Source: Actinomycetota bacterium (lineage in GTDB: Bacteria; Actinomycetota; Acidimicrobiia; Acidimicrobiales; Ilumatobacteraceae). From it: a DNA stretch of 64,000 nucleotides. How positions within the stretch are numbered: position 1 is the stretch's first letter; the number at the start of each line of letters is the position of its first letter. The notes under the pieces were generated by a model. That model was given only the letters and a program-made list of their open reading frames with translations, ran no database searches and was not told the DNA's origin. Location: positions 1-64,000 of the forward strand of contig JAQCJO010000001.1 of assembly GCA_027592925.1 (NCBI GenBank), given 5' to 3'. The position numbers and the translations under genes were made by a program. Shown in pieces: positions 1 to 64,000 of the stretch.

Positions 1-803
1 TCTTCGAAGTCTCCGCGATAGCGACTGCCTGCAACAAGTGCACCGAGGTCGAGTGTGTAGAGCTGCTTGCCAGTGAGTGTCTCTGGCACATCGTTGCGCA
101 CAATCTTTTGTGCAAGGCCTTCAACGATTGCGGTCTTGCCAACACCTGGCTCGCCGATGAGCACAGGATTATTTTTGGTACGGCGCGACAAAATCTGCAT
201 CACGCGCTCCATTTCTTTTTGCCGACCAATAACAGGATCGAGTTTGTTGTCGCGCGCAAGTTGCGTCAGGTTGCGACCAAACTGATCAAGAATCTGGCTG
301 CCACCTTTTTCTTGTGACTCTTCTTTTGCACCAGCAGGTTGGCCTTCGCCTTTGCCAGCAGGGCCCTGATAACCCGACAACAATTGGATGACTTGCTGAC
401 GAACTCGGCTCAAGTCGGCACCCAGCTTGACGAGTACTTGTGCAGCAACGCCTTCGCCTTCTCGAATGAGGCCGAGCAAGATGTGCTCAGTGCCGATGTA
501 GTTGTGACCCAACTGCAATGCTTCGCGCAATGACAACTCGAGCACCTTCTTAGCGCGGGGTGTAAATGGGATGTGACCAGATGGCGACGAGCCACCTTGG
601 CCGATGATCTCTTCGACTTGTGCTCGCACTGCTTCGAGTGAAATGTTGAGCGACTCGAGAGCCTTGGCTGCGACGCCTTCGCCTTCGTGGATGAGTCCGA
701 GCAAAATGTGTTCGGTGCCGATGTACGAATGATTGAGCAGGCGGGCTTCTTCTTGAGCCAGCACTACGACCCTGCGGGCCCTGTCGGTAAAGCGTTCGAA
801 CAC
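1..803 (-). CDS. clpC: ATP-dependent Clp protease ATP-binding subunit ClpC (N-terminal part, cut by window edge)
   Basis: Hsp100 AAA+ unfoldase that delivers proteins to ClpP in the cytoplasm. About 267 codons are present; the gene continues off the left edge. Read on the complement from a GTG at 803-801 it opens [10 protein letters not shown], the usual ClpC start, then has two Clp-N repeats, each with the signature [11 protein letters not shown], a Gly/Glu/Gln-rich linker, and the start of the first AAA domain with Walker A GEPGVGKT (around bases 133-155). A purine-rich AAAAGGCGG lies upstream of the GTG. It is divergent from the polyprenyl synthase, with about 140 bases between the starts. 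ClpB is excluded by the N-domain sequence and linker. Confidence 0.95.
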
Positions 804-941
804 TGAATAGACCGCCTTTTCACGTCTAGATGAAACTGGTGAACTTGTGTTGAAGTGTATCTGCGAAGTGTGCTCTCGTCATGCTGTGACAGTGGGCGCC
901 ACGTTCGCCATTTCACAAGCGACCCTGTGTAGCCTTGTGGC

Positions 942-1925
942 ATGGCACTTGCCTCGCCCCTTCTCGCCCTGCCCACCATGGATGGCGACCGCGAACGAGT
1001 AGAGGCAGCATTGCTCGCCGCGGTGCGCACCAGAGATGCATATTTGACCGAACTTGCGTCACACTTGATCGTTGCAGGTGGAAAACGGCTGCGACCGGTG
1101 ATGACCATTGCTGCAGCACAAGTGGGTGGCAGTGCCACTGTGCCAGACGAGGTAATTCAAGGCGCAATTGCGTGCGAACTCGTGCATCTTGGGTCGCTGT
1201 ACCACGACGATGTGATGGATGAGTCGATAATGCGCAGAGGTGTTGACACCGTGAATGCCAAGTGGGGCAACCTACAAGCGATTGTTGCCGGAGACTTTTT
1301 GTTGGCACGCGCATCTGGCATCGCTGCATCACTAGGCAACGAAATTGCTGGATTGTTGGCCCGCACGATTGCCGAGTTGTGTGAGGGTCAGATCGAAGAA
1401 CTGCAACACACGTACTCGGTAGCACGCACAGTGCCATCGTATCTCGTCAGTATCGAGGGTAAAACCGCTTCGTTGTTTGCAACATCGGCTCGCATTGGTG
1501 CACTCGTGGCTGGTCACGATGCAACTGTTGTTGATGCGCTCACAAACTACGGCACGTCTTTCGGGATGGTGTTCCAAATAGTTGATGACATTTTGGATGT
1601 GATCGCTACGGATGCCGAACTTGGTAAGCGTGCTGGACACGACATGGAAGAAGGCGTATACACGTTGCCAGTTTTGTTGACACTTGCGCAACAATCGAGC
1701 GACACCGATGAACTTCGCAGTTTTCTTGGCAAGCCGCTGTCGCAAACTGAACGTGAGCGGGCACTAACTATCGTGCGCACACATTCGGGTATTCAGAGTG
1801 CTATCGAGAGTGCAAAAAACTATGTGCACATGGCAGAAGCAGAATGCAATCTCATGCCACAAGGTGTGGTCACTGACGCTATGCGAGCAGCACCAGCCGC
1901 GCTGCTCGCATCAATTATTCGCTAA
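942..1925 (+). CDS. polyprenyl (heptaprenyl/octaprenyl-type) diphosphate synthase
   Basis: All-trans polyprenyl diphosphate synthase, which extends farnesyl or geranylgeranyl diphosphate with isopentenyl diphosphate, most likely for the menaquinone side chain. The 327-residue length fits the family. The substrate motif GGKRLRP (residues ~47-53), the first Asp-rich motif in YHDDVMDE (~residues 88-95) and the second in QIVDDILDV (~residues 209-217) are all intact, so it should be active. The start at ATG 942 leaves a short Ala/Leu-rich leader; Met13 (base 978) is an alternative. Product chain length cannot be read from sequence. It ends inside the convergent oxidoreductase gene (15-base overlap). 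Confidence 0.9.
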   Translation: MALASPLLALPTMDGDRERVEAALLAAVRTRDAYLTELASHLIVAGGKRLRPVMTIAAAQVGGSATVPDEVIQGAIACELVHLGSLYHDDVMDESIMRRGVDTVNAKWGNLQAIVAGDFLLARASGIAASLGNEIAGLLARTIAELCEGQIEELQHTYSVARTVPSYLVSIEGKTASLFATSARIGALVAGHDATVVDALTNYGTSFGMVFQIVDDILDVIATDAELGKRAGHDMEEGVYTLPVLLTLAQQSSDTDELRSFLGKPLSQTERERALTIVRTHSGIQSAIESAKNYVHMAEAECNLMPQGVVTDAMRAAPAALLASIIR

Positions 1926-2858
1926 ATAATTCGCTGCCGCTAATCCAGATAGCGCCGCACCTTCAAGCTTTGGTCCGCCAAATGCATCACCTGCAAGCAC
2001 AATCATGTCGTTGGTCCAGTAACGCTCGGGCCAAATAGTGAGTGGTGTTGCTAAGCGCCATTTTTTTATCTGACTAGTAATTACAGTTGCATCACCAATC
2101 CACGGACCAGCACGCTCGAGTAACAGGCGTTGCACATCGTCGGTGCTGGTGTCCCAATGTTCAAGACTGAACTGCGGGTTTGCATGCAAAGTCAGTGCGG
2201 TGGCGGACGAGATGCCCTTGATTGCGTTATCGGCAATAAATGAAAATGTTTCATCGGGGTTTTGCAATCCGCCTGGGTTGGCAACCGCAGATGATTGATT
2301 GAGAACTGCGAGCAAGCAGATAGTGCGGTCGTATTCGGTGCGCAGCATTGACTCGGGCAATTCGATGCCGGCCGTGACCAGCAGTGCATATGCCTGCGGT
2401 AAGGGGCACGTCACGATGATGGCATCGGCATCAAGCACAGAACCGTCATCGATTTTAAGTTGCCACTTGCTTGTTGCGCCAGGTGCAATCGAGAATGCAA
2501 GCGTGTTGCATCGCACATCCAGCCCTTGCGCAAGATGTTTGGCAATATCGGTCATGCCACGCACGCCGCGGTACCGCGGGAAACCATCGTTGTTTTGAAT
2601 AGTGGTGTCGAAACCTCGGCACCACTCGGTGACTACACCTGATGCAATCCACTCTGAAACATGTGATTCAAAAAGAGAATCTCGTACGGTAAAAAACTGG
2701 GCGCCATGATCGAGTGTTGCGTCGTCGATTCTCCTGGTTGCTAAACGACCGCCAGGCGAACGACCTTTGTCGACAACGACCACATCGTGACCATGCTTAA
2801 CAAGTGATTGCGCGGCCATAAGCCCGGCAATTCCTGCTCCAATGACTACAACGCGCAT
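1911..2858 (-). CDS. FAD/NAD(P)-dependent oxidoreductase, amine-oxidase/renalase-like
   Basis: Rossmann-type flavoprotein of 315 residues. The N-terminus has the dinucleotide fold GAGIAGL (residues ~7-13) followed by an acidic strand end (VVVVDKG) and the PGGRLATRR segment typical of the renalase/amine-oxidase group. The C-terminus carries the second FAD contact, VLAGDAFGGPKLEGAALSG. The substrate is unknown. The family includes renalase-like NAD(P)H-anomer oxidases and flavin amine oxidases, and nothing here chooses between them. It is the last gene of a minus-strand run and overlaps the convergent polyprenyl synthase by 15 bases, so both genes presumably use the same short intergenic space to terminate. 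Confidence 0.8.
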   Translation of the reverse strand: MRVVVIGAGIAGLMAAQSLVKHGHDVVVVDKGRSPGGRLATRRIDDATLDHGAQFFTVRDSLFESHVSEWIASGVVTEWCRGFDTTIQNNDGFPRYRGVRGMTDIAKHLAQGLDVRCNTLAFSIAPGATSKWQLKIDDGSVLDADAIIVTCPLPQAYALLVTAGIELPESMLRTEYDRTICLLAVLNQSSAVANPGGLQNPDETFSFIADNAIKGISSATALTLHANPQFSLEHWDTSTDDVQRLLLERAGPWIGDATVITSQIKKWRLATPLTIWPERYWTNDMIVLAGDAFGGPKLEGAALSGLAAANYLANN

Positions 2859-2876
2859 GACAGTGCGGTGCAGTCT

Positions 2877-3386
2877 TTAACGAAGTTCGTGAACCCGCAA
2901 GATCAATTCGCGTGATTCAGTATCCAACTGTCGGCCGCCAATGCGCTCGGTGAGAATGATGGCTTGGGATGTGTCGTCAACAAGACCCGACCACCTGATG
3001 TATCCGCCCATGAGGCCAACAAGTTTGTCACTCACTTCTTCGCAGTGAACGATGATCTTCGTGCCGCCATCAATCAATTCGCGAATGTCGTTGTAAAACA
3101 CACGCAGCCAGGGGTCCATTTCGTCACTATTCACCAATGGCCTGTGTCGATAAGTGAGGTTGAGCTCGTCGTAGTTATGCAAGTTGTGCGGTGCGCCGAT
3201 GATTGAGATGACGCAGCCAAAATCGTTTTCGCGCAACCAGATGATCTCTTCTTGGCGGCGAACCCGACGGTGATTGACGCCGTATCCACCAGGCCGTTCG
3301 CAGATAGCAACCTTGTCTTTAATGATCCACGTGAGATTGCGCGGGGTGATTCCGAGCGCCCACTTTCCTCGTAACTTTGGGGGCAT
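2877..3386 (-). CDS. dual-specificity-phosphatase-fold protein with degenerate P-loop (putative pseudophosphatase)
   Basis: 169-residue soluble protein of unknown function. The overall pattern (WLRENDFGCVISIIG, then TKIIVHCEEVSDKLVGLMGG) looks like a tyrosine/dual-specificity phosphatase: a beta strand ending in HC followed by a loop and helix. The normal signature HCxxxxxR(S/T) is not met. The His-Cys is present, but the loop reads EEVSDK, with Lys in place of the phosphate-binding Arg and no Gly. This suggests a phosphate-binding or pseudo-enzyme role, or an unrelated fold with a chance HC. It sits 18 bases downstream of the oxidoreductase start region on the same strand, so the two may be co-transcribed. 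Confidence 0.6.
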   Translation of the reverse strand: MPPKLRGKWALGITPRNLTWIIKDKVAICERPGGYGVNHRRVRRQEEIIWLRENDFGCVISIIGAPHNLHNYDELNLTYRHRPLVNSDEMDPWLRVFYNDIRELIDGGTKIIVHCEEVSDKLVGLMGGYIRWSGLVDDTSQAIILTERIGGRQLDTESRELILRVHELR

Positions 3387-3465
3387 TTGCTAACTCCGAC
3401 TCTGGCGCATGTGCGCGATATTCAACATCACCGCGAGACGATACACCATTGAAAATGGGTGATGT

Positions 3466-4359
3466 TTAGAAAAGAGCAATAATTTTGAGGCGTTGTTGGC
3501 TGCGTTTCACCTGACGGCCACCACCGATATCGCATCCTGGCGTTTCTCCTCGTGCCACGCAGAGCACTCGTTCGACGGTTGCCAAGTCTGGTGGGTATGG
3601 GTGAGCGAGCCACATGCGAAGTGCGCGGCGGGCGAGTGCCTGGGGTGCTGCTGCTATTGCTTTGGCATCGGTTGGGTCGAGCGCGCTCGCGAGTTCGTCC
3701 AACAATGCGTCATCGTCGCGCACAAGTTCGGCTTGCCGACTAATGACCGACACCACATCTCGTTGCGAGATTGACTGCAACAGCGGCAACACTTCGTGCC
3801 TAATGCGGTTGCGTTGAAACCGGTCGTCGTCATTGCTCGGGTCGTGAAACACTGAGATGCCAAGTGCCTCGCACAATGCAATTGTGTCGCTGCGACGCAA
3901 TTGCAGGATCGGATGTGACGGGCCACTTTGCATGCCCGACATTCCACGCATGCCCGCACCGCGCAACAAGTTGACGAGTACAGTTTCTGCTTGGTCGTCG
4001 GCGGTGTGACCTGTCGCTACATCTGTGGGTAACACTGCAAAGCGTGCTTCGCGCGCTCGCGCTTCCAAGTTGCTGCCTCCTTCAACCACCACAGTGCGCG
4101 ATTCAAACTTTGCACCAAGTGCGATTGCGATGTCACGCACAATCTGTGCTTCGTTCGCAGACCCATCGCGAAGTCCGTGATCCACATGCCATGCGGTCAC
4201 ATCGGTGCTGTGCACTGCTGCCAACACGAGCAGTGCTACCGAATCAGCACCACCAGATACTGCACAATGAATGCTGAAGTTGCTAGGCGCAAAGGTGCAC
4301 TTGGTCAGCAATTCGGCGACGAGCGGATGAGTGCGAAAATCCTTCAGTGCTGCAGGCAT
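3466..4359 (-). CDS. tilS: tRNA(Ile)-lysidine synthase TilS
   Basis: Converts C34 of the CAU-anticodon tRNA-Ile to lysidine, using ATP and lysine. The N-type ATP pyrophosphatase P-loop SGGADS is followed by WHVDHGLR, the ATGHTADDQAETVLVNLLRG block and RNRIRHEVLPLL, all diagnostic of TilS. The longest frame opens at 4440, but that would overlap the small membrane gene upstream by about 70 bases and add a tail unlike TilS. ATG 4359 leaves about 30 residues before the P-loop, as usual, and lies 13 bases after the upstream stop. At 297 residues it is the short, actinobacterial form with a reduced C-terminal domain. Confidence 0.9.
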   Translation of the reverse strand: MPAALKDFRTHPLVAELLTKCTFAPSNFSIHCAVSGGADSVALLVLAAVHSTDVTAWHVDHGLRDGSANEAQIVRDIAIALGAKFESRTVVVEGGSNLEARAREARFAVLPTDVATGHTADDQAETVLVNLLRGAGMRGMSGMQSGPSHPILQLRRSDTIALCEALGISVFHDPSNDDDRFQRNRIRHEVLPLLQSISQRDVVSVISRQAELVRDDDALLDELASALDPTDAKAIAAAPQALARRALRMWLAHPYPPDLATVERVLCVARGETPGCDIGGGRQVKRSQQRLKIIALF

Positions 4360-4372
4360 CTGCCCGACCGCT

Positions 4373-4519
4373 CTACTTTTGAGCGTTGCGTTGGCGACGG
4401 TTTGGGTATTTGAGCGCTGAAACCTTGGTGACATAGCCAACGATGACGTTGACGGTTGCCCCTACGCCTGCGATTAAAAGAACCAAGCCCAACCAAAAGT
4501 GCCATACGACTGCGATCAT
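4373..4519 (-). CDS. small single-pass membrane protein
   Basis: About 48 residues: a hydrophobic segment WHFWLGLVLLIAGVGATVNV followed by a basic tail (KYPNRRQRNAQ). Function unknown. Small proteins opening with a WH-x-W-rich membrane helix and ending in YP-Arg residues are, from memory, common beside tilS/hpt in Acidimicrobiia-like genomes. The start is chosen at ATG 4519 because the hydrophobic part begins at once; ATG 4555 would add 12 residues. It is directly upstream of tilS in the same direction and divergent from hutH. Confidence 0.6.
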   Translation of the reverse strand: MIAVVWHFWLGLVLLIAGVGATVNVIVGYVTKVSALKYPNRRQRNAQK

Positions 4520-4598
4520 GCTGTCAATCGTAGCCAAGTGATCCGACCTCACCATTGTTCGTTCTACGGTAGATTTCTATGCGTCCAAGGGGGCTCAA

Positions 4599-6107
4599 GT
4601 GGCTGAAGTCGTAATCAATGAGCGGGGTATGACAATGGCAGATGTACTTGCCATTGCCCGCGATGGCGCGACTGTTCGCTTGAGCGATAGTGCACTTGCA
4701 GCCATGGCTGCATCGCGTAGTCACATTGACGCACTTGTTGCATCGTCGACCCCGGTGTATGGGGTATCAACGGGTTTCGGTGCGCTTGCAAATAAATATG
4801 TTTCGGTTGATCAACGCGCGCAATTGCAACGGTCATTAATACGTTCGCATGCCGCAGGCGTCGGCGCACCAGTTGAGCGCGAGGTGGTGCGTGCTCTCAT
4901 CACGCTGCGACTCAAGACGCTTGCATCCGGTCGCACAGGTGTACGGCCGGTGATTGCCCAAACAATGGCTGCATTATTGAATGCCGGTATCACTCCAGTC
5001 GTGCGCGAGTTTGGTTCGCTTGGGTGCAGTGGTGACTTGGCACCGCTTGCACATTGTGCACTCGTATTAATGGGTGAGGGCGAGGCTGTTGGATCTGATG
5101 GTGCGCAGCGACCTGTGCCAGAGTTGCTCAAGGCAGCCGGCATCACAGCAATTGAGTTGCAAGAAAAAGAAGGTCTTGCACTGATCAATGGCACAGACGG
5201 CATGCTCGGCATGTTGATCATGGCTATTGCCGACATGGAAGTGATCTGCGATTCGATTGACGTGATTGCATCCATGAGCGTTGAGGCATTACTCGGCACT
5301 GATGCAGTTTTTGAGCCTGAGTTGCACGAGCCTCTTCGCCCGCACCCAGGGCAAGCGCTCAGTGCCGCAAACATGTTGAATGCGTTAAAGGATTCACCAA
5401 TAGTTGCCTCACACGTCCTAAACGACGACCAGGTACAAGATGCATATTCATTGCGCTGTGCGCCACAAGTAACAGGCGCAGTGCGAGACACGATCACGCA
5501 TGCGACGCTTGTTGCAACGCGCGAACTTGCATCGACGATTGACAACCCTGTGGTGTTGCCCGATGGCAGAGTGAGCTCAAACGGCAACTTTCATGGTGCA
5601 CCGGTTGCTTATGTCCTCGACTTTTTGGCAATTGTGCTTGCTGACTTGGGTTCGATGTCGGAGCGCCGCACAGACCGCATGCTCGATAAGGCACGATCAA
5701 ACGGTCTGCCGCCATTTTTGGCAGACGACCCAGGTGTTGACTCTGGTCTCATGATTGCGCAATACACACAGGCTGCGTTGGTGTCGGAAAACAAGCGCAA
5801 CGCCGTGCCAGCAAGCGCAGACTCGATTCCGAGTTCAGCAATGCAAGAAGATCATGTTTCGATGGGTTGGAATGCTGCGCGCAAACTGCGATTGTCGGTG
5901 CTCAATATGCAGCGCATCGCGGCCATCGAGTTGCTTACTGCAGCGCGTGCGCTTGATTTACGCGCGCCACTCCAGCCTTCAAAAATTACGGGTGCAGTGC
6001 GGGACCGTTTACGTAAAACAGTTGCAGGCCCAGGTCCTGACCGCTTTTTATCGCCCGAGCTCGAAGCCGCTGTGCACTTCGTGCAACAAGGCAGTGTTAT
6101 CGGCTAA
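4599..6107 (+). CDS. hutH: histidine ammonia-lyase
   Basis: Deaminates L-histidine to trans-urocanate, the first step of histidine breakdown. At 502 residues it is full length. The MIO prosthetic group is built from the tripeptide in GSLGCSGDLAPLAH; here it is Cys143-Ser144-Gly145 rather than Ala-Ser-Gly, a form I recall from other actinobacterial HutH proteins. Other family marks are YGVSTGFG near residue 54, QDAYSLRCAPQV and SSAMQEDHVSMG. The start is GTG 4599, preceded by a strong AAGGGGG five bases upstream. No other hut gene (hutU, hutI) is adjacent, so it may act alone or with distant partners. Confidence 0.95.
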   Translation: MAEVVINERGMTMADVLAIARDGATVRLSDSALAAMAASRSHIDALVASSTPVYGVSTGFGALANKYVSVDQRAQLQRSLIRSHAAGVGAPVEREVVRALITLRLKTLASGRTGVRPVIAQTMAALLNAGITPVVREFGSLGCSGDLAPLAHCALVLMGEGEAVGSDGAQRPVPELLKAAGITAIELQEKEGLALINGTDGMLGMLIMAIADMEVICDSIDVIASMSVEALLGTDAVFEPELHEPLRPHPGQALSAANMLNALKDSPIVASHVLNDDQVQDAYSLRCAPQVTGAVRDTITHATLVATRELASTIDNPVVLPDGRVSSNGNFHGAPVAYVLDFLAIVLADLGSMSERRTDRMLDKARSNGLPPFLADDPGVDSGLMIAQYTQAALVSENKRNAVPASADSIPSSAMQEDHVSMGWNAARKLRLSVLNMQRIAAIELLTAARALDLRAPLQPSKITGAVRDRLRKTVAGPGPDRFLSPELEAAVHFVQQGSVIG

Positions 6108-6112
6108 CCGGG

Positions 6113-6187
6113 TGGAGCCCAAGATGAGAATCGAACTCACGACCTACGCATTACGAGTGCGTTGCTCTACCCCTGAGCTACCTGGGC
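6113..6187 (-). tRNA. tRNA-Thr (anticodon CGT)
   Basis: Read on the complement it folds as a cloverleaf. The acceptor is GCCCAGG with CTTGGGC, the anticodon stem is ACGCA/TGCGT around the loop CTCGTAA (anticodon CGT, reading ACG), and the T arm has loop TTCGATT. CCA is encoded (bases 6113-6115) after discriminator U. It lies in the short gap between hutH and holB. Confidence 0.95.
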
Positions 6188-6209
6188 GGGTATTTAGCTA
6201 TTAAGTGGT

Positions 6210-7307
6210 TCAGTTTACTGGCGCAACTTGTGGCATTGGCATGAGCGAAGGACATTGCAAAAAGAGTGCTTGCAGTACTAAGGCTTCATTGACATTGAGT
6301 CCGAGTGCACCCATTGCTTTGTGGATTCGTTCGATTGCTTGAATGTAGACATCAGAATTTGACGGAGTGGGTTGCGTGACGATGAGTGTGTGATACACGC
6401 CAGCAATAGTTGCAAGACCACTTCGTAATTCATCGGTCTTGAACTTGCGCAATTGGCGCTTGTGGCGATCTTGCAATGCCTTGCGTCCACTTCCGCGCTC
6501 ACCTGTGAGAGCGACACGCTCTTCGAGGGTGGACAATTCATCTACTTGAGATTTCAGTAACGGTGCTGCTGCTTCATCAATGTGTTCGAACAACTCGTCA
6601 ACAAGCGCAGCAACCTGCGCACCAGTGCCATCGAGGCGAGGTGGTATCGATGCAAAAGCCTCTTGGCGTTTGACCAAAAACTTGTCGGTGGCAAGGTGGC
6701 GAGCCCGACCGAGATTGCCCGATGCTGCGCGAGATACCGAGGCGGCAAGATCGGGCTTTATGCCCTCGGAAATTAGTGCAGCCGCAATTTGTGCGTCGTC
6801 GGGACGCACAAAGTTAACAACGACACAACGCGAATTGATGGTTGCAAGTGCTGGCACAAGTTGGTCGGCTAGCAGAATAAAAATCATTCTCTCTGGTGGC
6901 TCTTCGATCGTCTTCAGCAAGCGAACAGCAGCCGAGTCACGCATGAGGTGTAACTCGTGAATGATCACAATCTTGACTTTGCTTTCGGTGGGTGTTGTTG
7001 ATGACAGACTCACAATGTTGTCGGCCTCGTCTTTGTCGACCGCAGCACCCTCACGCAACACCTCATTCACGTCGGAGTAAGCACCACGCGCAATGAGTTT
7101 TGCTTCACGAGTTGTCGCGTCATCTGAACCCGTGATGAGCACAGTAGAAAACGCGCGCGCAGCCTCTTCTTTACCGCAGCCCTCTGGACCAACAAACAAA
7201 TAGGCGTGTATTGACTTGGCTGCAAGATGTTGCAATTGCTGCACTGCATGTGACTGGCCAACGACCGTCTGCCAAACACTTACTGTGGCAGTTGATGCTG
7301 CACTCAT
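6210..7307 (-). CDS. holB: DNA polymerase III subunit delta' (clamp-loader)
   Basis: AAA+ clamp-loader subunit that helps load the beta sliding clamp. The N-terminal domain has VVGQSHAVQQL and a degenerate Walker A, GPEGCGKEEAA, lacking the usual Ser/Thr, as expected for the non-hydrolysing delta' subunit. Further on come SSTTPTESKVKIVIIHE (Walker-B-like) and LLKTIEEPPERMIFILLAD (sensor region). The start is ATG 7307, which overlaps the tmk stop as ATGA; the upstream in-frame Met (7334) would lie inside tmk. It is the third gene of a topA-tmk-holB operon. Confidence 0.93.
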   Translation of the reverse strand: MSAASTATVSVWQTVVGQSHAVQQLQHLAAKSIHAYLFVGPEGCGKEEAARAFSTVLITGSDDATTREAKLIARGAYSDVNEVLREGAAVDKDEADNIVSLSSTTPTESKVKIVIIHELHLMRDSAAVRLLKTIEEPPERMIFILLADQLVPALATINSRCVVVNFVRPDDAQIAAALISEGIKPDLAASVSRAASGNLGRARHLATDKFLVKRQEAFASIPPRLDGTGAQVAALVDELFEHIDEAAAPLLKSQVDELSTLEERVALTGERGSGRKALQDRHKRQLRKFKTDELRSGLATIAGVYHTLIVTQPTPSNSDVYIQAIERIHKAMGALGLNVNEALVLQALFLQCPSLMPMPQVAPVN

Positions 7308-7921
7308 GACAATGTGATCTGAAGTCGTTCGCAAACCTGAGTGAGAATGGTGGCAGCGAGTTCGTCTTTTGGCGGCGTGCCATCAACGATGAGCCAACGA
7401 TTTGGGTCGGCTGCCGCCATGGTGTGAAAGCCAGTGAAAATGCGCTTGAAAAACGCACGGTCTTCGCGCTCAAAGCGATCAAGCTCACGCTTCTTCAAGC
7501 GCTCGAGCAATTGCTCGAGAGGCACATCAATGAACACCACTAAGTCTGGCCAGTTGCCTGCGATCGCCCAGTTGTTGAAACGATTCAGTTCATCAATATC
7601 GAGCATGCGTCCGTAACCCTGATAGGCGAGTGAAGAAAATGCACTGCGATCACTGACCACATGTTTGCCGGCACGCAGCGTTGGCAACACAAGTTCGTCT
7701 AAATGCTGCGCACGATCAGCCGCCATCATGAGCGCTTCGGCGCGTGGCGAGAGCATGGTGTTGGATGCATCCAACATTGCTGTGCGAAGCGACGCACCAA
7801 TTTCAGTGCCGCCAGGCTCGCGAGTTGCAACACCACCAAGTGCATCGGCGAGCCGAGTCACGTGCGTTGATTTGCCGCAGCCCTCAAGGCCTTCAAAGGC
7901 GATGTAGCGGCCGGTCGTCAT
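7304..7921 (-). CDS. tmk: thymidylate kinase
   Basis: Phosphorylates dTMP to dTDP for DNA synthesis. 205 residues. P-loop FEGLEGCGKSTH (residues ~9-20), the dTMP-binding REPGGTEIG, the DRSAFSSLAYQGYGR block and a lid region rich in Arg/Glu (LKKRELDRFEREDRAFF) are all present. It overlaps topA upstream and holB downstream by ATGA, so the three are translationally coupled. DNA replication and topology genes are thus made together. Confidence 0.96.
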   Translation of the reverse strand: MTTGRYIAFEGLEGCGKSTHVTRLADALGGVATREPGGTEIGASLRTAMLDASNTMLSPRAEALMMAADRAQHLDELVLPTLRAGKHVVSDRSAFSSLAYQGYGRMLDIDELNRFNNWAIAGNWPDLVVFIDVPLEQLLERLKKRELDRFEREDRAFFKRIFTGFHTMAAADPNRWLIVDGTPPKDELAATILTQVCERLQITLS

Positions 7922-10602
7922 GAGGCCTTTTTCTTGGCGACTTTCTTGGCTGTTTTCTTTACGGTTTTCTTAGCAACTTTTTTAGCTGCCTTTGCAGGAG
8001 CTTTTGCAGCTTTTTTGGCGACTTTCTTTGCCGCTGCCTTTTTGGCTGGCTTGGCAGACTTCTTGCGCTTGAGCAATGGGTCGGCATCGCGGCGCACAGC
8101 CAACAACTCGAATGCTCGCTCTGGCGTCACATATTCCAAACGATCACCGCGAGTCAGACTCGCATTTGTCTCGCCGTCAGTGACGTACACACCAAACTTG
8201 CCTTCTTTGGCAACAACTGGTTTGCCACTTACTGGGTCGACACCAAACTCGCGCAACGGTGGCTTTGCTGGCCCGCGTCGGCCATACACGCGCGGCTCTG
8301 CAAGCTTGGCCAGCGACTGCTCGAGTGTGAATGTAAACAACTCTTGTTCAGTGTCGAGCGTGCGACTCTCTTTGCCTTTATTGATGTATGGGCCGTAGCG
8401 ACCGTTTTGCGCAGTAATGATCTCGCCATCTGCTGGGTCGAAGCCAACTGTGCGCGGCAACGACAACAACAGAAGCGCATCATCAATAGTGAGCGCCTCG
8501 ATGGTCATATCTTTAAATAGCGAAACCATTTTTGCTTTTTCCATGCCAGATGGAGGAGTGTCGAGCGTTCCCCACATGACATACGGACCGTATTTGCCCG
8601 TTTTTTTGTAAACAGGCAGACCATCTTTTTCCCCGATTGGTTCTTCAAACTTTGGTCGCGCCAAAATCTCGAGTGCAACTGCAACCGTGAGTTCGTCTGG
8701 CGCCATGCTGTCGGGAATGCCAGCAGTCTGTTCGCCGCACCTTATATAAGGACCAAATTTGCCAGGACGGGCTTCGATCATGTCGCCGCTCACTGGGTGT
8801 GGACCAACATGAAACGCATTGAGCGTGGCAGCGTCAATGTTTTCGATGTTGTGTTCGACAAGTGGCTTGAGGCCAGGCAACTCTTTACCGTTACCAAAAT
8901 AGAACTCGTGAAGCCAGGCATCACGCACTCGCGTGCCTTCGGCAATTTCGTCTAGTTCTTCTTCAACAATTGCAGTGAACTTGTAATCAACCAATGTGGT
9001 GAAGTGGTCCTTCAACAAACGCACCACAGCAAACGCTGTCCACGAAGGAACAAGAGCCTGACCCTTTTTCCATACATAGCCGCGGTTAATGATCGTGCCG
9101 AGGATGGATGCGTATGTCGAAGGTCGGCCGATGCCTTCTTCTTCGAGTCGCTTGACGAGCGTTGGCTCAGTAAAACGGGATGGTGGTGAAGTGTTATGAC
9201 CAAGTGCGTTGATGGTTTCAACTTCAACACCGTCGCCAACCTTGAGCACGGGCAACAATGCTTCTTTTTCTTCAGCGTCATCTGCTGACTCTTCAACAAC
9301 TTCTTGGTATGCCTGTCGATAACCAGCAAACGTGATGGTGGTGCCGCTCGCAGAGAACTCGCAGTTGGCTGGGTTCGTGCCCGGTGTGGTCGCACCCAAC
9401 CGCACAGTGAGCGTGGTGCCCAACGTGTCGCTCATTTGTGATGCAAGTGTGCGCTGCCAGATCAATCGATAGAGCGCAAGCTCGTTAGCACGCAACTCTG
9501 GCGCGAGTTCTTCTGGGCTACGCAACGGCAACGCCGGACGAATTGCTTCGTGGGCCTCTTGCGCATTTTTTACTTTTGATTTGTATTCGCGCGGTGTGGC
9601 AGACAAAAACTCGTCACCATACGTTGTCGAGATGGCGGTGCGCACTTCGTACAGCGCTTCGGCACCAAGCGTCACTGCGTCAGTACGCATGTAGGTGATG
9701 TAACCGGCTTCGTACAAACCTTGAGCAACACGCATCACTTCGCTTGCGGTAATGCGCAACTTGTTGCCGCCCTCTTGCTGCAACGTGCTCGTCATAAACG
9801 GTGCTTTTGGCGACTTGCGGTATGGCTTTTCTTCCACACTGCGCACCTCAAGCGTGGCGCCTTGGAGGCCAGCCGAAAGCTCTTGGGCTCGTGCCTCATT
9901 AATGACGACTACCGCTTCTTTGGCAATGCCTTTTTCGTTGAAATCTTTGCCTGTTGCGATGCGCACTCCATCAACTGATTGCAGTGTGGCGGTGAACTGT
10001 GGTGAGGTGGCAGTGACCGCTTCAAGATCCCAGTACGCAGCCGAGATGTGGGCCATGCGTTCTTGTTCGCGCTCGACTACCAATCGAATGGATGGGCTTT
10101 GCACGCGACCTGCAGATAAACCGCGGTTGACTTTGCGCCATAAAATTGGCGACACCGAATATCCGTATAACCGATCAAGGATGCGGCGTGCCTCTGCCGC
10201 ATCGACAAGTTTGTAATCGATGTCGCGCGGGTTAGCAATTGCTTCGTCGATTGCGGCTTTGGTGATTTCGTGAAACACCATGCGTTTGGTCTCAATGTTT
10301 TTTGGCTTGAGGTACTCAAACAAGTGCGCAGCAATTGCTTCGCCCTCGCGGTCTTCGTCGGTAGCAAGATAGAGGGCACTGGCTGTCTTAAGGACGCTTT
10401 TTAGTTCCTTAATAATGGTGCTGCCGCGCTCGGTCAGTTCGTAGGTCGGCTTGAATCCGTTATCGACATCGACTGATAAGCCTTTGCTCGGAAGGTCGGC
10501 GATGTGGCCAACAGAAGCGCGTACGTCGAAGCCATCACCAAGAAATTTGGCGATCGTTTTGGCCTTGGCGGGGGACTCGACTATGACAAGAGGCTTAGAC
10601 AT
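7918..10602 (-). CDS. topA: DNA topoisomerase I
   Basis: Type IA topoisomerase relaxing negative supercoils. 894 residues. The TOPRIM domain begins at VIVESPAKAKTI with acidic ATDEDREGEAI; the catalytic Tyr lies in YITYMRTDAV. After the core there are several C-terminal repeats of the type IRCGEQTAG / GPYVMWG / GPYINKG / KFGVYVTDG, which replace classic zinc fingers. The last ~50 residues are a Lys/Ala tail (KKAAAKKVAKKAAKAPAK and onwards), as in other actinobacterial TopA, where such tails aid DNA binding. It is the first gene of the topA-tmk-holB unit, divergent from rsgA across 86 bases. Confidence 0.97.
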   Translation of the reverse strand: MSKPLVIVESPAKAKTIAKFLGDGFDVRASVGHIADLPSKGLSVDVDNGFKPTYELTERGSTIIKELKSVLKTASALYLATDEDREGEAIAAHLFEYLKPKNIETKRMVFHEITKAAIDEAIANPRDIDYKLVDAAEARRILDRLYGYSVSPILWRKVNRGLSAGRVQSPSIRLVVEREQERMAHISAAYWDLEAVTATSPQFTATLQSVDGVRIATGKDFNEKGIAKEAVVVINEARAQELSAGLQGATLEVRSVEEKPYRKSPKAPFMTSTLQQEGGNKLRITASEVMRVAQGLYEAGYITYMRTDAVTLGAEALYEVRTAISTTYGDEFLSATPREYKSKVKNAQEAHEAIRPALPLRSPEELAPELRANELALYRLIWQRTLASQMSDTLGTTLTVRLGATTPGTNPANCEFSASGTTITFAGYRQAYQEVVEESADDAEEKEALLPVLKVGDGVEVETINALGHNTSPPSRFTEPTLVKRLEEEGIGRPSTYASILGTIINRGYVWKKGQALVPSWTAFAVVRLLKDHFTTLVDYKFTAIVEEELDEIAEGTRVRDAWLHEFYFGNGKELPGLKPLVEHNIENIDAATLNAFHVGPHPVSGDMIEARPGKFGPYIRCGEQTAGIPDSMAPDELTVAVALEILARPKFEEPIGEKDGLPVYKKTGKYGPYVMWGTLDTPPSGMEKAKMVSLFKDMTIEALTIDDALLLLSLPRTVGFDPADGEIITAQNGRYGPYINKGKESRTLDTEQELFTFTLEQSLAKLAEPRVYGRRGPAKPPLREFGVDPVSGKPVVAKEGKFGVYVTDGETNASLTRGDRLEYVTPERAFELLAVRRDADPLLKRKKSAKPAKKAAAKKVAKKAAKAPAKAAKKVAKKTVKKTAKKVAKKKAS

Positions 10603-10688
10603 GACTTTTCATCGTTACGTTGTTTTGCACTGTCTTGTCAAGGTTATCCACGTAAAGCCAAATGCAGTAAGGGTTTAATTTCGCTAGC

Positions 10689-11840
10689 GTGAGTCATGAA
10701 ATGACCAATGACGCACATGAAGGTTTGGCAAATGCCATCACTCGTGACGATGTGGCGAATGCTTTTTCGCTTGGATGGAATGAGCGACTTGCAACAGAGT
10801 TGATCGAAAAAAAATACGACATGACGTCGTTGCAACATAGCCGAAGGCTCGGTCGAGTGAGCAGAATCGATCGGGGATGGAGCACAATTCTTACCAGTGG
10901 AGTGCACGACGCAGTTGATGGCGTCGAGCGCGTGCGCAACATCGGTGCTGACGTTGCTGTTGGTGATTGGGTCATTATTTCTGATGACTTAGAGAAGATT
11001 GATCATGTGTTGTCCCGCAGTTCGGCACTTACTCGTCGCGCATCGTCGGACACCGTGCGCGCAGAGTCACACACAGTCGCCGCCAACATCGACACTGTGC
11101 TTGTTGTGCAAGCCGCAACACCAGATCCAAACTTGCGACGCATCGAAAGAGAACTGGTGCTCGCATTTGATAGTGGTGCACAACCAGCGTTGGTATTTAA
11201 CAAGATTGACGAAGTAGATGCCGACGGATTGTCGCTGATGGTGCGCCGCGTAGAGCCCGTACTTGCTGGCGTGCCTCTGCTTTTTGCGAGCGCTAAAACT
11301 GGGGCTGGACTCGACGGCTTGCGCGCCTATACGTATATATCGCATATATACGACACCCAAAAGAATGTCGCCAGTGCGCCTCAAACAATTGCGTTGTTAG
11401 GAGCCAGCGGTGTTGGCAAGTCAACGCTGATCAATGCACTTTCCGGGCATGACGGACAAGCGACTGGGGCGGTGCGCGAGGGTGACCAGCGCGGTCGTCA
11501 CACCACAACGGCAGCCGAACTCGTGCGCCTCGTAAACGGTGGCTGGCTCATTGATACGCCAGGTTTGCGTGCGGTGAGTTTGTGGATGAGCAACCACGGG
11601 ATCGAGCAAGCATTCAGCGATATTTTTACGCTGACCGAGTCGTGCAAGTTTCGTGATTGCAAGCATGAAGACGAACCGAGTTGCGCTGTGCAAGCAGCGG
11701 TAGAACGAGGTGATGTGTCGCCCGAGCGACTTGGCAATATGAAGATGCTGGTTGCTGAAGAACTTGAACTCGAAGAGCAACAGGCAGTACATGACCGTGC
11801 TTACGATCGCAAGGGTGCGCGCAAGAAACCTAAAAATTAA
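10689..11840 (+). CDS. rsgA: ribosome small-subunit-dependent GTPase RsgA
   Basis: Circularly permuted GTPase that checks late 30S ribosome assembly. In order: OB-fold region (GRVSRIDRGWSTI), G4 NKID (~residue 171), the G5-like SAKTGAG, G1 GASGVGKST, switch I RGRHTTT, G3 DTPG, then the zinc-binding C-terminus CKFRDCKHEDEPSC. 383 residues, full length. The start is taken as GTG 10689; Met5 is possible. The linker after G5 contains a strikingly AT-rich perfect inverted repeat (11332-11352). It converges with the histidine kinase gene, overlapping by 4 bases. Confidence 0.94.
   Translation: MSHEMTNDAHEGLANAITRDDVANAFSLGWNERLATELIEKKYDMTSLQHSRRLGRVSRIDRGWSTILTSGVHDAVDGVERVRNIGADVAVGDWVIISDDLEKIDHVLSRSSALTRRASSDTVRAESHTVAANIDTVLVVQAATPDPNLRRIERELVLAFDSGAQPALVFNKIDEVDADGLSLMVRRVEPVLAGVPLLFASAKTGAGLDGLRAYTYISHIYDTQKNVASAPQTIALLGASGVGKSTLINALSGHDGQATGAVREGDQRGRHTTTAAELVRLVNGGWLIDTPGLRAVSLWMSNHGIEQAFSDIFTLTESCKFRDCKHEDEPSCAVQAAVERGDVSPERLGNMKMLVAEELELEEQQAVHDRAYDRKGARKKPKN
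11332..11352. repeat. perfect AT-rich inverted repeat within rsgA
   Basis: Two 9-base arms (CGTATATAT and its complement) around CGC. It falls inside the coding sequence, in the linker after the G5 motif, and stands out from the surrounding composition. Function unknown; it may be chance. Confidence 0.6.
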
Positions 11841-13177
11841 GCAAATGTAATTGTGACAGTCGCACCGCCACCTTGAGTGTCGGAGACTGAAACAGTTGCG
11901 CCGTGATCGTTGGCAAATTGTTTGACAATTGCTAAACCAAGACCAGAACCTGGCAGCGCACGTGTTGCTGCTGCACGGTAAAAGCGATCGAACACCAGTG
12001 GCTTGTCGACATCACTAATCCCGGACCCATGATCGACAACATCAATGCGTTTGCCATTGACAATGACTTCGACTGGTTGAGCAGTTGGGCAAAACTTAAG
12101 AGCGTTGTCGACCAAGTTGTTAAGTGCTCGCTCGAGTTGGCCGAGTCGCACAGTTGCAACTTGTGAGTCATTTATCACCAAGGTGACAGTACGACTAGTG
12201 CGACGACTGGCACGCAATGCGACTTCAGTAGCAACTTCGCCAAGATCAACAGCCGTTGGGTCTTCCACAAGCCGTTGGTCGCTCGCAAGTGCAGCAAGCT
12301 CGCTTGAGAGCGATGTAAGTTCGTCTACTTCAGCACGAATGTCACGCAAGATCGCATCTCGAGTTGGTGCATCGAGTGTGTCGCGCTCGAGCAACTCGGT
12401 GTTGGCACGCAACGAAGTGAGCGGCGTACGCAATTCGTGACTCGCGTCTTGCACAAGTTGTTTTTGTTGATCACTACTGAGGCGCAATGCACCAAGCATG
12501 GTGTTGAAACTGTCTGCCAATTGCTCAATTTCACGGTCGCCATGAATGTCGAGCGTGGTATCGAGTTTCTGTGTTAGCGCAATGTGTTCGGCTGCGTTGG
12601 CAAGTTGCTGGATAGGTTTGGCCGTGCGCCTTGCTACCCACCAACCTGCAACAGCAGCAATAAGAATGCCAAACACACCAACGCCAATCAGCCTTTGACG
12701 GATGCCCGATTTGGCAAGCTCGATATCGCTGATGTCTTTGGCAAGTTGTAGTGCGCCGCCGCGCACAAGTGACACGGTGAGGGTCCGATACTGAATGTCG
12801 GCAATGGTGACCGTAGATCGTGCAAGACCTCCGCCTGGATTGTTGGCGATCTCCAAAACTTGTTGAGTGATTGGCAAGTCAACTTCTCCGAGCGCGATGA
12901 TGACCGTGCCGGACGGATCAATCACCTGAGTGACGGTGTCAAATCGCATCGGCATCAACGCATCTGTCAACGGGTTTCGGATCCGCTGACCGCGAGGCGC
13001 TGTTTGCCGGTTTTCGGCCAAGGAAGATGCAATTGCTTCAATTCGTGCATCAAGAGACTTGTCTACTTCATGAAGTAATTGCCGCGACACGATGGTGGAG
13101 ACTCCAACCGAAAGTGCAATCACTACAACAAAGACAATCGCACTCGTGGTGAGCAAGAGTCGTGTGCGCAGGCTCAT
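11837..13177 (-). CDS. two-component sensor histidine kinase
   Basis: Membrane kinase of 446 residues. A first membrane helix (residues ~8-28) and a second (GVGVFGILIAAVAGWWVARR, ~residues 165-184) enclose an extracytoplasmic sensor domain of about 135 residues. Then come a HAMP segment, the H-box SHELRTPLTSLR, N-box NNLVDNALKF, and G-boxes DHGSGIS and GSGLGLAIVK. All catalytic elements are intact. The architecture resembles MprB-type envelope-stress kinases, but the signal is unknown. Its start overlaps the response regulator stop as ATGA, so the regulator is transcribed first. Confidence 0.93.
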   Translation of the reverse strand: MSLRTRLLLTTSAIVFVVVIALSVGVSTIVSRQLLHEVDKSLDARIEAIASSLAENRQTAPRGQRIRNPLTDALMPMRFDTVTQVIDPSGTVIIALGEVDLPITQQVLEIANNPGGGLARSTVTIADIQYRTLTVSLVRGGALQLAKDISDIELAKSGIRQRLIGVGVFGILIAAVAGWWVARRTAKPIQQLANAAEHIALTQKLDTTLDIHGDREIEQLADSFNTMLGALRLSSDQQKQLVQDASHELRTPLTSLRANTELLERDTLDAPTRDAILRDIRAEVDELTSLSSELAALASDQRLVEDPTAVDLGEVATEVALRASRRTSRTVTLVINDSQVATVRLGQLERALNNLVDNALKFCPTAQPVEVIVNGKRIDVVDHGSGISDVDKPLVFDRFYRAAATRALPGSGLGLAIVKQFANDHGATVSVSDTQGGGATVTITFA

Positions 13178-13875
13178 GACGGCTTGACCACATAGCCAAC
13201 ACCGCGAGCGGTGTGCAAGAGGCGAGATTCGCCACCCTCTTCGAGTTTGCGGCGCAGGTATCCGATGTAGACATCGAGTGATTTTGAATTGGTTTCGAAG
13301 TTGAAACCCCAGATGTGTTCGTACAAATACTCACGTGTCAAAACGATTCCACTTTGTTCGAGCAAGATCTGCAACAGATCAAACTCGGTTTTAGTAAGTT
13401 CAATTTGGCGAGGACCACGACGTACCTCACGACGATTTGCATCCAATGTGAGATCTGCAAGTTGCAAAACAGTGACAGTGCTGCTTGTTGGAGCATGTCG
13501 GCGCAAGAGTGCACGTACGCGAGCAAGGAGTTCATCAACTGCAAATGGTTTGACAAGATAGTCATCGGCACCAGCATCGAGCCCAGCAACTCGGTCGCCA
13601 ACTTCGTGACGGGCCGTGAGTAACAAGATCGGTGTGCGATTGCCACGATGGCGCAATTCTTTGCACACAGATAGTCCATCTAGGAATGGCATTGATACAT
13701 CGAGCACTGCAGCATCTGGCGTCTTTACCAAAATGGTGTCGAGTGCAGCCTGGCCATCATTCAGCGCAGTGACCATGTAGCCCTCGAGTTCGAGCACTCG
13801 TTGCACCGCTTTGCGCACCGACGGATCATCTTCTGCAATAACTACGGAGAATTGTTGGTTGTTTGCAGACTTCAT
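13174..13875 (-). CDS. OmpR-family response regulator
   Basis: 233 residues: a receiver domain with acidic pocket (AEDDPS), phospho-acceptor Asp in AAVLDVSMP, conserved Thr (LLLTAR) and Lys (YLVKPF), then a winged-helix domain (LTKTEFDLLQ, TREYLYEHIWG, DVYIGYLRRKLE, RGVGYV). It works with the overlapping kinase gene. The intergenic region in front of it carries 11-base-phased TTCTT repeats (13925-13962), a pattern fitting tandem OmpR-type binding, so the system may control itself and the divergent secreted protein. Confidence 0.94.
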   Translation of the reverse strand: MKSANNQQFSVVIAEDDPSVRKAVQRVLELEGYMVTALNDGQAALDTILVKTPDAAVLDVSMPFLDGLSVCKELRHRGNRTPILLLTARHEVGDRVAGLDAGADDYLVKPFAVDELLARVRALLRRHAPTSSTVTVLQLADLTLDANRREVRRGPRQIELTKTEFDLLQILLEQSGIVLTREYLYEHIWGFNFETNSKSLDVYIGYLRRKLEEGGESRLLHTARGVGYVVKPS

Positions 13876-13924
13876 AGTTCTGACGATACTTGCATAAAAC
13901 CCTTGTAGGGAAAGGTCTGGAGTG

Positions 13925-13965
13925 TTCTTGATTGATTCTTACCTTGTCTTGATCTAATTCTTACC
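13925..13965. promoter_or_regulatory. candidate response-regulator operator (phased TTCTT repeats)
   Basis: TTCTT occurs at 13925, 13936 and 13958, with a weaker GTCTT at 13946, so copies lie about one helical turn (11 bases) apart. The 9-mer ATTCTTACC is repeated exactly at 13935 and 13957. Direct repeats at this spacing are typical of OmpR/PhoB dimers. It lies between the response regulator and the divergent secreted-protein gene. Confidence 0.4.
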
Positions 13966-14027
13966 AACGTCTACCAAGATCACTCTCGTGTTCGGAACCC
14001 CCCGGCACACAACGAAAGGGAAACATC

Positions 14028-14543
14028 ATGAAAAAGCAAATACAAAGCGTGATCGCGGGAACCGCGATCGTTGTAGCGATGGGAACCATCGGTCTCGGCA
14101 TTGTTGGAAGTGCACAAGCACAACCAATCAAGTCGAGCTCAGTAACCGTGCTCAACACATCAGCAACATCTAGCAATGTTGCACAACAGGCTGCTGGCAT
14201 GCGCGGTGGACCAAAAGGTCCGGGCAAGAATGTTGCAGCGATTGCATCGGTCTTGAAGTTGACCGAGGCTGAACTTAGGACACAAATGCAAAGTGGCAAG
14301 ACGCTCGCGCAGATTGCTACTGCTCAGAGTGTGAGTGTTCAGTCAGTGATCAATGTGTTGGTTGCCGATATGCAGGCACACATTGCCGAGAAACTTGCTT
14401 CTGGCAAAATCACTCAGGCCCAAGCCACCACCAAGTTGGCCAGCGTGACTGCAAAAGCAACTGAGCGTGTCAACAACTTGCCACCAGCACGTGGCGAAGG
14501 CACTCGCAGACACCACAACAACGAAACAGATCCAAACGCCTAA
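14028..14543 (+). CDS. small secreted helical protein
   Basis: 171 residues with a Sec signal peptide (MKKQIQSVIAGTAIVVAM..., cleavage near AQA-QP at ~36). The mature part is low in complexity, with a Gly/Pro-rich stretch (MRGGPKGPGK), then helical segments: LTEAELRTQMQSGKTLAQIA, VINVLVADMQAHIAEKLASG and a Gln/Ala-rich helix. The LTEAEL-x-SGKTLAQIA pattern recurs in many secreted Gram-positive proteins of unknown role. A GAAAGGGA ribosome site precedes the ATG. It is divergent from the two-component system and shares its operator-like region, so it is a likely target, perhaps an envelope-stress or metal-linked factor. Function not known. Confidence 0.8.
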   Translation: MKKQIQSVIAGTAIVVAMGTIGLGIVGSAQAQPIKSSSVTVLNTSATSSNVAQQAAGMRGGPKGPGKNVAAIASVLKLTEAELRTQMQSGKTLAQIATAQSVSVQSVINVLVADMQAHIAEKLASGKITQAQATTKLASVTAKATERVNNLPPARGEGTRRHHNNETDPNA

Positions 14544-14550
14544 TACAACC

Positions 14551-14572
14551 TCTAATTCGTCTTCGAATTAGA
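14551..14572. terminator. perfect hairpin downstream of the secreted-protein gene
   Basis: 9-base arms TCTAATTCG / CGAATTAGA around TCTT, eight bases after the stop codon. There is no U-run directly after it, so it may protect the mRNA end or act with the next hairpin. Confidence 0.6.
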
Positions 14573-14580
14573 TCAACAAC

Positions 14581-14625
14581 CGACCGGTACTTGAGCAATT
14601 GCTTAAGTATCGGTCGTTTTGTTTT
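14581..14625 (+). terminator. rho-independent terminator
   Basis: A long near-palindrome from CGACCG (14581) to CGGTCG (14616), with only two G-U-type mismatches, is followed by TTTTGTTTT (14617-14625). It fits termination of the secreted-protein gene; the opposite strand lacks an equally good U-run. Confidence 0.75.
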
Positions 14626-14634
14626 GCGTAGAAG

Positions 14635-14916
14635 TTAGAGACCGAAACGAGCGCGCATGTGTTGGTCGTCGATGACGAGCGCAAGATGTGAGCCCGATGT
14701 ACGAGCACGAGCAACTGCACCCAAGATGACCCCAACTCCTGTGTCGTCGAGCGCAGTTACTTGACACAAGTCAATTGCAATGTCGTGTCCTGCATGGTCA
14801 TCGACAAATTTGGTGAGCATGTCGGAGCATTCTGGAACTGTTGCCAAGTCAATTTCACCCGCAAAGATAAGTACTGATTGTGAGCCATCATGAATAATTG
14901 ATGACGACAATTGCAT
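14635..14916 (-). CDS. STAS-domain protein (anti-sigma factor antagonist-like)
   Basis: About 93 residues, a single STAS fold: IIHDGSQSVLIFAGEIDLATVPE, then HDIAIDLCQVTALDDTGVGVILGAVARAR. The position usually occupied by a phosphorylatable Ser (D-S-S-G) reads D-D-T-G, so a Thr could be the site, or the protein is not phosphorylated. Start at ATG 14916, 10 bases after the TadE stop; longer versions (14946) would overlap TadE. It is the last gene of the pilus operon. No partner anti-sigma kinase or sigma factor is adjacent, so its target is open. Confidence 0.75.
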   Translation of the reverse strand: MQLSSSIIHDGSQSVLIFAGEIDLATVPECSDMLTKFVDDHAGHDIAIDLCQVTALDDTGVGVILGAVARARTSGSHLALVIDDQHMRARFGL

Positions 14917-14926
14917 ATTGGTAACG

Positions 14927-15304
14927 CTACCCAACATCTTGCACATGCATGGTGACAGACGCCGACAAAGTCAGTTGCGGAACGATGTGCTTGATCAACC
15001 ACAGGTTGATCAAGCGCGGATATTGCACCTCGACAGTGATGAGTTGCTCATCACGAACAATCTTGAGATGCAACGGTCGCAACCCGACTTCGTCTTCGAC
15101 TGCTTGTTGCACCACATCGGGAGAGTCTGGCGAAATTGACGCAGCACGCGCACCAGCACTTGCCGCGAGCCATACAGCCATTTGATCGCGAACAACTAGA
15201 CCAACGTTGAGAATGATGAGCAAAAGCCCGATGATCAGCGGCATGACAAGCGCGAGTTCAACCGTTGCTTGACCCGAGTCGGGTTCGCTCCGGCGGGCGC
15301 CCAT
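14927..15304 (-). CDS. TadE-like minor pilin/pseudopilin
   Basis: 125 residues. A short basic leader precedes SGQATVELALVMP, the class-3 prepilin-type site (cleavage after Gly, Glu at +5 of the mature end) and a hydrophobic helix (PLIIGLLLIILNVGLVV), followed by a C-terminal domain. The longest frame starts at 15409 but would cover the pilin gene; ATG 15304 lies just after the pilin stop. TadE pseudopilins act in Tad pilus assembly. Confidence 0.85.
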   Translation of the reverse strand: MGARRSEPDSGQATVELALVMPLIIGLLLIILNVGLVVRDQMAVWLAASAGARAASISPDSPDVVQQAVEDEVGLRPLHLKIVRDEQLITVEVQYPRLINLWLIKHIVPQLTLSASVTMHVQDVG

Positions 15305-15312
15305 GTCAGTGA

Positions 15313-15561
15313 CTACGGCTGGACTGCGTCGGCACGACCCAAGATGTTTCCGATCACGCTGTCGAAGAGTTCGCCGATACGCCCCGCACCGCCACCATCG
15401 GTAGCCCATGCCACTACTAAAAGCGCGATGATTGCTGCACCGAGAAGCACGAGCGCGTATTCGGTTGTTGCTTGACCAGCGTCGTGCAACTCGTTTTGTT
15501 TTGTGTACACCGAGCGAACACGATGCAGTACATGCATGAAATAGACGTAGATATGATTCAT
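15313..15561 (-). CDS. Flp/Tad-type pilin (DUF4244-like)
   Basis: 82 residues. Leader MNHIYVYFMHVLHRVRSVYT..., then DAGQATTEYALVLLGAAI, the cleavage site plus Glu5 and a single membrane helix, and a short tail (GRIGELFDSVIGNILGR). ATG 15561 has a near-perfect AGAAGGA ribosome site five to six bases upstream, the best in the operon, as expected for the abundant structural subunit. The order matches the mycobacterial Rv3660c-Rv3654c-like cluster. No prepilin peptidase gene is in the window. Confidence 0.88.
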   Translation of the reverse strand: MNHIYVYFMHVLHRVRSVYTKQNELHDAGQATTEYALVLLGAAIIALLVVAWATDGGGAGRIGELFDSVIGNILGRADAVQP

Positions 15562-15574
15562 AATCCTTCTTTCA

Positions 15575-16102
15575 TTAATGATTGAGATGAACAAGTGCGG
15601 TTGCGATCATCGGCACAACACCGAGCATCACAAACGAGGGAAGGATGCAGCACACAAGCGGAAACGTGAGTCGCACAGGAAGTCTGCGGATGTCTGCATC
15701 GAGTTGGCGCCTGCGTTGCATGCGCGATTCATTGGAAAGACGATCGAGTGTGTTGGCTATCGACTGTCCATCTCTGTCGGCCGAGAGCAATGCGTCGACC
15801 AGCGCAAATGCAGGGCTACCAATGAGTTGTCGCAAGGATGCAACACAGTCACTCAACCGATTGCCACGCAACAACTGTTGGGATACATCTGCAACAATCT
15901 CACGCAACGGTGGCTCGAGCCATGTGGGTGCCGCGATCAGTGACTGAGCAGGTGTGCTGCCAGAAAACATCAACAACACAACGGCATCAATGAATTCTGG
16001 AAGCTGGCGTGCAAGTTGGGCAGGCAGCAGGTTGCGATTGCGTCGCCTAAACAACCCGATTGCTATTGCCCCAACAACCAAGACCATGAAACTGAATGTC
16101 AT
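15575..16102 (-). CDS. Tad pilus inner-membrane protein, TadC-like (GspF domain)
   Basis: 175 residues with an N-terminal helix (MVLVVGAIAIGLF), a cytoplasmic GspF-type segment (LPEFIDAVVLLMFSGSTPAQ ... GNRLSDCVASL ... LLSADRDGQSIANTLDRLS) and two closing helices. Forms the platform with TadB. The start at ATG 16102 overlaps the TadB stop as ATGA; the longer frame to 16180 lies inside tadB. Confidence 0.85.
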   Translation of the reverse strand: MTFSFMVLVVGAIAIGLFRRRNRNLLPAQLARQLPEFIDAVVLLMFSGSTPAQSLIAAPTWLEPPLREIVADVSQQLLRGNRLSDCVASLRQLIGSPAFALVDALLSADRDGQSIANTLDRLSNESRMQRRRQLDADIRRLPVRLTFPLVCCILPSFVMLGVVPMIATALVHLNH

Positions 16103-16839
16103 ACAGAAATGTTGTCGACTACATGCGACATCCACTTGCGACCAGAAATGTTGAGCATGATTCCAGTAGCAACACAACACATGCCAACCGGGGTACTGAG
16201 CAGAAACATTCGTGCAATAGGGTCAGTGATTGTGATCCATGCAAAAACCGCGATGGGCAACCACGTGAGCACTTTGGTGGACAATTGCGCCTGAGCGGCC
16301 TGCACATCTCGGTCGAGCATGAGGCCCTGTTGCTCGCGTAACACCGATGCGCTGTGCTCGAGAGCAGGTGCCACTCCCGTACCGCCCGCACTTGCAACCG
16401 CCAAGGTGCGACTTGCAAAACGAATCTCGGGTGTCCACGTAGGCAACGCACACTCTGCGATTGCATCGGCAAGCACAACGCCACGCAAACATTGTTGAGC
16501 AACGGGTTGACTCCAATGGTTGTCATCTGATTGTTGATCGCTGCATTGCACAAATGACGATGCGAGCGAAAACCCTGAACGCACATCGCGAGCAATCGCG
16601 TCGAGGAAATCGGTAATGGCCAGTGGGGTTTGCAGAACTGGTGTCGTGGTTGATGTTGTGGGTGGTGTTATTGGTGATGTTATAGCTGTGGCTTTGTGCG
16701 AAGTTGTACCGAGCCGTACACGTAACCACCGGCGCGACCAATGCTTGGTGAGAGGCGGTGCAATAAGCAACGTGCATGCTCCAGCAACCGAAAGTGTGCC
16801 GATTATCGACACCGCAACATTAAGAACCACAGCGCTCAT
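16099..16839 (-). CDS. Tad pilus inner-membrane protein, TadB-like
   Basis: 246 residues. N-terminal helix, then a low-complexity Thr/Pro linker (TSPITPPTTSTTTP, ~residues 54-67), a GspF-like segment (ITDFLDAIARDVRSGFSLAS ... AGGTGVAPALEHSASVLREQ) and paired C-terminal helices. It pairs with TadC as the platform the ATPase acts on. It overlaps the ATPase gene upstream and tadC downstream by ATGA. Confidence 0.84.
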   Translation of the reverse strand: MSAVVLNVAVSIIGTLSVAGACTLLIAPPLTKHWSRRWLRVRLGTTSHKATAITSPITPPTTSTTTPVLQTPLAITDFLDAIARDVRSGFSLASSFVQCSDQQSDDNHWSQPVAQQCLRGVVLADAIAECALPTWTPEIRFASRTLAVASAGGTGVAPALEHSASVLREQQGLMLDRDVQAAQAQLSTKVLTWLPIAVFAWITITDPIARMFLLSTPVGMCCVATGIMLNISGRKWMSHVVDNISV

Positions 16840-17987
16840 GAGCGCCCGCGAGTGAGTTGACCAATGCGTAGTTCGCTGTGCACGCCACTACAGATGTCTT
16901 GGCGGAGTAGTGGACGACATGGAGAACCAGGTGTTGTCGACACTTCGCTGATCTCGATCACTGACCGCGAACCATCTGCGTGGCGACCGACGGAAACAAC
17001 AACGTCGATCGCCGCACAAATGTGTTGAGCAATGGCTTCTCGCGGCCATTGCCCGCAGTGCTGCAACATCAACGACTCAAGTCGCAGCAGTGCATCGTCG
17101 GCAGAGTTGGCGTGGCAGGTGGCAAATGATCCGTGGTGACCCGTGTTCATTGCGGCCAACATGTCGACAACTTCACTACCACGCACTTCGCCCACCACAA
17201 ATCTGTCTGGTCGCATGCGCAATGCTGTGCGCAAGAGTTCAGAAATCGAGATGCCAGCAACACCTTCTGCAGTAGGTGGTCGTGCCTCGAGTCGCACAAC
17301 GTGACTTGCCTGCAACTGCAACTCGGCTGTGTCTTCAACGGTGATGACGCGCTCATGTGCAGGAATATGTGCGCATAACGCATTGAGCAATGTTGTCTTG
17401 CCAGTAGAGGCCGCGCCGGTGACAAGCACGTTGCAATGACGGTGCACGAGTTGAGTGAGCAATGCAACGGTTGCGTCGCCACCAAAATCGTCGAGCGAAA
17501 TAGGTCGCACAGAAAATCGGCGAATAGAAAGACATGATCCGTCAACTGCAATTGGCGCAATGACAGCACACACCCGAGAGCCATCGGCGAGCCGCGCATC
17601 GACAATGGGCGAAGACCTGTCGAGCCGTTTGCCAAGTGGCAACAAAATCCGTTCGATGATTGCGTCGACCTCGCCAACAGGCAGGGTGTCAACCAAATGC
17701 ACTCCAGTTGAATCTTCTATATATACGTCTGTTCCGGCGTTGACCATGACTTCACGCACATCGGCGCGAGCCAAATAGTGATCGAGTGCGCCAAGGCCAG
17801 AGATGCCCGAAACGGCTCGCGATGCCACTGCATGTTGGGTGGTCTGCGACATGAGCGGTGCAATACTGCGCAAATGAATGTGTGCGGCAGTAAGCAAGTC
17901 GCCGCGCTCGTTGCGCAAGTGTTGTTGCAGGGTGTCCACAAGTGCACGTGTGTGAGTGTCGAGCGGAAGATCAAATGCAGTGGTCAT
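16836..17987 (-). CDS. Tad pilus assembly ATPase TadA/CpaF
   Basis: 383-residue secretion ATPase (PulE/VirB11 superfamily) powering pilus assembly. N-terminal domain with LDHYLARADVREVMVNAG; Walker A GAASTGKTTLLNAL; Asp box ITVEDTAELQL; Walker B region PDRFVVGEVRGSEVVDML; His box TGHHGSFATCHANS. All are intact. It is 21 bases downstream of the TadZ-like gene and overlaps tadB. Confidence 0.93.
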   Translation of the reverse strand: MTTAFDLPLDTHTRALVDTLQQHLRNERGDLLTAAHIHLRSIAPLMSQTTQHAVASRAVSGISGLGALDHYLARADVREVMVNAGTDVYIEDSTGVHLVDTLPVGEVDAIIERILLPLGKRLDRSSPIVDARLADGSRVCAVIAPIAVDGSCLSIRRFSVRPISLDDFGGDATVALLTQLVHRHCNVLVTGAASTGKTTLLNALCAHIPAHERVITVEDTAELQLQASHVVRLEARPPTAEGVAGISISELLRTALRMRPDRFVVGEVRGSEVVDMLAAMNTGHHGSFATCHANSADDALLRLESLMLQHCGQWPREAIAQHICAAIDVVVSVGRHADGSRSVIEISEVSTTPGSPCRPLLRQDICSGVHSELRIGQLTRGRS

Positions 17988-18008
17988 GATTGCAAGATGT
18001 TGCAGTGC

Positions 18009-18662
18009 TCAGCACACATCGACAAGGTGTTTGGCAAGCAGAGTTGGCACTCGGCCTGCGAGTAGTCCTGCATCAACCGCACGAGCAATTGCAGGATCAA
18101 ACGGAATCTCGGCAAGCACCGGTGCACCGACAACAGATTCGACATCGTGCACACCAAGCGCACGACCAGGCTCGGTAATGACGATGACACCGTGTGGCGG
18201 GGTGGTGAGCAACGATGCACGGCGCAGAGCCAAGTAACACGGACGAATAATTAAGAGTGAACGAGTGGCGTGTAGGAGGATTGGAATTGTTGCAAGGCCA
18301 CTACCAGCGTCGATAACAGTTGGCATGGGTGACTGGGCAACGGCAAGTGCGAGATCACGCAAACGATCTGGGTTCACTAGTGACGGCACGATGATGTTGC
18401 GACCGCGAGGAATTACTCCGAGGTGCGCAGTGACTGGCAACATCAAATTGTTGAGTGCATCAGCACCTGGATGATCAGTTGCGCTTAACCATTCGGAAAT
18501 ACCCTCTGACGCCGGCTCTGACATGCCGAGAGCGGAGGGAGTATCGCCCGACATGTCGATGAGTCGCGCACCAACATCGAGACGCTGGGCCAAAACCAAT
18601 GCCAATGCTGCGGCAACAACCGTGGTGCCACTTCCACCTTTGACGGACCAACAAACAATCAT
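18009..18662 (-). CDS. TadZ/CpaE-like ParA-family ATPase
   Basis: 217 residues. Opens MIVCWSVKGGSGTTVVAA, a deviant Walker A (KGGSGTT), with LIDMSGD (switch I) and TVIDAGSG (Walker-B-like). It lacks an N-terminal receiver domain. TadZ proteins place the pilus machine at the pole. The start at ATG 18662 is chosen for its GGAGG site five bases upstream. First gene of the seven-gene pilus operon, with selC divergent upstream. Confidence 0.85.
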   Translation of the reverse strand: MIVCWSVKGGSGTTVVAAALALVLAQRLDVGARLIDMSGDTPSALGMSEPASEGISEWLSATDHPGADALNNLMLPVTAHLGVIPRGRNIIVPSLVNPDRLRDLALAVAQSPMPTVIDAGSGLATIPILLHATRSLLIIRPCYLALRRASLLTTPPHGVIVITEPGRALGVHDVESVVGAPVLAEIPFDPAIARAVDAGLLAGRVPTLLAKHLVDVC

Positions 18663-18781
18663 CACAACCTCCAACTGTGCGCTCGGCGCGAATTCACCGA
18701 ATCGGTTTAGACACGATGTGTACGCGAGATGTCGCCAAGTGACGTTGATTTAGTTACAAGGGTTTAGATACGGTGATGAAC

Positions 18782-18877
18782 GGAGGTGTCCGGGTGCCTG
18801 GTGGACTCCGCCGCCTTCAAAGCGGTTGGGACGAGTAATCCTCGTTCGGCGGGTTCGATTCCCGTCCGCCTCCGCCA
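18782..18877 (+). tRNA. selC: tRNA-Sec (selenocysteine, anticodon TCA)
   Basis: 96 bases including encoded CCA. Acceptor GGAGGTG pairs with CGCCTCC, anticodon stem CCGC/GCGG (extendable by a G-U pair) holds loop CTTCAAA (anticodon TCA, reading UGA), the long variable arm is ACGAG/CTCGT, and the T loop is TTCGATT. The length, extended arms and anticodon make it selenocysteine tRNA rather than tRNA-Ser. The eighth acceptor pair is T-C. selA and selB lie 13 kb away in this window. Confidence 0.95.
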
Positions 18878-18893
18878 AAACTCGTTTCGCGAA

Positions 18894-19826
18894 TTAGCGC
18901 GTGAGTGCGACTGCAAGTTGCGCGGCGACAGTGGCGTTGTTGCGAGCCAGCGACAAGTTGGCAACCACACTTGCTCCACCTGTGGCAGCAGCAATTGCAC
19001 CCAACACATGTGGAGTAACGCCGGGCCCAACGATTCCTGCGTCGGATGTGGCCTTGAGCGCGGTCTCGATCACGGCGTCGATCATATTTTTGTCGAGCGA
19101 GTCGGCAAGCGGCACAGGTACGCAGGCAAGAATGCCGCTCGTGCGACCAAGTGCCAAGTGAGCTTGCGTGTATGCGCACAATTCCTCAACGTTTTCGACG
19201 CGAGCAGGGATGGGCAAGCCACTCGAGTGCACTGTAAATGCGGGGAAATCATTGCAACCAACACCGACTACAGGAACACCGAGCGTCTCCAAATATTCGA
19301 GTGTGCGCGGCAAATCCAGAAATGATTTTGCACCTGCACACACCGTGACCACTGGGTGTGCAGCGAGTGCTCCTAGGTCGGCCGAAATGTCACCGTGCAG
19401 TTGCGAATCGCGGTGCACACCGCCGATGCCACCAGTTGCAAAAACGCTGATACCCGCTCGGCTGGCGAGCAATAGCGATGCAGAAACCGTTGTTGCACCA
19501 ACCGACCAACGCTGTGCAATGGCAAGAGCAATTTCGCGTTCGCCAACTTTTTTGGCAGGGCCAAGGATGCGCTCGTGTTCTGACTCGTTGATGCCGACGC
19601 GTGCAACACCGTCGATGACGGCTGTGATTGCTGGGACTGCGCCGGCTTCACGAATGGATGCGATGCAATTGGTGAGTGCCTGCGCATTAGCGGGCGACGG
19701 TAAACCGAGGTGCGAAAAGATTGTTGACTCAAGTGCAACAACAGCGCAATTGGATGCGAGCGCATCACGCACCTCATCGCTGACTCGGATAATTGAAGAA
19801 TTCGCTGTTGTGGTTGAACGATTCAT
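18894..19826 (-). CDS. psuG: pseudouridine-5'-phosphate glycosidase
   Basis: Splits pseudouridine 5'-phosphate to uracil and ribose 5-phosphate. 310 residues. The family blocks VVALESTIFSHLGLPSPAN, PAITAVIDG, ATTVSASLLLASRAGI, VFATGGIGGVHR and VVGVGCNDFPAF are all present, including the catalytic Lys region (GPAKKVGERE). It overlaps the upstream kinase gene by ATGA; together they make the salvage/catabolism of pseudouridine from RNA turnover. Confidence 0.93.
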   Translation of the reverse strand: MNRSTTTANSSIIRVSDEVRDALASNCAVVALESTIFSHLGLPSPANAQALTNCIASIREAGAVPAITAVIDGVARVGINESEHERILGPAKKVGEREIALAIAQRWSVGATTVSASLLLASRAGISVFATGGIGGVHRDSQLHGDISADLGALAAHPVVTVCAGAKSFLDLPRTLEYLETLGVPVVGVGCNDFPAFTVHSSGLPIPARVENVEELCAYTQAHLALGRTSGILACVPVPLADSLDKNMIDAVIETALKATSDAGIVGPGVTPHVLGAIAAATGGASVVANLSLARNNATVAAQLAVALTR

Positions 19827-20686
19827 GCGACATCCAGTGTGGCACCAGGCGAGCGCAATACTCGCGAAGCAATGAGGTTGCCGTTCGTTATGGCGTCTTC
19901 GATATTGCGAGAAGATGCATATGCGGGTAGAAATCCTGCAGCAAATGCGTCGCCTGCGCCAGTGGTGTCGACGATATTGGCAACTGGTGGTGTCGCAACT
20001 TCGGTTACAACACCTGCAGCAGTAATTGCCGCTACGGGCAGTGCACCGCGCTTGATGACGGTGAGTTCGACACCAGGCATTGGGTGTTCAGAATCGATGT
20101 TGAGCAACGCGGCCTCATCGTTGTTGCACAGAAACACATCTGGTGCAATAGAGGCAATTAGATCGGAATAGCGATCAATACCATAATCGTGCAACACCGA
20201 GGTTGACGATGTATCAACGGAGATGAGTGCACCAGCCGTGCGCGCAGCACGAATGTATTGAATGGCAGTAGTTGCAAGTGGGTTGAGGGCGAGTGAATAC
20301 GTAGGCACGTGCACGATTGAAACACCAGCGAGTTGCGACGCATCAAAAACCGAAAGGTCTGATGCAACACCGCGGTCGGTGAGAAATGTGCGCTCGCCGC
20401 TGGGTTGAACAACGACAACGATGCTTCCAGTGCGACCCTTGGCAACCGTGCACACATCGACACCAGACTCGCGCAACGATGTGCATAATTGTTCACCAAG
20501 ATTGTCGTTGCCAACCTGACCGATAAATCGAGATGGTGTGCCTGTCAGTGCGCCAAACATCGCAACGTTGGCTGCACTGCCTCCACGAGTACGAACAATT
20601 GCCGAGTCGGTATCACTACCGATATTCAGTTCGCCATTGAGCCAGACAACTACATCTTCGATGAGGTCACCAATCGTGCACAGCAC
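19823..20686 (-). CDS. PfkB-family sugar kinase, probable pseudouridine kinase
   Basis: Ribokinase-fold enzyme of 287 residues. Gly-rich GGSAANVAMFGAL near the N-terminus and the PfkB C-terminal signature DTTGAGDAFAAGFLPAY, with the catalytic Asp. Which nucleoside or sugar it phosphorylates is inferred from overlap (ATGA) with psuG: pseudouridine kinase feeding that enzyme. A general ribokinase or adenosine kinase cannot be ruled out from sequence alone. Confidence 0.85.
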   Translation of the reverse strand: MLCTIGDLIEDVVVWLNGELNIGSDTDSAIVRTRGGSAANVAMFGALTGTPSRFIGQVGNDNLGEQLCTSLRESGVDVCTVAKGRTGSIVVVVQPSGERTFLTDRGVASDLSVFDASQLAGVSIVHVPTYSLALNPLATTAIQYIRAARTAGALISVDTSSTSVLHDYGIDRYSDLIASIAPDVFLCNNDEAALLNIDSEHPMPGVELTVIKRGALPVAAITAAGVVTEVATPPVANIVDTTGAGDAFAAGFLPAYASSRNIEDAITNGNLIASRVLRSPGATLDVA

Positions 20687-20705
20687 GGGCGAACCAGTGA
20701 CGGCT

Positions 20706-21644
20706 TTAGACCGAGAGAAGGTCGCGCGCGCCGGTGTCGCTCGACGGGTGGCGCAACTTGCTCATTGCACGTGCCTCAATCTGGCGAATGCGCTCGCGAG
20801 TGAGGTTGAATGCTTCGCCAACTTCTTCGAGTGTGCGTGGCTCACCACGATCGAGACCGAAGCGCAGTGCAAGAATTTCGCGCTCGCGCTGATCGAGAGG
20901 TGCAAGCAGTCGTGAGATTTCTTCTGGCAATAATGCGGTTGCTGCAACTTCAAACGGAGACTCTGCTGCGCGGTCTTCTACGACGTCGCCCAGTTCGGCA
21001 TCGCCATCTTCACGCAATGGCTCTGACAACGAAAGTGGCTCGGCAGCAAAACGCAATGCCTCGGTCACTTTGTCTTCTGGCATCTCGACTTCTTTTGACA
21101 ACTCGGCAAGAGTTGCAGGACGACCAAACTTGAGCTCGAGGCGCGAGCGTGCTTTTTGCAAACGTGCAAGCGTGTCGCCGGCATGAACCGGGAGGCGAAT
21201 GGTGCGACCCGTGTTTGCGATGCCGCGAGTAATGGCCTGACGGATCCACCACGTTGCATATGTAGAGAATTTGAAACCCTTGCGCCAGTCAAACTTTTCG
21301 ACGGCGTGCATCAAACCCAAGTTGCCTTCTTGAATCAAGTCAAGAAGCGGCAAACCCGATGCCTGATATTTTTTGGCGATCGAAACAACGAGACGCAAGT
21401 TGGATTGCACAAATTGACGCTCGGCTTTTGTGCCATCGCGCTGATCTTTGCGCAACTCGCGGCGACGGTTTGGAGTGAGCGTCTTGTCGCTCTTGTCGAG
21501 CTCGGCTGTTGCTTCTTTGCCTGTCTCAATGGCCTTGGCCAAACGAACTTCGTCGTCTTTTGTGAGGAGGGCGTACTGACCGATGTCGGTGAGATAGAGA
21601 CGGACTAGGTCTTCTTCGTCACGATCGATACGGTCTTTGGCCAC
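20706..21644 (-). CDS. RNA polymerase sigma-70 factor (primary-like, group 1/2)
   Basis: 312 residues. Region 1.2 (DLVRLYLTDIGQYALL), region 2 (NLRLVVSIAKKY ... LDLIQEGNLGLMHAVEKFD ... FSTYATWWIRQAITR), region 3 and region 4 (LEEVGEAFNLTRERIRQIEARA) are complete; region 1.1 is absent. It therefore resembles actinobacterial SigB/HrdB core sigma factors without the long N-terminus. The longest frame begins at 21752, but GTG 21644 has AAGGAG seven to eight bases upstream and starts right before region 1.2. 19 bases upstream of the PfkB gene on the same strand. Confidence 0.92.
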   Translation of the reverse strand: MAKDRIDRDEEDLVRLYLTDIGQYALLTKDDEVRLAKAIETGKEATAELDKSDKTLTPNRRRELRKDQRDGTKAERQFVQSNLRLVVSIAKKYQASGLPLLDLIQEGNLGLMHAVEKFDWRKGFKFSTYATWWIRQAITRGIANTGRTIRLPVHAGDTLARLQKARSRLELKFGRPATLAELSKEVEMPEDKVTEALRFAAEPLSLSEPLREDGDAELGDVVEDRAAESPFEVAATALLPEEISRLLAPLDQREREILALRFGLDRGEPRTLEEVGEAFNLTRERIRQIEARAMSKLRHPSSDTGARDLLSV

Positions 21645-21801
21645 TTCATCTCCTTGATTCCTCGTTAGCGGGAACGGGGTAACGATACCGACAGGGTCAA
21701 GCCCCACCACCTGAAAAACCGCAAAACTCTTACCTGATTTGGTGTTTTTCATGTGACCCGTTTGGCATTGAAGTTTTACGGAAATGGCGTACTATCGGGG
21801 T

Positions 21802-22635
21802 ATGGCAAACCCACTGTTAAACGAAAAAGCATTCACCAAGGCCGTTGAGCGCACCCCAGACCAAGCAGGTTGGGGTTCAGCCGAAGGCAAATCGACCTGG
21901 AATCCACCGATTTCGGATGGCCAAGTTTCCCCATATATTTCTGCTAAGGCACCTGGCCAAACCATGACCGCCAATGGCGCAATGTCGGCAACCCTGTTTC
22001 TCATGGTCTTGCTCGTTGCATCGGCCACTTACGGCTGGACAACGGTGCAGCCACTTACCGTTGGTGGCTCGGTTTCATTCCCAAGCTGGGCAATGATTGC
22101 ACTGCTCGTTGGTCTTGGTTGTGCATTTGGTGTGATGTTTAAGCCAACTGCAGCGCGCTTCCTCGCACCTGTTTACGCGATTGCGCAGGGTGCAGTAGTT
22201 GGTGCGATTTCCAAAGTGTTCAACCTGCAATACCCCGGCATTGTGTTGCAAGCGGTAGGCGCAACCATCGGCGTTTTCGTAGTCATGCTCGTGCTCTATC
22301 GCACTGGCATCTTGCGCGTGACCGACAAGTTCCGTCGCATCGTCATCGGCGCAACGCTCGGTCTGATGGTGTTTTACCTTTTTTCGTTTGTCGCGGGTTT
22401 CTTTGGCGCAAACCTGATTCCAACCGGATCGAGCACAATGAGCATTGGTTTCAGCGTGTTGGTTGCTGGTCTTGCCGCAATGAACTTGGCACTCGACTTC
22501 GACTTCATTGATAAAGCAGAAGCAGCAGGAGCACCAAAACACATGGAGTGGTTTGCTGCATTCGGCATCATGGTCACACTCGTGTGGTTGTATCTAGAAA
22601 TTTTGCGCTTGCTCGCAAAAATGCGCGACCGCTAA
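21802..22635 (+). CDS. Bax inhibitor-1/YccA family membrane protein
   Basis: 277 residues with seven predicted membrane helices (first at about residue 52: NGAMSATLFLMVLLVASATYG), the last two ending LVWLYLEILRLLAKMRDR, typical of BI-1/YccA proteins. The actinobacterial branch carries a long N-terminal cytoplasmic stretch, here ~50 residues. The role in bacteria is unclear; relatives act as pH-sensitive calcium leak or protease-modulating proteins. ATG 21802 is preferred over 21784, which would give MAYYRG ahead of the usual MANPLLNEKAF opening. Confidence 0.88.
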   Translation: MANPLLNEKAFTKAVERTPDQAGWGSAEGKSTWNPPISDGQVSPYISAKAPGQTMTANGAMSATLFLMVLLVASATYGWTTVQPLTVGGSVSFPSWAMIALLVGLGCAFGVMFKPTAARFLAPVYAIAQGAVVGAISKVFNLQYPGIVLQAVGATIGVFVVMLVLYRTGILRVTDKFRRIVIGATLGLMVFYLFSFVAGFFGANLIPTGSSTMSIGFSVLVAGLAAMNLALDFDFIDKAEAAGAPKHMEWFAAFGIMVTLVWLYLEILRLLAKMRDR

Positions 22636-22793
22636 GCGCGGCGTGCAGTTGGGTTCGCGTTGAGCAAGTCTTGGCTCAACGGCGCACCCGTAATTTCATC
22701 AACAAAATATGTGCCTGCGTCGAGGCGCTGTAATGCTGTCTCGACATCGGTGAGGTCTTGATCGATTGCGTCGAGGTCGAGGGCGTCACTCAT
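22632..22793 (-). CDS. DksA/TraR-like small protein without zinc cysteines
   Basis: 53 residues: an acidic coiled-coil-like helix (DAIDQDLTDVETALQRLDAGTY) then FVDEITGAPLSQDLLNANP. The pattern RLD-x-GTY-x-x-DE-x-x-G-x-P matches the start of the DksA/TraR finger, but positions that would be Cys (C-x-x-C) are Asp/Thr, so no zinc is bound. Similar Cys-less versions occur in actinobacteria. The start is chosen at ATG 22793; the longer frame (22844) would run into the cyclophilin start. Function unknown. Confidence 0.6.
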   Translation of the reverse strand: MSDALDLDAIDQDLTDVETALQRLDAGTYFVDEITGAPLSQDLLNANPTARRA

Positions 22794-22842
22794 GGACTCC
22801 AGCATATGCGATTGCGCGTTTATCGGGCTAGGGTTTTGCGCC

Positions 22843-23373
22843 ATGGCACCAAATCAAAAGAAGTATTCACAAGCCCCAGAGATGAGCATTGACCCATCAA
22901 AGCGCTACACCGCATCGATGGAGACCACGCTCGGCACGATCGTGATCGCGCTCGACCCAATCGCAGCACCAAAGACGGTCAACAACTTTGTGTTTCTTTC
23001 CGAGCAGGGTTATTACGACGACGTCATTTTTCATCGCATCATCAACGGCTTTATGTGCCAAGGTGGCGACCCAGAGGGCAGCGGCCTAGGCGGCCCCGGG
23101 TATGAGTTTGTGGACGAATTGCCTTCGTCTCACCGTTATGTGAAGGGTGCAGTTGCGATGGCAAATAGAGGGCCGAACACCAACGGCTCACAATTTTTCA
23201 TTTGTTCAAAAGACTTATCTCCAAAAGAAATTAAAACTCTTTATTCGATATTTGGCCAAGTTGTGAAGGGTCTCGAAGTGGTCGTTGCAATGCAAAATGT
23301 TGCAACAGGCTCAGGCGACCGACCAAAAACCGACGTGGTGATTAAGTCGGTCGCAATTACTGTCGCCGACTAA
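22843..23373 (+). CDS. peptidyl-prolyl cis-trans isomerase (cyclophilin type)
   Basis: Cytoplasmic cyclophilin, 176 residues, no signal peptide. VNNFVFLSEQGYYDDVIFHR carries the catalytic Arg; GFMCQGGDPEGSGLGGPGYEF and NGSQFFICSKD follow. The catalytic core is complete. The start at ATG 22843 gives the usual short hydrophilic head; the frame from 22792 is less likely. Divergent from the small DksA-like gene. Confidence 0.93.
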   Translation: MAPNQKKYSQAPEMSIDPSKRYTASMETTLGTIVIALDPIAAPKTVNNFVFLSEQGYYDDVIFHRIINGFMCQGGDPEGSGLGGPGYEFVDELPSSHRYVKGAVAMANRGPNTNGSQFFICSKDLSPKEIKTLYSIFGQVVKGLEVVVAMQNVATGSGDRPKTDVVIKSVAITVAD

Positions 23374-23486
23374 AACTCGGTCAGTAGCTCACGTTTGCAG
23401 ATGCCCGAGCACTGGTACTTGCAGCACAATGGCTTTGTGGCTTGAACTCGACGAAGTTGCAAATGGACGTGGGTAGCCTGTAGCGC

Positions 23487-24242
23487 GTGAAGCCAATCAT
23501 CGCAATTGCCGGCCGCGTTGGCCCTGCCAGCCGCGTATCGCGCAGTGCAGTGCACTTTGCAGGTGATGTTTATACCAATGCAGTGCTGCGCGCGGGTGGT
23601 GAGCCAGCGATTGTGGTACCACAACAGTTGACTGACGAAGATGCCGACGAACTTATGGCGCGCTTCGATGGCCTGATCTTGATGGGCGGCGGTGACGTAG
23701 ACCCAAAGATGTATGGGCAAGAACCAAGTGTGTATGTGTATGGCATCTTGACCGAGCAAGACATTTTTGAATCAACGATGGTCAAGGCAGCAATACGCAT
23801 GGGCAAGCCTGTGTTGGCAATTTGTCGCGGTCTACAAATCACCAACGTGGCGTTGGGTGGAACACTGGTGCAAGAAATTGCAACGCTGCCAAATACCGAC
23901 ACACAAGTGTTGCACAAGCCAGAGAATTTTCCAGAAGGCGCACCATTTGCTGTGCATGACGTGCGTATTCAAGATGGCAGCAGGCTTGCTCGTGCGTTAG
24001 GAACTACTGCAATTCATGGCGCTTCGTTTCATCATCAAATTGTTGACCAAGTTGCGCCAGGTTGTGTTGCTGTTGCGTGGTCGCCAGACGGTTTGCTGGA
24101 AGGCATCGAGCACACCGATCATTGGTTGGTGGGAGTGCAGTGGCACCCAGAAGACACCGCAATGAATGACTCTGCGCAGCAGAATTTGTATAACGCGTTT
24201 GTTGCTCAGGCCATCGTGTCTTCGTCAACCGCTTTGCGGTAA
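23487..24242 (+). CDS. gamma-glutamyl-gamma-aminobutyrate hydrolase-like class I amidotransferase (peptidase C26)
   Basis: 251 residues. Nucleophile Cys in LAICRGLQITNVALGG, oxyanion region GLILMGGGDVDPKMYG, and the catalytic His-x-Glu in GVQWHPEDTA: a complete C26 triad. PuuD-type enzymes split gamma-glutamyl-GABA in putrescine breakdown; no other puu gene is near, so the substrate is inferred at family level. Start GTG 23487. The 3' end overlaps the convergent MpaB-like gene by 37 bases. Confidence 0.87.
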   Translation: MKPIIAIAGRVGPASRVSRSAVHFAGDVYTNAVLRAGGEPAIVVPQQLTDEDADELMARFDGLILMGGGDVDPKMYGQEPSVYVYGILTEQDIFESTMVKAAIRMGKPVLAICRGLQITNVALGGTLVQEIATLPNTDTQVLHKPENFPEGAPFAVHDVRIQDGSRLARALGTTAIHGASFHHQIVDQVAPGCVAVAWSPDGLLEGIEHTDHWLVGVQWHPEDTAMNDSAQQNLYNAFVAQAIVSSSTALR

Positions 24243-25141
24243 GGCGATGTTGGTTCAGTGATCCAACGAAATGCACTCGTGATGCCTGAACCGAGTGGAC
24301 GCAACGCAAAGCGCTCGGTGAGTGGCAGATATGGAATGCGCAACATTGGGCGTGACCATGCTGGAAGTGTGGCAGCAGTTGCGGCAACAAGTGCGTAGTA
24401 CGCAGCACGCGCTGGAATAGGAAGTGGTGGTTGAAACATCAGGTATTTGAGTGCATCGCGAGACTCGGCCGTGCTCTTGAGTTCATCGTGAAATGAGAGC
24501 AATTGTTCGCTGAGTTCTTTTTCGGTTGTAGGAGGGTTTGGCACGTCAAGTTTTGCTGCGATGAGCGCCATGTCGGCAACATAACCATCACGACCGGCTT
24601 GGTCTAGGGGTTCCTTGCCATACCGCTGATGTGAGGTGAGGAAGCTGTCGACTTCGACAACATGCACCCAACGCAACAGGTGGGGGTCGTTTGCAGAATA
24701 CGGTCTGCCATCGCTGGCGGTGCCCTTGACGAAGCCATGAACATGTTTGATGCGATCAATGATTGCTTGTGCTTCATCGGCTGGACCAAATGTTGTTGCT
24801 GCCAAAAAATCCGCAGTGCGTTGCAAACGACCCCAAGGATCAGTTTTGTAATTGGAATGATTGGCAACACCAGCCATCGCAAGTGGGTGCAATGTTTGAA
24901 CCATCAGCGAGCGAAGGCCGCCAATGAACATGGAGGCATCGGAGTGCACGCGTCGCACAGGACGATCTTCATCAAACCATCGTGGTCCGGGAGTATCCAT
25001 GAGCGCTTGAGCGCGAGCATCACCGTTTGGACCAATCACGCGAGTGCGTAATGCATCACCGAGCGAGTCGCGCACAGTGCTGATCAATTCGGTAACTGCG
25101 GGAATCTTGGTGAGTCGATTATCGGTCGTTGCCACATACAT
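24206..25141 (-). CDS. oxygenase MpaB family protein (DUF2236)
   Basis: 311 residues. Matches the DUF2236/MpaB-like all-helical haem oxygenase family: RRVHSDASMFIGGLRSLMVQTLHPLAMAGV near the N-terminus, DPWGRLQRTADFLAATTFG, then HVHGFVKGTASDGRPYSANDPHLLRWVHVVEVDSFL. The conserved His residues (HPLAMAGV, H-VHG and LRWVHVVE) that bind haem in relatives such as rubber oxygenase are present. Physiological substrate unknown in most bacteria. Confidence 0.82.
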   Translation of the reverse strand: MYVATTDNRLTKIPAVTELISTVRDSLGDALRTRVIGPNGDARAQALMDTPGPRWFDEDRPVRRVHSDASMFIGGLRSLMVQTLHPLAMAGVANHSNYKTDPWGRLQRTADFLAATTFGPADEAQAIIDRIKHVHGFVKGTASDGRPYSANDPHLLRWVHVVEVDSFLTSHQRYGKEPLDQAGRDGYVADMALIAAKLDVPNPPTTEKELSEQLLSFHDELKSTAESRDALKYLMFQPPLPIPARAAYYALVAATAATLPAWSRPMLRIPYLPLTERFALRPLGSGITSAFRWITEPTSPYRKAVDEDTMA

Positions 25142-25197
25142 ATCGTGCCACCAAACAGATCAAACCACACGAATTGGATGCCGAGTAATGTGGGTTC

Positions 25198-26325
25198 GTG
25201 ACGACAAACACTGATAGATCAATGCCGAAATGGGTGCCTCGTGCAATTGTGGTTTTTTGGCTTGGCTTTTTAGGCGCGTTAGTTGCACGAGAATTGTTTC
25301 ATCAGTTGTCAAGCTTTGTATTGCTGTTGTTGGTCTCGATGTTTTTGGCACTTGCAATTGAGCCTGGCGTCAATCGGTTGGCACGAAGCGGCTGGCGCAG
25401 AGGTAGCGGAACGGCTCTAATTTTGTTTGGCGTACTTGCGTTCAGCATTTTATTTATTGGTGCAATTGGCACGCTGGTGGGTAGTCAGATTGCCGATGTG
25501 CTCACCAATAGCAAAACGTATGTCAATGACACGGTCGACTTTGTCAACAGCACATTTAATACCGAGATTGATCCTGCAGAAGTAAACGCATCCATTGCCG
25601 ACCCAAATGGTGCGGTGCAAACATTTATTGATAACCAGCGTGGGCAAGCGATCAGTTTGTCGACAAGTGCTCTTGGTGTGTTATTTCAGATGTTGTCGGT
25701 TTCGTTGTTTGCGTTTTACCTTGTTGCCGATGGCCCAAGGATGCGTCGCGCAATCTGCAGCAGGTTGCCTGAAGCGAAACAACGCACCGTGTTGAAAACT
25801 TGGGATTTGGCAATTGAAAAAACTGGTGGGTACTTGTATTCACGCGCATTACTTGCATTGATCTCGGCGTTCTTTCACTGGATGGCATTTCAGGCAATTG
25901 GCACACCTGCTCCCGTGGCGATGGCGCTGTGGGTTGGCATTGTTTCGCAGTTCTTGCCGGTTGTCGGCACCTACCTGGCTGGAGTATTACCGTTGTTGCT
26001 GACATTCCTCGACTCACCATTTCGCGCGCTTATCGTTGTTGGATTCATTTTGGTGTATCAACAACTCGAAAACTATTTGTTTGCTCCGCGCATCACAGCG
26101 CGCACACTAAAAGTGCACGCGGCAATTGCTTTTGGTGCAGCCATGATTGGTGGCGCAGTGCTTGGGCCACTTGGCGCAGTGATAGCACTGCCGGCCTCAG
26201 CAATGATTCAGGCACTCGTAAGCAGTTGGGGCACTCGCCACGATGTGATTGACGATGAACTCGTGCGCGTGACCGAAAAACCGGTGCGCCAAAAGCGAGT
26301 GCGTCGAGTTCGCAAAAATAGCTAG
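25198..26325 (+). CDS. AI-2E family (PerM-type) transporter
   Basis: 375 residues, about eight membrane helices arranged 2+1+5 with a soluble stretch in between (IADVLTNSKTYVNDTVDFVN...). The C-terminal half has the family block VGIVSQFLPVVGTYLAGVLPLL and QQLENYLFAPRITAR. The tail is basic (KKPVRQKRVRRVRKN). Substrates in this family vary (autoinducer-2, sodium/proton exchange), so none is assigned. Start GTG 25198. Confidence 0.87.
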   Translation: MTTNTDRSMPKWVPRAIVVFWLGFLGALVARELFHQLSSFVLLLLVSMFLALAIEPGVNRLARSGWRRGSGTALILFGVLAFSILFIGAIGTLVGSQIADVLTNSKTYVNDTVDFVNSTFNTEIDPAEVNASIADPNGAVQTFIDNQRGQAISLSTSALGVLFQMLSVSLFAFYLVADGPRMRRAICSRLPEAKQRTVLKTWDLAIEKTGGYLYSRALLALISAFFHWMAFQAIGTPAPVAMALWVGIVSQFLPVVGTYLAGVLPLLLTFLDSPFRALIVVGFILVYQQLENYLFAPRITARTLKVHAAIAFGAAMIGGAVLGPLGAVIALPASAMIQALVSSWGTRHDVIDDELVRVTEKPVRQKRVRRVRKNS

Positions 26326-26331
26326 AACGTT

Positions 26332-27909
26332 TTAGGCGCCGATTGGCGTCACGCTCGAGATGCCAGTCAATGCTTGCAGCTCGGCAATAATCGCCTCTGG
26401 CACCTGAGTGGTGGTGGCGATACACATCAACGCACTACCCGCAGTTTCGGTTGTGCCCACATCCATGTTGGCGATGTTGATGCCGGCATTGCCAAGCACA
26501 GTGGCTACACGACCGATAGCGCCGGGTTGGTCGTCATTTTTTACAACCAACATGAACTCGGATGGTGGAATATCGGTGAGGTGATCGTCAATCATCACGA
26601 TGCGTGCTTCGCGACGACGCCCAGTGAGCGTTGCAGACAAACTGCGCGTTGTTGAACGCAAAGTGATCAAGTTGATGTAGTCGTGATGTGTTGTTGTGGT
26701 TGTGGCAACACTGGTGATCGATACGTCGAGACTGCGCGCGATGACTGGGGCGTTGACGAGGCTGATGGTTTCTTTTGACCAAACAGTAAGTAAACCCTTG
26801 AGCGCGCTGATCGAGATAAGACCAGGGTCGTATGCACCAATTTCACCAGAGGTAGTGATCTCGACATTGGTTGGTGTGTTGTTGGAGAGCGATGCAAATA
26901 CTCTGCCAAGGCGCTCGGCAAGTGGCACAAATGGTTTGAGAGTTTCGTTGGCATCTTCTGCTTCAATGTTGACAGCAAACGGAACAAAGTCACCATTGAG
27001 TGCAAGTTGCACCATGTCTGCAACCACTTCACCCGCGCGGTCTTGGGCTTCTCGTGTGCTCGCGCCAAGGTGCGGTGTAACAACAACATTGTCGAGTTGG
27101 AAAAGTGGAGACTCGGTGGTGGGTTCTTTGACAAACACATCGAGTGCAGCACCAGCGATGGTGCCGTTGCGCAGTGCCTCGGCCAAATCGGTTTCGTTGG
27201 CGATGCCGCCGCGCGCAACATTGACGATACGCAAAGATGATTTTGCACGAGCCAACATCGCTGCATTAAGGATGCCGTTTGTTTCTTTGTTCTTTGGCAA
27301 GTGAATGGTGAGGATGTCGGATTGCTCAACAACTTGCTCGAGGCTGAGCATGTCAACTCCAAGTTCGCGCGCGCGATCGGCCGAAACAAATGGGTCGAAT
27401 GCGACGAGGCGCATATCGAAAGCTCGGGCGCGTTGGGCAACGAGGGTGCCGATGCGACCGAGACCCAAGATGCCAAGAGTCTTGCCCGCAAGTTCGATGC
27501 CTTCCCACTTGGTGCGCTCCCATCTGCCCGCAACAAGCGCGCGATGTGCTTGAGGCACATTACGAGCAATAGAAAGAATGAGTGCCATGGTGTGTTCGGC
27601 AGCCGAAAGCACATTTGACTGCGGGGCATTGACCACCATGACGCCCTGCTGCGTTGCTGCTTCAACATCGATGTTGTCGAGACCAACTCCTGCGCGAGCA
27701 ACAACCATCAGGTCGCTGCCGGCCTTGAGCATCTTGGCATCGACCATGGTGGCCGAACGCACGATCAGGGCGCTTGCGCCCGGCAAGATCGCGTGCAGTT
27801 GCTGTGGGGTTTTATCCACTTGAATATCAACATCAAAACCTGCTGCGCGAAGTCGATCGAGCCCAGTGTCGGCGATGGTTTCGGCGATGACGATGCGTGC
27901 TTTGGTCAT
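26332..27909 (-). CDS. serA: D-3-phosphoglycerate dehydrogenase
   Basis: First committed step of serine synthesis: 3-phosphoglycerate to 3-phosphohydroxypyruvate with NAD+. 525 residues, the long actinobacterial type: substrate domain, NAD domain (GKTLGILGLGRIGTLVAQRA), catalytic Arg (NVARGGI), Glu and His (VVTPHLGAST), then the ASB regulatory domain and a C-terminal ACT domain (NDQPGAIGRVATVLGNAGIN). It overlaps serC by ATGA. Confidence 0.97.
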   Translation of the reverse strand: MTKARIVIAETIADTGLDRLRAAGFDVDIQVDKTPQQLHAILPGASALIVRSATMVDAKMLKAGSDLMVVARAGVGLDNIDVEAATQQGVMVVNAPQSNVLSAAEHTMALILSIARNVPQAHRALVAGRWERTKWEGIELAGKTLGILGLGRIGTLVAQRARAFDMRLVAFDPFVSADRARELGVDMLSLEQVVEQSDILTIHLPKNKETNGILNAAMLARAKSSLRIVNVARGGIANETDLAEALRNGTIAGAALDVFVKEPTTESPLFQLDNVVVTPHLGASTREAQDRAGEVVADMVQLALNGDFVPFAVNIEAEDANETLKPFVPLAERLGRVFASLSNNTPTNVEITTSGEIGAYDPGLISISALKGLLTVWSKETISLVNAPVIARSLDVSITSVATTTTTHHDYINLITLRSTTRSLSATLTGRRREARIVMIDDHLTDIPPSEFMLVVKNDDQPGAIGRVATVLGNAGINIANMDVGTTETAGSALMCIATTTQVPEAIIAELQALTGISSVTPIGA

Positions 27910-29045
27910 GAGAGTTGCTCCACGATGTAATCGATGCTTGATGTAAGAAGTTGCACGTCGGATGGATCGACTGCAGGAAACATGGAGACACGCAATTGAT
28001 TGCGACCAAGTTTTCGATATGGCTCGGTGTCGACGATGCCGTTGTTGCGCAGGACTGTTGCAACTTGCGCTGCATCGACATCAATGAAGTCGATGGTGCC
28101 AACGACGGGCGAGCGATGTTGTGGGTTGGCCACAAATGGGTCGGTGAATGCGCGGCTAGTGGCCCACCCGTACAAGATGTCGGCCGATTGTTGCGTGCGC
28201 TTGGTGCACCAGTCGAAGCCACCGTTGTCAAGCATCCAGCCAAGTTGTTCGTTGAGCATCACGAACGTAGAAACAGATGGCGTGTTGTATGTCTGGTTGG
28301 CGCGAGAGTTTTCGAGTGCAAGTGCCAAGTCGAGCGATGGTGGGCACCAGCGCCCAGTGCTCTTGATCTTGTTGATGCGCTCGGTTGCGCGAGGAGAGCA
28401 CAATGCAATCCATGTTCCACCTTCGGACGCAAAGCCTTTTTGTGGTGAGAAATAATAAACATCGACTTCGCTTGGTGACCAGTCAATGCCGCCTGCTGCC
28501 GATGTGCCGTCGACAACGACAAGCGCATCGGCTGGTGTGGCGGGACGAGAAAGCTGCATCGATGCACCCGTAGAGGTTTCGTTGTGCGTGAGGCAATATG
28601 TGTCAATATTGAAATCGACATCTGCTTGCTTAATAGCGGGAACAGTTCCGGGAGCAGACTCGATCACCAGTGGGTCGCCAAGATGCGGTGCAAGTTGCGC
28701 GGCCTGAGCAAACTTGGAAGAGAACTCACCGAAAACGAAGTGAGCGCTGCGCTCGTGGATCAAGCCAAACGTTGCGGCATCCCAAAACAAACTGGCTCCA
28801 CCGTTGCCGATGACAACATCCCAGTCTTGGGGTAGTTGAAACAATTGACGCATCTGATCGATTACTGAGCCAACCAAATTTTTTACTGGCGCTTGGCGAT
28901 GTGATGTGCCAAGTATGTTGCGCGATGCACGAACGACTGCATCAATTTGTTCGGTGCGAATCTTGGACGGCCCGCTGCCAAACCGACCGTCAAGCGGCAG
29001 AAGCTGTGCGGGGATTTTGATGTCAGTAAGGGCGGGGGAAGCCAT
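27906..29045 (-). CDS. serC: phosphoserine aminotransferase
   Basis: PLP enzyme, 379 residues, converting 3-phosphohydroxypyruvate to phosphoserine. Opening LDGRFGSGPSKIR and RQAPVKNLV are typical of the actinobacterial SerC branch. The PLP Lys lies in YYFSPQKGFASEGG, and the phosphate pocket in THNETSTG. First gene of a serC-serA pair. Confidence 0.95.
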   Translation of the reverse strand: MASPALTDIKIPAQLLPLDGRFGSGPSKIRTEQIDAVVRASRNILGTSHRQAPVKNLVGSVIDQMRQLFQLPQDWDVVIGNGGASLFWDAATFGLIHERSAHFVFGEFSSKFAQAAQLAPHLGDPLVIESAPGTVPAIKQADVDFNIDTYCLTHNETSTGASMQLSRPATPADALVVVDGTSAAGGIDWSPSEVDVYYFSPQKGFASEGGTWIALCSPRATERINKIKSTGRWCPPSLDLALALENSRANQTYNTPSVSTFVMLNEQLGWMLDNGGFDWCTKRTQQSADILYGWATSRAFTDPFVANPQHRSPVVGTIDFIDVDAAQVATVLRNNGIVDTEPYRKLGRNQLRVSMFPAVDPSDVQLLTSSIDYIVEQLS

Positions 29046-29110
29046 ACAGTTGAGTTTCGCAGGGAAGGTGCGCAGACTTACTGTGATTTACAAAAAGTCA
29101 GAAAGAATTA

Positions 29111-29132
29111 GGAAGCTTTAGGAAGCTTTAGG
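29111..29132. repeat. tandem 10-base duplication
   Basis: GGAAGCTTTA occurs twice in direct succession (29111-29120, 29121-29130) followed by GG. It covers the stop codon of the receiver-domain gene and looks like a recent slippage duplication. Confidence 0.8.
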
Positions 29133-29532
29133 CGTTGGCAGCGAGTACTTCGCCGTCATGCCACGAGTCGCCACTTGCAACCGCATGTGCTGCACGCTGC
29201 AAACGAAGCGCGTCGAGTGGCTTGATGATCCAACCATTTGCGCCACTGCGCCGGGCCAAATGCACATCGGCTTTGCGGTCGAGCAACATCAACACCGGAA
29301 CATTGGGGATGCGATGGTCGCTGTGGTCGAGCCGCAGATCCATGGTCACGGCCATTGCGCCCATCGAACCGATCTGCAAGTCGAGGACGGCCACATCGGG
29401 CGTGCGAGTGGCAATGGCTTCTGGCACATCTCGTCCGTTCCGACAAACCGTAAACGACGTGTCGGGTGAACCGAGCGCTGCAAGAACTTCGTCAAGAACC
29501 CATTGGGCGTCGGTGGCCAGCAAGATATGCAC
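29128..29532 (-). CDS. stand-alone receiver-domain protein
   Basis: 134 residues, one CheY-like receiver and no output domain. Phospho-acceptor Asp in VAVLDLQIG, and conserved Lys in GWIIKPLDA. The acidic pair at the start is reduced (LATDAQW), and the Thr/Ser position reads LMLLDRK, so phosphorylation chemistry may be altered. No kinase is adjacent. The last codons carry a 10-base tandem repeat. Confidence 0.8.
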   Translation of the reverse strand: MHILLATDAQWVLDEVLAALGSPDTSFTVCRNGRDVPEAIATRTPDVAVLDLQIGSMGAMAVTMDLRLDHSDHRIPNVPVLMLLDRKADVHLARRSGANGWIIKPLDALRLQRAAHAVASGDSWHDGEVLAANA

Positions 29533-29624
29533 GGGATGAATCTTAGCCCTTGAGGCAGATACCGTAAGTTGTTCGGAAGTACAAGTTGTCTAATAAATAA
29601 TGAAGATGACCCCCGGAGGATCAG

Positions 29625-30980
29625 TTGCTGAAGTTTTCGAAAAAGGTGCGTGTTGGCGCAGTTGCACTGATCATTGGAGCAGCGGGGTTATCAATGAATG
29701 CTGGTGCATCTGCAGCATCGACAACATCTGCTGATCAACTTGCACCGGTTGACATTGTGGCAGTCAGTGGACTGCTTGACGACGTAGTCGTTGCAGAGAT
29801 TGAGACTGCGATTGATAGATCGACAACCAATGGGGCACAAGCAATTGTGCTGCAAGTCAACTCGCGCGGCGCAGTCGTTTCTCGCGAGCGCATGGCAAAA
29901 GTTTTAGAAAAGATTTCGTCTGCAGCAATTCCTGTCGCGGTTTGGGTTGGCCCAACCGGTGCTCGTGCCTATGGATTGTCGGCACAGATGCTGACAGTTG
30001 CCGACGTGACAGCGATGGCACCAGGTGCACGCATTGGTTTTAGTGGAGATTTGCTGAGTGTGGATGGTGCGCCAGTGAGTTTTGGTTCTGCTGACTCAAC
30101 ATTGACAAACTCAAGTGTTGGTTTTAGTGATGCACGCAAACTTGGGGTGCTCAAAAATGTTGGCACCGACGAAGGCGTACCCGTGGTGCGCAACATGTTG
30201 TATGCACTGGATGGTTTAACAATTGATGGCCAGATACTGGACACTATTGTCGAGTCGCTTGACTCAACTGGTCTTGTGGTTCGCGACGCTACAACTGCAC
30301 GATTTTTTAAACTTGGTCTTATGGGTCAGTTGATGCACACTGTGGCAAGCCCACCTGTTGCGTACTTATTGTTTGCCATCGGCTTGTCGTTGTTGATATT
30401 TGAATTTTTCACCGCAGGTATTGGCATCGCGGGTTTCGTTGGCGCAGTGTGCTTGGTGCTCGGCGTGTATGGACTGGCTGCGTTGCCAGTGCACTTGTGG
30501 GCCGTGGCGATGATTGTGCTTGCCGTGTTGGCTTTTGCAATCGATGTGCAGGTGGGCGTGCCTCGGTTGTGGACGGGTATTGGACTTGGATTATTTACGG
30601 TTGCATCGCTCGTGTTGTATCAACCCATTGATGGCAGTTCAATGCGCATGTCGTGGCTCACGCTTGTGTGTGGAATTGCCATGATGGCGCTTGCATTTAT
30701 TGTGGGTATGCCATCAATGGTGCGAACACGCTTTGCAACGCCGACCATTGGTCGCGAATGGATGATTGGCATGGAAGGTGTTGCACAATCTGATATCTCA
30801 CCTGAAGGAATTGTGATTGTGCAGAGCGCACAATGGCACGCTCGTACAAATCGCTCGACACCGCTATTGCAAGGTGCGGCGTGCAGAGTCGCAGCGATTG
30901 ATGGCATCACGCTTGAAGTAGAACCACTCGAGGGTGCGGCACGCGACTACAGAGAGATGCGCAAACCAGCCAGTGAATAA
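29625..30980 (+). CDS. NfeD-like membrane protein with N-terminal ClpP-class (SppA-like) domain
   Basis: 451 residues: signal peptide (VRVGAVALIIGAAGLSMNAGASA), an extracytoplasmic ClpP/crotonase-type domain (VDIVAVSGLLDD ... AIVLQVNSRGAVVSRERM ... VWVGPTGARAYG), four membrane helices (from PPVAYLLFAIGLSLLIFEFF) and a C-terminal OB-fold NfeD domain (GMEGVAQSDISPEGIVIV). In active NfeD proteases the catalytic Ser sits in a PSGARAASAG-type block; here it is PTGARAYGLSA, so activity is doubtful. Start TTG 29625, with GGAGGA four bases upstream. Confidence 0.82.
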   Translation: MLKFSKKVRVGAVALIIGAAGLSMNAGASAASTTSADQLAPVDIVAVSGLLDDVVVAEIETAIDRSTTNGAQAIVLQVNSRGAVVSRERMAKVLEKISSAAIPVAVWVGPTGARAYGLSAQMLTVADVTAMAPGARIGFSGDLLSVDGAPVSFGSADSTLTNSSVGFSDARKLGVLKNVGTDEGVPVVRNMLYALDGLTIDGQILDTIVESLDSTGLVVRDATTARFFKLGLMGQLMHTVASPPVAYLLFAIGLSLLIFEFFTAGIGIAGFVGAVCLVLGVYGLAALPVHLWAVAMIVLAVLAFAIDVQVGVPRLWTGIGLGLFTVASLVLYQPIDGSSMRMSWLTLVCGIAMMALAFIVGMPSMVRTRFATPTIGREWMIGMEGVAQSDISPEGIVIVQSAQWHARTNRSTPLLQGAACRVAAIDGITLEVEPLEGAARDYREMRKPASE

Positions 30981-31887
30981 TGATTTGTCGGCCCGCAGAA
31001 CGGCTGCCGAAGTAGCACCACTCCAACCACTTGACTGGTTGCTGTTGCTTACACCTGGTGTGGTGTGGGGTTCTTCGTTTTATTTTATTGCCATTGCTTT
31101 GCGATCGTTTGCGCCAGGCATGATCACACCAATGCGTGTTGTGCTCGGCTGCATCACACTGACATTTGTGCCTGGTGTGCGAGCCCCAGTGCCGCGCAGT
31201 GCATGGCGCAGCATTGTGTTGCTTGCACTTGTATGGCTGGCAGTGCCACTAGCAGTGTTTCCCTATGCCGAGCAGCACGTGTCGAGCAGCGTGACAGGCA
31301 TGCTCAACGGTGCGACGCCGTTGTTTGTGGCGATGGTCGCTGGAGTTATTGCGCGCAGGTTGCCACCTCGCGGGCAGATTGTTGGTCTTGCGATTGGTTG
31401 TCTTGGAGTGGTGCTGATTGCGTTGCCAAGCGTTCGTGAGGGTTCATCGAGTTCGTTCGGCGTTGCACTCATCATTGGTGCGCTCATGCTGTACGGGTTT
31501 GCGCTCAACATTGCAAGCCCGCTTCAGCAACAGTTTGGTGCGCTTCCAGTCTTGTGGCGTGCAGAGATCGTTGCGGTCGTGATGCTTGCTCCGCTCGGTA
31601 TCTACTCGACTTTGAATAATGATCGACCTTTTGAATGGATTGCACTCGCTGCAGTGCTCGCACTTGGTGTTCTTGGCACTGCAGTTGCGCATTATGCGAT
31701 GGTGATGCTTGCTGGTCGCCTTGGGTCGACACGTGCAGCAGCGAGCTTGTATTTAATGCCGGCAGTTTCACTTGCTCTTGGCGTTGTCGTGAATAACGAA
31801 GATGTGGCACTGCTTGCAATTGTTGGCAGTGGAATCGCAGTGCTTGGCGCTTACGTGCTGAGTCGTAGCCGCCGCACGTTGGCCTAA
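30973..31887 (+). CDS. EamA/DMT-superfamily exporter
   Basis: 304 residues with ten predicted membrane helices in two EamA repeats (first: LLLTPGVVWGSSFYFIAIAL; second begins FGVALIIGALMLYGFALNIA). Drug/metabolite transporter family; substrate unknown. Start at GTG 30973, overlapping the NfeD-like stop by 8 bases; the frame to 30934 lies inside that gene. Confidence 0.87.
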   Translation: MNNDLSARRTAAEVAPLQPLDWLLLLTPGVVWGSSFYFIAIALRSFAPGMITPMRVVLGCITLTFVPGVRAPVPRSAWRSIVLLALVWLAVPLAVFPYAEQHVSSSVTGMLNGATPLFVAMVAGVIARRLPPRGQIVGLAIGCLGVVLIALPSVREGSSSSFGVALIIGALMLYGFALNIASPLQQQFGALPVLWRAEIVAVVMLAPLGIYSTLNNDRPFEWIALAAVLALGVLGTAVAHYAMVMLAGRLGSTRAAASLYLMPAVSLALGVVVNNEDVALLAIVGSGIAVLGAYVLSRSRRTLA

Positions 31888-31893
31888 CGCTCT

Positions 31894-33612
31894 TTAGAGT
31901 TTTGCACCTGCAATGCGCAGGTCGTCTCGGCGTCGAGTAAAGCCCGTTGCGTCTAAATGAGTGATGAGCGGTAGTGCGTATTTGCGCGACACGCCAAGAT
32001 GCTCGCGAAACTGGGCGACGGTAAAACCTTGTGGATTCGTTATCAGTAAGTCGCGCACAGAAGCAATTGCTTTCTCGATCGCAGAAGAATGAAAATACAG
32101 TTCATCACAGTGCACGAGCACGCCACGCTGCACGAGTTGTCGAACAATAGATTTTTCGAGTGATGCCGCGTCGGGTGGCATGCATCCGGCATCTACAAAC
32201 TGTTTCACCATTGGGTGCGATGCAATGTCGTTGGCATCGGCGCTTCGAGCACGACCATCGCGCACGGTGATGTTGGGAATAGTTGGCAGCACAAGCCGTT
32301 GGTGCGGTGAAAGTGTGGCCACGTCGACGCCCAAGTCTTTGGCTGCAGCAATGAGTGACACAACTTCGTTGCTCACGTCAGCCAGATTGTTGGTGGTGGT
32401 GACCCAGCCATCGAGCGCCTGCTCAACTTCGGATATATCAACGTTGCGGCCAGCAAGTAGGTGTAACTGTTGCAGTTGCACCCAGCCTCGCTCGGCAATC
32501 AAACGCAGGATCTCTTTGTTGGGCTTGGCTTTTGACGAGCGGAGTATTGGCTCAATGTCGATCACTTCACCACCACCAATGGTCTCATCGCGACCAGACT
32601 CGCGCAGAATAAAACGGTCACCAGGTACGAGCGGAATCATGTCGGGAAGTGCAACTCGGATGAATCCTGTCTCACCGTTTTGAATGCTTGTTGAACCAAT
32701 GGTGTGCAACACGACCTTTATTTCTCGTGAGCCGACATACATCATGTAACTGCCGCGTTTTGAAACCGCGTGTTCAATTGACTCCAAAACTTTGAGCGAT
32801 GCATCAAATTTGTTGGTACCGAGCCAGTGGCCATCGACAACCAAGACATCACCGCGGTTGATATCAGAATGGTCGACCCCTGTGATATTGAGAGCGCATC
32901 GGTTGCCTTCTTCAAGCTTGTCAAGTGAAATTCCGTTGGACTGAATGCCACGGATCTTGACCACGATGTTGGTTGGCTGCACCACAAGTTCGTCGCCGAT
33001 GCTCAGTGGCGAACCAGTAAGTGTGCCTGTGATGACCGTGCCAGAACCTTTTGCGGCAAATGAACGATCGACCCAGATGCGTGGTCGGTGTGTGTTGACG
33101 ACCGAAGGCAGTGATGCAATGAGGTCACCCAGTGTGTTGCGCAAAACATCGAGTGTCATGGAGTCGTGTATTGAAACCTGCACAACCGGTGCGACTTCGA
33201 GAAATGTAGAACGCACGTGATGATGCACACTGTCGAGTGTGAGTGTCAAGGCGTCTGCGTCGACCAAATCGGTTTTGGTGAGCACGATGACACCCCGTGT
33301 AATGCCAAGCGCATCAAGAATGCGCAAGTGTTCTTCGGTCTGAGGTTTCCAACCTTCGTTTGCTGCAACCACAAACATGCATGCATCAATACCGCCGATG
33401 CCGGCGAGCATGTTGCGCAAAAAACGCACATGGCCAGGTACGTCAATAAAACCAATTTGTTGCTTGGCAATTTGCGTGAAAGCAAAACCAAGGTCAATGG
33501 TGAGTCCGCGGCGTTTCTCTTCTTCCCAACGGTCTGGGTCGGTACCGGTAAGAGCCTGAACGAGTGATGATTTGCCGTGGTCGACATGGCCGGCTGTGGC
33601 AATAATGCGCAT
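31894..33612 (-). CDS. selB: selenocysteine-specific elongation factor SelB
   Basis: Carries Sec-tRNA-Sec to UGA codons marked by a SECIS hairpin. 572 residues. GTPase domain with G1 GHVDHGKSS, RRGLTIDLGFAF, G3 DVPGH and G4 TKTD; EF-Tu-like domains II/III; C-terminal winged helices (ITNPQGFTVAQFREHLGVS ...). A complete SelB, slightly short. It is 6 bases downstream of selA on the same strand. Confidence 0.97.
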   Translation of the reverse strand: MRIIATAGHVDHGKSSLVQALTGTDPDRWEEEKRRGLTIDLGFAFTQIAKQQIGFIDVPGHVRFLRNMLAGIGGIDACMFVVAANEGWKPQTEEHLRILDALGITRGVIVLTKTDLVDADALTLTLDSVHHHVRSTFLEVAPVVQVSIHDSMTLDVLRNTLGDLIASLPSVVNTHRPRIWVDRSFAAKGSGTVITGTLTGSPLSIGDELVVQPTNIVVKIRGIQSNGISLDKLEEGNRCALNITGVDHSDINRGDVLVVDGHWLGTNKFDASLKVLESIEHAVSKRGSYMMYVGSREIKVVLHTIGSTSIQNGETGFIRVALPDMIPLVPGDRFILRESGRDETIGGGEVIDIEPILRSSKAKPNKEILRLIAERGWVQLQQLHLLAGRNVDISEVEQALDGWVTTTNNLADVSNEVVSLIAAAKDLGVDVATLSPHQRLVLPTIPNITVRDGRARSADANDIASHPMVKQFVDAGCMPPDAASLEKSIVRQLVQRGVLVHCDELYFHSSAIEKAIASVRDLLITNPQGFTVAQFREHLGVSRKYALPLITHLDATGFTRRRDDLRIAGAKL

Positions 33613-33618
33613 GTGTAG

Positions 33619-34917
33619 TTACCGAACTGGTAGAGACTTAAGCGCTGCAATCAACTCGTCGTCATCGTGTGCAAAACACGAACGCAAATCAAATACGGTG
33701 CTGCCATCAACGACACGTGCGATCACTGGCAATGGTCGATTGCGCAACGCTGAAAGGTGATTGCCGGTGACCACAATGCCGATGGACGGTATTGATGCTC
33801 CAGGTGTGGAGCCGGCACCTGGGAGTGCGGATGTCTCAACGAGTTTGCCAACACCAGTTGCGTCGATGATGTGTTGAGCACGGATGCGTAATGTTTCTAT
33901 TGGCGTCGTGGCCATTGCCCAAAATGGAATGTCGGTAGTGACACGTTTGTCGAGGTAGGCAAGTGCCACATCTTGTAATGCAGATATTACGAGTGCACCT
34001 GGGCGCAACGCGCGTGCAAGTGGATGAGCATTGCACTGAGCAATGAGATCTGCTTTGCCAGCAATGATGCCACACTGTGGACCACCCATAAGTTTGTCGC
34101 CACTAAACGTGACAAGTGATGCGCCTGCTTGCAACGCTTGCTTTGCTGCTGGCTCGCCGGCCAACCAACCTGGGGCGGGGCCACTCAGCCACGGGCAGGT
34201 TTCATCAATAAATCCAGAGCCGATGTCGGCAACAACCGGCACGCCAAGGGTGGCGAGTTGGCTGACAGGAGTCTCTTCGACAAAACCATTGACACTGAAG
34301 TTGGATGGATGCACCTTCAGAAGTAAAGCAATGTCGTTTTTCTTTGACTCGACTGCTTTTGCATAGTCGCGCAAGCGTGTGCGATTTGTTGTGCCTACAT
34401 CGACAAGTCGTGCACCACTTTGCTCGAGCACATCAGGGATACGAAACCCTCCACCGATCTCGACCGATTCGCCGCGGGACACCGCAACATCTCGATCACT
34501 TGCAAGTGCACCGAGCACGAGCATGATGGCTGCAGCATTGTTGTTGACAACGAGTGCTGCCTCGGCTCCGCACATCGTGGCAATGAGTTTTCCGATAGAA
34601 CTTTGACGCGAACCGCGTTCGCCAGTTGCTAAATCAAACTCGAGTGTTGATGCGCGAGCTTGTCGCGAAAAGTGGATGGGCGCACGACCAAGATTGGTGT
34701 GTAGCAAGACGCCTGTGGCATTGACTACGTCACGCAACAAACTGGTGTGAAATTCGGCGGCCAGCCGGTCGGCATCTGCAGGATTGCCAGCCGCAATGGC
34801 TGATCTTGCGCAATCTACAAGCACCGCATGGGGCAAGTCGTGGCGCACCGCCAAGTCACGCGCGAGGGCATCGACCGATGGTGGGCGCTGTGAGTCGTTG
34901 GGATTCACACCTTGCAA
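33619..34917 (-). CDS. selA: L-seryl-tRNA(Sec) selenium transferase SelA
   Basis: PLP enzyme changing Ser-tRNA-Sec to Sec-tRNA-Sec with selenophosphate. 432 residues. NATGVLLHTNLGRAPI and GSRQSSIGKLI are family blocks; the PLP Lys lies in VTFSGDKLMGGPQCGI. Forms an operon with selB. Together with selC (18782-18877) this supplies all Sec decoding except SelD, which must be elsewhere. Divergent from the NUDIX gene with only 15 bases between starts. Confidence 0.97.
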   Translation of the reverse strand: MQGVNPNDSQRPPSVDALARDLAVRHDLPHAVLVDCARSAIAAGNPADADRLAAEFHTSLLRDVVNATGVLLHTNLGRAPIHFSRQARASTLEFDLATGERGSRQSSIGKLIATMCGAEAALVVNNNAAAIMLVLGALASDRDVAVSRGESVEIGGGFRIPDVLEQSGARLVDVGTTNRTRLRDYAKAVESKKNDIALLLKVHPSNFSVNGFVEETPVSQLATLGVPVVADIGSGFIDETCPWLSGPAPGWLAGEPAAKQALQAGASLVTFSGDKLMGGPQCGIIAGKADLIAQCNAHPLARALRPGALVISALQDVALAYLDKRVTTDIPFWAMATTPIETLRIRAQHIIDATGVGKLVETSALPGAGSTPGASIPSIGIVVTGNHLSALRNRPLPVIARVVDGSTVFDLRSCFAHDDDELIAALKSLPVR

Positions 34918-34932
34918 CCTACTGTCATAGAG

Positions 34933-35775
34933 ATGAATGCCGACAGGTCAGAAGCAAAAACCGACTTTGACCCACTTTCTGTGCCTGTGCGCCCAGCCGC
35001 CACCGTGATGTTGGTGCGCGACCACCCAACAAATGGGCTTGAGGTTTTTATGTTGCAGCGCACTTTGCAAGCCGTGTTTGCAAAAGGCATGTATGTGTTT
35101 CCAGGTGGGCGGGTAGACGCTGTCGACAACGGGCACGAATTGGAATCGGTATGCGATGGGTTGAGCGATGTTGAAGCCAGTGCGTTACTTGGAGTGCCAG
35201 CGGGTGGGCTTGGTTTTTGGGTCGCTGCAATTCGCGAATGTTTTGAAGAGGCAGGTGTGTTGCTTGCACGATCACTTGAGAACAATGATGTTGTGCGGTT
35301 TGATGACGAAGACAAGATTGGTCGTTTTAATGTTGCACGGCACGCAGTGCATGATGGCATGTTGTCGCTCATTGAGTTGTGCGCGCAAGAAAACCTACGT
35401 TTAGTTACCGACAACATTCATTATGTGAGCCACTGGATCACGCCCGTTGGTGAGCCGCGCAGGTTTGATACGAGGTTTTTTATTGCGCGAGCACCAGATG
35501 CGCAAGAACCTTTGCACGATGACAATGAAACAATCGCAAGCCTCTGGGTTGCGCCGGCCGAGGCACTGGCAATGCACAAGCGCGGTGAGTTAGCGATGAT
35601 TCCACCAACCACAAGCAACCTTGAGTTTTTGGTGCCGCATGCAACCGCCGATCAGGCGTTGCAGGCCGCGAAGAAGATTGGTATGCCAATAACGATTTTG
35701 CCGCAACTAAAAACCAATGCAGATGGAAAAGTAATTGGCGTCTCGATGCCGGGCGACGCTGATTACGTTAATTAA
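34933..35775 (+). CDS. NUDIX hydrolase (NUDT19/coenzyme-A-diphosphatase-like)
   Basis: 280 residues. The NUDIX box is split: YVFPGGRVDAVDN gives the Gly end and, after an insertion of ~35 residues, AAIRECFEEAGVLL gives the catalytic helix (R-E-x-x-E-E-x-G). Such long insertions are seen in NUDT19-like proteins acting on CoA derivatives. The exact substrate is not inferable. ATG 34933 is chosen; an upstream TTG (34912) would lie in the selA start region. Confidence 0.85.
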   Translation: MNADRSEAKTDFDPLSVPVRPAATVMLVRDHPTNGLEVFMLQRTLQAVFAKGMYVFPGGRVDAVDNGHELESVCDGLSDVEASALLGVPAGGLGFWVAAIRECFEEAGVLLARSLENNDVVRFDDEDKIGRFNVARHAVHDGMLSLIELCAQENLRLVTDNIHYVSHWITPVGEPRRFDTRFFIARAPDAQEPLHDDNETIASLWVAPAEALAMHKRGELAMIPPTTSNLEFLVPHATADQALQAAKKIGMPITILPQLKTNADGKVIGVSMPGDADYVN

Positions 35776-35786
35776 GTTGATATGAA

Positions 35787-36989
35787 TTAATTGCGTTTAC
35801 TGATTGCAACCTGTACGGCTTCTGGGTCGCGCGCAGTGCATCCACCCATTTCAGTAACAGGAATTGTGGTGTTCATGATGTTGGCAGCAATCGCAAGAAA
35901 CGCCTGAGCCGCAGGACCAGTCGATGTCAACACAATTGGCTCACCGATGTCGCCACCGTTGGCAACTGCTGCTTCGATAGGAACTTGGCCCAACAACGCC
36001 GCACCGATTTCGTCGGCAAGTGCTTGGCCGCCGCCTGCACCAAAGAGTGGGTACGACTCGCCGTGTTCGCACGTGAACGCACTCATGTTTTCGATCACGC
36101 CAGCGACGCGCAGAAAACTTCGACGGGCCATGTCGGCAGCACGGATTGCAACTTTTTGCGCAGACACCGAAGGAGTAGTAACGATGATGAGATCTGTGCG
36201 TGGCAACATGCGAGCAAGACCCATCTGCACATCGCCGGTGCCAGGCGGCATGTCGATGAGCAGGTAATCGAGTTCGCCCCAGTGCACGTCGTTGAGAAAT
36301 TGTTCGACAGCTTTGGTGAGCATGAGCCCACGCCACATCAGCGCGGTGCTCTCGTCTTCAACAAGCATTCCTGTTGACACAACTTTAAGTAATCCTTCTC
36401 CGACCACTCGCTCGTTTGGAATCATGCGTGGCTTTTCGATACCTTCGATACGACGAGCTTCGAGGCGATCAGAAATACCGAGCATGCGGGGAATTGAAAA
36501 ACCCCAAATGTCAGCGTCGAGTACGCCAACGGTGTTGCCAACGCTTGCGAGTGCTGCAGCCAAGTTGACCGTGACCGAACTTTTGCCAACACCGCCCTTG
36601 CCGCTCGCAATTGCCAAGATGCGAGTGTTGAGAGGAATCTGTGTGTCGGGTGCTTGCTCGCGAGCATTCCAACGAGCGCGAGTCATTACGGCTGTGCGCT
36701 CATCGGCTGTCATCTCGCCCCAGTCAATGGTTACTTTTGTTACACCTGGGTGCGACTCAAGTCGTGATTCGATGTCTTTTTTGATCTGCACCCGAAGCGG
36801 GCAACCCTTGATGGTGAGTTTCATGGCGATCGCAACGACGCCTTCGGCAGAAATAGATGCGACTGCGGCCATGCCCAAGTCGACGATGTTGTCGCCCAAT
36901 TCGGGGTCCATGACCGCTTTCAGGCGCGAGGTGACTTCTGCAACGCTCGGCGGTGCTGCCCCCGTGGTCTGTGGCGTGTTGCCAGTCAT
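35787..36989 (-). CDS. Mrp/ApbC-type iron-sulfur cluster carrier ATPase
   Basis: 400 residues: an N-terminal DUF59/MIP18 domain (RLKAVMDPELGDNIVDLGM) and a MinD/Mrp P-loop domain with deviant Walker A GKGGVGKSS, the DADIWGFSIPRML switch region and DMPPGTGDVQ. The MIP18-Mrp fusion is the usual actinobacterial form. Carries [4Fe-4S] clusters to apoproteins; the IscA/ErpA-like gene next door, divergently placed, supports this. Confidence 0.92.
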   Translation of the reverse strand: MTGNTPQTTGAAPPSVAEVTSRLKAVMDPELGDNIVDLGMAAVASISAEGVVAIAMKLTIKGCPLRVQIKKDIESRLESHPGVTKVTIDWGEMTADERTAVMTRARWNAREQAPDTQIPLNTRILAIASGKGGVGKSSVTVNLAAALASVGNTVGVLDADIWGFSIPRMLGISDRLEARRIEGIEKPRMIPNERVVGEGLLKVVSTGMLVEDESTALMWRGLMLTKAVEQFLNDVHWGELDYLLIDMPPGTGDVQMGLARMLPRTDLIIVTTPSVSAQKVAIRAADMARRSFLRVAGVIENMSAFTCEHGESYPLFGAGGGQALADEIGAALLGQVPIEAAVANGGDIGEPIVLTSTGPAAQAFLAIAANIMNTTIPVTEMGGCTARDPEAVQVAISKRN

Positions 36990-37114
36990 GGCTTAAACCT
37001 ACCGTCAGGTTTGGAGCGATACCGAGCCATGACAGACAAGACAATGAACGGTAGTGTGATCTCGTCAGATTCATTAGTTTTTATAGTTGCAAATCAGAAG
37101 CGAGAGAGGCTCCC

Positions 37115-37435
37115 ATGATCACCGTTACCGAATCAGCCGCAAACAAGGTCAAGCAATTACTCGAAGCAGAAGGTGCAACCGATCTTGCACTTCGCGTTGC
37201 AGTTCGTCCAGGAGGTTGCTCTGGTTTTTCGTACGAGATGTTTTTTGATGGCGATGTTGCTGCCGATGACGAGACAGTGACATTCGGAGAGATTCGCGTG
37301 ATTGTCGATCCAGCTTCATCACAACTTCTTGTTGGTGCAAGCCTCGACTACCAAGATGGTTTGCAAGACGCTGGTTTCAAGATCAACAACCCGAACGCAA
37401 CTCGTTCATGTGGTTGTGGCAATAGCTTTTCCTGA
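37115..37435 (+). CDS. IscA/ErpA (HesB-like) iron-sulfur assembly protein
   Basis: 106 residues, A-type carrier. The three cluster Cys are present: GGCSGFSYEMFF and RSCGCGNSF at the C-terminus. ITVTESAANKVKQLL is the standard start. A GAGAGAGG site precedes the ATG. Likely delivers clusters to enzymes such as the respiratory and haem proteins. Confidence 0.94.
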   Translation: MITVTESAANKVKQLLEAEGATDLALRVAVRPGGCSGFSYEMFFDGDVAADDETVTFGEIRVIVDPASSQLLVGASLDYQDGLQDAGFKINNPNATRSCGCGNSFS

Positions 37436-37450
37436 TCTCGTTTTAGACCA

Positions 37451-38350
37451 TTAAAGGTTAAGCGCAGCAATTGCTGAACTGATTTCTTCTGCATCAAACA
37501 CTGCGTCAAATCGTTCAATTATTTTTCCGCTTGCATCAGTGATGTAGATTGCCGGCTCGTATTCCATCTTGAGCGCGACAACTGCTGGCGCAACAGTTGT
37601 TGCCTTGTCGTGGGTATAGATCTCGGCATGCAGAAATGTCATTGCATCACCAATTGATTTTCGCACATTGATGAGCGCTTCGAGCGCAGGAGCACATGTG
37701 CCGGTGCTGCAGTGTGCTGGGGTACCAACTAAATACGCAATCGGTTTCTTCAACGCAAGCGCTTCGTTCAGAGTGATGTTGTGAAACTCGCATGGCTCTG
37801 GTGTGCGAGTGCACACAGGCTCAACACCGCGATGATCATCAACCGTTGGTGTATCAAAACCAGGAAGTTGCGAACCAACGAGTGGAATCAACACTTCTGT
37901 CGCATTGAGCACTTGTATGGCTGCACCTTCTGCTGGCCCGCTGTCAACGATCAATGTGTAGATACCCGGTTTGTCGATATCGACGCGAAATGGCCAGTAG
38001 GGAATCGTGAGTCCGGTGTCGTGTCGGTCGGCCGACAACGACTCGGCAACAACTTCTTGTGTATCTGCATTGATGAGTTGCGCCGAGAGTGTGTTTGGCA
38101 ACTCAAATCCATTGTCTGTAGTGAGTAACCCTGCTTGGTTGGCAAGCGAGATAGGAAGGCGCACATTGCCCGGCACCAGCACTTGTGGGAAACGTTGCAC
38201 TAATTGAAGGTCGCCGAGTGCCGCAACTGACTCGGATGTTGTTGCTGTTGATTCGCTCGAACAACCGGCAAGTAACGAGCCGACACCGACTGTGCTCGTT
38301 GCGCCGATGACACCTAGTGATCCAGTAATAAATGTGCGCCTCGAAATCAT
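37451..38350 (-). CDS. Tat-exported lipoprotein with thioredoxin-like C-terminal domain
   Basis: 299 residues. A twin-Arg signal (SRRTFITGSLG) leads to a lipobox LLAGC at ~residue 30, so it is probably Tat-exported and lipid-anchored. The middle is a beta-rich Ig-like domain; the C-terminal half (KKPIAYLVGTPAHCSTGTCAPALEAL ... EPAIYITDASGKIIERFD) has a thioredoxin fold with Cys-x4-Cys instead of CxxC. A role in extracytoplasmic thiol or copper handling is possible. Not assigned to a named family. Confidence 0.75.
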   Translation of the reverse strand: MISRRTFITGSLGVIGATSTVGVGSLLAGCSSESTATTSESVAALGDLQLVQRFPQVLVPGNVRLPISLANQAGLLTTDNGFELPNTLSAQLINADTQEVVAESLSADRHDTGLTIPYWPFRVDIDKPGIYTLIVDSGPAEGAAIQVLNATEVLIPLVGSQLPGFDTPTVDDHRGVEPVCTRTPEPCEFHNITLNEALALKKPIAYLVGTPAHCSTGTCAPALEALINVRKSIGDAMTFLHAEIYTHDKATTVAPAVVALKMEYEPAIYITDASGKIIERFDAVFDAEEISSAIAALNL

Positions 38351-38372
38351 GACTCAATAGTACGATTGAAGT

Positions 38373-38831
38373 ATGGCCACAAACAAGAAAAAGACTGTGA
38401 AAAAAACTGCAAAGAAGTCTGCAAAAAAAGCTGCAAGGAAGACAACAAAAAAAGTTGTGAAGCAGACGGCAAAAAAAGTAGGCGCACCGCTTGGCCCATA
38501 TACGCCAGTGGTTCGTGCCGGTGATTGGGTGATTGTTTCTGGTCAACTTGGTGTGGTCGATGGCAAGATCGTCAAGGGCGGAGTTGCCGCTCAGACAGCA
38601 CAAGCCATCGTCAACCTCAAGTCGCAACTCGCGAGCGCCGGAGTGACAATTAATGACGTCAAAAAGACGCTGTGTTTTTTGACCGACATGGATACGTTCG
38701 GTACTTTCAACACCGCATATGTAGAAGGTTTTGTGACAAGCCGTCCTGCTCGCAGCACCATTGGTGTGGCGTCATTGCCATTTGGTGGAGCAGTAGAGAT
38801 TGAAGCCTGGGCTTTCAAGCCACTACGGTAA
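38373..38831 (+). CDS. RidA-family protein with Lys-rich histone-H1-like N-terminal tail
   Basis: 152 residues. The C-terminal ~115 form a RidA/YjgF trimer subunit (GPYTPVVRAGDWVIVSGQLG ... PARSTIGVASLPFGGAVEIEAWA, with the conserved Arg that binds the imine intermediate). The first 37 residues contain 15 Lys and 1 Arg in KK-x-x-KK spacing with Ala/Thr/Val, like H1 tails or the TopA tail. RidA removes reactive enamines/imines; the tail is not part of the usual protein and suggests nucleic-acid or membrane association. Confidence 0.88.
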   Translation: MATNKKKTVKKTAKKSAKKAARKTTKKVVKQTAKKVGAPLGPYTPVVRAGDWVIVSGQLGVVDGKIVKGGVAAQTAQAIVNLKSQLASAGVTINDVKKTLCFLTDMDTFGTFNTAYVEGFVTSRPARSTIGVASLPFGGAVEIEAWAFKPLR

Positions 38832-38836
38832 ATGAC

Positions 38837-38992
38837 ATGCCTGGCGCAATTATCATCATTCTTGCATTGCTCTCGTTTCCTATCGTTGTCGGGTTATCGA
38901 CTGCTGGAATCGCAGCATTGCTCGGCTATTTTCTGCAGCGTGAGGGCGACATTCGTAACGCCGGCAGCGAACTAGTTGAGTTGAACAACTGA
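38837..38992 (+). CDS. small single-pass membrane protein
   Basis: 51 residues: PGAIIIILALLSFPIVVGLS and the continuing AGIAALLGYFL hydrophobic span, then a polar tail (REGDIRNAGSELVELNN). It starts 5 bases after the RidA stop and ends within the start of the next gene (shared CTGA). The tight fit between two coding regions supports it as real. Function unknown. Confidence 0.65.
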   Translation: MPGAIIIILALLSFPIVVGLSTAGIAALLGYFLQREGDIRNAGSELVELNN

Positions 38993-40365
38993 ACTCAACA
39001 GCCGATCTCGTTGTTCGCAACGCAACACTCGTTGCAACCGTAGACAACGCTCGAAGAGAAATACCTGGCGGTTGGGTTGCAATCACCAACGGGTTAATTT
39101 CTGGTGTTGGAAGTGCTGGCACCGAGCCACAAGCAACTCGCGTCATTAATGCAACTGATTGTCTTGTTACACCTGGGCTCGTCAATACGCATCACCACAT
39201 GTTTCAAAACCTCACGCGGGCATTTCCACCCATGACCAATGCTGCGTTATTTGGTTGGTTGCAAACTTTGTACCCACTGTGGAGCACGCTCGACGAAGAA
39301 GCGGCCAATGTTTCGGCATGGGTGAGCCTTGCAGAGTTGGCACTGTCGGGTTGTACAACTTCGACCGATCACTTGTATGTGCATCCTGGGGGTGGTGGCG
39401 ACTTATTGTCAGCCGAGATCATGGCGGCAAAAGATTTGGGGATGCGCTTTCATCCAACGCGTGGCTCAATGTCGTTGTCGCAAAAAGATGGTGGCCTACC
39501 ACCAGACAATGTGGTGCAGGATCACGACGTTATTTTGGCCGAGTCGCAACGCGCAGTTGAACAGCACCATGATGCCTCGCACGGCGCGATGGTTCGTATT
39601 GCGCTCGCACCATGCTCGCCATTCAGCGTGACCAAGCAATTGATGACAGAGTCCGCTCAACTTGCCGAAAAACTTGATGTGCGCTTGCACACACACTTCG
39701 CTGAAAACTCCGAAGACGATGCATTTTCAGTAGCAACATTTGGTTGCCGACCAACTCAGTATTTAGAAGATGTGGGTTGGTGCACTGATCGCGCATGGGT
39801 TGCACATTGTGTGATGCCAAACCACGATGAAATTCAACAATTGGGCAAAGCCAAAATCGGTGTGGCACATTGCCCAAGCAGCAACATGATTTTGTCGTCG
39901 GGCATTGCGCCGGTTGTCGACTTGCGTGCAGCCGGTGTGCACGTTGGTCTTGGCGTAGACGGTTCGTCGTCTGCCGACTCGGCTTCAATGTGGCTCGAAG
40001 CCAGACAGGCAATGCTGTTGGCCAAGTTGAGCAACGGTGCGGCAGCAGGAACGGCTCGCATGTCGCTCGAGATTGCGACGCGAGGTGGTGCGGGTTGCCT
40101 TGGTCGTGTTGGTGAAATTGGCGAAATCAGTGTGGGTGCCGTTGGTGATCTTGCAATTTGGTCGTTGACTGGTGTTGCCTTTGCCGGCGCAGTTGCCGAC
40201 CCAATCGAAGCATGGTTGCGCTGTGGGCCTACTGGCGCCAAACACACCATCGTGCACGGCAAGTTGGTCGTGGACAACGGCCAAATTGTAAGCAACAAGG
40301 TTGACTCAATGTTGGCGACGCATCGCACAATTGCCAAGCGCATGCAAAATATTGCTCACAACTAA
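38989..40365 (+). CDS. 8-oxoguanine deaminase-like amidohydrolase, apparent CTG start
   Basis: 458 residues if begun at CTG 38989. TRZ/ATZ-type amidohydrolase: ADLVVRNATLVATVDN (beta domain), the metal motif NTHHHMFQNLTRAF (His68/His70), HLYVHP, LHTHFAEN, AHCVMPNHDEI and VGLGVDGSSSADS. NTHHHMFQNLTR followed by WLQTLYPLW is typical of 8-oxoguanine/guanine deaminases. No ATG, GTG or TTG lies in frame between the upstream stop (38977) and the HxH motif; the first ATG (39199) would cut the metal site. CTG 38989 overlaps the preceding stop as CTGA, mirroring the ATGA couplings elsewhere. Confidence 0.82.
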   Translation: MNSTADLVVRNATLVATVDNARREIPGGWVAITNGLISGVGSAGTEPQATRVINATDCLVTPGLVNTHHHMFQNLTRAFPPMTNAALFGWLQTLYPLWSTLDEEAANVSAWVSLAELALSGCTTSTDHLYVHPGGGGDLLSAEIMAAKDLGMRFHPTRGSMSLSQKDGGLPPDNVVQDHDVILAESQRAVEQHHDASHGAMVRIALAPCSPFSVTKQLMTESAQLAEKLDVRLHTHFAENSEDDAFSVATFGCRPTQYLEDVGWCTDRAWVAHCVMPNHDEIQQLGKAKIGVAHCPSSNMILSSGIAPVVDLRAAGVHVGLGVDGSSSADSASMWLEARQAMLLAKLSNGAAAGTARMSLEIATRGGAGCLGRVGEIGEISVGAVGDLAIWSLTGVAFAGAVADPIEAWLRCGPTGAKHTIVHGKLVVDNGQIVSNKVDSMLATHRTIAKRMQNIAHN

Positions 40366-40375
40366 GTGCTGTGAT

Positions 40376-41092
40376 TTAGGCAGACCACTTAGATTGTCCG
40401 AAGCGATATCCAACGCTGCGCACAGTCTGAATCAAGTTGGCGTGTTCTTCGCCAAGTTTTGCGCGCAAGCGACGAATGTGTACGTCTACAGTGCGTGCTC
40501 CACCGAAATACTCATAGCCCCATACTCGCGACAACAATGTTTCGCGCGAAAACACTTTGCCAGGGTTTTGTGCCAAAAACTTGAGCAACTCATATTCCAT
40601 GTAGGTCAAGTCGAGAGGTTGACCACCAAATGATGCTTGGTATGTCTCAAGGTTGAGAATCAGACCGCCGTATTCGACAAGCGATTCACGGATGCCACGA
40701 ATTTCGGTAAAGAACATGTGGCGCAGGCGCGACTCGAGTTCGCGTGGGTGAAACGGTGACAAGCAGAAGTCGTCAAACAAATCGTCGCGCATTTCGAGGT
40801 CGGCAAGCTGTGAGCCGTTGACGAGCACAAGCACATGTCCGACAGGGTTATCGTTTTTTCGTAGCGAGCGACAAAGAGCCCAACCAGCCTCGGGGTCATC
40901 ATCACACATCACCACTGCACCAGCCCAACCTTCAACGGGCTCGCTCTTTGCTGCGTCATCAGCCGATGAAACAGCCTTCCAGCGGTATCCCGCTAGGTCG
41001 AGTGTGCGCGCCAGATCAATGGACGGCGGGTTTGGAAACACGGCGATCATCTGACCGACAACGTTTTCGTTTGCAGAAGTGCGCGTGTTCAC
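40376..41092 (-). CDS. glnR: GlnR-type orphan OmpR-family nitrogen regulator
   Basis: 238 residues. The winged-helix half (LDLTYMEYELLKFLAQNPGK, VWGYEYFGGARTVDVHIRRLRAKLG, TVRSVGYRF) is very close to actinobacterial GlnR. The receiver half is degenerate: no clear phospho-Asp pocket or conserved Lys, as expected for GlnR, which works as a phosphorylation-independent dimer. GTG start overlaps the glnA stop (GTGA), so it is co-transcribed with GSI. A GlnR-like operator array lies at 43690-43727. Confidence 0.88.
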   Translation of the reverse strand: MNTRTSANENVVGQMIAVFPNPPSIDLARTLDLAGYRWKAVSSADDAAKSEPVEGWAGAVVMCDDDPEAGWALCRSLRKNDNPVGHVLVLVNGSQLADLEMRDDLFDDFCLSPFHPRELESRLRHMFFTEIRGIRESLVEYGGLILNLETYQASFGGQPLDLTYMEYELLKFLAQNPGKVFSRETLLSRVWGYEYFGGARTVDVHIRRLRAKLGEEHANLIQTVRSVGYRFGQSKWSA

Positions 41093-42426
41093 AGCGAGCG
41101 CAAGTAGCGACCAAGTTCGTATTGGCTGATATGAGTCTTATATGTGCGCCACTCTGCGCGCTTGTTGCGCAAGAACCACTCGAAGATGTGATCGCCGAGA
41201 GCTTCGGCAACAAGGCTTGAGTTTTCCATGACATGCAACGCTTCGTTGAGTGACTGCGGCAATTGATGGATGCTCATTTTCTCGAGCACGTCATTGTCCA
41301 TCTCGAACAAGTTGGCGTCGGCCTCAACTGGCAATTCGTAACCCTCTTGAATGCCACGCAATCCTGCAACCAAGATGACAGAGAACGCGAGGTATGGGTT
41401 GCACGCCGGGTCTGGTGATCGGTATTCGATGCGCGTTGCAGAGTCACTATTGCGCTTTGCGATTGGCACGCGGATCAGGCCGCTGCGATTGTTGCGCGCC
41501 CAGGAGATGTGAACGGGTGCTTCAAAGCCAGGAACAAGTCGCTTATACGAGTTGACCGTTTGGTTGGTGACCGCAGTTATTTCGGCGGCATGGCGTAACA
41601 AGCCGGCCATAAAGCATTTTGCAGTGTCGGACAAGTTGTATGCGTCGTTCTCATCATAAAACGCATTTTGTTCGCCCTTAAACAAAGAAAGATGGAGGTG
41701 CATGCCCGAGCCCTGGATGTTTTCGAGAGGCTTTGGCATAAACGTGGCATGCACGTTGTGCAGTGCTGCGATCTCTTTAACAACAAAACGAAATGTCATC
41801 ACGCTGTCGGCCATTGTCAGTGCGTCGGTGTGTCGCAAATCGATTTCGTGTTGGCTTGGCGCATCTTCGTGAAAGCTGTACTCGACAGGGATGCTCATGG
41901 TCTCGAGCGTGCGAATAGTTTCTTTGCGTAGCGAGCTTGGAATATCGGTTGAAGTGAGATCGAAAAAACCACCTTCGTCGAGCAAGACTGGCGTGTTCGT
42001 GCTATCTGGAGGCGCGAGATAAAAATATTCGATGTCGGGGGCAACGTAGAACGAATAGCCCTGGTCGCGAGCAAGACCAAGATTGCGCTTGAGTACTTGT
42101 CGTGGGTCGCCATCAAACGGTGTGCCGTCCAACTTGGCAATGTCACAAAACACTCGAGCCTCTGCGCCTTTTGCGTCGGCCCATGGAAGAACTTCAAATG
42201 TGTTGGCATCGGGGAGCGCAAGCACATCACTTTCTTGCACTCTGCTGTAACCATCGATTGATGATCCGTCAAACGACATTCCGTCGTTGAGAGCATTTTC
42301 CATTTCGGCAGGGCTGATTGCAAACGACTTGAGGTTGCCGAGCACGTCGGTAAACCACAATCTCACCAGGCGGATGCCGCGCTCTTCTACGGTTCGAAGG
42401 ACGTAATCCTTTTGCTGATCGTGCAT
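41089..42426 (-). CDS. glnA: glutamine synthetase type I-alpha
   Basis: 445 residues. Ammonia assimilation: glutamate + NH3 + ATP to glutamine. MSFDGSSIDGYSRVQESD, the ATP/metal block FMPKPLENIQGSGMHLHLSL and NRSGLIRVPIAKR are intact. The adenylylation loop of GSI-beta (N-L-Y-D-L-P-P-E) is replaced by MSIHQLPQSLNEAL, so control by adenylylation is not expected. ATG 42426 is preferred to GTG 42435 because GAGG stands eight bases upstream of it. Lies between GSII and glnR on one strand. Confidence 0.94.
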   Translation of the reverse strand: MHDQQKDYVLRTVEERGIRLVRLWFTDVLGNLKSFAISPAEMENALNDGMSFDGSSIDGYSRVQESDVLALPDANTFEVLPWADAKGAEARVFCDIAKLDGTPFDGDPRQVLKRNLGLARDQGYSFYVAPDIEYFYLAPPDSTNTPVLLDEGGFFDLTSTDIPSSLRKETIRTLETMSIPVEYSFHEDAPSQHEIDLRHTDALTMADSVMTFRFVVKEIAALHNVHATFMPKPLENIQGSGMHLHLSLFKGEQNAFYDENDAYNLSDTAKCFMAGLLRHAAEITAVTNQTVNSYKRLVPGFEAPVHISWARNNRSGLIRVPIAKRNSDSATRIEYRSPDPACNPYLAFSVILVAGLRGIQEGYELPVEADANLFEMDNDVLEKMSIHQLPQSLNEALHVMENSSLVAEALGDHIFEWFLRNKRAEWRTYKTHISQYELGRYLRSL

Positions 42427-42459
42427 GGAAGTCACCTCAACAGTGTGCCGTGAGAAATA

Positions 42460-42498
42460 TTCAACAGCACCGAGGACCGGATCCTCGGTGCTGTTGAA
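42460..42498 (-). terminator. strong hairpin between the two glutamine synthetase genes
   Basis: A perfect 17-base stem (arms 42460-42476 and 42482-42498) with a 5-base loop. On the minus strand it is followed by TATTTCTC, a modest U-run. It probably terminates or attenuates GSII transcripts before glnA-glnR. Confidence 0.7.
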
Positions 42499-42520
42499 AT
42501 CTGAATAACTACTACTACCG

Positions 42521-43615
42521 CTACTTCTTCTTGGATCCTTTGGCGCCTTTGGACTTCTTTGACGCTGGCTTGGTTGATTTCGCTTTTGCCTTCTTGGCTG
42601 CTGGGGCCTTTACGGCACCACAAACAGTTTCAAGAATCAGACGAGTCACCACGTATGGATCGACGTTGGCGTTTGGACGACGATCTTCGGCGTAGCCCTT
42701 TTTGTCACGAGCGACCTGCCAAGGAATACGTACGGATGCTCCACGATTGGAAACGCCGTATGTGAACTTGTTGTATGGAGCAGTCTCGTGTTTGCCAGTC
42801 AGTCGGCTCTCGATGTCGTGGCCGTAGTTGCTCACGTGTTCCATCACTTTGGTGCCGAGTGCTTTACAAGCGGCTTCAATAGCCGAGTAATCATTGCGCA
42901 TTGCCTTGGTCGAGAAGTTGGTGTGTGCACCAGCACCATTCCAGTCTCCCTTTTGTGGCTTGGCTGCATACGAGATCACTACGTCGTAATCTTCTGCAAT
43001 TCGGTCAAGCAACCAACGAGCAACATACATGTGATCGCTCACCGTGAGTGCGCTTGCTGCACCGATTTGAAACTCCCACTGACCTGGCATTACTTCCGCG
43101 TTTGTTCCCTCGATCATCAGGCCAGCATCCAAACATGCTTGCGTGTGCTCTTCAATAATTGGACGACCAATGACACGACCTGCACCTACGCCGCAGTAAT
43201 ACGGACCCTGTGGTCCTGGCTCGCCGGCCGACTCTGGAAAACCAAGTGGTCGACCATTCATACGCATCATCGTGTATTCCTGTTCGATGCCATAAATCAT
43301 TCCGTGGCTTGCATACTTTGATGCAGCCGCTGCACATGTTGCACGTGTGTTTGTTGGGTGTGGCTTGCCGGTAGTTGCAACCAACACTTCACACAACACC
43401 AAAATATTGTTACCGCCGCGCAAAGGGTCTGGACATGTGAACACTGGGTTCAACACGCAGTCAGATGCATCACCTGTTGCTTGTTCGGTTGACGAGCCAT
43501 CGAAGCCCCAGATCGGTGCAACTTTGACGCCGTTCTTAATAATCTTTGTTTTTGATCGAAGCATCGGTGTTGGTTGATGACCATCGATCCAGATGTATTC
43601 CGCCTGATATGGCAT
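42521..43615 (-). CDS. glutamine synthetase type II (eukaryote-like) with Lys-rich tail
   Basis: 364 residues. GSII family: YQAEYIWIDG, KVAPIWGFDGSSTEQA, GIEQEYTMM, GVGAGRVIGRPIIEEH, NAEVMPGQWEFQIG, GAGAHTNFSTKAMR. Comparable to Streptomyces/Frankia GlnII. The last ~31 residues after the catalytic domain are Lys/Ala/Ser-rich (AAKKAKAKSTKPASKKSKG...), which is unusual for a synthetase. ATG 43615 has GGAAGGAC upstream; the frame to 43696 runs into the operator region. Transcribed ahead of glnA-glnR, separated by a hairpin. Confidence 0.93.
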   Translation of the reverse strand: MPYQAEYIWIDGHQPTPMLRSKTKIIKNGVKVAPIWGFDGSSTEQATGDASDCVLNPVFTCPDPLRGGNNILVLCEVLVATTGKPHPTNTRATCAAAASKYASHGMIYGIEQEYTMMRMNGRPLGFPESAGEPGPQGPYYCGVGAGRVIGRPIIEEHTQACLDAGLMIEGTNAEVMPGQWEFQIGAASALTVSDHMYVARWLLDRIAEDYDVVISYAAKPQKGDWNGAGAHTNFSTKAMRNDYSAIEAACKALGTKVMEHVSNYGHDIESRLTGKHETAPYNKFTYGVSNRGASVRIPWQVARDKKGYAEDRRPNANVDPYVVTRLILETVCGAVKAPAAKKAKAKSTKPASKKSKGAKGSKKK

Positions 43616-43689
43616 TGCATGTCCTTCCGGTTGGGAGAACGGGATTGTGAATTCCGTCCTCAGGTACATCTCTAGTCTCGCAAAATGCC

Positions 43690-43727
43690 GTTTCAATCCC
43701 GTTGCCCAATTGTGAACGGCGTGTGAA
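43690..43727 (-). promoter_or_regulatory. candidate GlnR operator array upstream of GSII
   Basis: On the minus strand four pentamers occur with exactly six bases between each: TTCAC (43727-43723), TTCAC (43716-43712), GCAAC (43705-43701), GAAAC (43694-43690). This matches the GlnR box layout (gTnAC and GaAAC elements in 11-base steps). It lies about 75-110 bases upstream of the GSII start and just before divergent nadE. Confidence 0.65.
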
Positions 43728-43764
43728 GATACGCCAGTCGGATTGCCCCTCTAGCCTGAAGACC

Positions 43765-45477
43765 GTGGCTGCACCGCTCCTCACTCACGCAACTGTGCGC
43801 ATCGGGATGGCCCAGTTCAACCCTGTGGTTGGCGACATTGCATCAAACAGCGCAAGGGTTTCAAGTATTTATGCCGACGCTTTGGCCAGAGGTTGCGATG
43901 TACTGGCGTTTTCCGAACTTGTTCTCACTGGTTATCCACCAGAGGATCTGGTGCTCAAGAGCGGCCTTGTGACAGACAACATTGCGGCACTTCACTCGTT
44001 TGCAGCCACGACATCATCGTGTGTGGCGGTGGTGGGTTTTGTGGACAGAGTGGGCGACGAACTGTTTAATGCTGCTGCAATTTGTGCGCAAGGTCGCGTG
44101 CACGGCGTGTATCACAAACAATTGTTGCCGAACTACAGCGTGTTTGACGAACAAAGATATTTTTCTGCTGGGAAAGATTTTTCGTTGTTTCAAGTTAATG
44201 GTGCGCTGATGGGCGTAACAATTTGCGAAGACATTTGGGAGCCAAGTGGGCCAGTGGCAACGCAAGCACGAGCCGGCGCAGTATTGAACATCAACATCAA
44301 CGGCTCTCCATACCATCGAGGCAAGAGTGGTGAGCGCCAGCAGATGGTGAGTGAACGTGCGCGTGATAACAAATGTGTGATCGCCTATGTCAATCAGGTG
44401 TGTGGTCAAGACGAATTGGTTTTTGATGGCGGCTCAATGTTGTTTGATGCAAGTGGAACATTGCTGGCAAAGTGTGCCCAATTTGTTGAAGAGATCCAGT
44501 TGGTTGATGTTGTCCTGCCACGCGCAGCCGGAGACCCAAGCACAGATATTAAAGAATTGTTGCCGGTTGTTGCGCCGCGCGAAGTTGAATTGATGGGCAC
44601 TATCGCTGCACCAACGAGTGACATTGAACAGATGTATGAGGCACTTGTATTGGGCACGCGCGACTATGTGCGCAAAAATGGTTTTACCGATGTAGTGATC
44701 GGATTGTCTGGCGGCATTGACTCTGCACTTGTTGCAGCAATTGCAGTGGATGCGCTTGGTGCAAAGTATGTGCACGGTGTGTCAATGCCATCTCGTTACT
44801 CGAGTGAAGGCTCGCGCACCGATGCTGCGACACTCGCAAATAACTTGGGCATCGAGATGCAGACGATTTCTATCGAGCCAGCATTTGGGGCGTACTTACA
44901 GATGACTGCCACGAGTTTTGCTGGTCGGCCACAAGACCTAACAGAAGAGAATTTGCAGAGCAGAGTGCGCGGCACCACGCTGATGGCGTTGTCGAACAAA
45001 TTTGGGTGGATGGTGCTGACCACCGGCAACAAGAGCGAGCTCGCCGTTGGGTATTTCACTTTGTACGGCGACTCAGTTGGTGGATACGCAGTCATTAAAG
45101 ACCTGCTCAAAACAAGCGTGTACGAAATGTGTCGTTATATCAACACGAGATCTAAGAAGTCAACAAATCACGAAGTGATCCCTGATGTTGTGATCACGAA
45201 ACCACCGTCTGCCGAACTGCGTCCAGATCAGCGCGACGATCAATCGCTGCCGCCATACGACGTGCTCGATGCAATTCTTGAAATGTACGTAGAGCAAGAC
45301 CAAACTGCCGCTGAGATTATTGCGCTTGGTTTTGACGAAGCACTTGTGCGTCGCATCAGCAGGCTTGTTGACTTGAGTGAATACAAAAGACGGCAAGGAG
45401 CGCCTGGTGTGCGCGTGACATTGAAGGCATTTGGCAAAGATCGACGTCTGCCGATCACTAACGCGTATAGGGGTTAG
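43765..45477 (+). CDS. nadE: glutamine-dependent NAD+ synthetase
   Basis: 570 residues. N-terminal nitrilase-type glutaminase with the Glu-Lys-Cys triad (FSELVLTGYP, YHKQLLPNY, GVTICEDIWEP) and C-terminal synthetase with PP-loop GLSGGIDSALVA. Converts deamido-NAD+ to NAD+ using glutamine-derived ammonia; the neighbouring glutamine synthetases supply that glutamine. GTG 43765 chosen: upstream residues in the longer frame overlap the operator array and are not family-like. Confidence 0.92.
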   Translation: MAAPLLTHATVRIGMAQFNPVVGDIASNSARVSSIYADALARGCDVLAFSELVLTGYPPEDLVLKSGLVTDNIAALHSFAATTSSCVAVVGFVDRVGDELFNAAAICAQGRVHGVYHKQLLPNYSVFDEQRYFSAGKDFSLFQVNGALMGVTICEDIWEPSGPVATQARAGAVLNININGSPYHRGKSGERQQMVSERARDNKCVIAYVNQVCGQDELVFDGGSMLFDASGTLLAKCAQFVEEIQLVDVVLPRAAGDPSTDIKELLPVVAPREVELMGTIAAPTSDIEQMYEALVLGTRDYVRKNGFTDVVIGLSGGIDSALVAAIAVDALGAKYVHGVSMPSRYSSEGSRTDAATLANNLGIEMQTISIEPAFGAYLQMTATSFAGRPQDLTEENLQSRVRGTTLMALSNKFGWMVLTTGNKSELAVGYFTLYGDSVGGYAVIKDLLKTSVYEMCRYINTRSKKSTNHEVIPDVVITKPPSAELRPDQRDDQSLPPYDVLDAILEMYVEQDQTAAEIIALGFDEALVRRISRLVDLSEYKRRQGAPGVRVTLKAFGKDRRLPITNAYRG

Positions 45478-46664
45478 TGCGCTCCACCTAACTTTTTGTA
45501 GGTGAGGATAGAGATCGCTGCAAGAATTCCGAAGCCTGAGCCGATGAGAGCAGGCACATCGACACCGTGTTTTTCGTATGCACGCGTTGCAACGATGGCG
45601 ATGATGGCGCGACCGAGCGTGCCGGCTCCGAGCACCCAACCAAGACCAGCACCCGGGCTATTGGGCACAAGTTGTGAAGCAATTGGCAACAAACTGACAA
45701 CCGCAAATTCAAATCCGAGGAAATACACGCCAACCGCAATGAGGCCAAACACGATGTTTGTCGATGCAAGTGCAAGCAAGATGCCAGCAGGCACGATCAT
45801 TAGTGCGCCACCCGCAATTGAGCGTTCTTTGCCCCAACCATCAGTGCGGTGAGCACTATTTAAAGATGCAAACAGTTCGACGGCACCAAGTGCAAAACCG
45901 ACCGCGGCGAGACGTGCAGCACCAAAACCAAATTGATCTTGCAACCAAGCGCCAAATGTGACGAACAAACTCTGTGCACTCGACATGATGCAAAACATCG
46001 TGATTACGGCGAGCCACCCACGACCGTGCACTCGTGTCTTTGCACCTTGCACATGTGGCGTAATGACACGTGGCTCTGAGTTAACGCGCTTGGCAATGGA
46101 TGCAGTGACAACAACGAGGCAGATGATGCCAAATAGGTATCCAATGCGCCAGTTGGTTGCAGCAGTGATGAGCCCCATGATTGACACACCAACGAGCAAT
46201 CCAAGAGCCCACGAAGTTTCGGTGAGGCCAACGATGCGGCCGCGTTGTTGGTATGGCACATGATCAGCAATCCATGCACCGAGTCCGAGATCAAAACTTT
46301 GCTTTGTGAGTGCAAGCACGGTGACACCAATCGCAAACCACACAACACCTGGTGCAACAGCGGCAATTATGCAGCCAAGAATGGTGCCAACAAGACCGAT
46401 CACCATCGCGTTGCGATGTGTCAGTCGGTCGACAATGCGCCCAGCAAGCGGTGAACCGAAACCCGACAATTCAGAGACAAACACTGCAACGCCGATGTCG
46501 GAGAGTGAGACATTGAAATCTTTGGCGATGATTGCCAAAAAGGGCGGAGCAAATCGGTAGCAAGCATTTGCAACGAGTCGACCGAGCGTGACAATCGAGA
46601 TGTTGCTGCGAATTTCTGGCTCAAAGGAATCGTCAAGCAGACGGTTGAAGATTCGACTGAGCAT
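45474..46664 (-). CDS. major facilitator superfamily transporter
   Basis: 396 residues, about twelve membrane helices. The loop-2/3 motif appears as GFGSPLAGRIVDRLTHRNAMV (G-x-x-x-D-R-x-x-x-R). Substrate unknown. The start is put at ATG 46664 because the longer frame to 46727 would enter the histidine phosphatase gene. It overlaps nadE at the 3' end by 4 bases (convergent). Confidence 0.82.
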   Translation of the reverse strand: MLSRIFNRLLDDSFEPEIRSNISIVTLGRLVANACYRFAPPFLAIIAKDFNVSLSDIGVAVFVSELSGFGSPLAGRIVDRLTHRNAMVIGLVGTILGCIIAAVAPGVVWFAIGVTVLALTKQSFDLGLGAWIADHVPYQQRGRIVGLTETSWALGLLVGVSIMGLITAATNWRIGYLFGIICLVVVTASIAKRVNSEPRVITPHVQGAKTRVHGRGWLAVITMFCIMSSAQSLFVTFGAWLQDQFGFGAARLAAVGFALGAVELFASLNSAHRTDGWGKERSIAGGALMIVPAGILLALASTNIVFGLIAVGVYFLGFEFAVVSLLPIASQLVPNSPGAGLGWVLGAGTLGRAIIAIVATRAYEKHGVDVPALIGSGFGILAAISILTYKKLGGAH

Positions 46665-46686
46665 GTGCACTAAATCTACAGCGAGG

Positions 46687-47322
46687 CTATAACGAATCTG
46701 TCGGCGTAATATCGCCTGAGACGTCACCGATCACAGAAACAATGTCGCCAGCAGTGATGCGATTATTGCGATGCACAAAAAACCAGCAGCCGCCCAAGTT
46801 GTGCAACTTTGGATTGTATGCGCCGAGTGTGTGACGCAATGTGCGAATGACCCCGCTGTGACTGACGATCAGTGCCGTTGGCATGCTCTCGCTTGCACTT
46901 GCAGCACACGATGCTGCGATATCGCAAAATGCAGCAGTCGACCTGGCGACGATTGACTCATCGGATTCGAAGCCATCGGGCTTACGTCGATCGATGAGGT
47001 AACCAGGCCACTGCGCCTCAATTTGGTGGCGAGTCAAACCCTGCCACGGACCGACATCGGATTCGAGTAGTCGTTCGTCTACAACTACTGGGCCAACTCC
47101 ATGCATCTCGGCAATAATCTGCGCGGTGTGCAGTGCACGTTGCAGTTGACTCGATGCGATGTAGTCAAAGGTGCCAAGTCGTTCGGCTGCAAGTCTGGCT
47201 TGGTTGATTCCGGCCTCGGTCAACTCGATATCGGCGTGTCCTTGCCAGCGCTCTTGCACATTCCACTCCGATTGGCCATGGCGGATGACCAGCAGTTGGG
47301 CAATGACGTCATTTGCAGACAC
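46687..47322 (-). CDS. histidine phosphatase family protein (phosphoglycerate-mutase-like)
   Basis: 211 residues. Catalytic LLVIRHGQSEWN with phospho-His, acid Glu in VVDERLLESDVGPWQG, and ALIVSHSGVIRTL with the second His. These point to a broad-specificity phosphatase or 2,3-bisphosphoglycerate-type mutase; the compact size favours a phosphatase. The mshA region of mycobacteria also has gpm1 close by. Confidence 0.88.
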   Translation of the reverse strand: MSANDVIAQLLVIRHGQSEWNVQERWQGHADIELTEAGINQARLAAERLGTFDYIASSQLQRALHTAQIIAEMHGVGPVVVDERLLESDVGPWQGLTRHQIEAQWPGYLIDRRKPDGFESDESIVARSTAAFCDIAASCAASASESMPTALIVSHSGVIRTLRHTLGAYNPKLHNLGGCWFFVHRNNRITAGDIVSVIGDVSGDITPTDSL

Positions 47323-47359
47323 AAGAACGCAGGGTAGTGGTAAAAGATACGATGAGGAT

Positions 47360-47602
47360 GTGGTTCAACTGCGAATGTTTGCCTCGGCCCGTGAAGCGGC
47401 CGGAACTGCTCGTGACACAATGCCTGGCGACACGGTCGATCAGGTATTGGCTGGTGCCGTTGCCCGATTTGGAGCAGACTTTGCAACAGTGTTGCAATCA
47501 TGTCGAGTGTGGGTCAACGGCGAGTCGGTCGAAGGTACCTCGGCAGTTACAGACACTGACGAAGTTGCGATTCTTCCACCAGTGTCGGGGGGCGACAAGT
47601 GA
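47360..47602 (+). CDS. MoaD/ThiS-like ubiquitin-fold protein
   Basis: 80 residues: VQLRMFASAREAAGTARD ... VWVNGESVEGTSAVTDTDEVAILPPVSGGDK, a beta-grasp fold with the MoaD-type end 'LPPVSGG'. In sulfur carriers the Gly-Gly is the extreme C-terminus; here Asp-Lys follows, so trimming would be needed for activation. Start GTG 47360, with GAGG upstream. The stop overlaps the next start as GTGA. No moaE or moeB is adjacent. Confidence 0.8.
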   Translation: MVQLRMFASAREAAGTARDTMPGDTVDQVLAGAVARFGADFATVLQSCRVWVNGESVEGTSAVTDTDEVAILPPVSGGDK

Positions 47603-48084
47603 CAAATATGTATGAAGAACTTTCTCTTGATGAGTTGCGCACCAAGCGTGCTGAGATGCAGCACCAAGAAGATGCGGTGTCATTTGTGCGCCGACTAGCT
47701 CAGGGACGTCTAGACATTGCTCGCGACGAATTACGCCGACGCATTGACAACGAACCGTTGCTCGATGTGGCCACAAATCTTGCTGGTGTGTTTGGTCAAG
47801 AACATGGCGGCGGCTCGGCTCGTCCGCCACGCGAAACTATTATCTCTGGCGATCACCCACTCGTGCTCGAACTTGAGCACTTGTGCGAAGACCTTGGCTT
47901 CGGTTCGATTCGCACGCTGGATGAAACAAGCCTGCGAACCGCAATTGATGAACTTGCTAAGTTTGAATTGTTGCGCTCAAGTGAACGGCGTGCATTATTT
48001 GACACGATAGACGCTCTCACTACGGCTCTCGTGCAGCGCTACAAAAGTGGTGGCGCAAATGTTGATGCGCTTCTGAACGACTAG
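47599..48084 (+). CDS. RsiG-like (AmfC family) anti-sigma factor with c-di-GMP signature
   Basis: 161 residues, two long helices joined by a ~60-residue linker. Helix one holds Glu24-x3-Ser28-x2-Arg31-x3-Gln35-x3-Asp39, the exact c-di-GMP-binding signature of RsiG, which in Streptomyces holds sigma WhiG inactive when loaded with c-di-GMP. Helix two holds the same spacing at Glu123, Ser127, Arg130, Phe134, Asp138, with Phe replacing Gln. No WhiG-like sigma gene is in the window. GTG start overlaps the MoaD-like stop. Confidence 0.82.
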   Translation: MTNMYEELSLDELRTKRAEMQHQEDAVSFVRRLAQGRLDIARDELRRRIDNEPLLDVATNLAGVFGQEHGGGSARPPRETIISGDHPLVLELEHLCEDLGFGSIRTLDETSLRTAIDELAKFELLRSSERRALFDTIDALTTALVQRYKSGGANVDALLND

Positions 48085-48176
48085 TGAATGCTGGGGTCAT
48101 CCCCCAAAGACCACTGCCGAATAGGGCTCGTCGCCCGACTCCGCAAATTAACGCACCCCGCAGATAGGTTTTAAGG

Positions 48177-49391
48177 GTGATGCAACGTGTCGCTGTGCTG
48201 TCTTTGCACACCTCGCCGCTCGCCCAACCGGGCGTAGGTGATGGTGGTGGCATGAATGTGTATGTGCGCGAACTCGTTTCTGCACTTGCTAGCAGCGGAG
48301 TCGATTGCACTACATATACACGTGCTTGGAAATCTGGATTGCCCGATGTAGTCGAGGTCGAACCAAATCACCGCGTCGTGCATGTGCGCGCAGGCGATGT
48401 TGATTTGCCGAAAGAAGAAATGCTCAGCGTGGTTGATGAATTTACTGACTCGGTTGCTTGGCATCTTCAGCGAAATGGTGGTGCCGACTTGGTGCACGCC
48501 AATTATTGGTTGTCTGGTGTGGTCGGACACCGCTTGAAGCACGAATTGAATTTGCCTCTCGTCTCCACATTCCATACGTTTGCTCGTGTCAAAGGGCTCG
48601 GTGGCGACATTGAGTCTCCAGTGCGCGAAAAGTCGGAGTTGGAAGTGATCGGTTGCAGCGATGCAATTTGTGTCAGTTGTCCTGAAGAGCGATCACAGTT
48701 TGAGTCGTTATATGGCAGTGCTCCAGGAACGATTGAAGTAGTCGCCCCAGGTGTTGAGCGAGCATTTTTCTCTCCAGGGGATCGTCGCGGTGCGCGACAT
48801 GCTCTCGGACTTGGCAGTGGACCAATTTTGTTGTTTGTTGGTCGCATTCAGCCACTGAAGGGTCTTGATATTGCAGTGCAAACACTTGCACAACTTGGTC
48901 TTAATGATGCACAACTTGTTGTAGTTGGTGGCGCAAGTGGTGCTGACGGTGTAGCCGAACTTGAACGTGTGCAACGCATCATCGTCGAAAACAAATTGGA
49001 AGGGCGAGTGCATTTCTTTGATCCACAGCCGCACCACCTGTTGTCTACTTTCTATCGTGCAGCCGATGTGGTGTTGGTGCCATCGCGCAGCGAGAGTTTT
49101 GGATTGGTTGCGCTTGAAGCAGGTGCATGTGGAACCCCCGTCGTCGCAACTGGCGTAGGTGGGTTGCTTAGCCTGATCGATCATGGTCGCACCGGCTTTT
49201 TAGTACCCGGCCGCAATGTTGACGACTTTGCCAAGTTCACTGCACAACTGCTCGATGATTCGTTGCTCTCGTTGACCATGGGCACCGCCGCCGCAGAGCG
49301 TGCAAAAGCGTATTCGTGGAAGTCTGCGGCACATACCGTGCGCGATGTGTATGCACAACTGCTCGAGCGTGAATTGGTGGCTTGCAAGTAG
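48177..49391 (+). CDS. mshA: D-inositol-3-phosphate glycosyltransferase (mycothiol synthesis)
   Basis: 404-residue GT-B glycosyltransferase joining N-acetylglucosamine to inositol 3-phosphate, the first mycothiol step. SLHTSPLAQPGVGDGGGMNVYV is the diagnostic MshA N-terminus; ILLFVGRIQPLKGLD and PSRSESFGLVALEAGACGTPVVAT form the donor site with the E-x7-E motif. GTG 48177 or ATG 48180 may start it. The reader can infer mycothiol as the main thiol, typical of actinobacteria. Confidence 0.95.
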   Translation: MMQRVAVLSLHTSPLAQPGVGDGGGMNVYVRELVSALASSGVDCTTYTRAWKSGLPDVVEVEPNHRVVHVRAGDVDLPKEEMLSVVDEFTDSVAWHLQRNGGADLVHANYWLSGVVGHRLKHELNLPLVSTFHTFARVKGLGGDIESPVREKSELEVIGCSDAICVSCPEERSQFESLYGSAPGTIEVVAPGVERAFFSPGDRRGARHALGLGSGPILLFVGRIQPLKGLDIAVQTLAQLGLNDAQLVVVGGASGADGVAELERVQRIIVENKLEGRVHFFDPQPHHLLSTFYRAADVVLVPSRSESFGLVALEAGACGTPVVATGVGGLLSLIDHGRTGFLVPGRNVDDFAKFTAQLLDDSLLSLTMGTAAAERAKAYSWKSAAHTVRDVYAQLLERELVACK

Positions 49392-49864
49392 TGAGCGATC
49401 TGTTTGACGATCAGGAACTTTCTCGGATCGAACAGCAAATAGACGAATGGTTGGCACATCTTCAGGCTCATAATCCTGCGATCCTCGCTGTCGATCGAAG
49501 TGTCGAGGGCGACATTCGTTGGTATGTGCGTATGCAAGGTGAAGAAAAGGAATTTACAACGGTGTGGTTGACATTGGGTCAGCGAACGTTGCGTTACGAA
49601 ACATATGTAATGCCGGCCCCCGAAGAGAATGCCGAAGCGTTGTATGAGTCGTTGCTACGCCGCAACGAAAAACTTGTTGGCGCTCACTTTTCAATCGGTG
49701 CCGAAGATGCCGTGTTTTTACGCGGCGAGATGCCAATTGGATCGCTCAATGAGAAGGAACTCGACAGAGCAATTGGCACCCTCTATTCGACTGTGGAGCA
49801 GTATTTCAAAGGGTTCTTGCAGATTGGATTTGCCAGGCTTTTTAATAGCCGATTCGATAACTGA
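49391..49864 (+). CDS. YbjN-domain protein
   Basis: 157 residues: helical start (SDLFDDQELSRIEQQIDEWLAH), then a beta sheet (GDIRWYVRMQGEEKEFTTVWLTL, LRYETYVMPAP) and closing helices: the YbjN/T3S-chaperone-like fold. The gene directly after mshA in mycobacteria encodes the same kind of protein, so the pairing is conserved. GTG 49391 shares a base with the mshA stop. Function unknown. Confidence 0.82.
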   Translation: MSDLFDDQELSRIEQQIDEWLAHLQAHNPAILAVDRSVEGDIRWYVRMQGEEKEFTTVWLTLGQRTLRYETYVMPAPEENAEALYESLLRRNEKLVGAHFSIGAEDAVFLRGEMPIGSLNEKELDRAIGTLYSTVEQYFKGFLQIGFARLFNSRFDN

Positions 49865-49879
49865 CCGTACACATTGGGT

Positions 49880-49930
49880 TGCGTCCGAGCCGTTAACGGT
49901 CGGGGAAGTCGGTTGAGTGGCTCGGACGCA
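49880..49930. repeat. 12-base inverted repeat with internal palindrome upstream of proC
   Basis: Perfect arms TGCGTCCGAGCC (49880-49891) and its complement (49919-49930), enclosing 27 bases that begin with the palindrome CCGTTAACGG (49890-49899). It sits between the YbjN-like stop (49864) and the chosen proC start (49950), so it can form a hairpin in the leader or serve as a protein site. Confidence 0.7.
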
Positions 49931-49949
49931 TCTCGCTAGCCTGACCACA

Positions 49950-50750
49950 ATGAATTCGGCGGCTCATACTCCCATCACATTTGTTGGTGGAGGCAATATG
50001 GGTGCCGCGCTCGTTGCAGGGTTATTGAAAGCCGGCTGGCCTGCATCGCTGATCACGGTTGTCGAGACGTCGAGCGAGAGACGGACACAGTTGAATTCGT
50101 TGTACCCAGGAATCATTACTGCAGAAAAAATTTTTGCGTGCACAGCAGGAGTGATAGCCGTCAAGCCACCTGCAGCAGCCGAAACATGCGCTGCACTTGC
50201 GCAAGCCGGCGCAACACGCGTGCTCTCAATCGCTGCAGGGATTGGTCTGACCACATTGCAAGCGGCCGCAGGTTCAACCGCGGCTGTCGTGCGAGCAATG
50301 CCAAATACTCCTGCACTTGTCGGTGAGGGTGCAGCAGCGATCAGTGGATCTTCGCAATGCGTCTTGGCCGACATGGTGTGGGCCGAGTCGGTGTTGGGCA
50401 GTGTTGGCACCGTGGTGCGAGTAGATGAAAAATTGTTGGATGCGGTAACTGCAATTTCTGGATCGGGTCCCGCATACATATTTTTGATTGCTGAGGCACT
50501 GATGTCTTCGGCGGTTGGGGCCGGCTTGACGCCCGAAATCGCCGACGCATTGGTGCGCCAGTTACTGGTGGGTTCGGCGAAATTGTTGCAACAGTCAGCC
50601 GAGACACCCGCGCAGTTACGCGCAAATGTGACATCGCCAAACGGTGTTACGGCGTCTGCAATACAGGCTCTAGAGCAGGCTGGTATTCGCGCAGCAATCG
50701 AGGCAACAGTGCAGGCTGCGGTGTCGCGAAGTCGCGAAATGGGTTCGTGA
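49950..50750 (+). CDS. proC: pyrroline-5-carboxylate reductase
   Basis: Last step of proline synthesis. 266 residues. NAD(P) fold ITFVGGGNMGAALVAGL, then VIAVKPPAAAE, VVRAMPNTPALVGEG and the C-terminal signature SGSGPAYIFLIAEAL ... NVTSPNGVTASAI. Full length. ATG 49950 is chosen because the longer frame from GTG 49917 begins inside the 3' arm of the inverted repeat. mshA-YbjN-proC order is also known from mycobacteria. Confidence 0.95.
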   Translation: MNSAAHTPITFVGGGNMGAALVAGLLKAGWPASLITVVETSSERRTQLNSLYPGIITAEKIFACTAGVIAVKPPAAAETCAALAQAGATRVLSIAAGIGLTTLQAAAGSTAAVVRAMPNTPALVGEGAAAISGSSQCVLADMVWAESVLGSVGTVVRVDEKLLDAVTAISGSGPAYIFLIAEALMSSAVGAGLTPEIADALVRQLLVGSAKLLQQSAETPAQLRANVTSPNGVTASAIQALEQAGIRAAIEATVQAAVSRSREMGS

Positions 50751-50810
50751 AAATTCACGGTCAAAAATGCTTGAACTTTCCAACAATGTGCGTAGGGTAT
50801 GTCCTAGGTC

Positions 50811-50910
50811 ACAGTTTCCAGCCGGGGTTTACCCCCCAACTGGAAGTCGCGCTTGCAAGAGCGCGCCGTTTGGACCGGTGCCGTCGGGGGGTTGGCACCG
50901 GTCCATTCGT
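50811..50910 (+). promoter_or_regulatory. structured 5' leader of the SAM hydroxide adenosyltransferase gene (candidate riboswitch or ncRNA)
   Basis: The 243-base gap 50751-50993 holds three consecutive stems: A, TTCCAG/CTGGAA (50816-50821, 50840-50845) capped by GGGG/CCCC; B, CGCGCT/AGCGCG (50848-50853, 50860-50865); C, a 12-base perfect stem 50871-50882/50894-50905. The loop of C holds G6 (50886-50891), able to pair with C6 (50832-50837) in hairpin A, i.e. a pseudoknot or switch. T8 follows at 50952-50959. I recognise no described riboswitch class. Confidence 0.6.
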
Positions 50911-50993
50911 GTATCTCGGGACGTTTTCAATCACGATGTTTTGCTTCGCGGTTTTTTTTCGGACGACATTTTTCAACTCGTGAGTGTTGTGCG

Positions 50994-51863
50994 ATGAACA
51001 AATTTTCACACGTTTCATTTCTCTCTGACTACGGAACACAAGATGAATTTGTTGGCGTTGTCAAAGCAGTGATTGCTGACATCGCGCCGCACGTCAGTGT
51101 GATTGATCTTGTGCACGATGTAACTCCGTTCGATGTGCGCGCAGGTTCACTCGCTCTCGCACGCTGTGTTCCTTACGTGCCAACTGGTGTTGTATTGGCA
51201 GTTGTCGATCCAGGTGTTGGCGGATTACGGCGAGCAATCGCAATCTCGGTTGGTGGTGGTAAGGGTGTATTCATTGGCCCCGACAATGGTCTTTTGCCAG
51301 GAGCAGTTGCGCTTGCAGGCGGGCCAGATCAGGCGGTGGTGCTCAACAATGTTGCATATCAATTGGCCTCGCCGGGCGACACGTTTGCGGGGCGCGATAT
51401 TTTTGCGCCTGCCGCAGCACATCTTTGTAACGGCGTTGCACTCACTGATTTGGGAGATGAGATCGACCCAAGTTTGCTCTTGCCAGGTGTCGTTCCGCTA
51501 CCGCGCGAAGAGGGTGGGCAGATGTTGAGCGAAGTGACTTGGGTGGATCGATTTGGAAACTGCCAATTGAATGTTGGGCCTGAAGACATTGAAAAGTGGG
51601 GTTCACCGCTGCGAGTCATTATCGGTGCATCAGATCCAACTACTCAGATTGTGCGCTCAGTACCAGTAGTACGCAACTTTGCCGACATTGGTGGTGGCAT
51701 TGGTCTTGTTGTCGACTCATATGGAATGCTCGCGTTGTGTGTTGACCGCGGGTCGGCAGCAGCCGAACTGCAACTTGGGCCAACTGACCTGGTGGTGATT
51801 GCTCAAGATCCCAGCGCCGGTGCTGGAGTAGCAACGTCGGTGCGCTTAGGCACTAAAAAATGA
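50994..51863 (+). CDS. S-adenosyl-L-methionine hydroxide adenosyltransferase (DUF62, SAM hydrolase)
   Basis: 289 residues. FLSDYGTQDEFVGVVKAVI, ISVIDLVHDVTPFDVRAG-like block and VVDPGVGGLRRAI are the DUF62/chlorinase-family marks; the family uses water to break SAM into adenosine and methionine. The longer frame (from 50853) would translate the structured leader; ATG 50994 starts at the family's usual point. The enzyme's substrate SAM makes a SAM-responsive leader attractive. Confidence 0.9.
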   Translation: MNKFSHVSFLSDYGTQDEFVGVVKAVIADIAPHVSVIDLVHDVTPFDVRAGSLALARCVPYVPTGVVLAVVDPGVGGLRRAIAISVGGGKGVFIGPDNGLLPGAVALAGGPDQAVVLNNVAYQLASPGDTFAGRDIFAPAAAHLCNGVALTDLGDEIDPSLLLPGVVPLPREEGGQMLSEVTWVDRFGNCQLNVGPEDIEKWGSPLRVIIGASDPTTQIVRSVPVVRNFADIGGGIGLVVDSYGMLALCVDRGSAAAELQLGPTDLVVIAQDPSAGAGVATSVRLGTKK

Positions 51864-51897
51864 GTTGTCGTTCTCGCGCTAGGCGTAAACTCGGATC

Positions 51898-51981
51898 ATG
51901 AGACCGGCCACAACACTTGTTACTGGCTTGTTGCTTGCAGCAATTTTGGGTGCAGGTGTTTTGTCGCTGATGATGCGTTAA
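51898..51981 (+). CDS. possible 27-residue membrane peptide
   Basis: ATG 51898 encodes MRPATTLVTGLLLAAILGAG plus VLSLMMR: a basic start and one hydrophobic helix. It begins 35 bases after the SAM hydrolase stop and its end overlaps the convergent membrane gene by about 60 bases. It is short and could be chance, but the amphipathic design is typical of real small membrane proteins. Confidence 0.35.
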   Translation: MRPATTLVTGLLLAAILGAGVLSLMMR

Positions 51982-52729
51982 GCGTTGAGTTGCCCGCGAC
52001 TAAGAATCCACTAAACAAAATTGAAACTCCGCAGAGCAAGGTAATTGCAAACGCGCGATCTTGACCTAGTCGTCCAGCGAGCGTGCCACTTGCCGACAAC
52101 ACGAGCGTGCCCACCGCGATCAGCACATTGCCTCCCGCAAGTCTCTTGGGAGACGTGACCGTGCGAGTAATACTTTTTGATGCTGCAGGGTTTTGTTTCT
52201 TGACTACACGCCAAGCCGACCACAGTGCGCCAACAATGATGAACATTGCAGGCACTCCCGAACCGATGGCTGCAAGAATTCGCGGCGCTGCGCCAAATAT
52301 TTCTCGACCAGCAGGAAATTCAGTGGAAACAACTGGCGATTTTGTTGGTGCAATCAACACCACTCCTGTTGCAAAGCCCGACAACAACACAAGCCAGTTA
52401 CGAGCAATGTTTCCTGCACGAAGGCCAATCAGCAAGTACACAGTTCCGAGTGCAAGCCAAGCCACGTTGAGTACGGCACCGGCTAAGAAAAATATTCGAA
52501 ACGCCATCAAGTTCCAGCCTGAGCTCTCGGCCCACCACAGGGCTCCGGATCCAACAGCGAAGAGAGCCATCGCAACTGTCCACGCCAATTCGTGTGGCTG
52601 ACGCCGCCGCAACCAGCGGTCCAACGTGCTGAGAGTAAATGCGCATGCGATAAGGGTCGAAGCACCAGCCAATGCCGAGTTCAACTCGTTGTGCGCCGAT
52701 TGGGCAGCCAGTAATTGAGCCAAGATCAT
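51920..52729 (-). CDS. seven-helix membrane protein of unknown function
   Basis: 269 residues with about seven hydrophobic helices (LAGASTLIACAFTLSTL, LAWTVAMALFAVGSGALWW, FRIFFLAGAVLNVAWLALGTVYLLIGL, NWLVLLSGFATGVVLIA, IGSGVPAMFIIVGALW, LAGGNVLIAVGTLVLSASG, FAITLLCGVSILFSGFLVAG) and a polar tail. No motif assigns a function. Its position divergent from rex hints at a respiration-linked role, but this is weak. Confidence 0.7.
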   Translation of the reverse strand: MILAQLLAAQSAHNELNSALAGASTLIACAFTLSTLDRWLRRRQPHELAWTVAMALFAVGSGALWWAESSGWNLMAFRIFFLAGAVLNVAWLALGTVYLLIGLRAGNIARNWLVLLSGFATGVVLIAPTKSPVVSTEFPAGREIFGAAPRILAAIGSGVPAMFIIVGALWSAWRVVKKQNPAASKSITRTVTSPKRLAGGNVLIAVGTLVLSASGTLAGRLGQDRAFAITLLCGVSILFSGFLVAGNSTLNASSATKHLHPKLLQATSQ

Positions 52730-52801
52730 GGGCGCAGGCTAGTAGCGCTAACGGGTGACAGATGTCTTGCCTTTATAAGGACCTCGGCATGGGCAAGGAC
52801 T

Positions 52802-52819
52802 TCGTGAATTCATGCACGA
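52802..52819. promoter_or_regulatory. candidate Rex operator upstream of rex
   Basis: TCGTG-8 bases-CACGA forms an inverted repeat 18 bases long, 19 bases before the rex GTG. Rex sites in actinobacteria are about this size (TGTGAAC/GTTCACA-type), but the match to consensus is partial. Autoregulation of rex-hemACD is known in Streptomyces. Confidence 0.3.
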
Positions 52820-52837
52820 GCGCCTACCCTTTACAGA

Positions 52838-53518
52838 GTGACAGATCTTGTGAAACCCCCATCACGCCCCGAGGCACTTCGTCGACGTATTCCAGACGCG
52901 GCAGTCACTCGATTGCCGGTGTACTTGCAGATTCTGAACAAATCAATAACAGAAGGTGTCTCGCAGTTGTCGAGCGATCAACTTGCAGGACTAGCCGGGC
53001 TCAATGCAGCCAAAGTGCGCAAAGACTTGTCGTACTTGGGAAGTTATGGCACACGCGGTGTTGGGTACGACGTTGCGTATCTCGTCTATCAAATCAAACG
53101 CGAACTGGGATTGTTGAATGATTGGAAGGTCGTGGTTGTTGGTGCGGGCAACTTGGGCAACGCGTTAACAAATTACGCCGGTTTTTCTTCGCGTGGGTTT
53201 GAGGTTTCGGCAGTTGTCGATATCGATTCAGCAAAGGTTGGCAAAAAAGTTGGTGGAGTCGTGGTACGACATGTTGATGACCTGTTGTCAATTGTCAACA
53301 ATGACAAAGTCAGCATTGGTGTCATCGCTACGCCACCCGCTTCGGCGCAACGTGCAGCAGAGTTGCTTGTTGCTGCAGGTATCAAATCAATTCTCAACTT
53401 TGCGGCATTAGTGCTGACGGTACCGAGCGACGTGTCGGTTCGTAGCGTTGACTTGGGCATGGAGCTACAGATTCTCGGTTATTACGAACAACTCAACAGG
53501 CCTGTGGCATGTCAATAG
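52838..53518 (+). CDS. rex: redox-sensing transcriptional repressor Rex
   Basis: 226 residues. N-terminal winged helix (RLPVYLQILNKSITEGVSQLSSDQLA...AKVRKDLSYLGSYGTRGVGYDV) and Rossmann domain VVVVGAGNLGNAL with NADH-binding residues; C-terminal swapped helix. It leaves DNA when NADH/NAD+ rises. It is the first gene of a rex-hemA-hemC-hemD-hemB-hemL run, overlapping hemA by 10 bases, so haem synthesis is under redox control. GTG start. Confidence 0.95.
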   Translation: MTDLVKPPSRPEALRRRIPDAAVTRLPVYLQILNKSITEGVSQLSSDQLAGLAGLNAAKVRKDLSYLGSYGTRGVGYDVAYLVYQIKRELGLLNDWKVVVVGAGNLGNALTNYAGFSSRGFEVSAVVDIDSAKVGKKVGGVVVRHVDDLLSIVNNDKVSIGVIATPPASAQRAAELLVAAGIKSILNFAALVLTVPSDVSVRSVDLGMELQILGYYEQLNRPVACQ

Positions 53519-54771
53519 TTGTTCTCGGAGTCAATCATCGCTCTGCGCCGCTTGATGTAATCGAACGTGTTGCGGTGGCAGAAGAGTCGCTCACCAAAGC
53601 GTTGCACAGTTTGGCGTCGCGCGACAACGTGCGCGAAACAGTGTTGCTCTCAACGTGCAATCGCACCGAGGTATATGTGGTTGCCGAGAAGTTTCATGGT
53701 GCATATGCCGATGTGCGCGATTACTTTTGTGAACTTTCCGGGCTAACGCCAGACGAATTGCATCCGCATTTTTACAGTCAGCACGACGAGGCTGCTGTAT
53801 CGCACCTGTTTGAAGTGGCTTCTGGTCTTGATTCTGCAGTGATTGGCGAAACCGAAATACTTGGTCAAGTGCGCGACGCATGGGACTTGGCTCGAGTCGA
53901 GCAGACTTCTCGTACAACACTCAATATGTTGTTTCGTCAAGCGCTCGAAGTGGGTAAGCGTGCGCGAAACGAAACCGGAATCAGTAAGTCCACAACATCG
54001 ATCTCTCATGCTGCTGTTGAGATGGCAAAAGAATTATTGGGCACTATGCAGGGCCGCAGCGTTCTCGTTGTTGGCGCTGGCGACATGGGTGCTGGCATTG
54101 CGCGCGCATTGTCAAGTGCCGGCGCCGCATCGGTCACGGTAATGAATCGCAATACAGAGCGAGCAGAACAACTCGCTGCAACTGTTGGTGCTGTTGTCAG
54201 CCCGATTTCGCAATTAGCAATTGCGCTTGGTGCTGCCGATGTGGTGCTGACATGCACAGGTGCAACCGAGCCAATCATCACCGCAGAATTGGTGTGTTCA
54301 GTTCGTGGCAAGACCACAAGTGCTCCCTTGCTCATCGTGGATATCGCTATGCCGCGCGACGTTGAACACTCGGTGGGCGACATCGCAAACGTAACGTTGC
54401 GCGATTTGTATGACTTGCGTGACTGGGCACAGGTTGGCATCAACGCGCGCAACAATGAAGCCGACGCAGTGCGCACGATCATTGTTGAGGAAGTAGAACG
54501 CTTTACGCAAGAGTCAATTGCTCGACAGGCTGCACCATTGGTTGCCGAGTTGCACGAGCGAGCAGAAAATATACGCCTTGCTGAGATGGAAAGGTTTGCT
54601 GCGCGCATGTCTGGACTTACGCCAGAACAGCGCGATCTCGTTGAAACGATGAGCAAGTCAGTTATCGCCAAACTGTTGCACACACCGTCCGTCCAACTCA
54701 AAAACAGTGCTGGTACCCCACAAGGCGAGCGCATCGCTGCAGCACTGCGCGATCTCTTCGACATCGAATGA
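53509..54771 (+). CDS. hemA: glutamyl-tRNA reductase
   Basis: First committed step of C5-pathway tetrapyrrole synthesis: Glu-tRNA to glutamate-1-semialdehyde. 420 residues. NHRSAPLDVIERVA, catalytic Cys in LLSTCNRTEVY, GLDSAVIGETEILGQV, NADPH fold VLVVGAGDMG, and a C-terminal dimerisation helix. Overlaps rex and hemC. Confidence 0.97.
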   Translation: MSIVVLGVNHRSAPLDVIERVAVAEESLTKALHSLASRDNVRETVLLSTCNRTEVYVVAEKFHGAYADVRDYFCELSGLTPDELHPHFYSQHDEAAVSHLFEVASGLDSAVIGETEILGQVRDAWDLARVEQTSRTTLNMLFRQALEVGKRARNETGISKSTTSISHAAVEMAKELLGTMQGRSVLVVGAGDMGAGIARALSSAGAASVTVMNRNTERAEQLAATVGAVVSPISQLAIALGAADVVLTCTGATEPIITAELVCSVRGKTTSAPLLIVDIAMPRDVEHSVGDIANVTLRDLYDLRDWAQVGINARNNEADAVRTIIVEEVERFTQESIARQAAPLVAELHERAENIRLAEMERFAARMSGLTPEQRDLVETMSKSVIAKLLHTPSVQLKNSAGTPQGERIAAALRDLFDIE

Positions 54772-55637
54772 TCCGTCTTGCAACTCGCTCGAGTGCGCAA
54801 GCCCGCACTCAAGCCCAAGTAGTTGCAAGCGCAATATCTACAGCAACTGGCGAGCAAACCGAACTTGTTTTTGTTGAAACACTTGGCGATATCAAGCGGG
54901 ATGTGCCGCTACACCAAATAGGTGGTCAGGGCGTTTTCGTTAAAGAAGTACAACAAGCAGTGCTTGATGGTCACGCAGATTTGGCCGTGCACTCTGCAAA
55001 AGATTTGCCTTCTTTGCAAACTGACGGTCTTGTTGTCGGTGCGTGGTGCACACGACGCGATGCGCGCGACGCATTGGTCGGCAACACGCTGTCTGGTTTG
55101 AAACAAGGTGCGACCGTGGCGACTGGCTCGGTGCGACGTCGTGCGCAGTTGCTGACTATGCGACCCGACCTCAGGTTTATTGATTTGCGGGGCAACATCA
55201 ATACTCGGTTAGGCAAGGTGCCCGATGGTGGTGCAATTGTGATGGCGGTAGCAGCACTTGAGGTGCTTGGTCTGACCGAACAGATTGCACAAATTCTTGA
55301 CCCAAGTGTTGTTGTGCCCATGATTGGTCAGGGTTGTGTGGCAGTGGAGTGTCGAGTGGGTGATGCCGCAACGCAAACTGCACTTCAGGCGGTCGACCAT
55401 GCTGTGACTCGTCGCGCAGTTGAAATGGAGCGCGCATTTTTGGCCGAATTGGGTGCCGGATGCAATATGCCAATCGGTGCACATTTGGATGCACAAGATG
55501 TTTTTACTGCGTTTATGGCCACGGGCGACAAAGCGAGCGACCGCCATGTCACACTCGCACAGTCGGTTGTTGGCATTGACGACAGATTGCAATTGGCACG
55601 CGATATCGCAACGCAGTGCCGAAGCAAACTGCAATGA
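54768..55637 (+). CDS. hemC: porphobilinogen deaminase (hydroxymethylbilane synthase)
   Basis: 289 residues. Joins four porphobilinogens. IRLATRSSAQARTQA, VHSAKDLPSLQ, ATGSVRRRAQLL and the cofactor-attachment Cys in AELGAGCNMPIGAHL, which binds dipyrromethane. Overlaps hemA and hemD by ATGA. Confidence 0.96.
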   Translation: MIRLATRSSAQARTQAQVVASAISTATGEQTELVFVETLGDIKRDVPLHQIGGQGVFVKEVQQAVLDGHADLAVHSAKDLPSLQTDGLVVGAWCTRRDARDALVGNTLSGLKQGATVATGSVRRRAQLLTMRPDLRFIDLRGNINTRLGKVPDGGAIVMAVAALEVLGLTEQIAQILDPSVVVPMIGQGCVAVECRVGDAATQTALQAVDHAVTRRAVEMERAFLAELGAGCNMPIGAHLDAQDVFTAFMATGDKASDRHVTLAQSVVGIDDRLQLARDIATQCRSKLQ

Positions 55638-56383
55638 CAAATCTGGCCGGTAAGACAATTGTTCTGACACGACCTGTCGAGCAGTCGAGCGAACTTGCAG
55701 AGTTGTTGGTTGAAGTCGGCGTCAACGTGTTGTTAGTACCACTGATCAAAATTGTTGGCCCAAGTGATGGTGGACGCAAATTACAAGCCGCTCTTGATCG
55801 TGCCGACGATTACGACTGGATAGTCGTTACGTCGGCGAACGGTGCGCAAAGTATTTCGTCGTTCATCAAGTCTTTGGCAACCAGTGATGCACGCCGGCCA
55901 AAAATTGCAGCAGTGGGTTCGGCCACCGAACAAGCACTTGGTTGCGCAGCAGACTTCATGCCAAGCACTGCAAATGCACAAACACTCGTGCGCGAGTTTC
56001 CATTTGGCGAAGGACGCGTGTTGCTTGCGCAAGTTGAAAATTTGGGTGGCGCAGTCGATTCATCGGTCGCTCGCGGACTTGCTGAGCGTGGCTGGTTGGT
56101 GGATGAGGCTGCTGCGTATCAAACTGTGGCGGCGACACCGAGCGAACAAGAAGTTGCGCAGGCATCGCAAGCCGATGCCGTCGTTTTTTATTCGGGATCG
56201 GCAGTGCGATCGTGGCGAGCAGGTGTTGGGATGAAGACGCCACATGTGGTGATCGCAATCGGAGAATCAACTGCGAGGGTCGCGCGCAATCTCAACATTC
56301 AGGTATCGAGCGTTGCGGCACAAACAACGCCTCGTGCTGTAGTGGCCGCACTCGTTGGGGTTTTCGAACAGCAACGCCCGTAG
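55634..56383 (+). CDS. hemD: uroporphyrinogen-III synthase
   Basis: 249 residues of low family conservation. GKTIVLTRPVEQSSELAELL, VPLIKIVGPSDG, DWIVVTSANGAQ and a C-terminal domain with AVVFYSGSAVRSW, HVVIAIGESTARVA, all standard HemD blocks. Closes hydroxymethylbilane to uroporphyrinogen III. ATG 55634 overlaps the hemC stop. A separate gene, not fused to cobA as in some actinobacteria. Confidence 0.9.
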   Translation: MTNLAGKTIVLTRPVEQSSELAELLVEVGVNVLLVPLIKIVGPSDGGRKLQAALDRADDYDWIVVTSANGAQSISSFIKSLATSDARRPKIAAVGSATEQALGCAADFMPSTANAQTLVREFPFGEGRVLLAQVENLGGAVDSSVARGLAERGWLVDEAAAYQTVAATPSEQEVAQASQADAVVFYSGSAVRSWRAGVGMKTPHVVIAIGESTARVARNLNIQVSSVAAQTTPRAVVAALVGVFEQQRP

Positions 56384-56393
56384 CCTTACGGGT

Positions 56394-57374
56394 ATGGCGT
56401 TTCCGCAATCTCGCCCACGTCGCCTGCGACAGAGCCCCGCCATGCGCGAACTCGTTGCAGAAGTTCGATTGGGTGTCAAAGATCTTGTCGCACCACTATT
56501 TGTGCGCGAGGGCATCTCGTCTGCCCAACCAATCACGTCGCTTCCTGGCGTTGTGCAGCACACGCTCGATTCATTGCGCAGCGAAGTAGTGCAACTCGCA
56601 GAACTCGGTGTTCCTGCTGTCATTTTGTTCGGTATTCCATCAGTGAAAGACGAAGTTGGATCTGGCGCATTTGATCCAGCAGGCATCGTGCAAGTGGCGT
56701 TACGCGAATTGCAAAAAGAAGTTGGCAATGACATGGTGTTGATGTCTGACTTGTGTGTAGACGAATACACATCGCACGGTCACTGCGGAGTGCTCAATAA
56801 GAACGGTGACGTGGACAACGATGCAACACTAGATATTTATTGTCGCGCAGCACTTGCGCAGGCATCGGCTGGCGCACACGTGGTGGCACCAAGCGGAATG
56901 ATGGACGGCCAAGTTGGGGCAATTCGATCTGCACTTGACGGCGCAGGATTTTTTGATGTTGTGATCATGGCATATTCGGCAAAGTATGCATCTGGTTTGT
57001 ATGGCCCATTTCGCGATGCTGTCGATGTGCAGATTCAGGGTGGAGGCAATCGCAAGGGGTATCAACAAGATTGGTGCAACGCGCGTGAAGCACTACGCGA
57101 AGTTCACGCCGACATTGAACAAGGTGCCGACATCGTGATGGTCAAACCTGCGTTGAGTTATCTCGATGTGATCTCGGCAGTGCGTGCGCAAGTAGATGTG
57201 CCGGTAGCCGCGTATCACGTGAGTGGTGAATACGCGATGATCAAGGCAGCAGCAGCCAACGGTTGGATCGATCACGACACTGTTGCTCTCGAGCAACTCA
57301 CCGCTGTCAAGCGCGCAGGAGCCGACATTATCCTCACGTACTTTGCGCGTTGGTTCGCAGAAAATAACCGCTAA
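56394..57374 (+). CDS. hemB: delta-aminolevulinic acid dehydratase (porphobilinogen synthase)
   Basis: 326 residues. Condenses two 5-aminolevulinates. RPRRLRQSPAMREL start, Schiff-base lysines in VIMAYSAKYASGLYGPFRDA and VMVKPALSYLDVI. The metal loop reads SDLCVDEYTSHGHCG: Cys-x-Asp ... Cys, a mix of the zinc type (C-x-C ... C) and the magnesium type (A-L-D ... D). ATG 56394 gives the usual N-terminus; the frame from 56355 is inside hemD. Confidence 0.96.
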   Translation: MAFPQSRPRRLRQSPAMRELVAEVRLGVKDLVAPLFVREGISSAQPITSLPGVVQHTLDSLRSEVVQLAELGVPAVILFGIPSVKDEVGSGAFDPAGIVQVALRELQKEVGNDMVLMSDLCVDEYTSHGHCGVLNKNGDVDNDATLDIYCRAALAQASAGAHVVAPSGMMDGQVGAIRSALDGAGFFDVVIMAYSAKYASGLYGPFRDAVDVQIQGGGNRKGYQQDWCNAREALREVHADIEQGADIVMVKPALSYLDVISAVRAQVDVPVAAYHVSGEYAMIKAAAANGWIDHDTVALEQLTAVKRAGADIILTYFARWFAENNR

Positions 57375-57377
57375 CGC

Positions 57378-58730
57378 ATGAGCATTCAGTTTTGTGATCC
57401 GGTTGCGTGTACCGCTGCAGGTTGCGCAGCCACAGTGTGCACGGGCAAGGGCGTGCCGTCTAATCACACGTTGTACACACGTTCTGCAGATGTAATACCT
57501 GGTGGTGTCAACTCGTCGATTCGTGCATTTAAAGCAGTCGGCGGCGAGCCATACATTGTTGCTCGTGGCGAAGGCGCACACGTTATCGATGTTGAAGGCA
57601 AGCGTTATATCGACTTGGTGCAAAGTTACGGAGCCGTAATTTTAGGACACGCGCATCCATCGATCACTGCAGCATTGCAAGCCGCAGCAGTTGACGGCAC
57701 ATCTTTTGGTGCGCCAACTCCGCGCGAAATGAAACTCGCCGAAGCGATTCGCGAACGAGTACCAAGCTGCGAGCGAGTGCGCTTAATGAATAGTGGTACT
57801 GAAGCAACCAGCACTGCGGTGCGACTTGCTCGCGGAGCCACAGGTCGTAAGCGAATCATCACCTTTGCCGGAAACTTTCACGGTGCAACCGATGCTCTGC
57901 TTGCTGCTGGAGGAAGTGGTGTTGCAACACTTGGTTTGCCTGGCACCGCAGGTGTGCCCGAAGAAGCTGTGGCCAACACACTTGTTGTGCCGTACAACAT
58001 TGTGCCCGAAATAGGTAACGATGTGGCTGCAGTGATTGTCGAGCCAATCGCTGCCAACATGGGCGTCGTTGCGCCAGCCCCCGGTTTTTTAGAAGGACTT
58101 CGCGCAGCATGTGACAAAGCCGGTGCGCTTCTTATTTTTGACGAGGTAATCACTGGCTTCCGTATTGGCATGGGCGGGGCGCAAGCAAAGTACGACGTGC
58201 GACCAGACATCACGTGTTTTGGCAAAGTAATCGGTGGTGGTCTTCCAATTGGCGCAATCGGCGGATCTCGTGCAGTGATGGAAAATCTTTCGCCACTCGG
58301 CAAGGTATTTCATGCAGGAACTCTTGCGGGCAATCCACTTGCCACCGCAGCAGGTTTGGCTGCATTGAACGAGCTCACACAAGACGTATATATGGAACTC
58401 GGTGCGCGAGCTCGACAACTCGCCACCTTGTTGCGTGACGCCTGCACAAGTGCTGGCATTGTTGCGCAGTTTCCTGTGGTGGGCACGCTTGTTGGTGCAT
58501 ACTTTGGCAAATCTGTGCCAACCAACTTTGACGAAGCAAAGCAAACGGATGAAAAAATGTATGCAAAGTTCTTTCATGCGATGCTCAACGAAGGTGTTGC
58601 CATGGCGCCCGGTGCGTATGAAGCGCTCTTTGTTGGAGTGGGTCATACCGACGCGGTGATGGAACAACTGGCTGCTGCGGTCCATCGCGCAGCACATGCA
58701 GTCAGGTCTTTCCAAAAAGAAACGATTTAG
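57378..58730 (+). CDS. hemL: glutamate-1-semialdehyde 2,1-aminomutase with Cys-repeat N-terminal extension
   Basis: 450 residues. Converts glutamate-1-semialdehyde to 5-aminolevulinate. The catalytic domain begins TLYTRSADVIPGGVNSSIRAF; PLP Lys in TCFGKVIGGGLPIGA; LLIFDEVITGFRI. Before it are ~30 extra residues with Cys at 6, 11, 16 and 21 (C-x4-C-x4-C-x4-C), not part of the normal enzyme. ATG 57378 lies three bases after the hemB stop, so the extension is translated if this start is right; the first later in-frame start would delete conserved residues. Confidence 0.94.
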   Translation: MSIQFCDPVACTAAGCAATVCTGKGVPSNHTLYTRSADVIPGGVNSSIRAFKAVGGEPYIVARGEGAHVIDVEGKRYIDLVQSYGAVILGHAHPSITAALQAAAVDGTSFGAPTPREMKLAEAIRERVPSCERVRLMNSGTEATSTAVRLARGATGRKRIITFAGNFHGATDALLAAGGSGVATLGLPGTAGVPEEAVANTLVVPYNIVPEIGNDVAAVIVEPIAANMGVVAPAPGFLEGLRAACDKAGALLIFDEVITGFRIGMGGAQAKYDVRPDITCFGKVIGGGLPIGAIGGSRAVMENLSPLGKVFHAGTLAGNPLATAAGLAALNELTQDVYMELGARARQLATLLRDACTSAGIVAQFPVVGTLVGAYFGKSVPTNFDEAKQTDEKMYAKFFHAMLNEGVAMAPGAYEALFVGVGHTDAVMEQLAAAVHRAAHAVRSFQKETI

Positions 58731-58739
58731 AATAGAACT

Positions 58740-59357
58740 ATGCGCCACTTTTTGTCGGCTCGCTTGTGGGCGGCATTTGCAATTCTTGGTGCCGCAGCAG
58801 TTGTTGTGCTGGGCTTGTTTGCACTTACTTCTGGGGGCTCATCAACGCCGACAGCGCTTCCGACTCAACATAATGTCGAACTGGTTGCTGTCGCTACATC
58901 ACTTGCAGCCCAAGATGGCTGGCAAATTGCAAGCAACAAGACGGTGGGCAACGCAACGCTCACATTGGACGATGGTCGGGTTGTCGAAATTCTTGAAGGC
59001 ACAATGGGCGAGATCACCTGCACCAATCTGACTGACGCGTCTGCTTGTGTGTTGTTAGCCGACATGCTTGGAAGTGGTGTCGTGTGGTTTGCTCTTGTGC
59101 CGATAGACGCAAATGCTGCTACTAGTCAAAAGATGTTGACTCTTCCACCGCTTGTCGACATGTTGAACGGTGGCAGCTTGGGCGTGCTGCAAAATGATTG
59201 GATTATAAAACTTGGCAACGGTGTGAAACGCACTTGCGATTCCGAATCAGACACGGCAAACCTCCGTGAGTTCATTACCAAGTTTTCACAAAATAGCTAC
59301 ACCATGCTCGACTTGATTACAGACGAAGTGACCGAAGTGGTCTGTAACAAGAACTAA
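58740..59357 (+). CDS. membrane-anchored protein of unknown function
   Basis: 205 residues. One N-terminal helix (LWAAFAILGAAAVVVLGLFAL) anchors an extracytoplasmic domain rich in beta strands, with four Cys (C-TNLTDASAC and late TCDSE, VVCNKN) that could form two disulfides. No family recognised. It starts 9 bases after hemL, so it may be co-transcribed with the haem genes. Confidence 0.7.
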   Translation: MRHFLSARLWAAFAILGAAAVVVLGLFALTSGGSSTPTALPTQHNVELVAVATSLAAQDGWQIASNKTVGNATLTLDDGRVVEILEGTMGEITCTNLTDASACVLLADMLGSGVVWFALVPIDANAATSQKMLTLPPLVDMLNGGSLGVLQNDWIIKLGNGVKRTCDSESDTANLREFITKFSQNSYTMLDLITDEVTEVVCNKN

Positions 59358-59406
59358 ATTGCGAGAAGTCGTCGCCATCTAGTGGCAATATGGGAAACGC
59401 GACTTG

Positions 59407-60207
59407 TTACTTGCCAGAATCGCGAGGCTCAATACCCACGTGTGCTGGTGGCCCAGTCAGCATCGAGAAATCTTTGTCAATAGTTTCAAACGACGACATG
59501 CCTTTTTCAAGAGCGAGAAAAATTTCAGACTCTGGCGAACACCACATCTCGTATTCGGCAGCCCACTTTTCGTCCTTGGGATCTGTTCCACCAACTGCAT
59601 AACGCTCATGGCACACAACGCCGAGAATTTCTGCTTCGGTGAGTGCACCGCCAAGTTTTTCACCTTGCATCGGCATTGGGTTTCCGTTGTATGAGAGTGG
59701 TGCATGCGCTCCACCTTCGCGGTCTGGATTGCCGTACACCTTGAGTCCTGCAGTCACGTACGCCTGACTGCCGGTGTACACAAAATTCAACATGTCCTCA
59801 ATCTTTGGAAATGTTTTCATTACTTCGCCTTGGTGTAGCGCACGACCTGCGCCACCCTGACCTTCGGCGCCGTGACAACCAGCGCATGATCCGTAGACCG
59901 CTGCACCGACTGCTAGCGGACCTTCAACAACTTTTTCTTGTGGCATGAGCGCCGCCACGTACATAAATGCCCACAATGGGAGCAGGCTCAATGTTGCCAT
60001 TGCCCAAAACGGAATCTTTTTGCGCGACTTGGCTGCGGCAACATAGGAAGGATCTGGAAGTGCTGGCGGGGCGGCTTGCACAACTGCTTTTTCAACTGGT
60101 GCGGGCACCGCAGCCGAGGTAGTGGCAACCGCATCTGTGGAAGGCGTTGCGCCCGACCGTTGGCGATCTTTCGAGCGCTTGAGGAGGTGTTCGGGTATCT
60201 CGGTCAC
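59407..60207 (-). CDS. membrane-anchored c-type cytochrome
   Basis: 266 residues. N-terminal tag TEIPEHLLKRSKDRQRSG, an Ala/Pro/Val-rich linker, one membrane helix (FWAMATLSLLPLWAFMYVAAL, ~residues 66-86), then a haem c domain with CAGCH near residue 107 and a Met-rich loop (NGNPMPMQGEKLGG) supplying the axial Met. The same IPEHLLKR tag starts the bc subunit-IV-like protein at 62109. GTG 60207 is chosen over ATG 60216 because AGGA lies eight bases upstream of the GTG. Probably an electron acceptor of the bc complex. Confidence 0.88.
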   Translation of the reverse strand: MTEIPEHLLKRSKDRQRSGATPSTDAVATTSAAVPAPVEKAVVQAAPPALPDPSYVAAAKSRKKIPFWAMATLSLLPLWAFMYVAALMPQEKVVEGPLAVGAAVYGSCAGCHGAEGQGGAGRALHQGEVMKTFPKIEDMLNFVYTGSQAYVTAGLKVYGNPDREGGAHAPLSYNGNPMPMQGEKLGGALTEAEILGVVCHERYAVGGTDPKDEKWAAEYEMWCSPESEIFLALEKGMSSFETIDKDFSMLTGPPAHVGIEPRDSGK

Positions 60208-60403
60208 AGCAATCATCCTAAATCAAATTTGGTCCAATTCAAGAACGCATCGCACCAGATCGGAAAGAATGCACGGTTTTCTGACGAGGTTGTTACAAGT
60301 CACAAGCCGCACTTTTGCACGAACTCGTGAGTTTTCGCCTCTCGGTACTTTGCCCGACTAGCCTTATTTAGGTCTTGATGAAGGAAGGGTACCCCTGCAA
60401 ACC
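60208..60403. promoter_or_regulatory. divergent intergenic region between cytochrome c and the bc-complex locus
   Basis: 196 bases, presumably with both promoters. I see no convincing -35/-10 pair by eye. TTGTTACAAGTCACAA at about 60289-60304 is only vaguely Rex-like. Near the right end GGAAGG (60383-60388) is six bases before CTG 60395, and a 12-codon frame (60378-60416, containing CKPCW) overlaps the next gene's ATG. Confidence 0.4.
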
Positions 60404-60880
60404 ATGTTGGCAATAAACATTCTGAAGTGGCCCGGCATGAACCAAGCGTTCTTGTTTTCGTTTTTCCTGACGCTTGTTTTAACTGGTGCGATCATCGTTG
60501 TCGGTATGCGCCGTCCACCAGATCGTAAAGCAACATGGGGTGAGGCAATTTTTGGGGCAACCTACGTCTTTGCGGTCTTGTTCATTGCATTCGGTGTTGT
60601 GCCTCATCAGTTCATCGACCACGCCGACAAAAATTTGGGTTGGCGCAAGGACAATATCATTTACGGACCTTTTGACATCCTGAAGCCCCAGTCCTTCGGC
60701 GGCCAGTTTCCGTTTGATGTGAGTTATGAAGCAATTCGTGACACCATTGTTGTAGTGATTCATGTTTTTTACTTCGTAATAATGGGTCTCATCTTTGCTT
60801 GGTGGCAAAAGCGTGGAGCGGTAAAGACGAAAGAAGTTGAGACATCCTCATACGGCCGACCACTGATGCGCAAGGCCTGA
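60404..60880 (+). CDS. membrane protein of the cytochrome bc locus
   Basis: 158 residues, three hydrophobic segments (NQAFLFSFFLTLVLTGAIIVVG, AIFGATYVFAVLFIAFGVV, IRDTIVVVIHVFYFVIMGLIFAWW), and conserved-looking charged loop DHADKNLGWRKDN. Not a known cytochrome subunit. It precedes the ferredoxin and the b-type cytochrome genes by a few bases each and is likely part of the same complex. The ribosome site GGAAGG is better placed for CTG 60395 (three residues longer) than for ATG 60404. Confidence 0.75.
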   Translation: MLAINILKWPGMNQAFLFSFFLTLVLTGAIIVVGMRRPPDRKATWGEAIFGATYVFAVLFIAFGVVPHQFIDHADKNLGWRKDNIIYGPFDILKPQSFGGQFPFDVSYEAIRDTIVVVIHVFYFVIMGLIFAWWQKRGAVKTKEVETSSYGRPLMRKA

Positions 60881-60886
60881 TCCGAA

Positions 60887-61300
60887 ATGACAAAGACCGA
60901 CGCCAACCCACCAATGCCAGAATGGTCGGACGAGTATCAACTCGTTGAAGTCGATGCTGCCTATCTTTCTAAGGCTGTTAAACCAAAGCAGTTCATCCAC
61001 ATTGATCAGAGCGAATGCATCATGTGTGAAGGTTGCGTCGATATTTGTCCGTGGAAGTGCATCCACATGGTTTCACCCGAAGCGGTTGCTGTTGCCGAAA
61101 ATACCGAGAAGCCAGGCGATGATCCATCCGACAATGTGTTGTTTATCATTGACGACGACGTCTGTACACGTTGCGCATTGTGCGTTGACCGTTGTCCAAC
61201 CGGAGTCATCATTATGGGCAAAATTGGCGATCCAGTTGCAACAGGAGACTTTCATACACGCACGTCAAACCATGGCTACGGCTATGGGATGCGGCTCTAG
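60887..61300 (+). CDS. two-[4Fe-4S] ferredoxin within the bc-complex locus
   Basis: 137 residues. Two full cluster motifs: C44-IM-C-EG-C-VDI-CP and, ~50 residues later, C-TR-C-AL-C-VDR-CP. Typical of a soluble or peripheral 8Fe ferredoxin. Being between the small membrane protein and cytochrome b it may bring low-potential electrons into the quinone/bc system, or be a peripheral subunit. Not a normal component of bc complexes. Confidence 0.88.
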   Translation: MTKTDANPPMPEWSDEYQLVEVDAAYLSKAVKPKQFIHIDQSECIMCEGCVDICPWKCIHMVSPEAVAVAENTEKPGDDPSDNVLFIIDDDVCTRCALCVDRCPTGVIIMGKIGDPVATGDFHTRTSNHGYGYGMRL

Positions 61301-61326
61301 AAGACTGACGGATAAGGAGAAAAAAT

Positions 61327-62112
61327 ATGGCACTAACACTTGATGAGCGACCCAAGGTAACTCTGAAGGAACGCACGACCAAAGTAAACGAGTCGCTCAA
61401 AGCGAGCCAAGCGTGGAACTCAATTTTTCGTCCAGGCTCAATTTTTCGCAAGGGCTACACCGACTCTCCTCGTAACCGTTCGTATGTGATCATGAACTCG
61501 GTGCTCTATCACTTGCACCCAGTGAAGGTAAAGCGTCACGCTGTAAAAGTCAGTTACACGCTGTGCCTTGGAGGCTTGAGCTTCTTCTTGTTTATTTTGC
61601 TCACCGTGACCGGCATCTTCTTGATGTTCTTTTATCGACCAACCGCTACCAATGCATGGCAAGATATCCAGTCGCTACAAACTTCGGTGACGTTTGGTCT
61701 GATGGTTCGAAACATGCACCGATGGGGTGCCCACTTGATGGTGCTGAGCACGTTTTTGCACATGTCGCGAGTGTTTTATCACGGTGCGTACAAAGCTCCG
61801 CGAGAATTTAACTGGGTTATCGGTGTCATTTTGCTCACACTGACATTGCTCCTATCGTTTACCGGTTACTTGTTGCCATGGGATCAACTTGCTCTCTGGG
61901 CAGTAGCGGTGGGTACCAACATGATGGGTTATTCGCCCGTCATTGGTTCTCAAGTTCGATTCGTGCTACTTGGTGGTGTCGAGATCGGTGCCGAAACTCT
62001 TCTGCGTTGGTACGTGTTACACGTGTTGCTATTTCCATTCATCACAGTCATCTTTCTTGCCGTGCACTTTTGGCGGGTACGTAAAGACGGCGGAATATCG
62101 GGGCCACTATGA
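61327..62112 (+). CDS. cytochrome b, N-terminal (b6-type) subunit
   Basis: 261 residues with four membrane helices. Haem ligands: NMHRWGAHLMVLSTFLHMSRVF (two His) and RWYVLHVLLFPFITVIFLAVHFW (two His); PWDQ region SFTGYLLPWDQLALW. A b6-length protein; the remaining cytochrome b part is on the next gene. AAGGAG site upstream. ATGA overlap with the subunit-IV gene. Confidence 0.93.
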   Translation: MALTLDERPKVTLKERTTKVNESLKASQAWNSIFRPGSIFRKGYTDSPRNRSYVIMNSVLYHLHPVKVKRHAVKVSYTLCLGGLSFFLFILLTVTGIFLMFFYRPTATNAWQDIQSLQTSVTFGLMVRNMHRWGAHLMVLSTFLHMSRVFYHGAYKAPREFNWVIGVILLTLTLLLSFTGYLLPWDQLALWAVAVGTNMMGYSPVIGSQVRFVLLGGVEIGAETLLRWYVLHVLLFPFITVIFLAVHFWRVRKDGGISGPL

Positions 62113-62846
62113 CCGAAATACCAGAACACCTGCTCAAGCGCGCGCAAGCCGCACGCGACAAGGCTGCAACCGAGACTGGATCACCAGACTCTGCAGGTGC
62201 ACCACCAGCAGATTCGCGTATCCCTGAAGCGTTGCTCAACCGTTCAAAAGCCGCCAAAGAAGGCGGAGGAGTTGCTGTTGCAGAGCGAGTCGCAACGGGT
62301 GTTGTAGCGGTCGCACCAAATGGCAATGCACCCATTGGCACTGGCCCTGGTGGACATACGCAACGCTTGTTGACGGTCGTGAAGTCTGGCTCGATCCAAG
62401 ATGTCAAGGCTGTGCCGGTCGACAAAGTACATACATGGCCACACTTGCTCGGACCAGAGTTTGTTTCCGCACTTGCATGCACTGCGTTTTTGTTTGTGTT
62501 CTCGTGGTTTGTTAACGCACCGTTGTTGCAAGCAGCAAACTTCAACCAAACACCAAACCCATCGAAAGCACCGTGGTATTTCTTGGGGTTGCAAGAGTTG
62601 CTGACAATGTTTCATCCGATGATTGCAGGTGTGACGCTTCCTGGTGTAGCGCTCGTTGCGTTGATCCTTACTCCGTACATGGATCGCAATCCATCAAATA
62701 AACCAGAGGATCGCAAATTCCTCACCAGCATTTTCACGGTTCACCTGATGTTCTGGGCAGTGCTCGTGATCATTGGCTCGTTCTTCCGTGGTCCCGGCTT
62801 CAACTTCGTATTCCCATGGGTTGAGGGCATCTTTTTCGAACTCTAA
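62109..62846 (+). CDS. cytochrome bc subunit-IV-like (C-terminal cytochrome b) with tagged N-terminus
   Basis: 245 residues. The C-terminal ~130 residues hold three helices and the Qo-site 'PEWYFL' region as PWYFLGLQELL, as in subunit IV. The first ~110 residues are an extension with MTEIPEHLLKRAQAARDKA and a second copy DSRIPEALLNRSKAAKEGG. The tag TEIPEHLLKR also begins the cytochrome c encoded divergently. Overlaps cytochrome b by ATGA. Confidence 0.9.
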   Translation: MTEIPEHLLKRAQAARDKAATETGSPDSAGAPPADSRIPEALLNRSKAAKEGGGVAVAERVATGVVAVAPNGNAPIGTGPGGHTQRLLTVVKSGSIQDVKAVPVDKVHTWPHLLGPEFVSALACTAFLFVFSWFVNAPLLQAANFNQTPNPSKAPWYFLGLQELLTMFHPMIAGVTLPGVALVALILTPYMDRNPSNKPEDRKFLTSIFTVHLMFWAVLVIIGSFFRGPGFNFVFPWVEGIFFEL

Positions 62847-62860
62847 GGCGACATTCACTT

Positions 62861-63712
62861 ATGAACACCACCACCATCATCACCCTCGCAGTCGCAGCAT
62901 TACTCGTGCTTGGGCTTGCACTTGTACTGACGTCGGTCAAGCGCAACGACTCACGCGGTGTCGGCGCACTGAAGCGCGAGACTCGCCGCAAAGACATTGG
63001 CAAAGTTGACCCGAACGAAAAAACTGGTCGCGAAGTTGAGCGCGCTGCAGTCGCTGCTCGCAACATTGCCATTGCAACTCGTCCGGTTGCCGAAGTTGAG
63101 CCATGGTCGCCACCAGATGTCGAAGCAATTGGTGTGGCGCGTCGACAATTTTTAAATCGTGCAACAGGAACATTGTTGGGTGCGAGCCTTGGTGCATTTG
63201 GCGCAGCATTGATCGCATTTTTGTGGACAAGTTCGTCCGGTGGTTTCGGTTCCAAAATCACGCTCGGCAATCTCGACACGGTGATCGGTCAGATTCGCGC
63301 CAATAAGGGTTTTTATTACGTCCCGCAAGCTCGTGCGTGGTTGACAGAATACCCCAAAGAGGGTCTTTCAAAAGCCAAAGTGGCCTACGGTGCGCAGCCG
63401 GCAGTTTATGGTGGCATGCAAGCCGGAATTATCGCCTTGTACCAAAAGTGCCCACACTTGGGTTGCCGCGTTCCAAACTGCCAGAGTTCACAATGGTTCG
63501 AGTGCCCGTGTCACGGATCGCAGTACAACATTGTTGGCGAAAAAAAGGGTGGTCCTGCTCCTCGCGGCATGGATCGCTTTGGAGTTTCTGTTGCCAATGA
63601 CATTGTGGTAGTCGACACGGGTTCCGTATTTGGTGGTCCACCAATTGGCACCAACACCACGGGTCAAGAAGCCGAAGGTCCACACTGTGTTGGTACTGCA
63701 GGAGGCCACTAA
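62861..63712 (+). CDS. Rieske iron-sulfur protein (QcrA-like)
   Basis: 283 residues. N-terminal helix, a charged stretch, internal twin-Arg-like RRQFLNRATG before a second helix (LLGASLGAFGAALIAFLW), then the Rieske fold with C197-PHLGC and C215-PCHGS (2Fe-2S ligands plus the disulfide Cys). Electron transfer from menaquinol to cytochrome c. The following gene's ATG overlaps its stop (TAATG). Confidence 0.95.
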   Translation: MNTTTIITLAVAALLVLGLALVLTSVKRNDSRGVGALKRETRRKDIGKVDPNEKTGREVERAAVAARNIAIATRPVAEVEPWSPPDVEAIGVARRQFLNRATGTLLGASLGAFGAALIAFLWTSSSGGFGSKITLGNLDTVIGQIRANKGFYYVPQARAWLTEYPKEGLSKAKVAYGAQPAVYGGMQAGIIALYQKCPHLGCRVPNCQSSQWFECPCHGSQYNIVGEKKGGPAPRGMDRFGVSVANDIVVVDTGSVFGGPPIGTNTTGQEAEGPHCVGTAGGH

Positions 63713-64000
63713 TGATTGCTGTTGTTACATCAAATATCGCATGGATCATTTTGGTGATCGCGGTGGGTGGTTGGATCGTCTACGGACTGACCAACATTCG
63801 TCGCAGTCGCGCCGAAATCGGATCTGAAATTACGCTTGCGGCAAACCGCAAACCATATTACGACGACGAGATTCTTGAAGGAAAGAAAATCGAGCGCACT
63901 CAGTTGCTTGGCCTTTTGTTTTTGGTTGTAGTGACCATCACTTTGCCGTTGTATTGGATTCTTGAGCCAAGTCGCGAGGCCGGCGCAGTCAAGATGTGGG
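63712..64000 (+). CDS. membrane-anchored c-type cytochrome-like protein (N-terminal part, cut by window edge)
   Basis: 96 codons before the edge. Two hydrophobic segments (IAWIILVIAVGGWIVYGL and QLLGLLFLVVVTITLPLYWIL) enclose a polar loop RKPYYDDEILEGKKIER. No CxxCH is reached. From memory, such an opening (YYDDE-LEG-ER ... LPLYW) belongs to actinobacterial membrane cytochromes c near bc/oxidase genes. GGAGG ribosome site upstream; ATG overlaps the Rieske stop. Confidence 0.7.
   Translation, partial: MIAVVTSNIAWIILVIAVGGWIVYGLTNIRRSRAEIGSEITLAANRKPYYDDEILEGKKIERTQLLGLLFLVVVTITLPLYWILEPSREAGAVKMW

Follow-up and report, generated by a model that had tools for sequence, protein, structure and literature searches.

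A bc-type respiratory operon of an Ilumatobacteraceae bacterium raises the question of why proteins with no other resemblance to one another should begin with the same short peptide. The locus lies within the window, by which we mean the whole stretch of 64,000 nucleotides that was analysed, and in its ORF translations the peptide IPEHLLKR stands at the start of a divergent cytochrome c and of subunit IV of cytochrome b, which has it a second time further in. The sequence and a pattern search of the genome confirm the original prediction on this arrangement, and Pfam agrees that the two hosts are otherwise unrelated, the cytochrome c giving weak Cytochrom_C/CBB3 matches and subunit IV belonging to Cytochrom_B_C/PetD. 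The second copy was correctly called, although it follows the end of the first after about 20 residues and not the roughly 25 that had been given.

Tagged proteins of the bc locus

The cytochrome c (59407..60207, minus strand) is a membrane-anchored monoheme protein with one CxxCH motif. Translated from the GTG at 60207, a start position shared with its orthologs, it reads MTEIPEHLLKRSKDR, its N-terminus being (V/M)TEIPEHLLKRSKDR. The tag itself, TEIPEHLLKRSKDR, occupies residues 2-15 (60163..60204, minus strand) and is recovered by sequence, pattern search, ortholog alignment and as an AlphaFold helix. The AlphaFold model (mean pLDDT 88) forms this helix from residues 6-18 (pLDDT about 73-78), follows it with a disordered linker and puts one transmembrane helix, residues 67-87, after the tail; because this is the only such helix before the haem domain, the tail should be cytosolic. 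Subunit IV (62109..62846, plus strand; Pfam Cytochrom_B_C, 1.7e-8) is the PetD-like C-terminal subunit of cytochrome b, with a tagged N-terminal tail that reads MTEIPEHLLKRAQAAR from 62109. Its first copy, TEIPEHLLKRAQAAR (residues 2-16; 62112..62156, plus strand), is recovered by sequence, pattern search, orthologs and AlphaFold helix, and its second, RIPEALLNRSKAAK (residues 37-50; 62217..62258, plus strand), by sequence, pattern search and AlphaFold helix. These helices are predicted at residues 6-21 for copy 1 (pLDDT about 70) and 40-50 for copy 2 (pLDDT about 58), the rest of the tail being disordered, within a poor whole model (pTM 0.25) that gives no reliable packing between the two tags.

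The bc operon opens with the gene for a 158-aa membrane protein (60404..60880, plus strand), an ORF matching no Pfam family above cut-off, and continues with a 2[4Fe-4S] ferredoxin (60887..61300, plus strand; Pfam Fer4), the N-terminal, PetB-like cytochrome b subunit (61327..62112, plus strand; Pfam Cytochrome_B, 8e-46), subunit IV and the Rieske iron-sulphur subunit (62861..63712, plus strand; Pfam Rieske, 1.9e-9). The Rieske gene is followed by that of a 353-aa c-type cytochrome (63712-64773), which lies partly past the end of the window and was read from the contig continuation. By Pfam, a split cytochrome b (PetB-like and PetD-like) and a Rieske subunit are encoded by consecutive genes of one operon, which assigns the complex to the cytochrome b6f/bc type. 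When the host genome (1.66 Mb, 98.5% complete) was searched with the degenerate pattern [IVM]PExLLxR, three matches were returned, all at this locus, and the reversed-pattern control returned none. A fourth, degenerate copy, IPVLLLVRSQAA, which escaped the pattern, forms the C-terminus of an Nfu_N-like protein encoded elsewhere in the same genome.

Conservation of the tag in the Acidimicrobiia

Our set of subunit IV loci numbers 140 and was drawn from over 30 families and from 80 contigs of Acidimicrobiia, the nearest relatives being Ilumatobacteraceae/acIV. A relaxed tag expression was applied to 137 subunit IV tails and matched 134, the remaining three being truncated or masked, and the match rate in shuffled tails was 0.17%; every readable tail (134/134) is tagged, the reverse of the absence from orthologues that had been named as telling against the original prediction. 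Two copies are present in 119 of the 137. Across the 134 tails the tag keeps an invariant P and R and an almost invariant E and H, with A or S at position 8, and the information per column reaches 4.3 bits, compared with about 1-1.8 bits in the unconserved linker. Tagged cytochrome c genes occur across many families of the class, and an alignment of 43 orthologs shows no variation at P5, L8 or R11, or at the haem-binding C, C and H. Where IPEHLLKR is exact, each of its eight codons varies at the third position and none at the second, so that selection acts on the peptide. The ferredoxin gene, recognised by CxxCxGCxxxCPW, is also nearly constant: 121 of 122 loci have it upstream of subunit IV.

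A stricter pattern matched in 30 of the 148 genomes of the class, with no control matches. All strict-pattern loci that we read encode cytochrome c or subunit IV, often divergently and about 2 kb apart, and among genomes covered by both lists, those that lack subunit IV also have no strict-pattern match. In about 260 genomes of other classes the tag and its longer form, described below, are essentially absent, with one weak profile match (G394). The three pattern matches outside the class (L042-L044), together with one inside it (L041), lie in reading frames that do not resemble the hosts and are probably due to chance. As an account of the tag as a whole, chance or a low-complexity artefact is excluded by the genome-wide counts, the reversed-pattern controls and the shuffles, and a DNA- or RNA-level signal by the freedom of the third codon positions.

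A longer module and its other hosts

In the deep families f12, f15, f17, f20, f23, f28, f31 and f32 the tag belongs, as its central helix, to a unit of about 43 residues with the consensus xxLLAAAAxAxGxPExLVxRSAxARAKAxGxxxExVLAEWAGG (alignment A2), which looks like three short helices and in its full form ends in a conserved VLAxW/M-xG. Intermediates between the two forms occur in f21, f22 and f29, for example VPEHLLRRSKERRKALGLPVEGEE. The short tag is homologous to the module and is probably a reduced form of it. Two subtypes can be told apart: subtype A, on subunit IV and KorA, has the form IPEHLLRRSAEAKAKALGVPVEQVLAEMxGE, and subtype B, on cytochrome c and an oxidase-linked protein, has an extra first helix and a Trp near its end. 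The module does not correspond convincingly to a known domain in Pfam, NCBIfam or the PDB: no Pfam or NCBIfam family matched above cut-off, marginal matches being confined to one or two members, and the best PDB match (E 0.07 over 11 residues) is not credible. Literature searches returned no match for the tag or module strings, nor anything on a bc/ferredoxin association in the Acidimicrobiia.

Class-wide profile searches separated strong matches from background by a clear gap. The strong matches comprise subunit IV, in which the copy number rises to four or more (L135); cytochrome c, from one or two genes at the same locus as subunit IV and with at most three copies each; and a polytopic membrane protein of 370-430 aa that belongs to no Pfam family. 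The gene of this membrane protein adjoins cox1, cox3, cox4 or ctaG in f15, f23 and f28 (L171, L172, L173, L179, L181, L182, L186), lying after the assembly gene ctaG in f15, and adjoins serA/serC, not cox genes, in f20. In f19 (L114) it is the tagged cytochrome c gene that lies within the cox operon. Both the bc and the oxidase loci encode tagged components, the arrangement sought for a bc-aa3 supercomplex with a cytosolic tether.

The module also occurs on KorA, the alpha subunit of 2-oxoacid:ferredoxin oxidoreductase (Pfam POR_N 1.6e-49 and POR 1.1e-26; TIGR03710, OAFO_sf, 649.5 bits against a cut-off of 482.75). Five f15 genomes of about 1 Mb that we read have it in an acidic N- or C-terminal tail of KorA, and a sixth f15 genome has a KorA with a C-terminal copy. 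In sequence the KorA module is close to the one on subunit IV of the same family, which suggests that it was copied from there. The KorA of other f15 genomes, 616-624 aa long, is untagged. KorA was rejected as a universal partner, since it is untagged in most genomes of about 1 Mb and the genome of the window has no KorA match.

The short-tag profile added one further host, a soluble protein of about 150 aa. It bears a C-terminal tag, sometimes degenerate, in all 14 genomes read from the family of the window (f1), and its orthologs read from f3, f8, f10 and f13 are without the tag. Its resemblance to the Nfu/NifU scaffold is weak (Nfu_N E 0.01-0.25; best 16.3 bits, below the cut-off of 27), hence our designation as Nfu_N-like only. 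Taken over all hosts, the tag or module is present in one to four copies per chain, in N-terminal, middle or C-terminal position, and genome-wide it is limited to bc-locus proteins and a few defined others. The pattern search proposed as a check on the original prediction accordingly returned respiratory hosts, but the profiles extended these to soluble proteins. The broad scatter over unrelated cytoplasmic proteins that was to count against the prediction did not appear, although two lineage-specific cytoplasmic proteins are tagged. A tag placed 'in front of' membrane subunits proves too narrow a description, as KorA (in one subclade) and the Nfu_N-like protein (in the family of the window) are soluble and the tag can be C-terminal.

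A proposed docking role and its alternatives

The distribution of the tag, its conservation and its context are in our view best explained by a cytosolic docking helix or module, a reading that we hold to be somewhat better than an even chance. The reasoning is that the tag is portable, repeated, borne on linkers, placed at the N-terminus, in the middle or at the C-terminus, and common to successive respiratory complexes. The linkers are flexible and rich in Ala, Pro, Gly and Glu. PetD-type N-termini lie on the n-side of the membrane, as established for b6f, and from this topology, that of the cytochrome c and the cytosolic location of KorA, all tag sites can face the cytosol. Judged from genomics, a link between the bc complex, cytochrome c and oxidase is well supported. 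This part of the original prediction, a docking or assembly signal perhaps serving a bc-oxidase supercomplex, finds backing in that all three sets of loci are linked by the tag, while its restriction to membrane subunits has to be given up. The findings suggest an undescribed docking system that would hold parts of the respiratory chain together in the Acidimicrobiia.

We propose that the tag, displayed on flexible linkers at the inner side of the membrane, would tether the bc-type complex, through subunit IV and usually two copies, to one shared binding site; the membrane-anchored cytochrome c would be tethered to the same site by its own tag, as would, in several families, the oxidase-linked membrane protein, and the tethered components would form or assemble into a supercomplex. 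The partner could be either another module, in homotypic contact, or a common receptor, and the A and B subtypes would allow A-B pairing. Some lineages would have added the same tag to soluble proteins, bringing to the shared site KorA, which reduces ferredoxin, and the Nfu_N-like protein, which may carry Fe-S clusters. Multiplicity, varied position and a lineage-specific, subunit-IV-like module in the tails of KorA are typical of docking modules. Against docking stand the tagging of a soluble Nfu_N-like protein in one family, the position of the tagged f20 membrane protein beside serA/serC and the confinement of tagged KorA to some genomes of about 1 Mb.

Other explanations account for parts of this evidence. 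The helix could be an assembly or maturation tag, recognised by a chaperone, an insertase or a cofactor-loading factor during synthesis of subunit IV and cytochrome c, with no permanent link in a supercomplex. Several complexes have subunits that bear it, the gene of the oxidase-linked tagged protein comes after the assembly gene ctaG in f15, and a possible Fe-S carrier, the Nfu_N-like protein, has the same tag in f1. That protein, however, bears the tag itself and not a receptor for it, and it matches Pfam only below cut-off; steady docking agrees better with several copies per chain and with the module on soluble KorA, for which no shared assembly path is known, and we regard an assembly tag as unlikely. 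We give still less credence to an amphipathic helix that rests on the inner face of the membrane and holds the tails in position by lipid binding, with no protein partner. Its hosts are mostly membrane proteins and the helix is short, with I, L and L along one side as well as K/R residues, but a P and R that never vary, and an E and H that hardly do, exceed the specificity that lipid binding needs, the full module has its conserved VLAxW/M-xG end, and soluble KorA and the Nfu_N-like protein carry the module and the tag, respectively. An expression or localisation signal, such as a translation ramp, a degron or a targeting peptide, is very improbable: the tag does stand at the very start of both reading frames in the window, but second copies lie mid-tail, KorA has the module at either end and the Nfu_N-like protein has the tag at its C-terminus, while the free third codon positions do not fit a nucleic-acid signal, nor the A or S at position 8 a fixed phospho-site.

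If docking is the role of the tag, a wider reading can be put forward tentatively, one that we would doubt sooner than assert. A portable cytosolic module would join the bc complex, the membrane cytochrome c and the oxidase in one assembly, to which lineages would recruit soluble enzymes such as KorA, and a step of the TCA cycle and the ferredoxin of the bc operon would be held beside the quinol-oxidising complex. The soluble tag carriers are the ferredoxin-reducing KorA and the Nfu_N-like protein, and this pair hints at a docking site near the bc-operon ferredoxin, whose conserved gene is an obvious candidate place for a new electron entry point. Were this reading true, respiratory assembly would be organised by a common plug-in domain and not by subunit-specific contacts. 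The tag would also serve as a sequence handle for finding further partners in abundant uncultured aquatic bacteria.

Relation to known systems

The peripheral subunit-binding domain (PSBD) of 2-oxoacid dehydrogenase E2 chains is a small helical docking domain of about 35-45 residues that sits on swinging linkers rich in Ala and Pro and gathers different enzymes; the proposed docking module is similar in build and would act in much the same manner. The Acidimicrobiia module differs in sequence pattern and in hosts, and a scan of 24 module copies gave no match to the E3-binding Pfam family at E<=10. Encapsulin cargo-loading peptides and the encapsulation peptides of microcompartments are also short, helical, terminal tags placed on unrelated proteins by low-complexity linkers, whereas the hosts of the Acidimicrobiia tag are mainly integral membrane proteins of respiration. 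Within the same phylum, the CIII2CIV2 (bcc-aa3) supercomplex of mycobacteria and corynebacteria couples a bc complex to an oxidase through a membrane-bound cytochrome c. Its cohesion comes from direct contacts between subunits and from a fused dihaem cytochrome c, and in the sampled genomes of the other classes of the phylum the tag and module were not found, except as weak or chance matches. In the bc1-cbb3 supercomplex of Rhodobacter, the membrane-anchored cytochrome cy is likewise a tethered cytochrome c that shuttles between the bc complex and the oxidase, and Foldseek gave a weak, non-significant match (E 0.06) between our cytochrome c and chain p of that supercomplex (6xkw). The tether of cytochrome cy consists of a transmembrane helix and a periplasmic linker, whereas the cytochrome c described here adds a cytosolic tag. 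The usual view is that specific contacts between subunits hold supercomplexes together; respiration organised by one module throughout a class, on the bc complex, cytochrome c and an oxidase-linked protein and in one lineage also on an enzyme that reduces ferredoxin, would depart from that view.

The ferredoxin gene and the surroundings of the bc operon

The bc operon opens with the gene for a 158-residue membrane protein (window 60404-60880), for which no Pfam family was found above cut-off. Within the operon, 5' of cytochrome b, lies a 2[4Fe-4S] ferredoxin gene (window 60887-61300), which is kept in 121 of 122 loci across Acidimicrobiia. Its product might be a subunit on the n-side, or a new point at which electrons enter. 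The operon is followed 3' by a 353-residue c-type cytochrome and then by a complex I (nuo) gene cluster, all on the operon's strand (window 63712 to position 76096 of contig C78, locus L139).

Other carriers of the tag and its longer form

The IPEHLLKR-type tag is N-terminal in a family of polytopic membrane proteins of 370-430 residues without a Pfam match (loci L170-L186, e.g. L171:2359-3477), which cox genes often adjoin. At the C-terminus, it is found in a weakly Nfu_N-like protein of about 150 residues (G000:C14:50287-50601 and following, locus L356; L348-L352); among the families read, only the window's shows this C-terminal tag. The module, the tag's longer form, is carried in long EEPVVEE-type acidic tails of KorA (2-oxoacid:ferredoxin oxidoreductase alpha subunit) in one subclade of ~1 Mb genomes (L175, L176, L177, L291-L295); in sister genomes of this subclade, KorA is without acidic tails.
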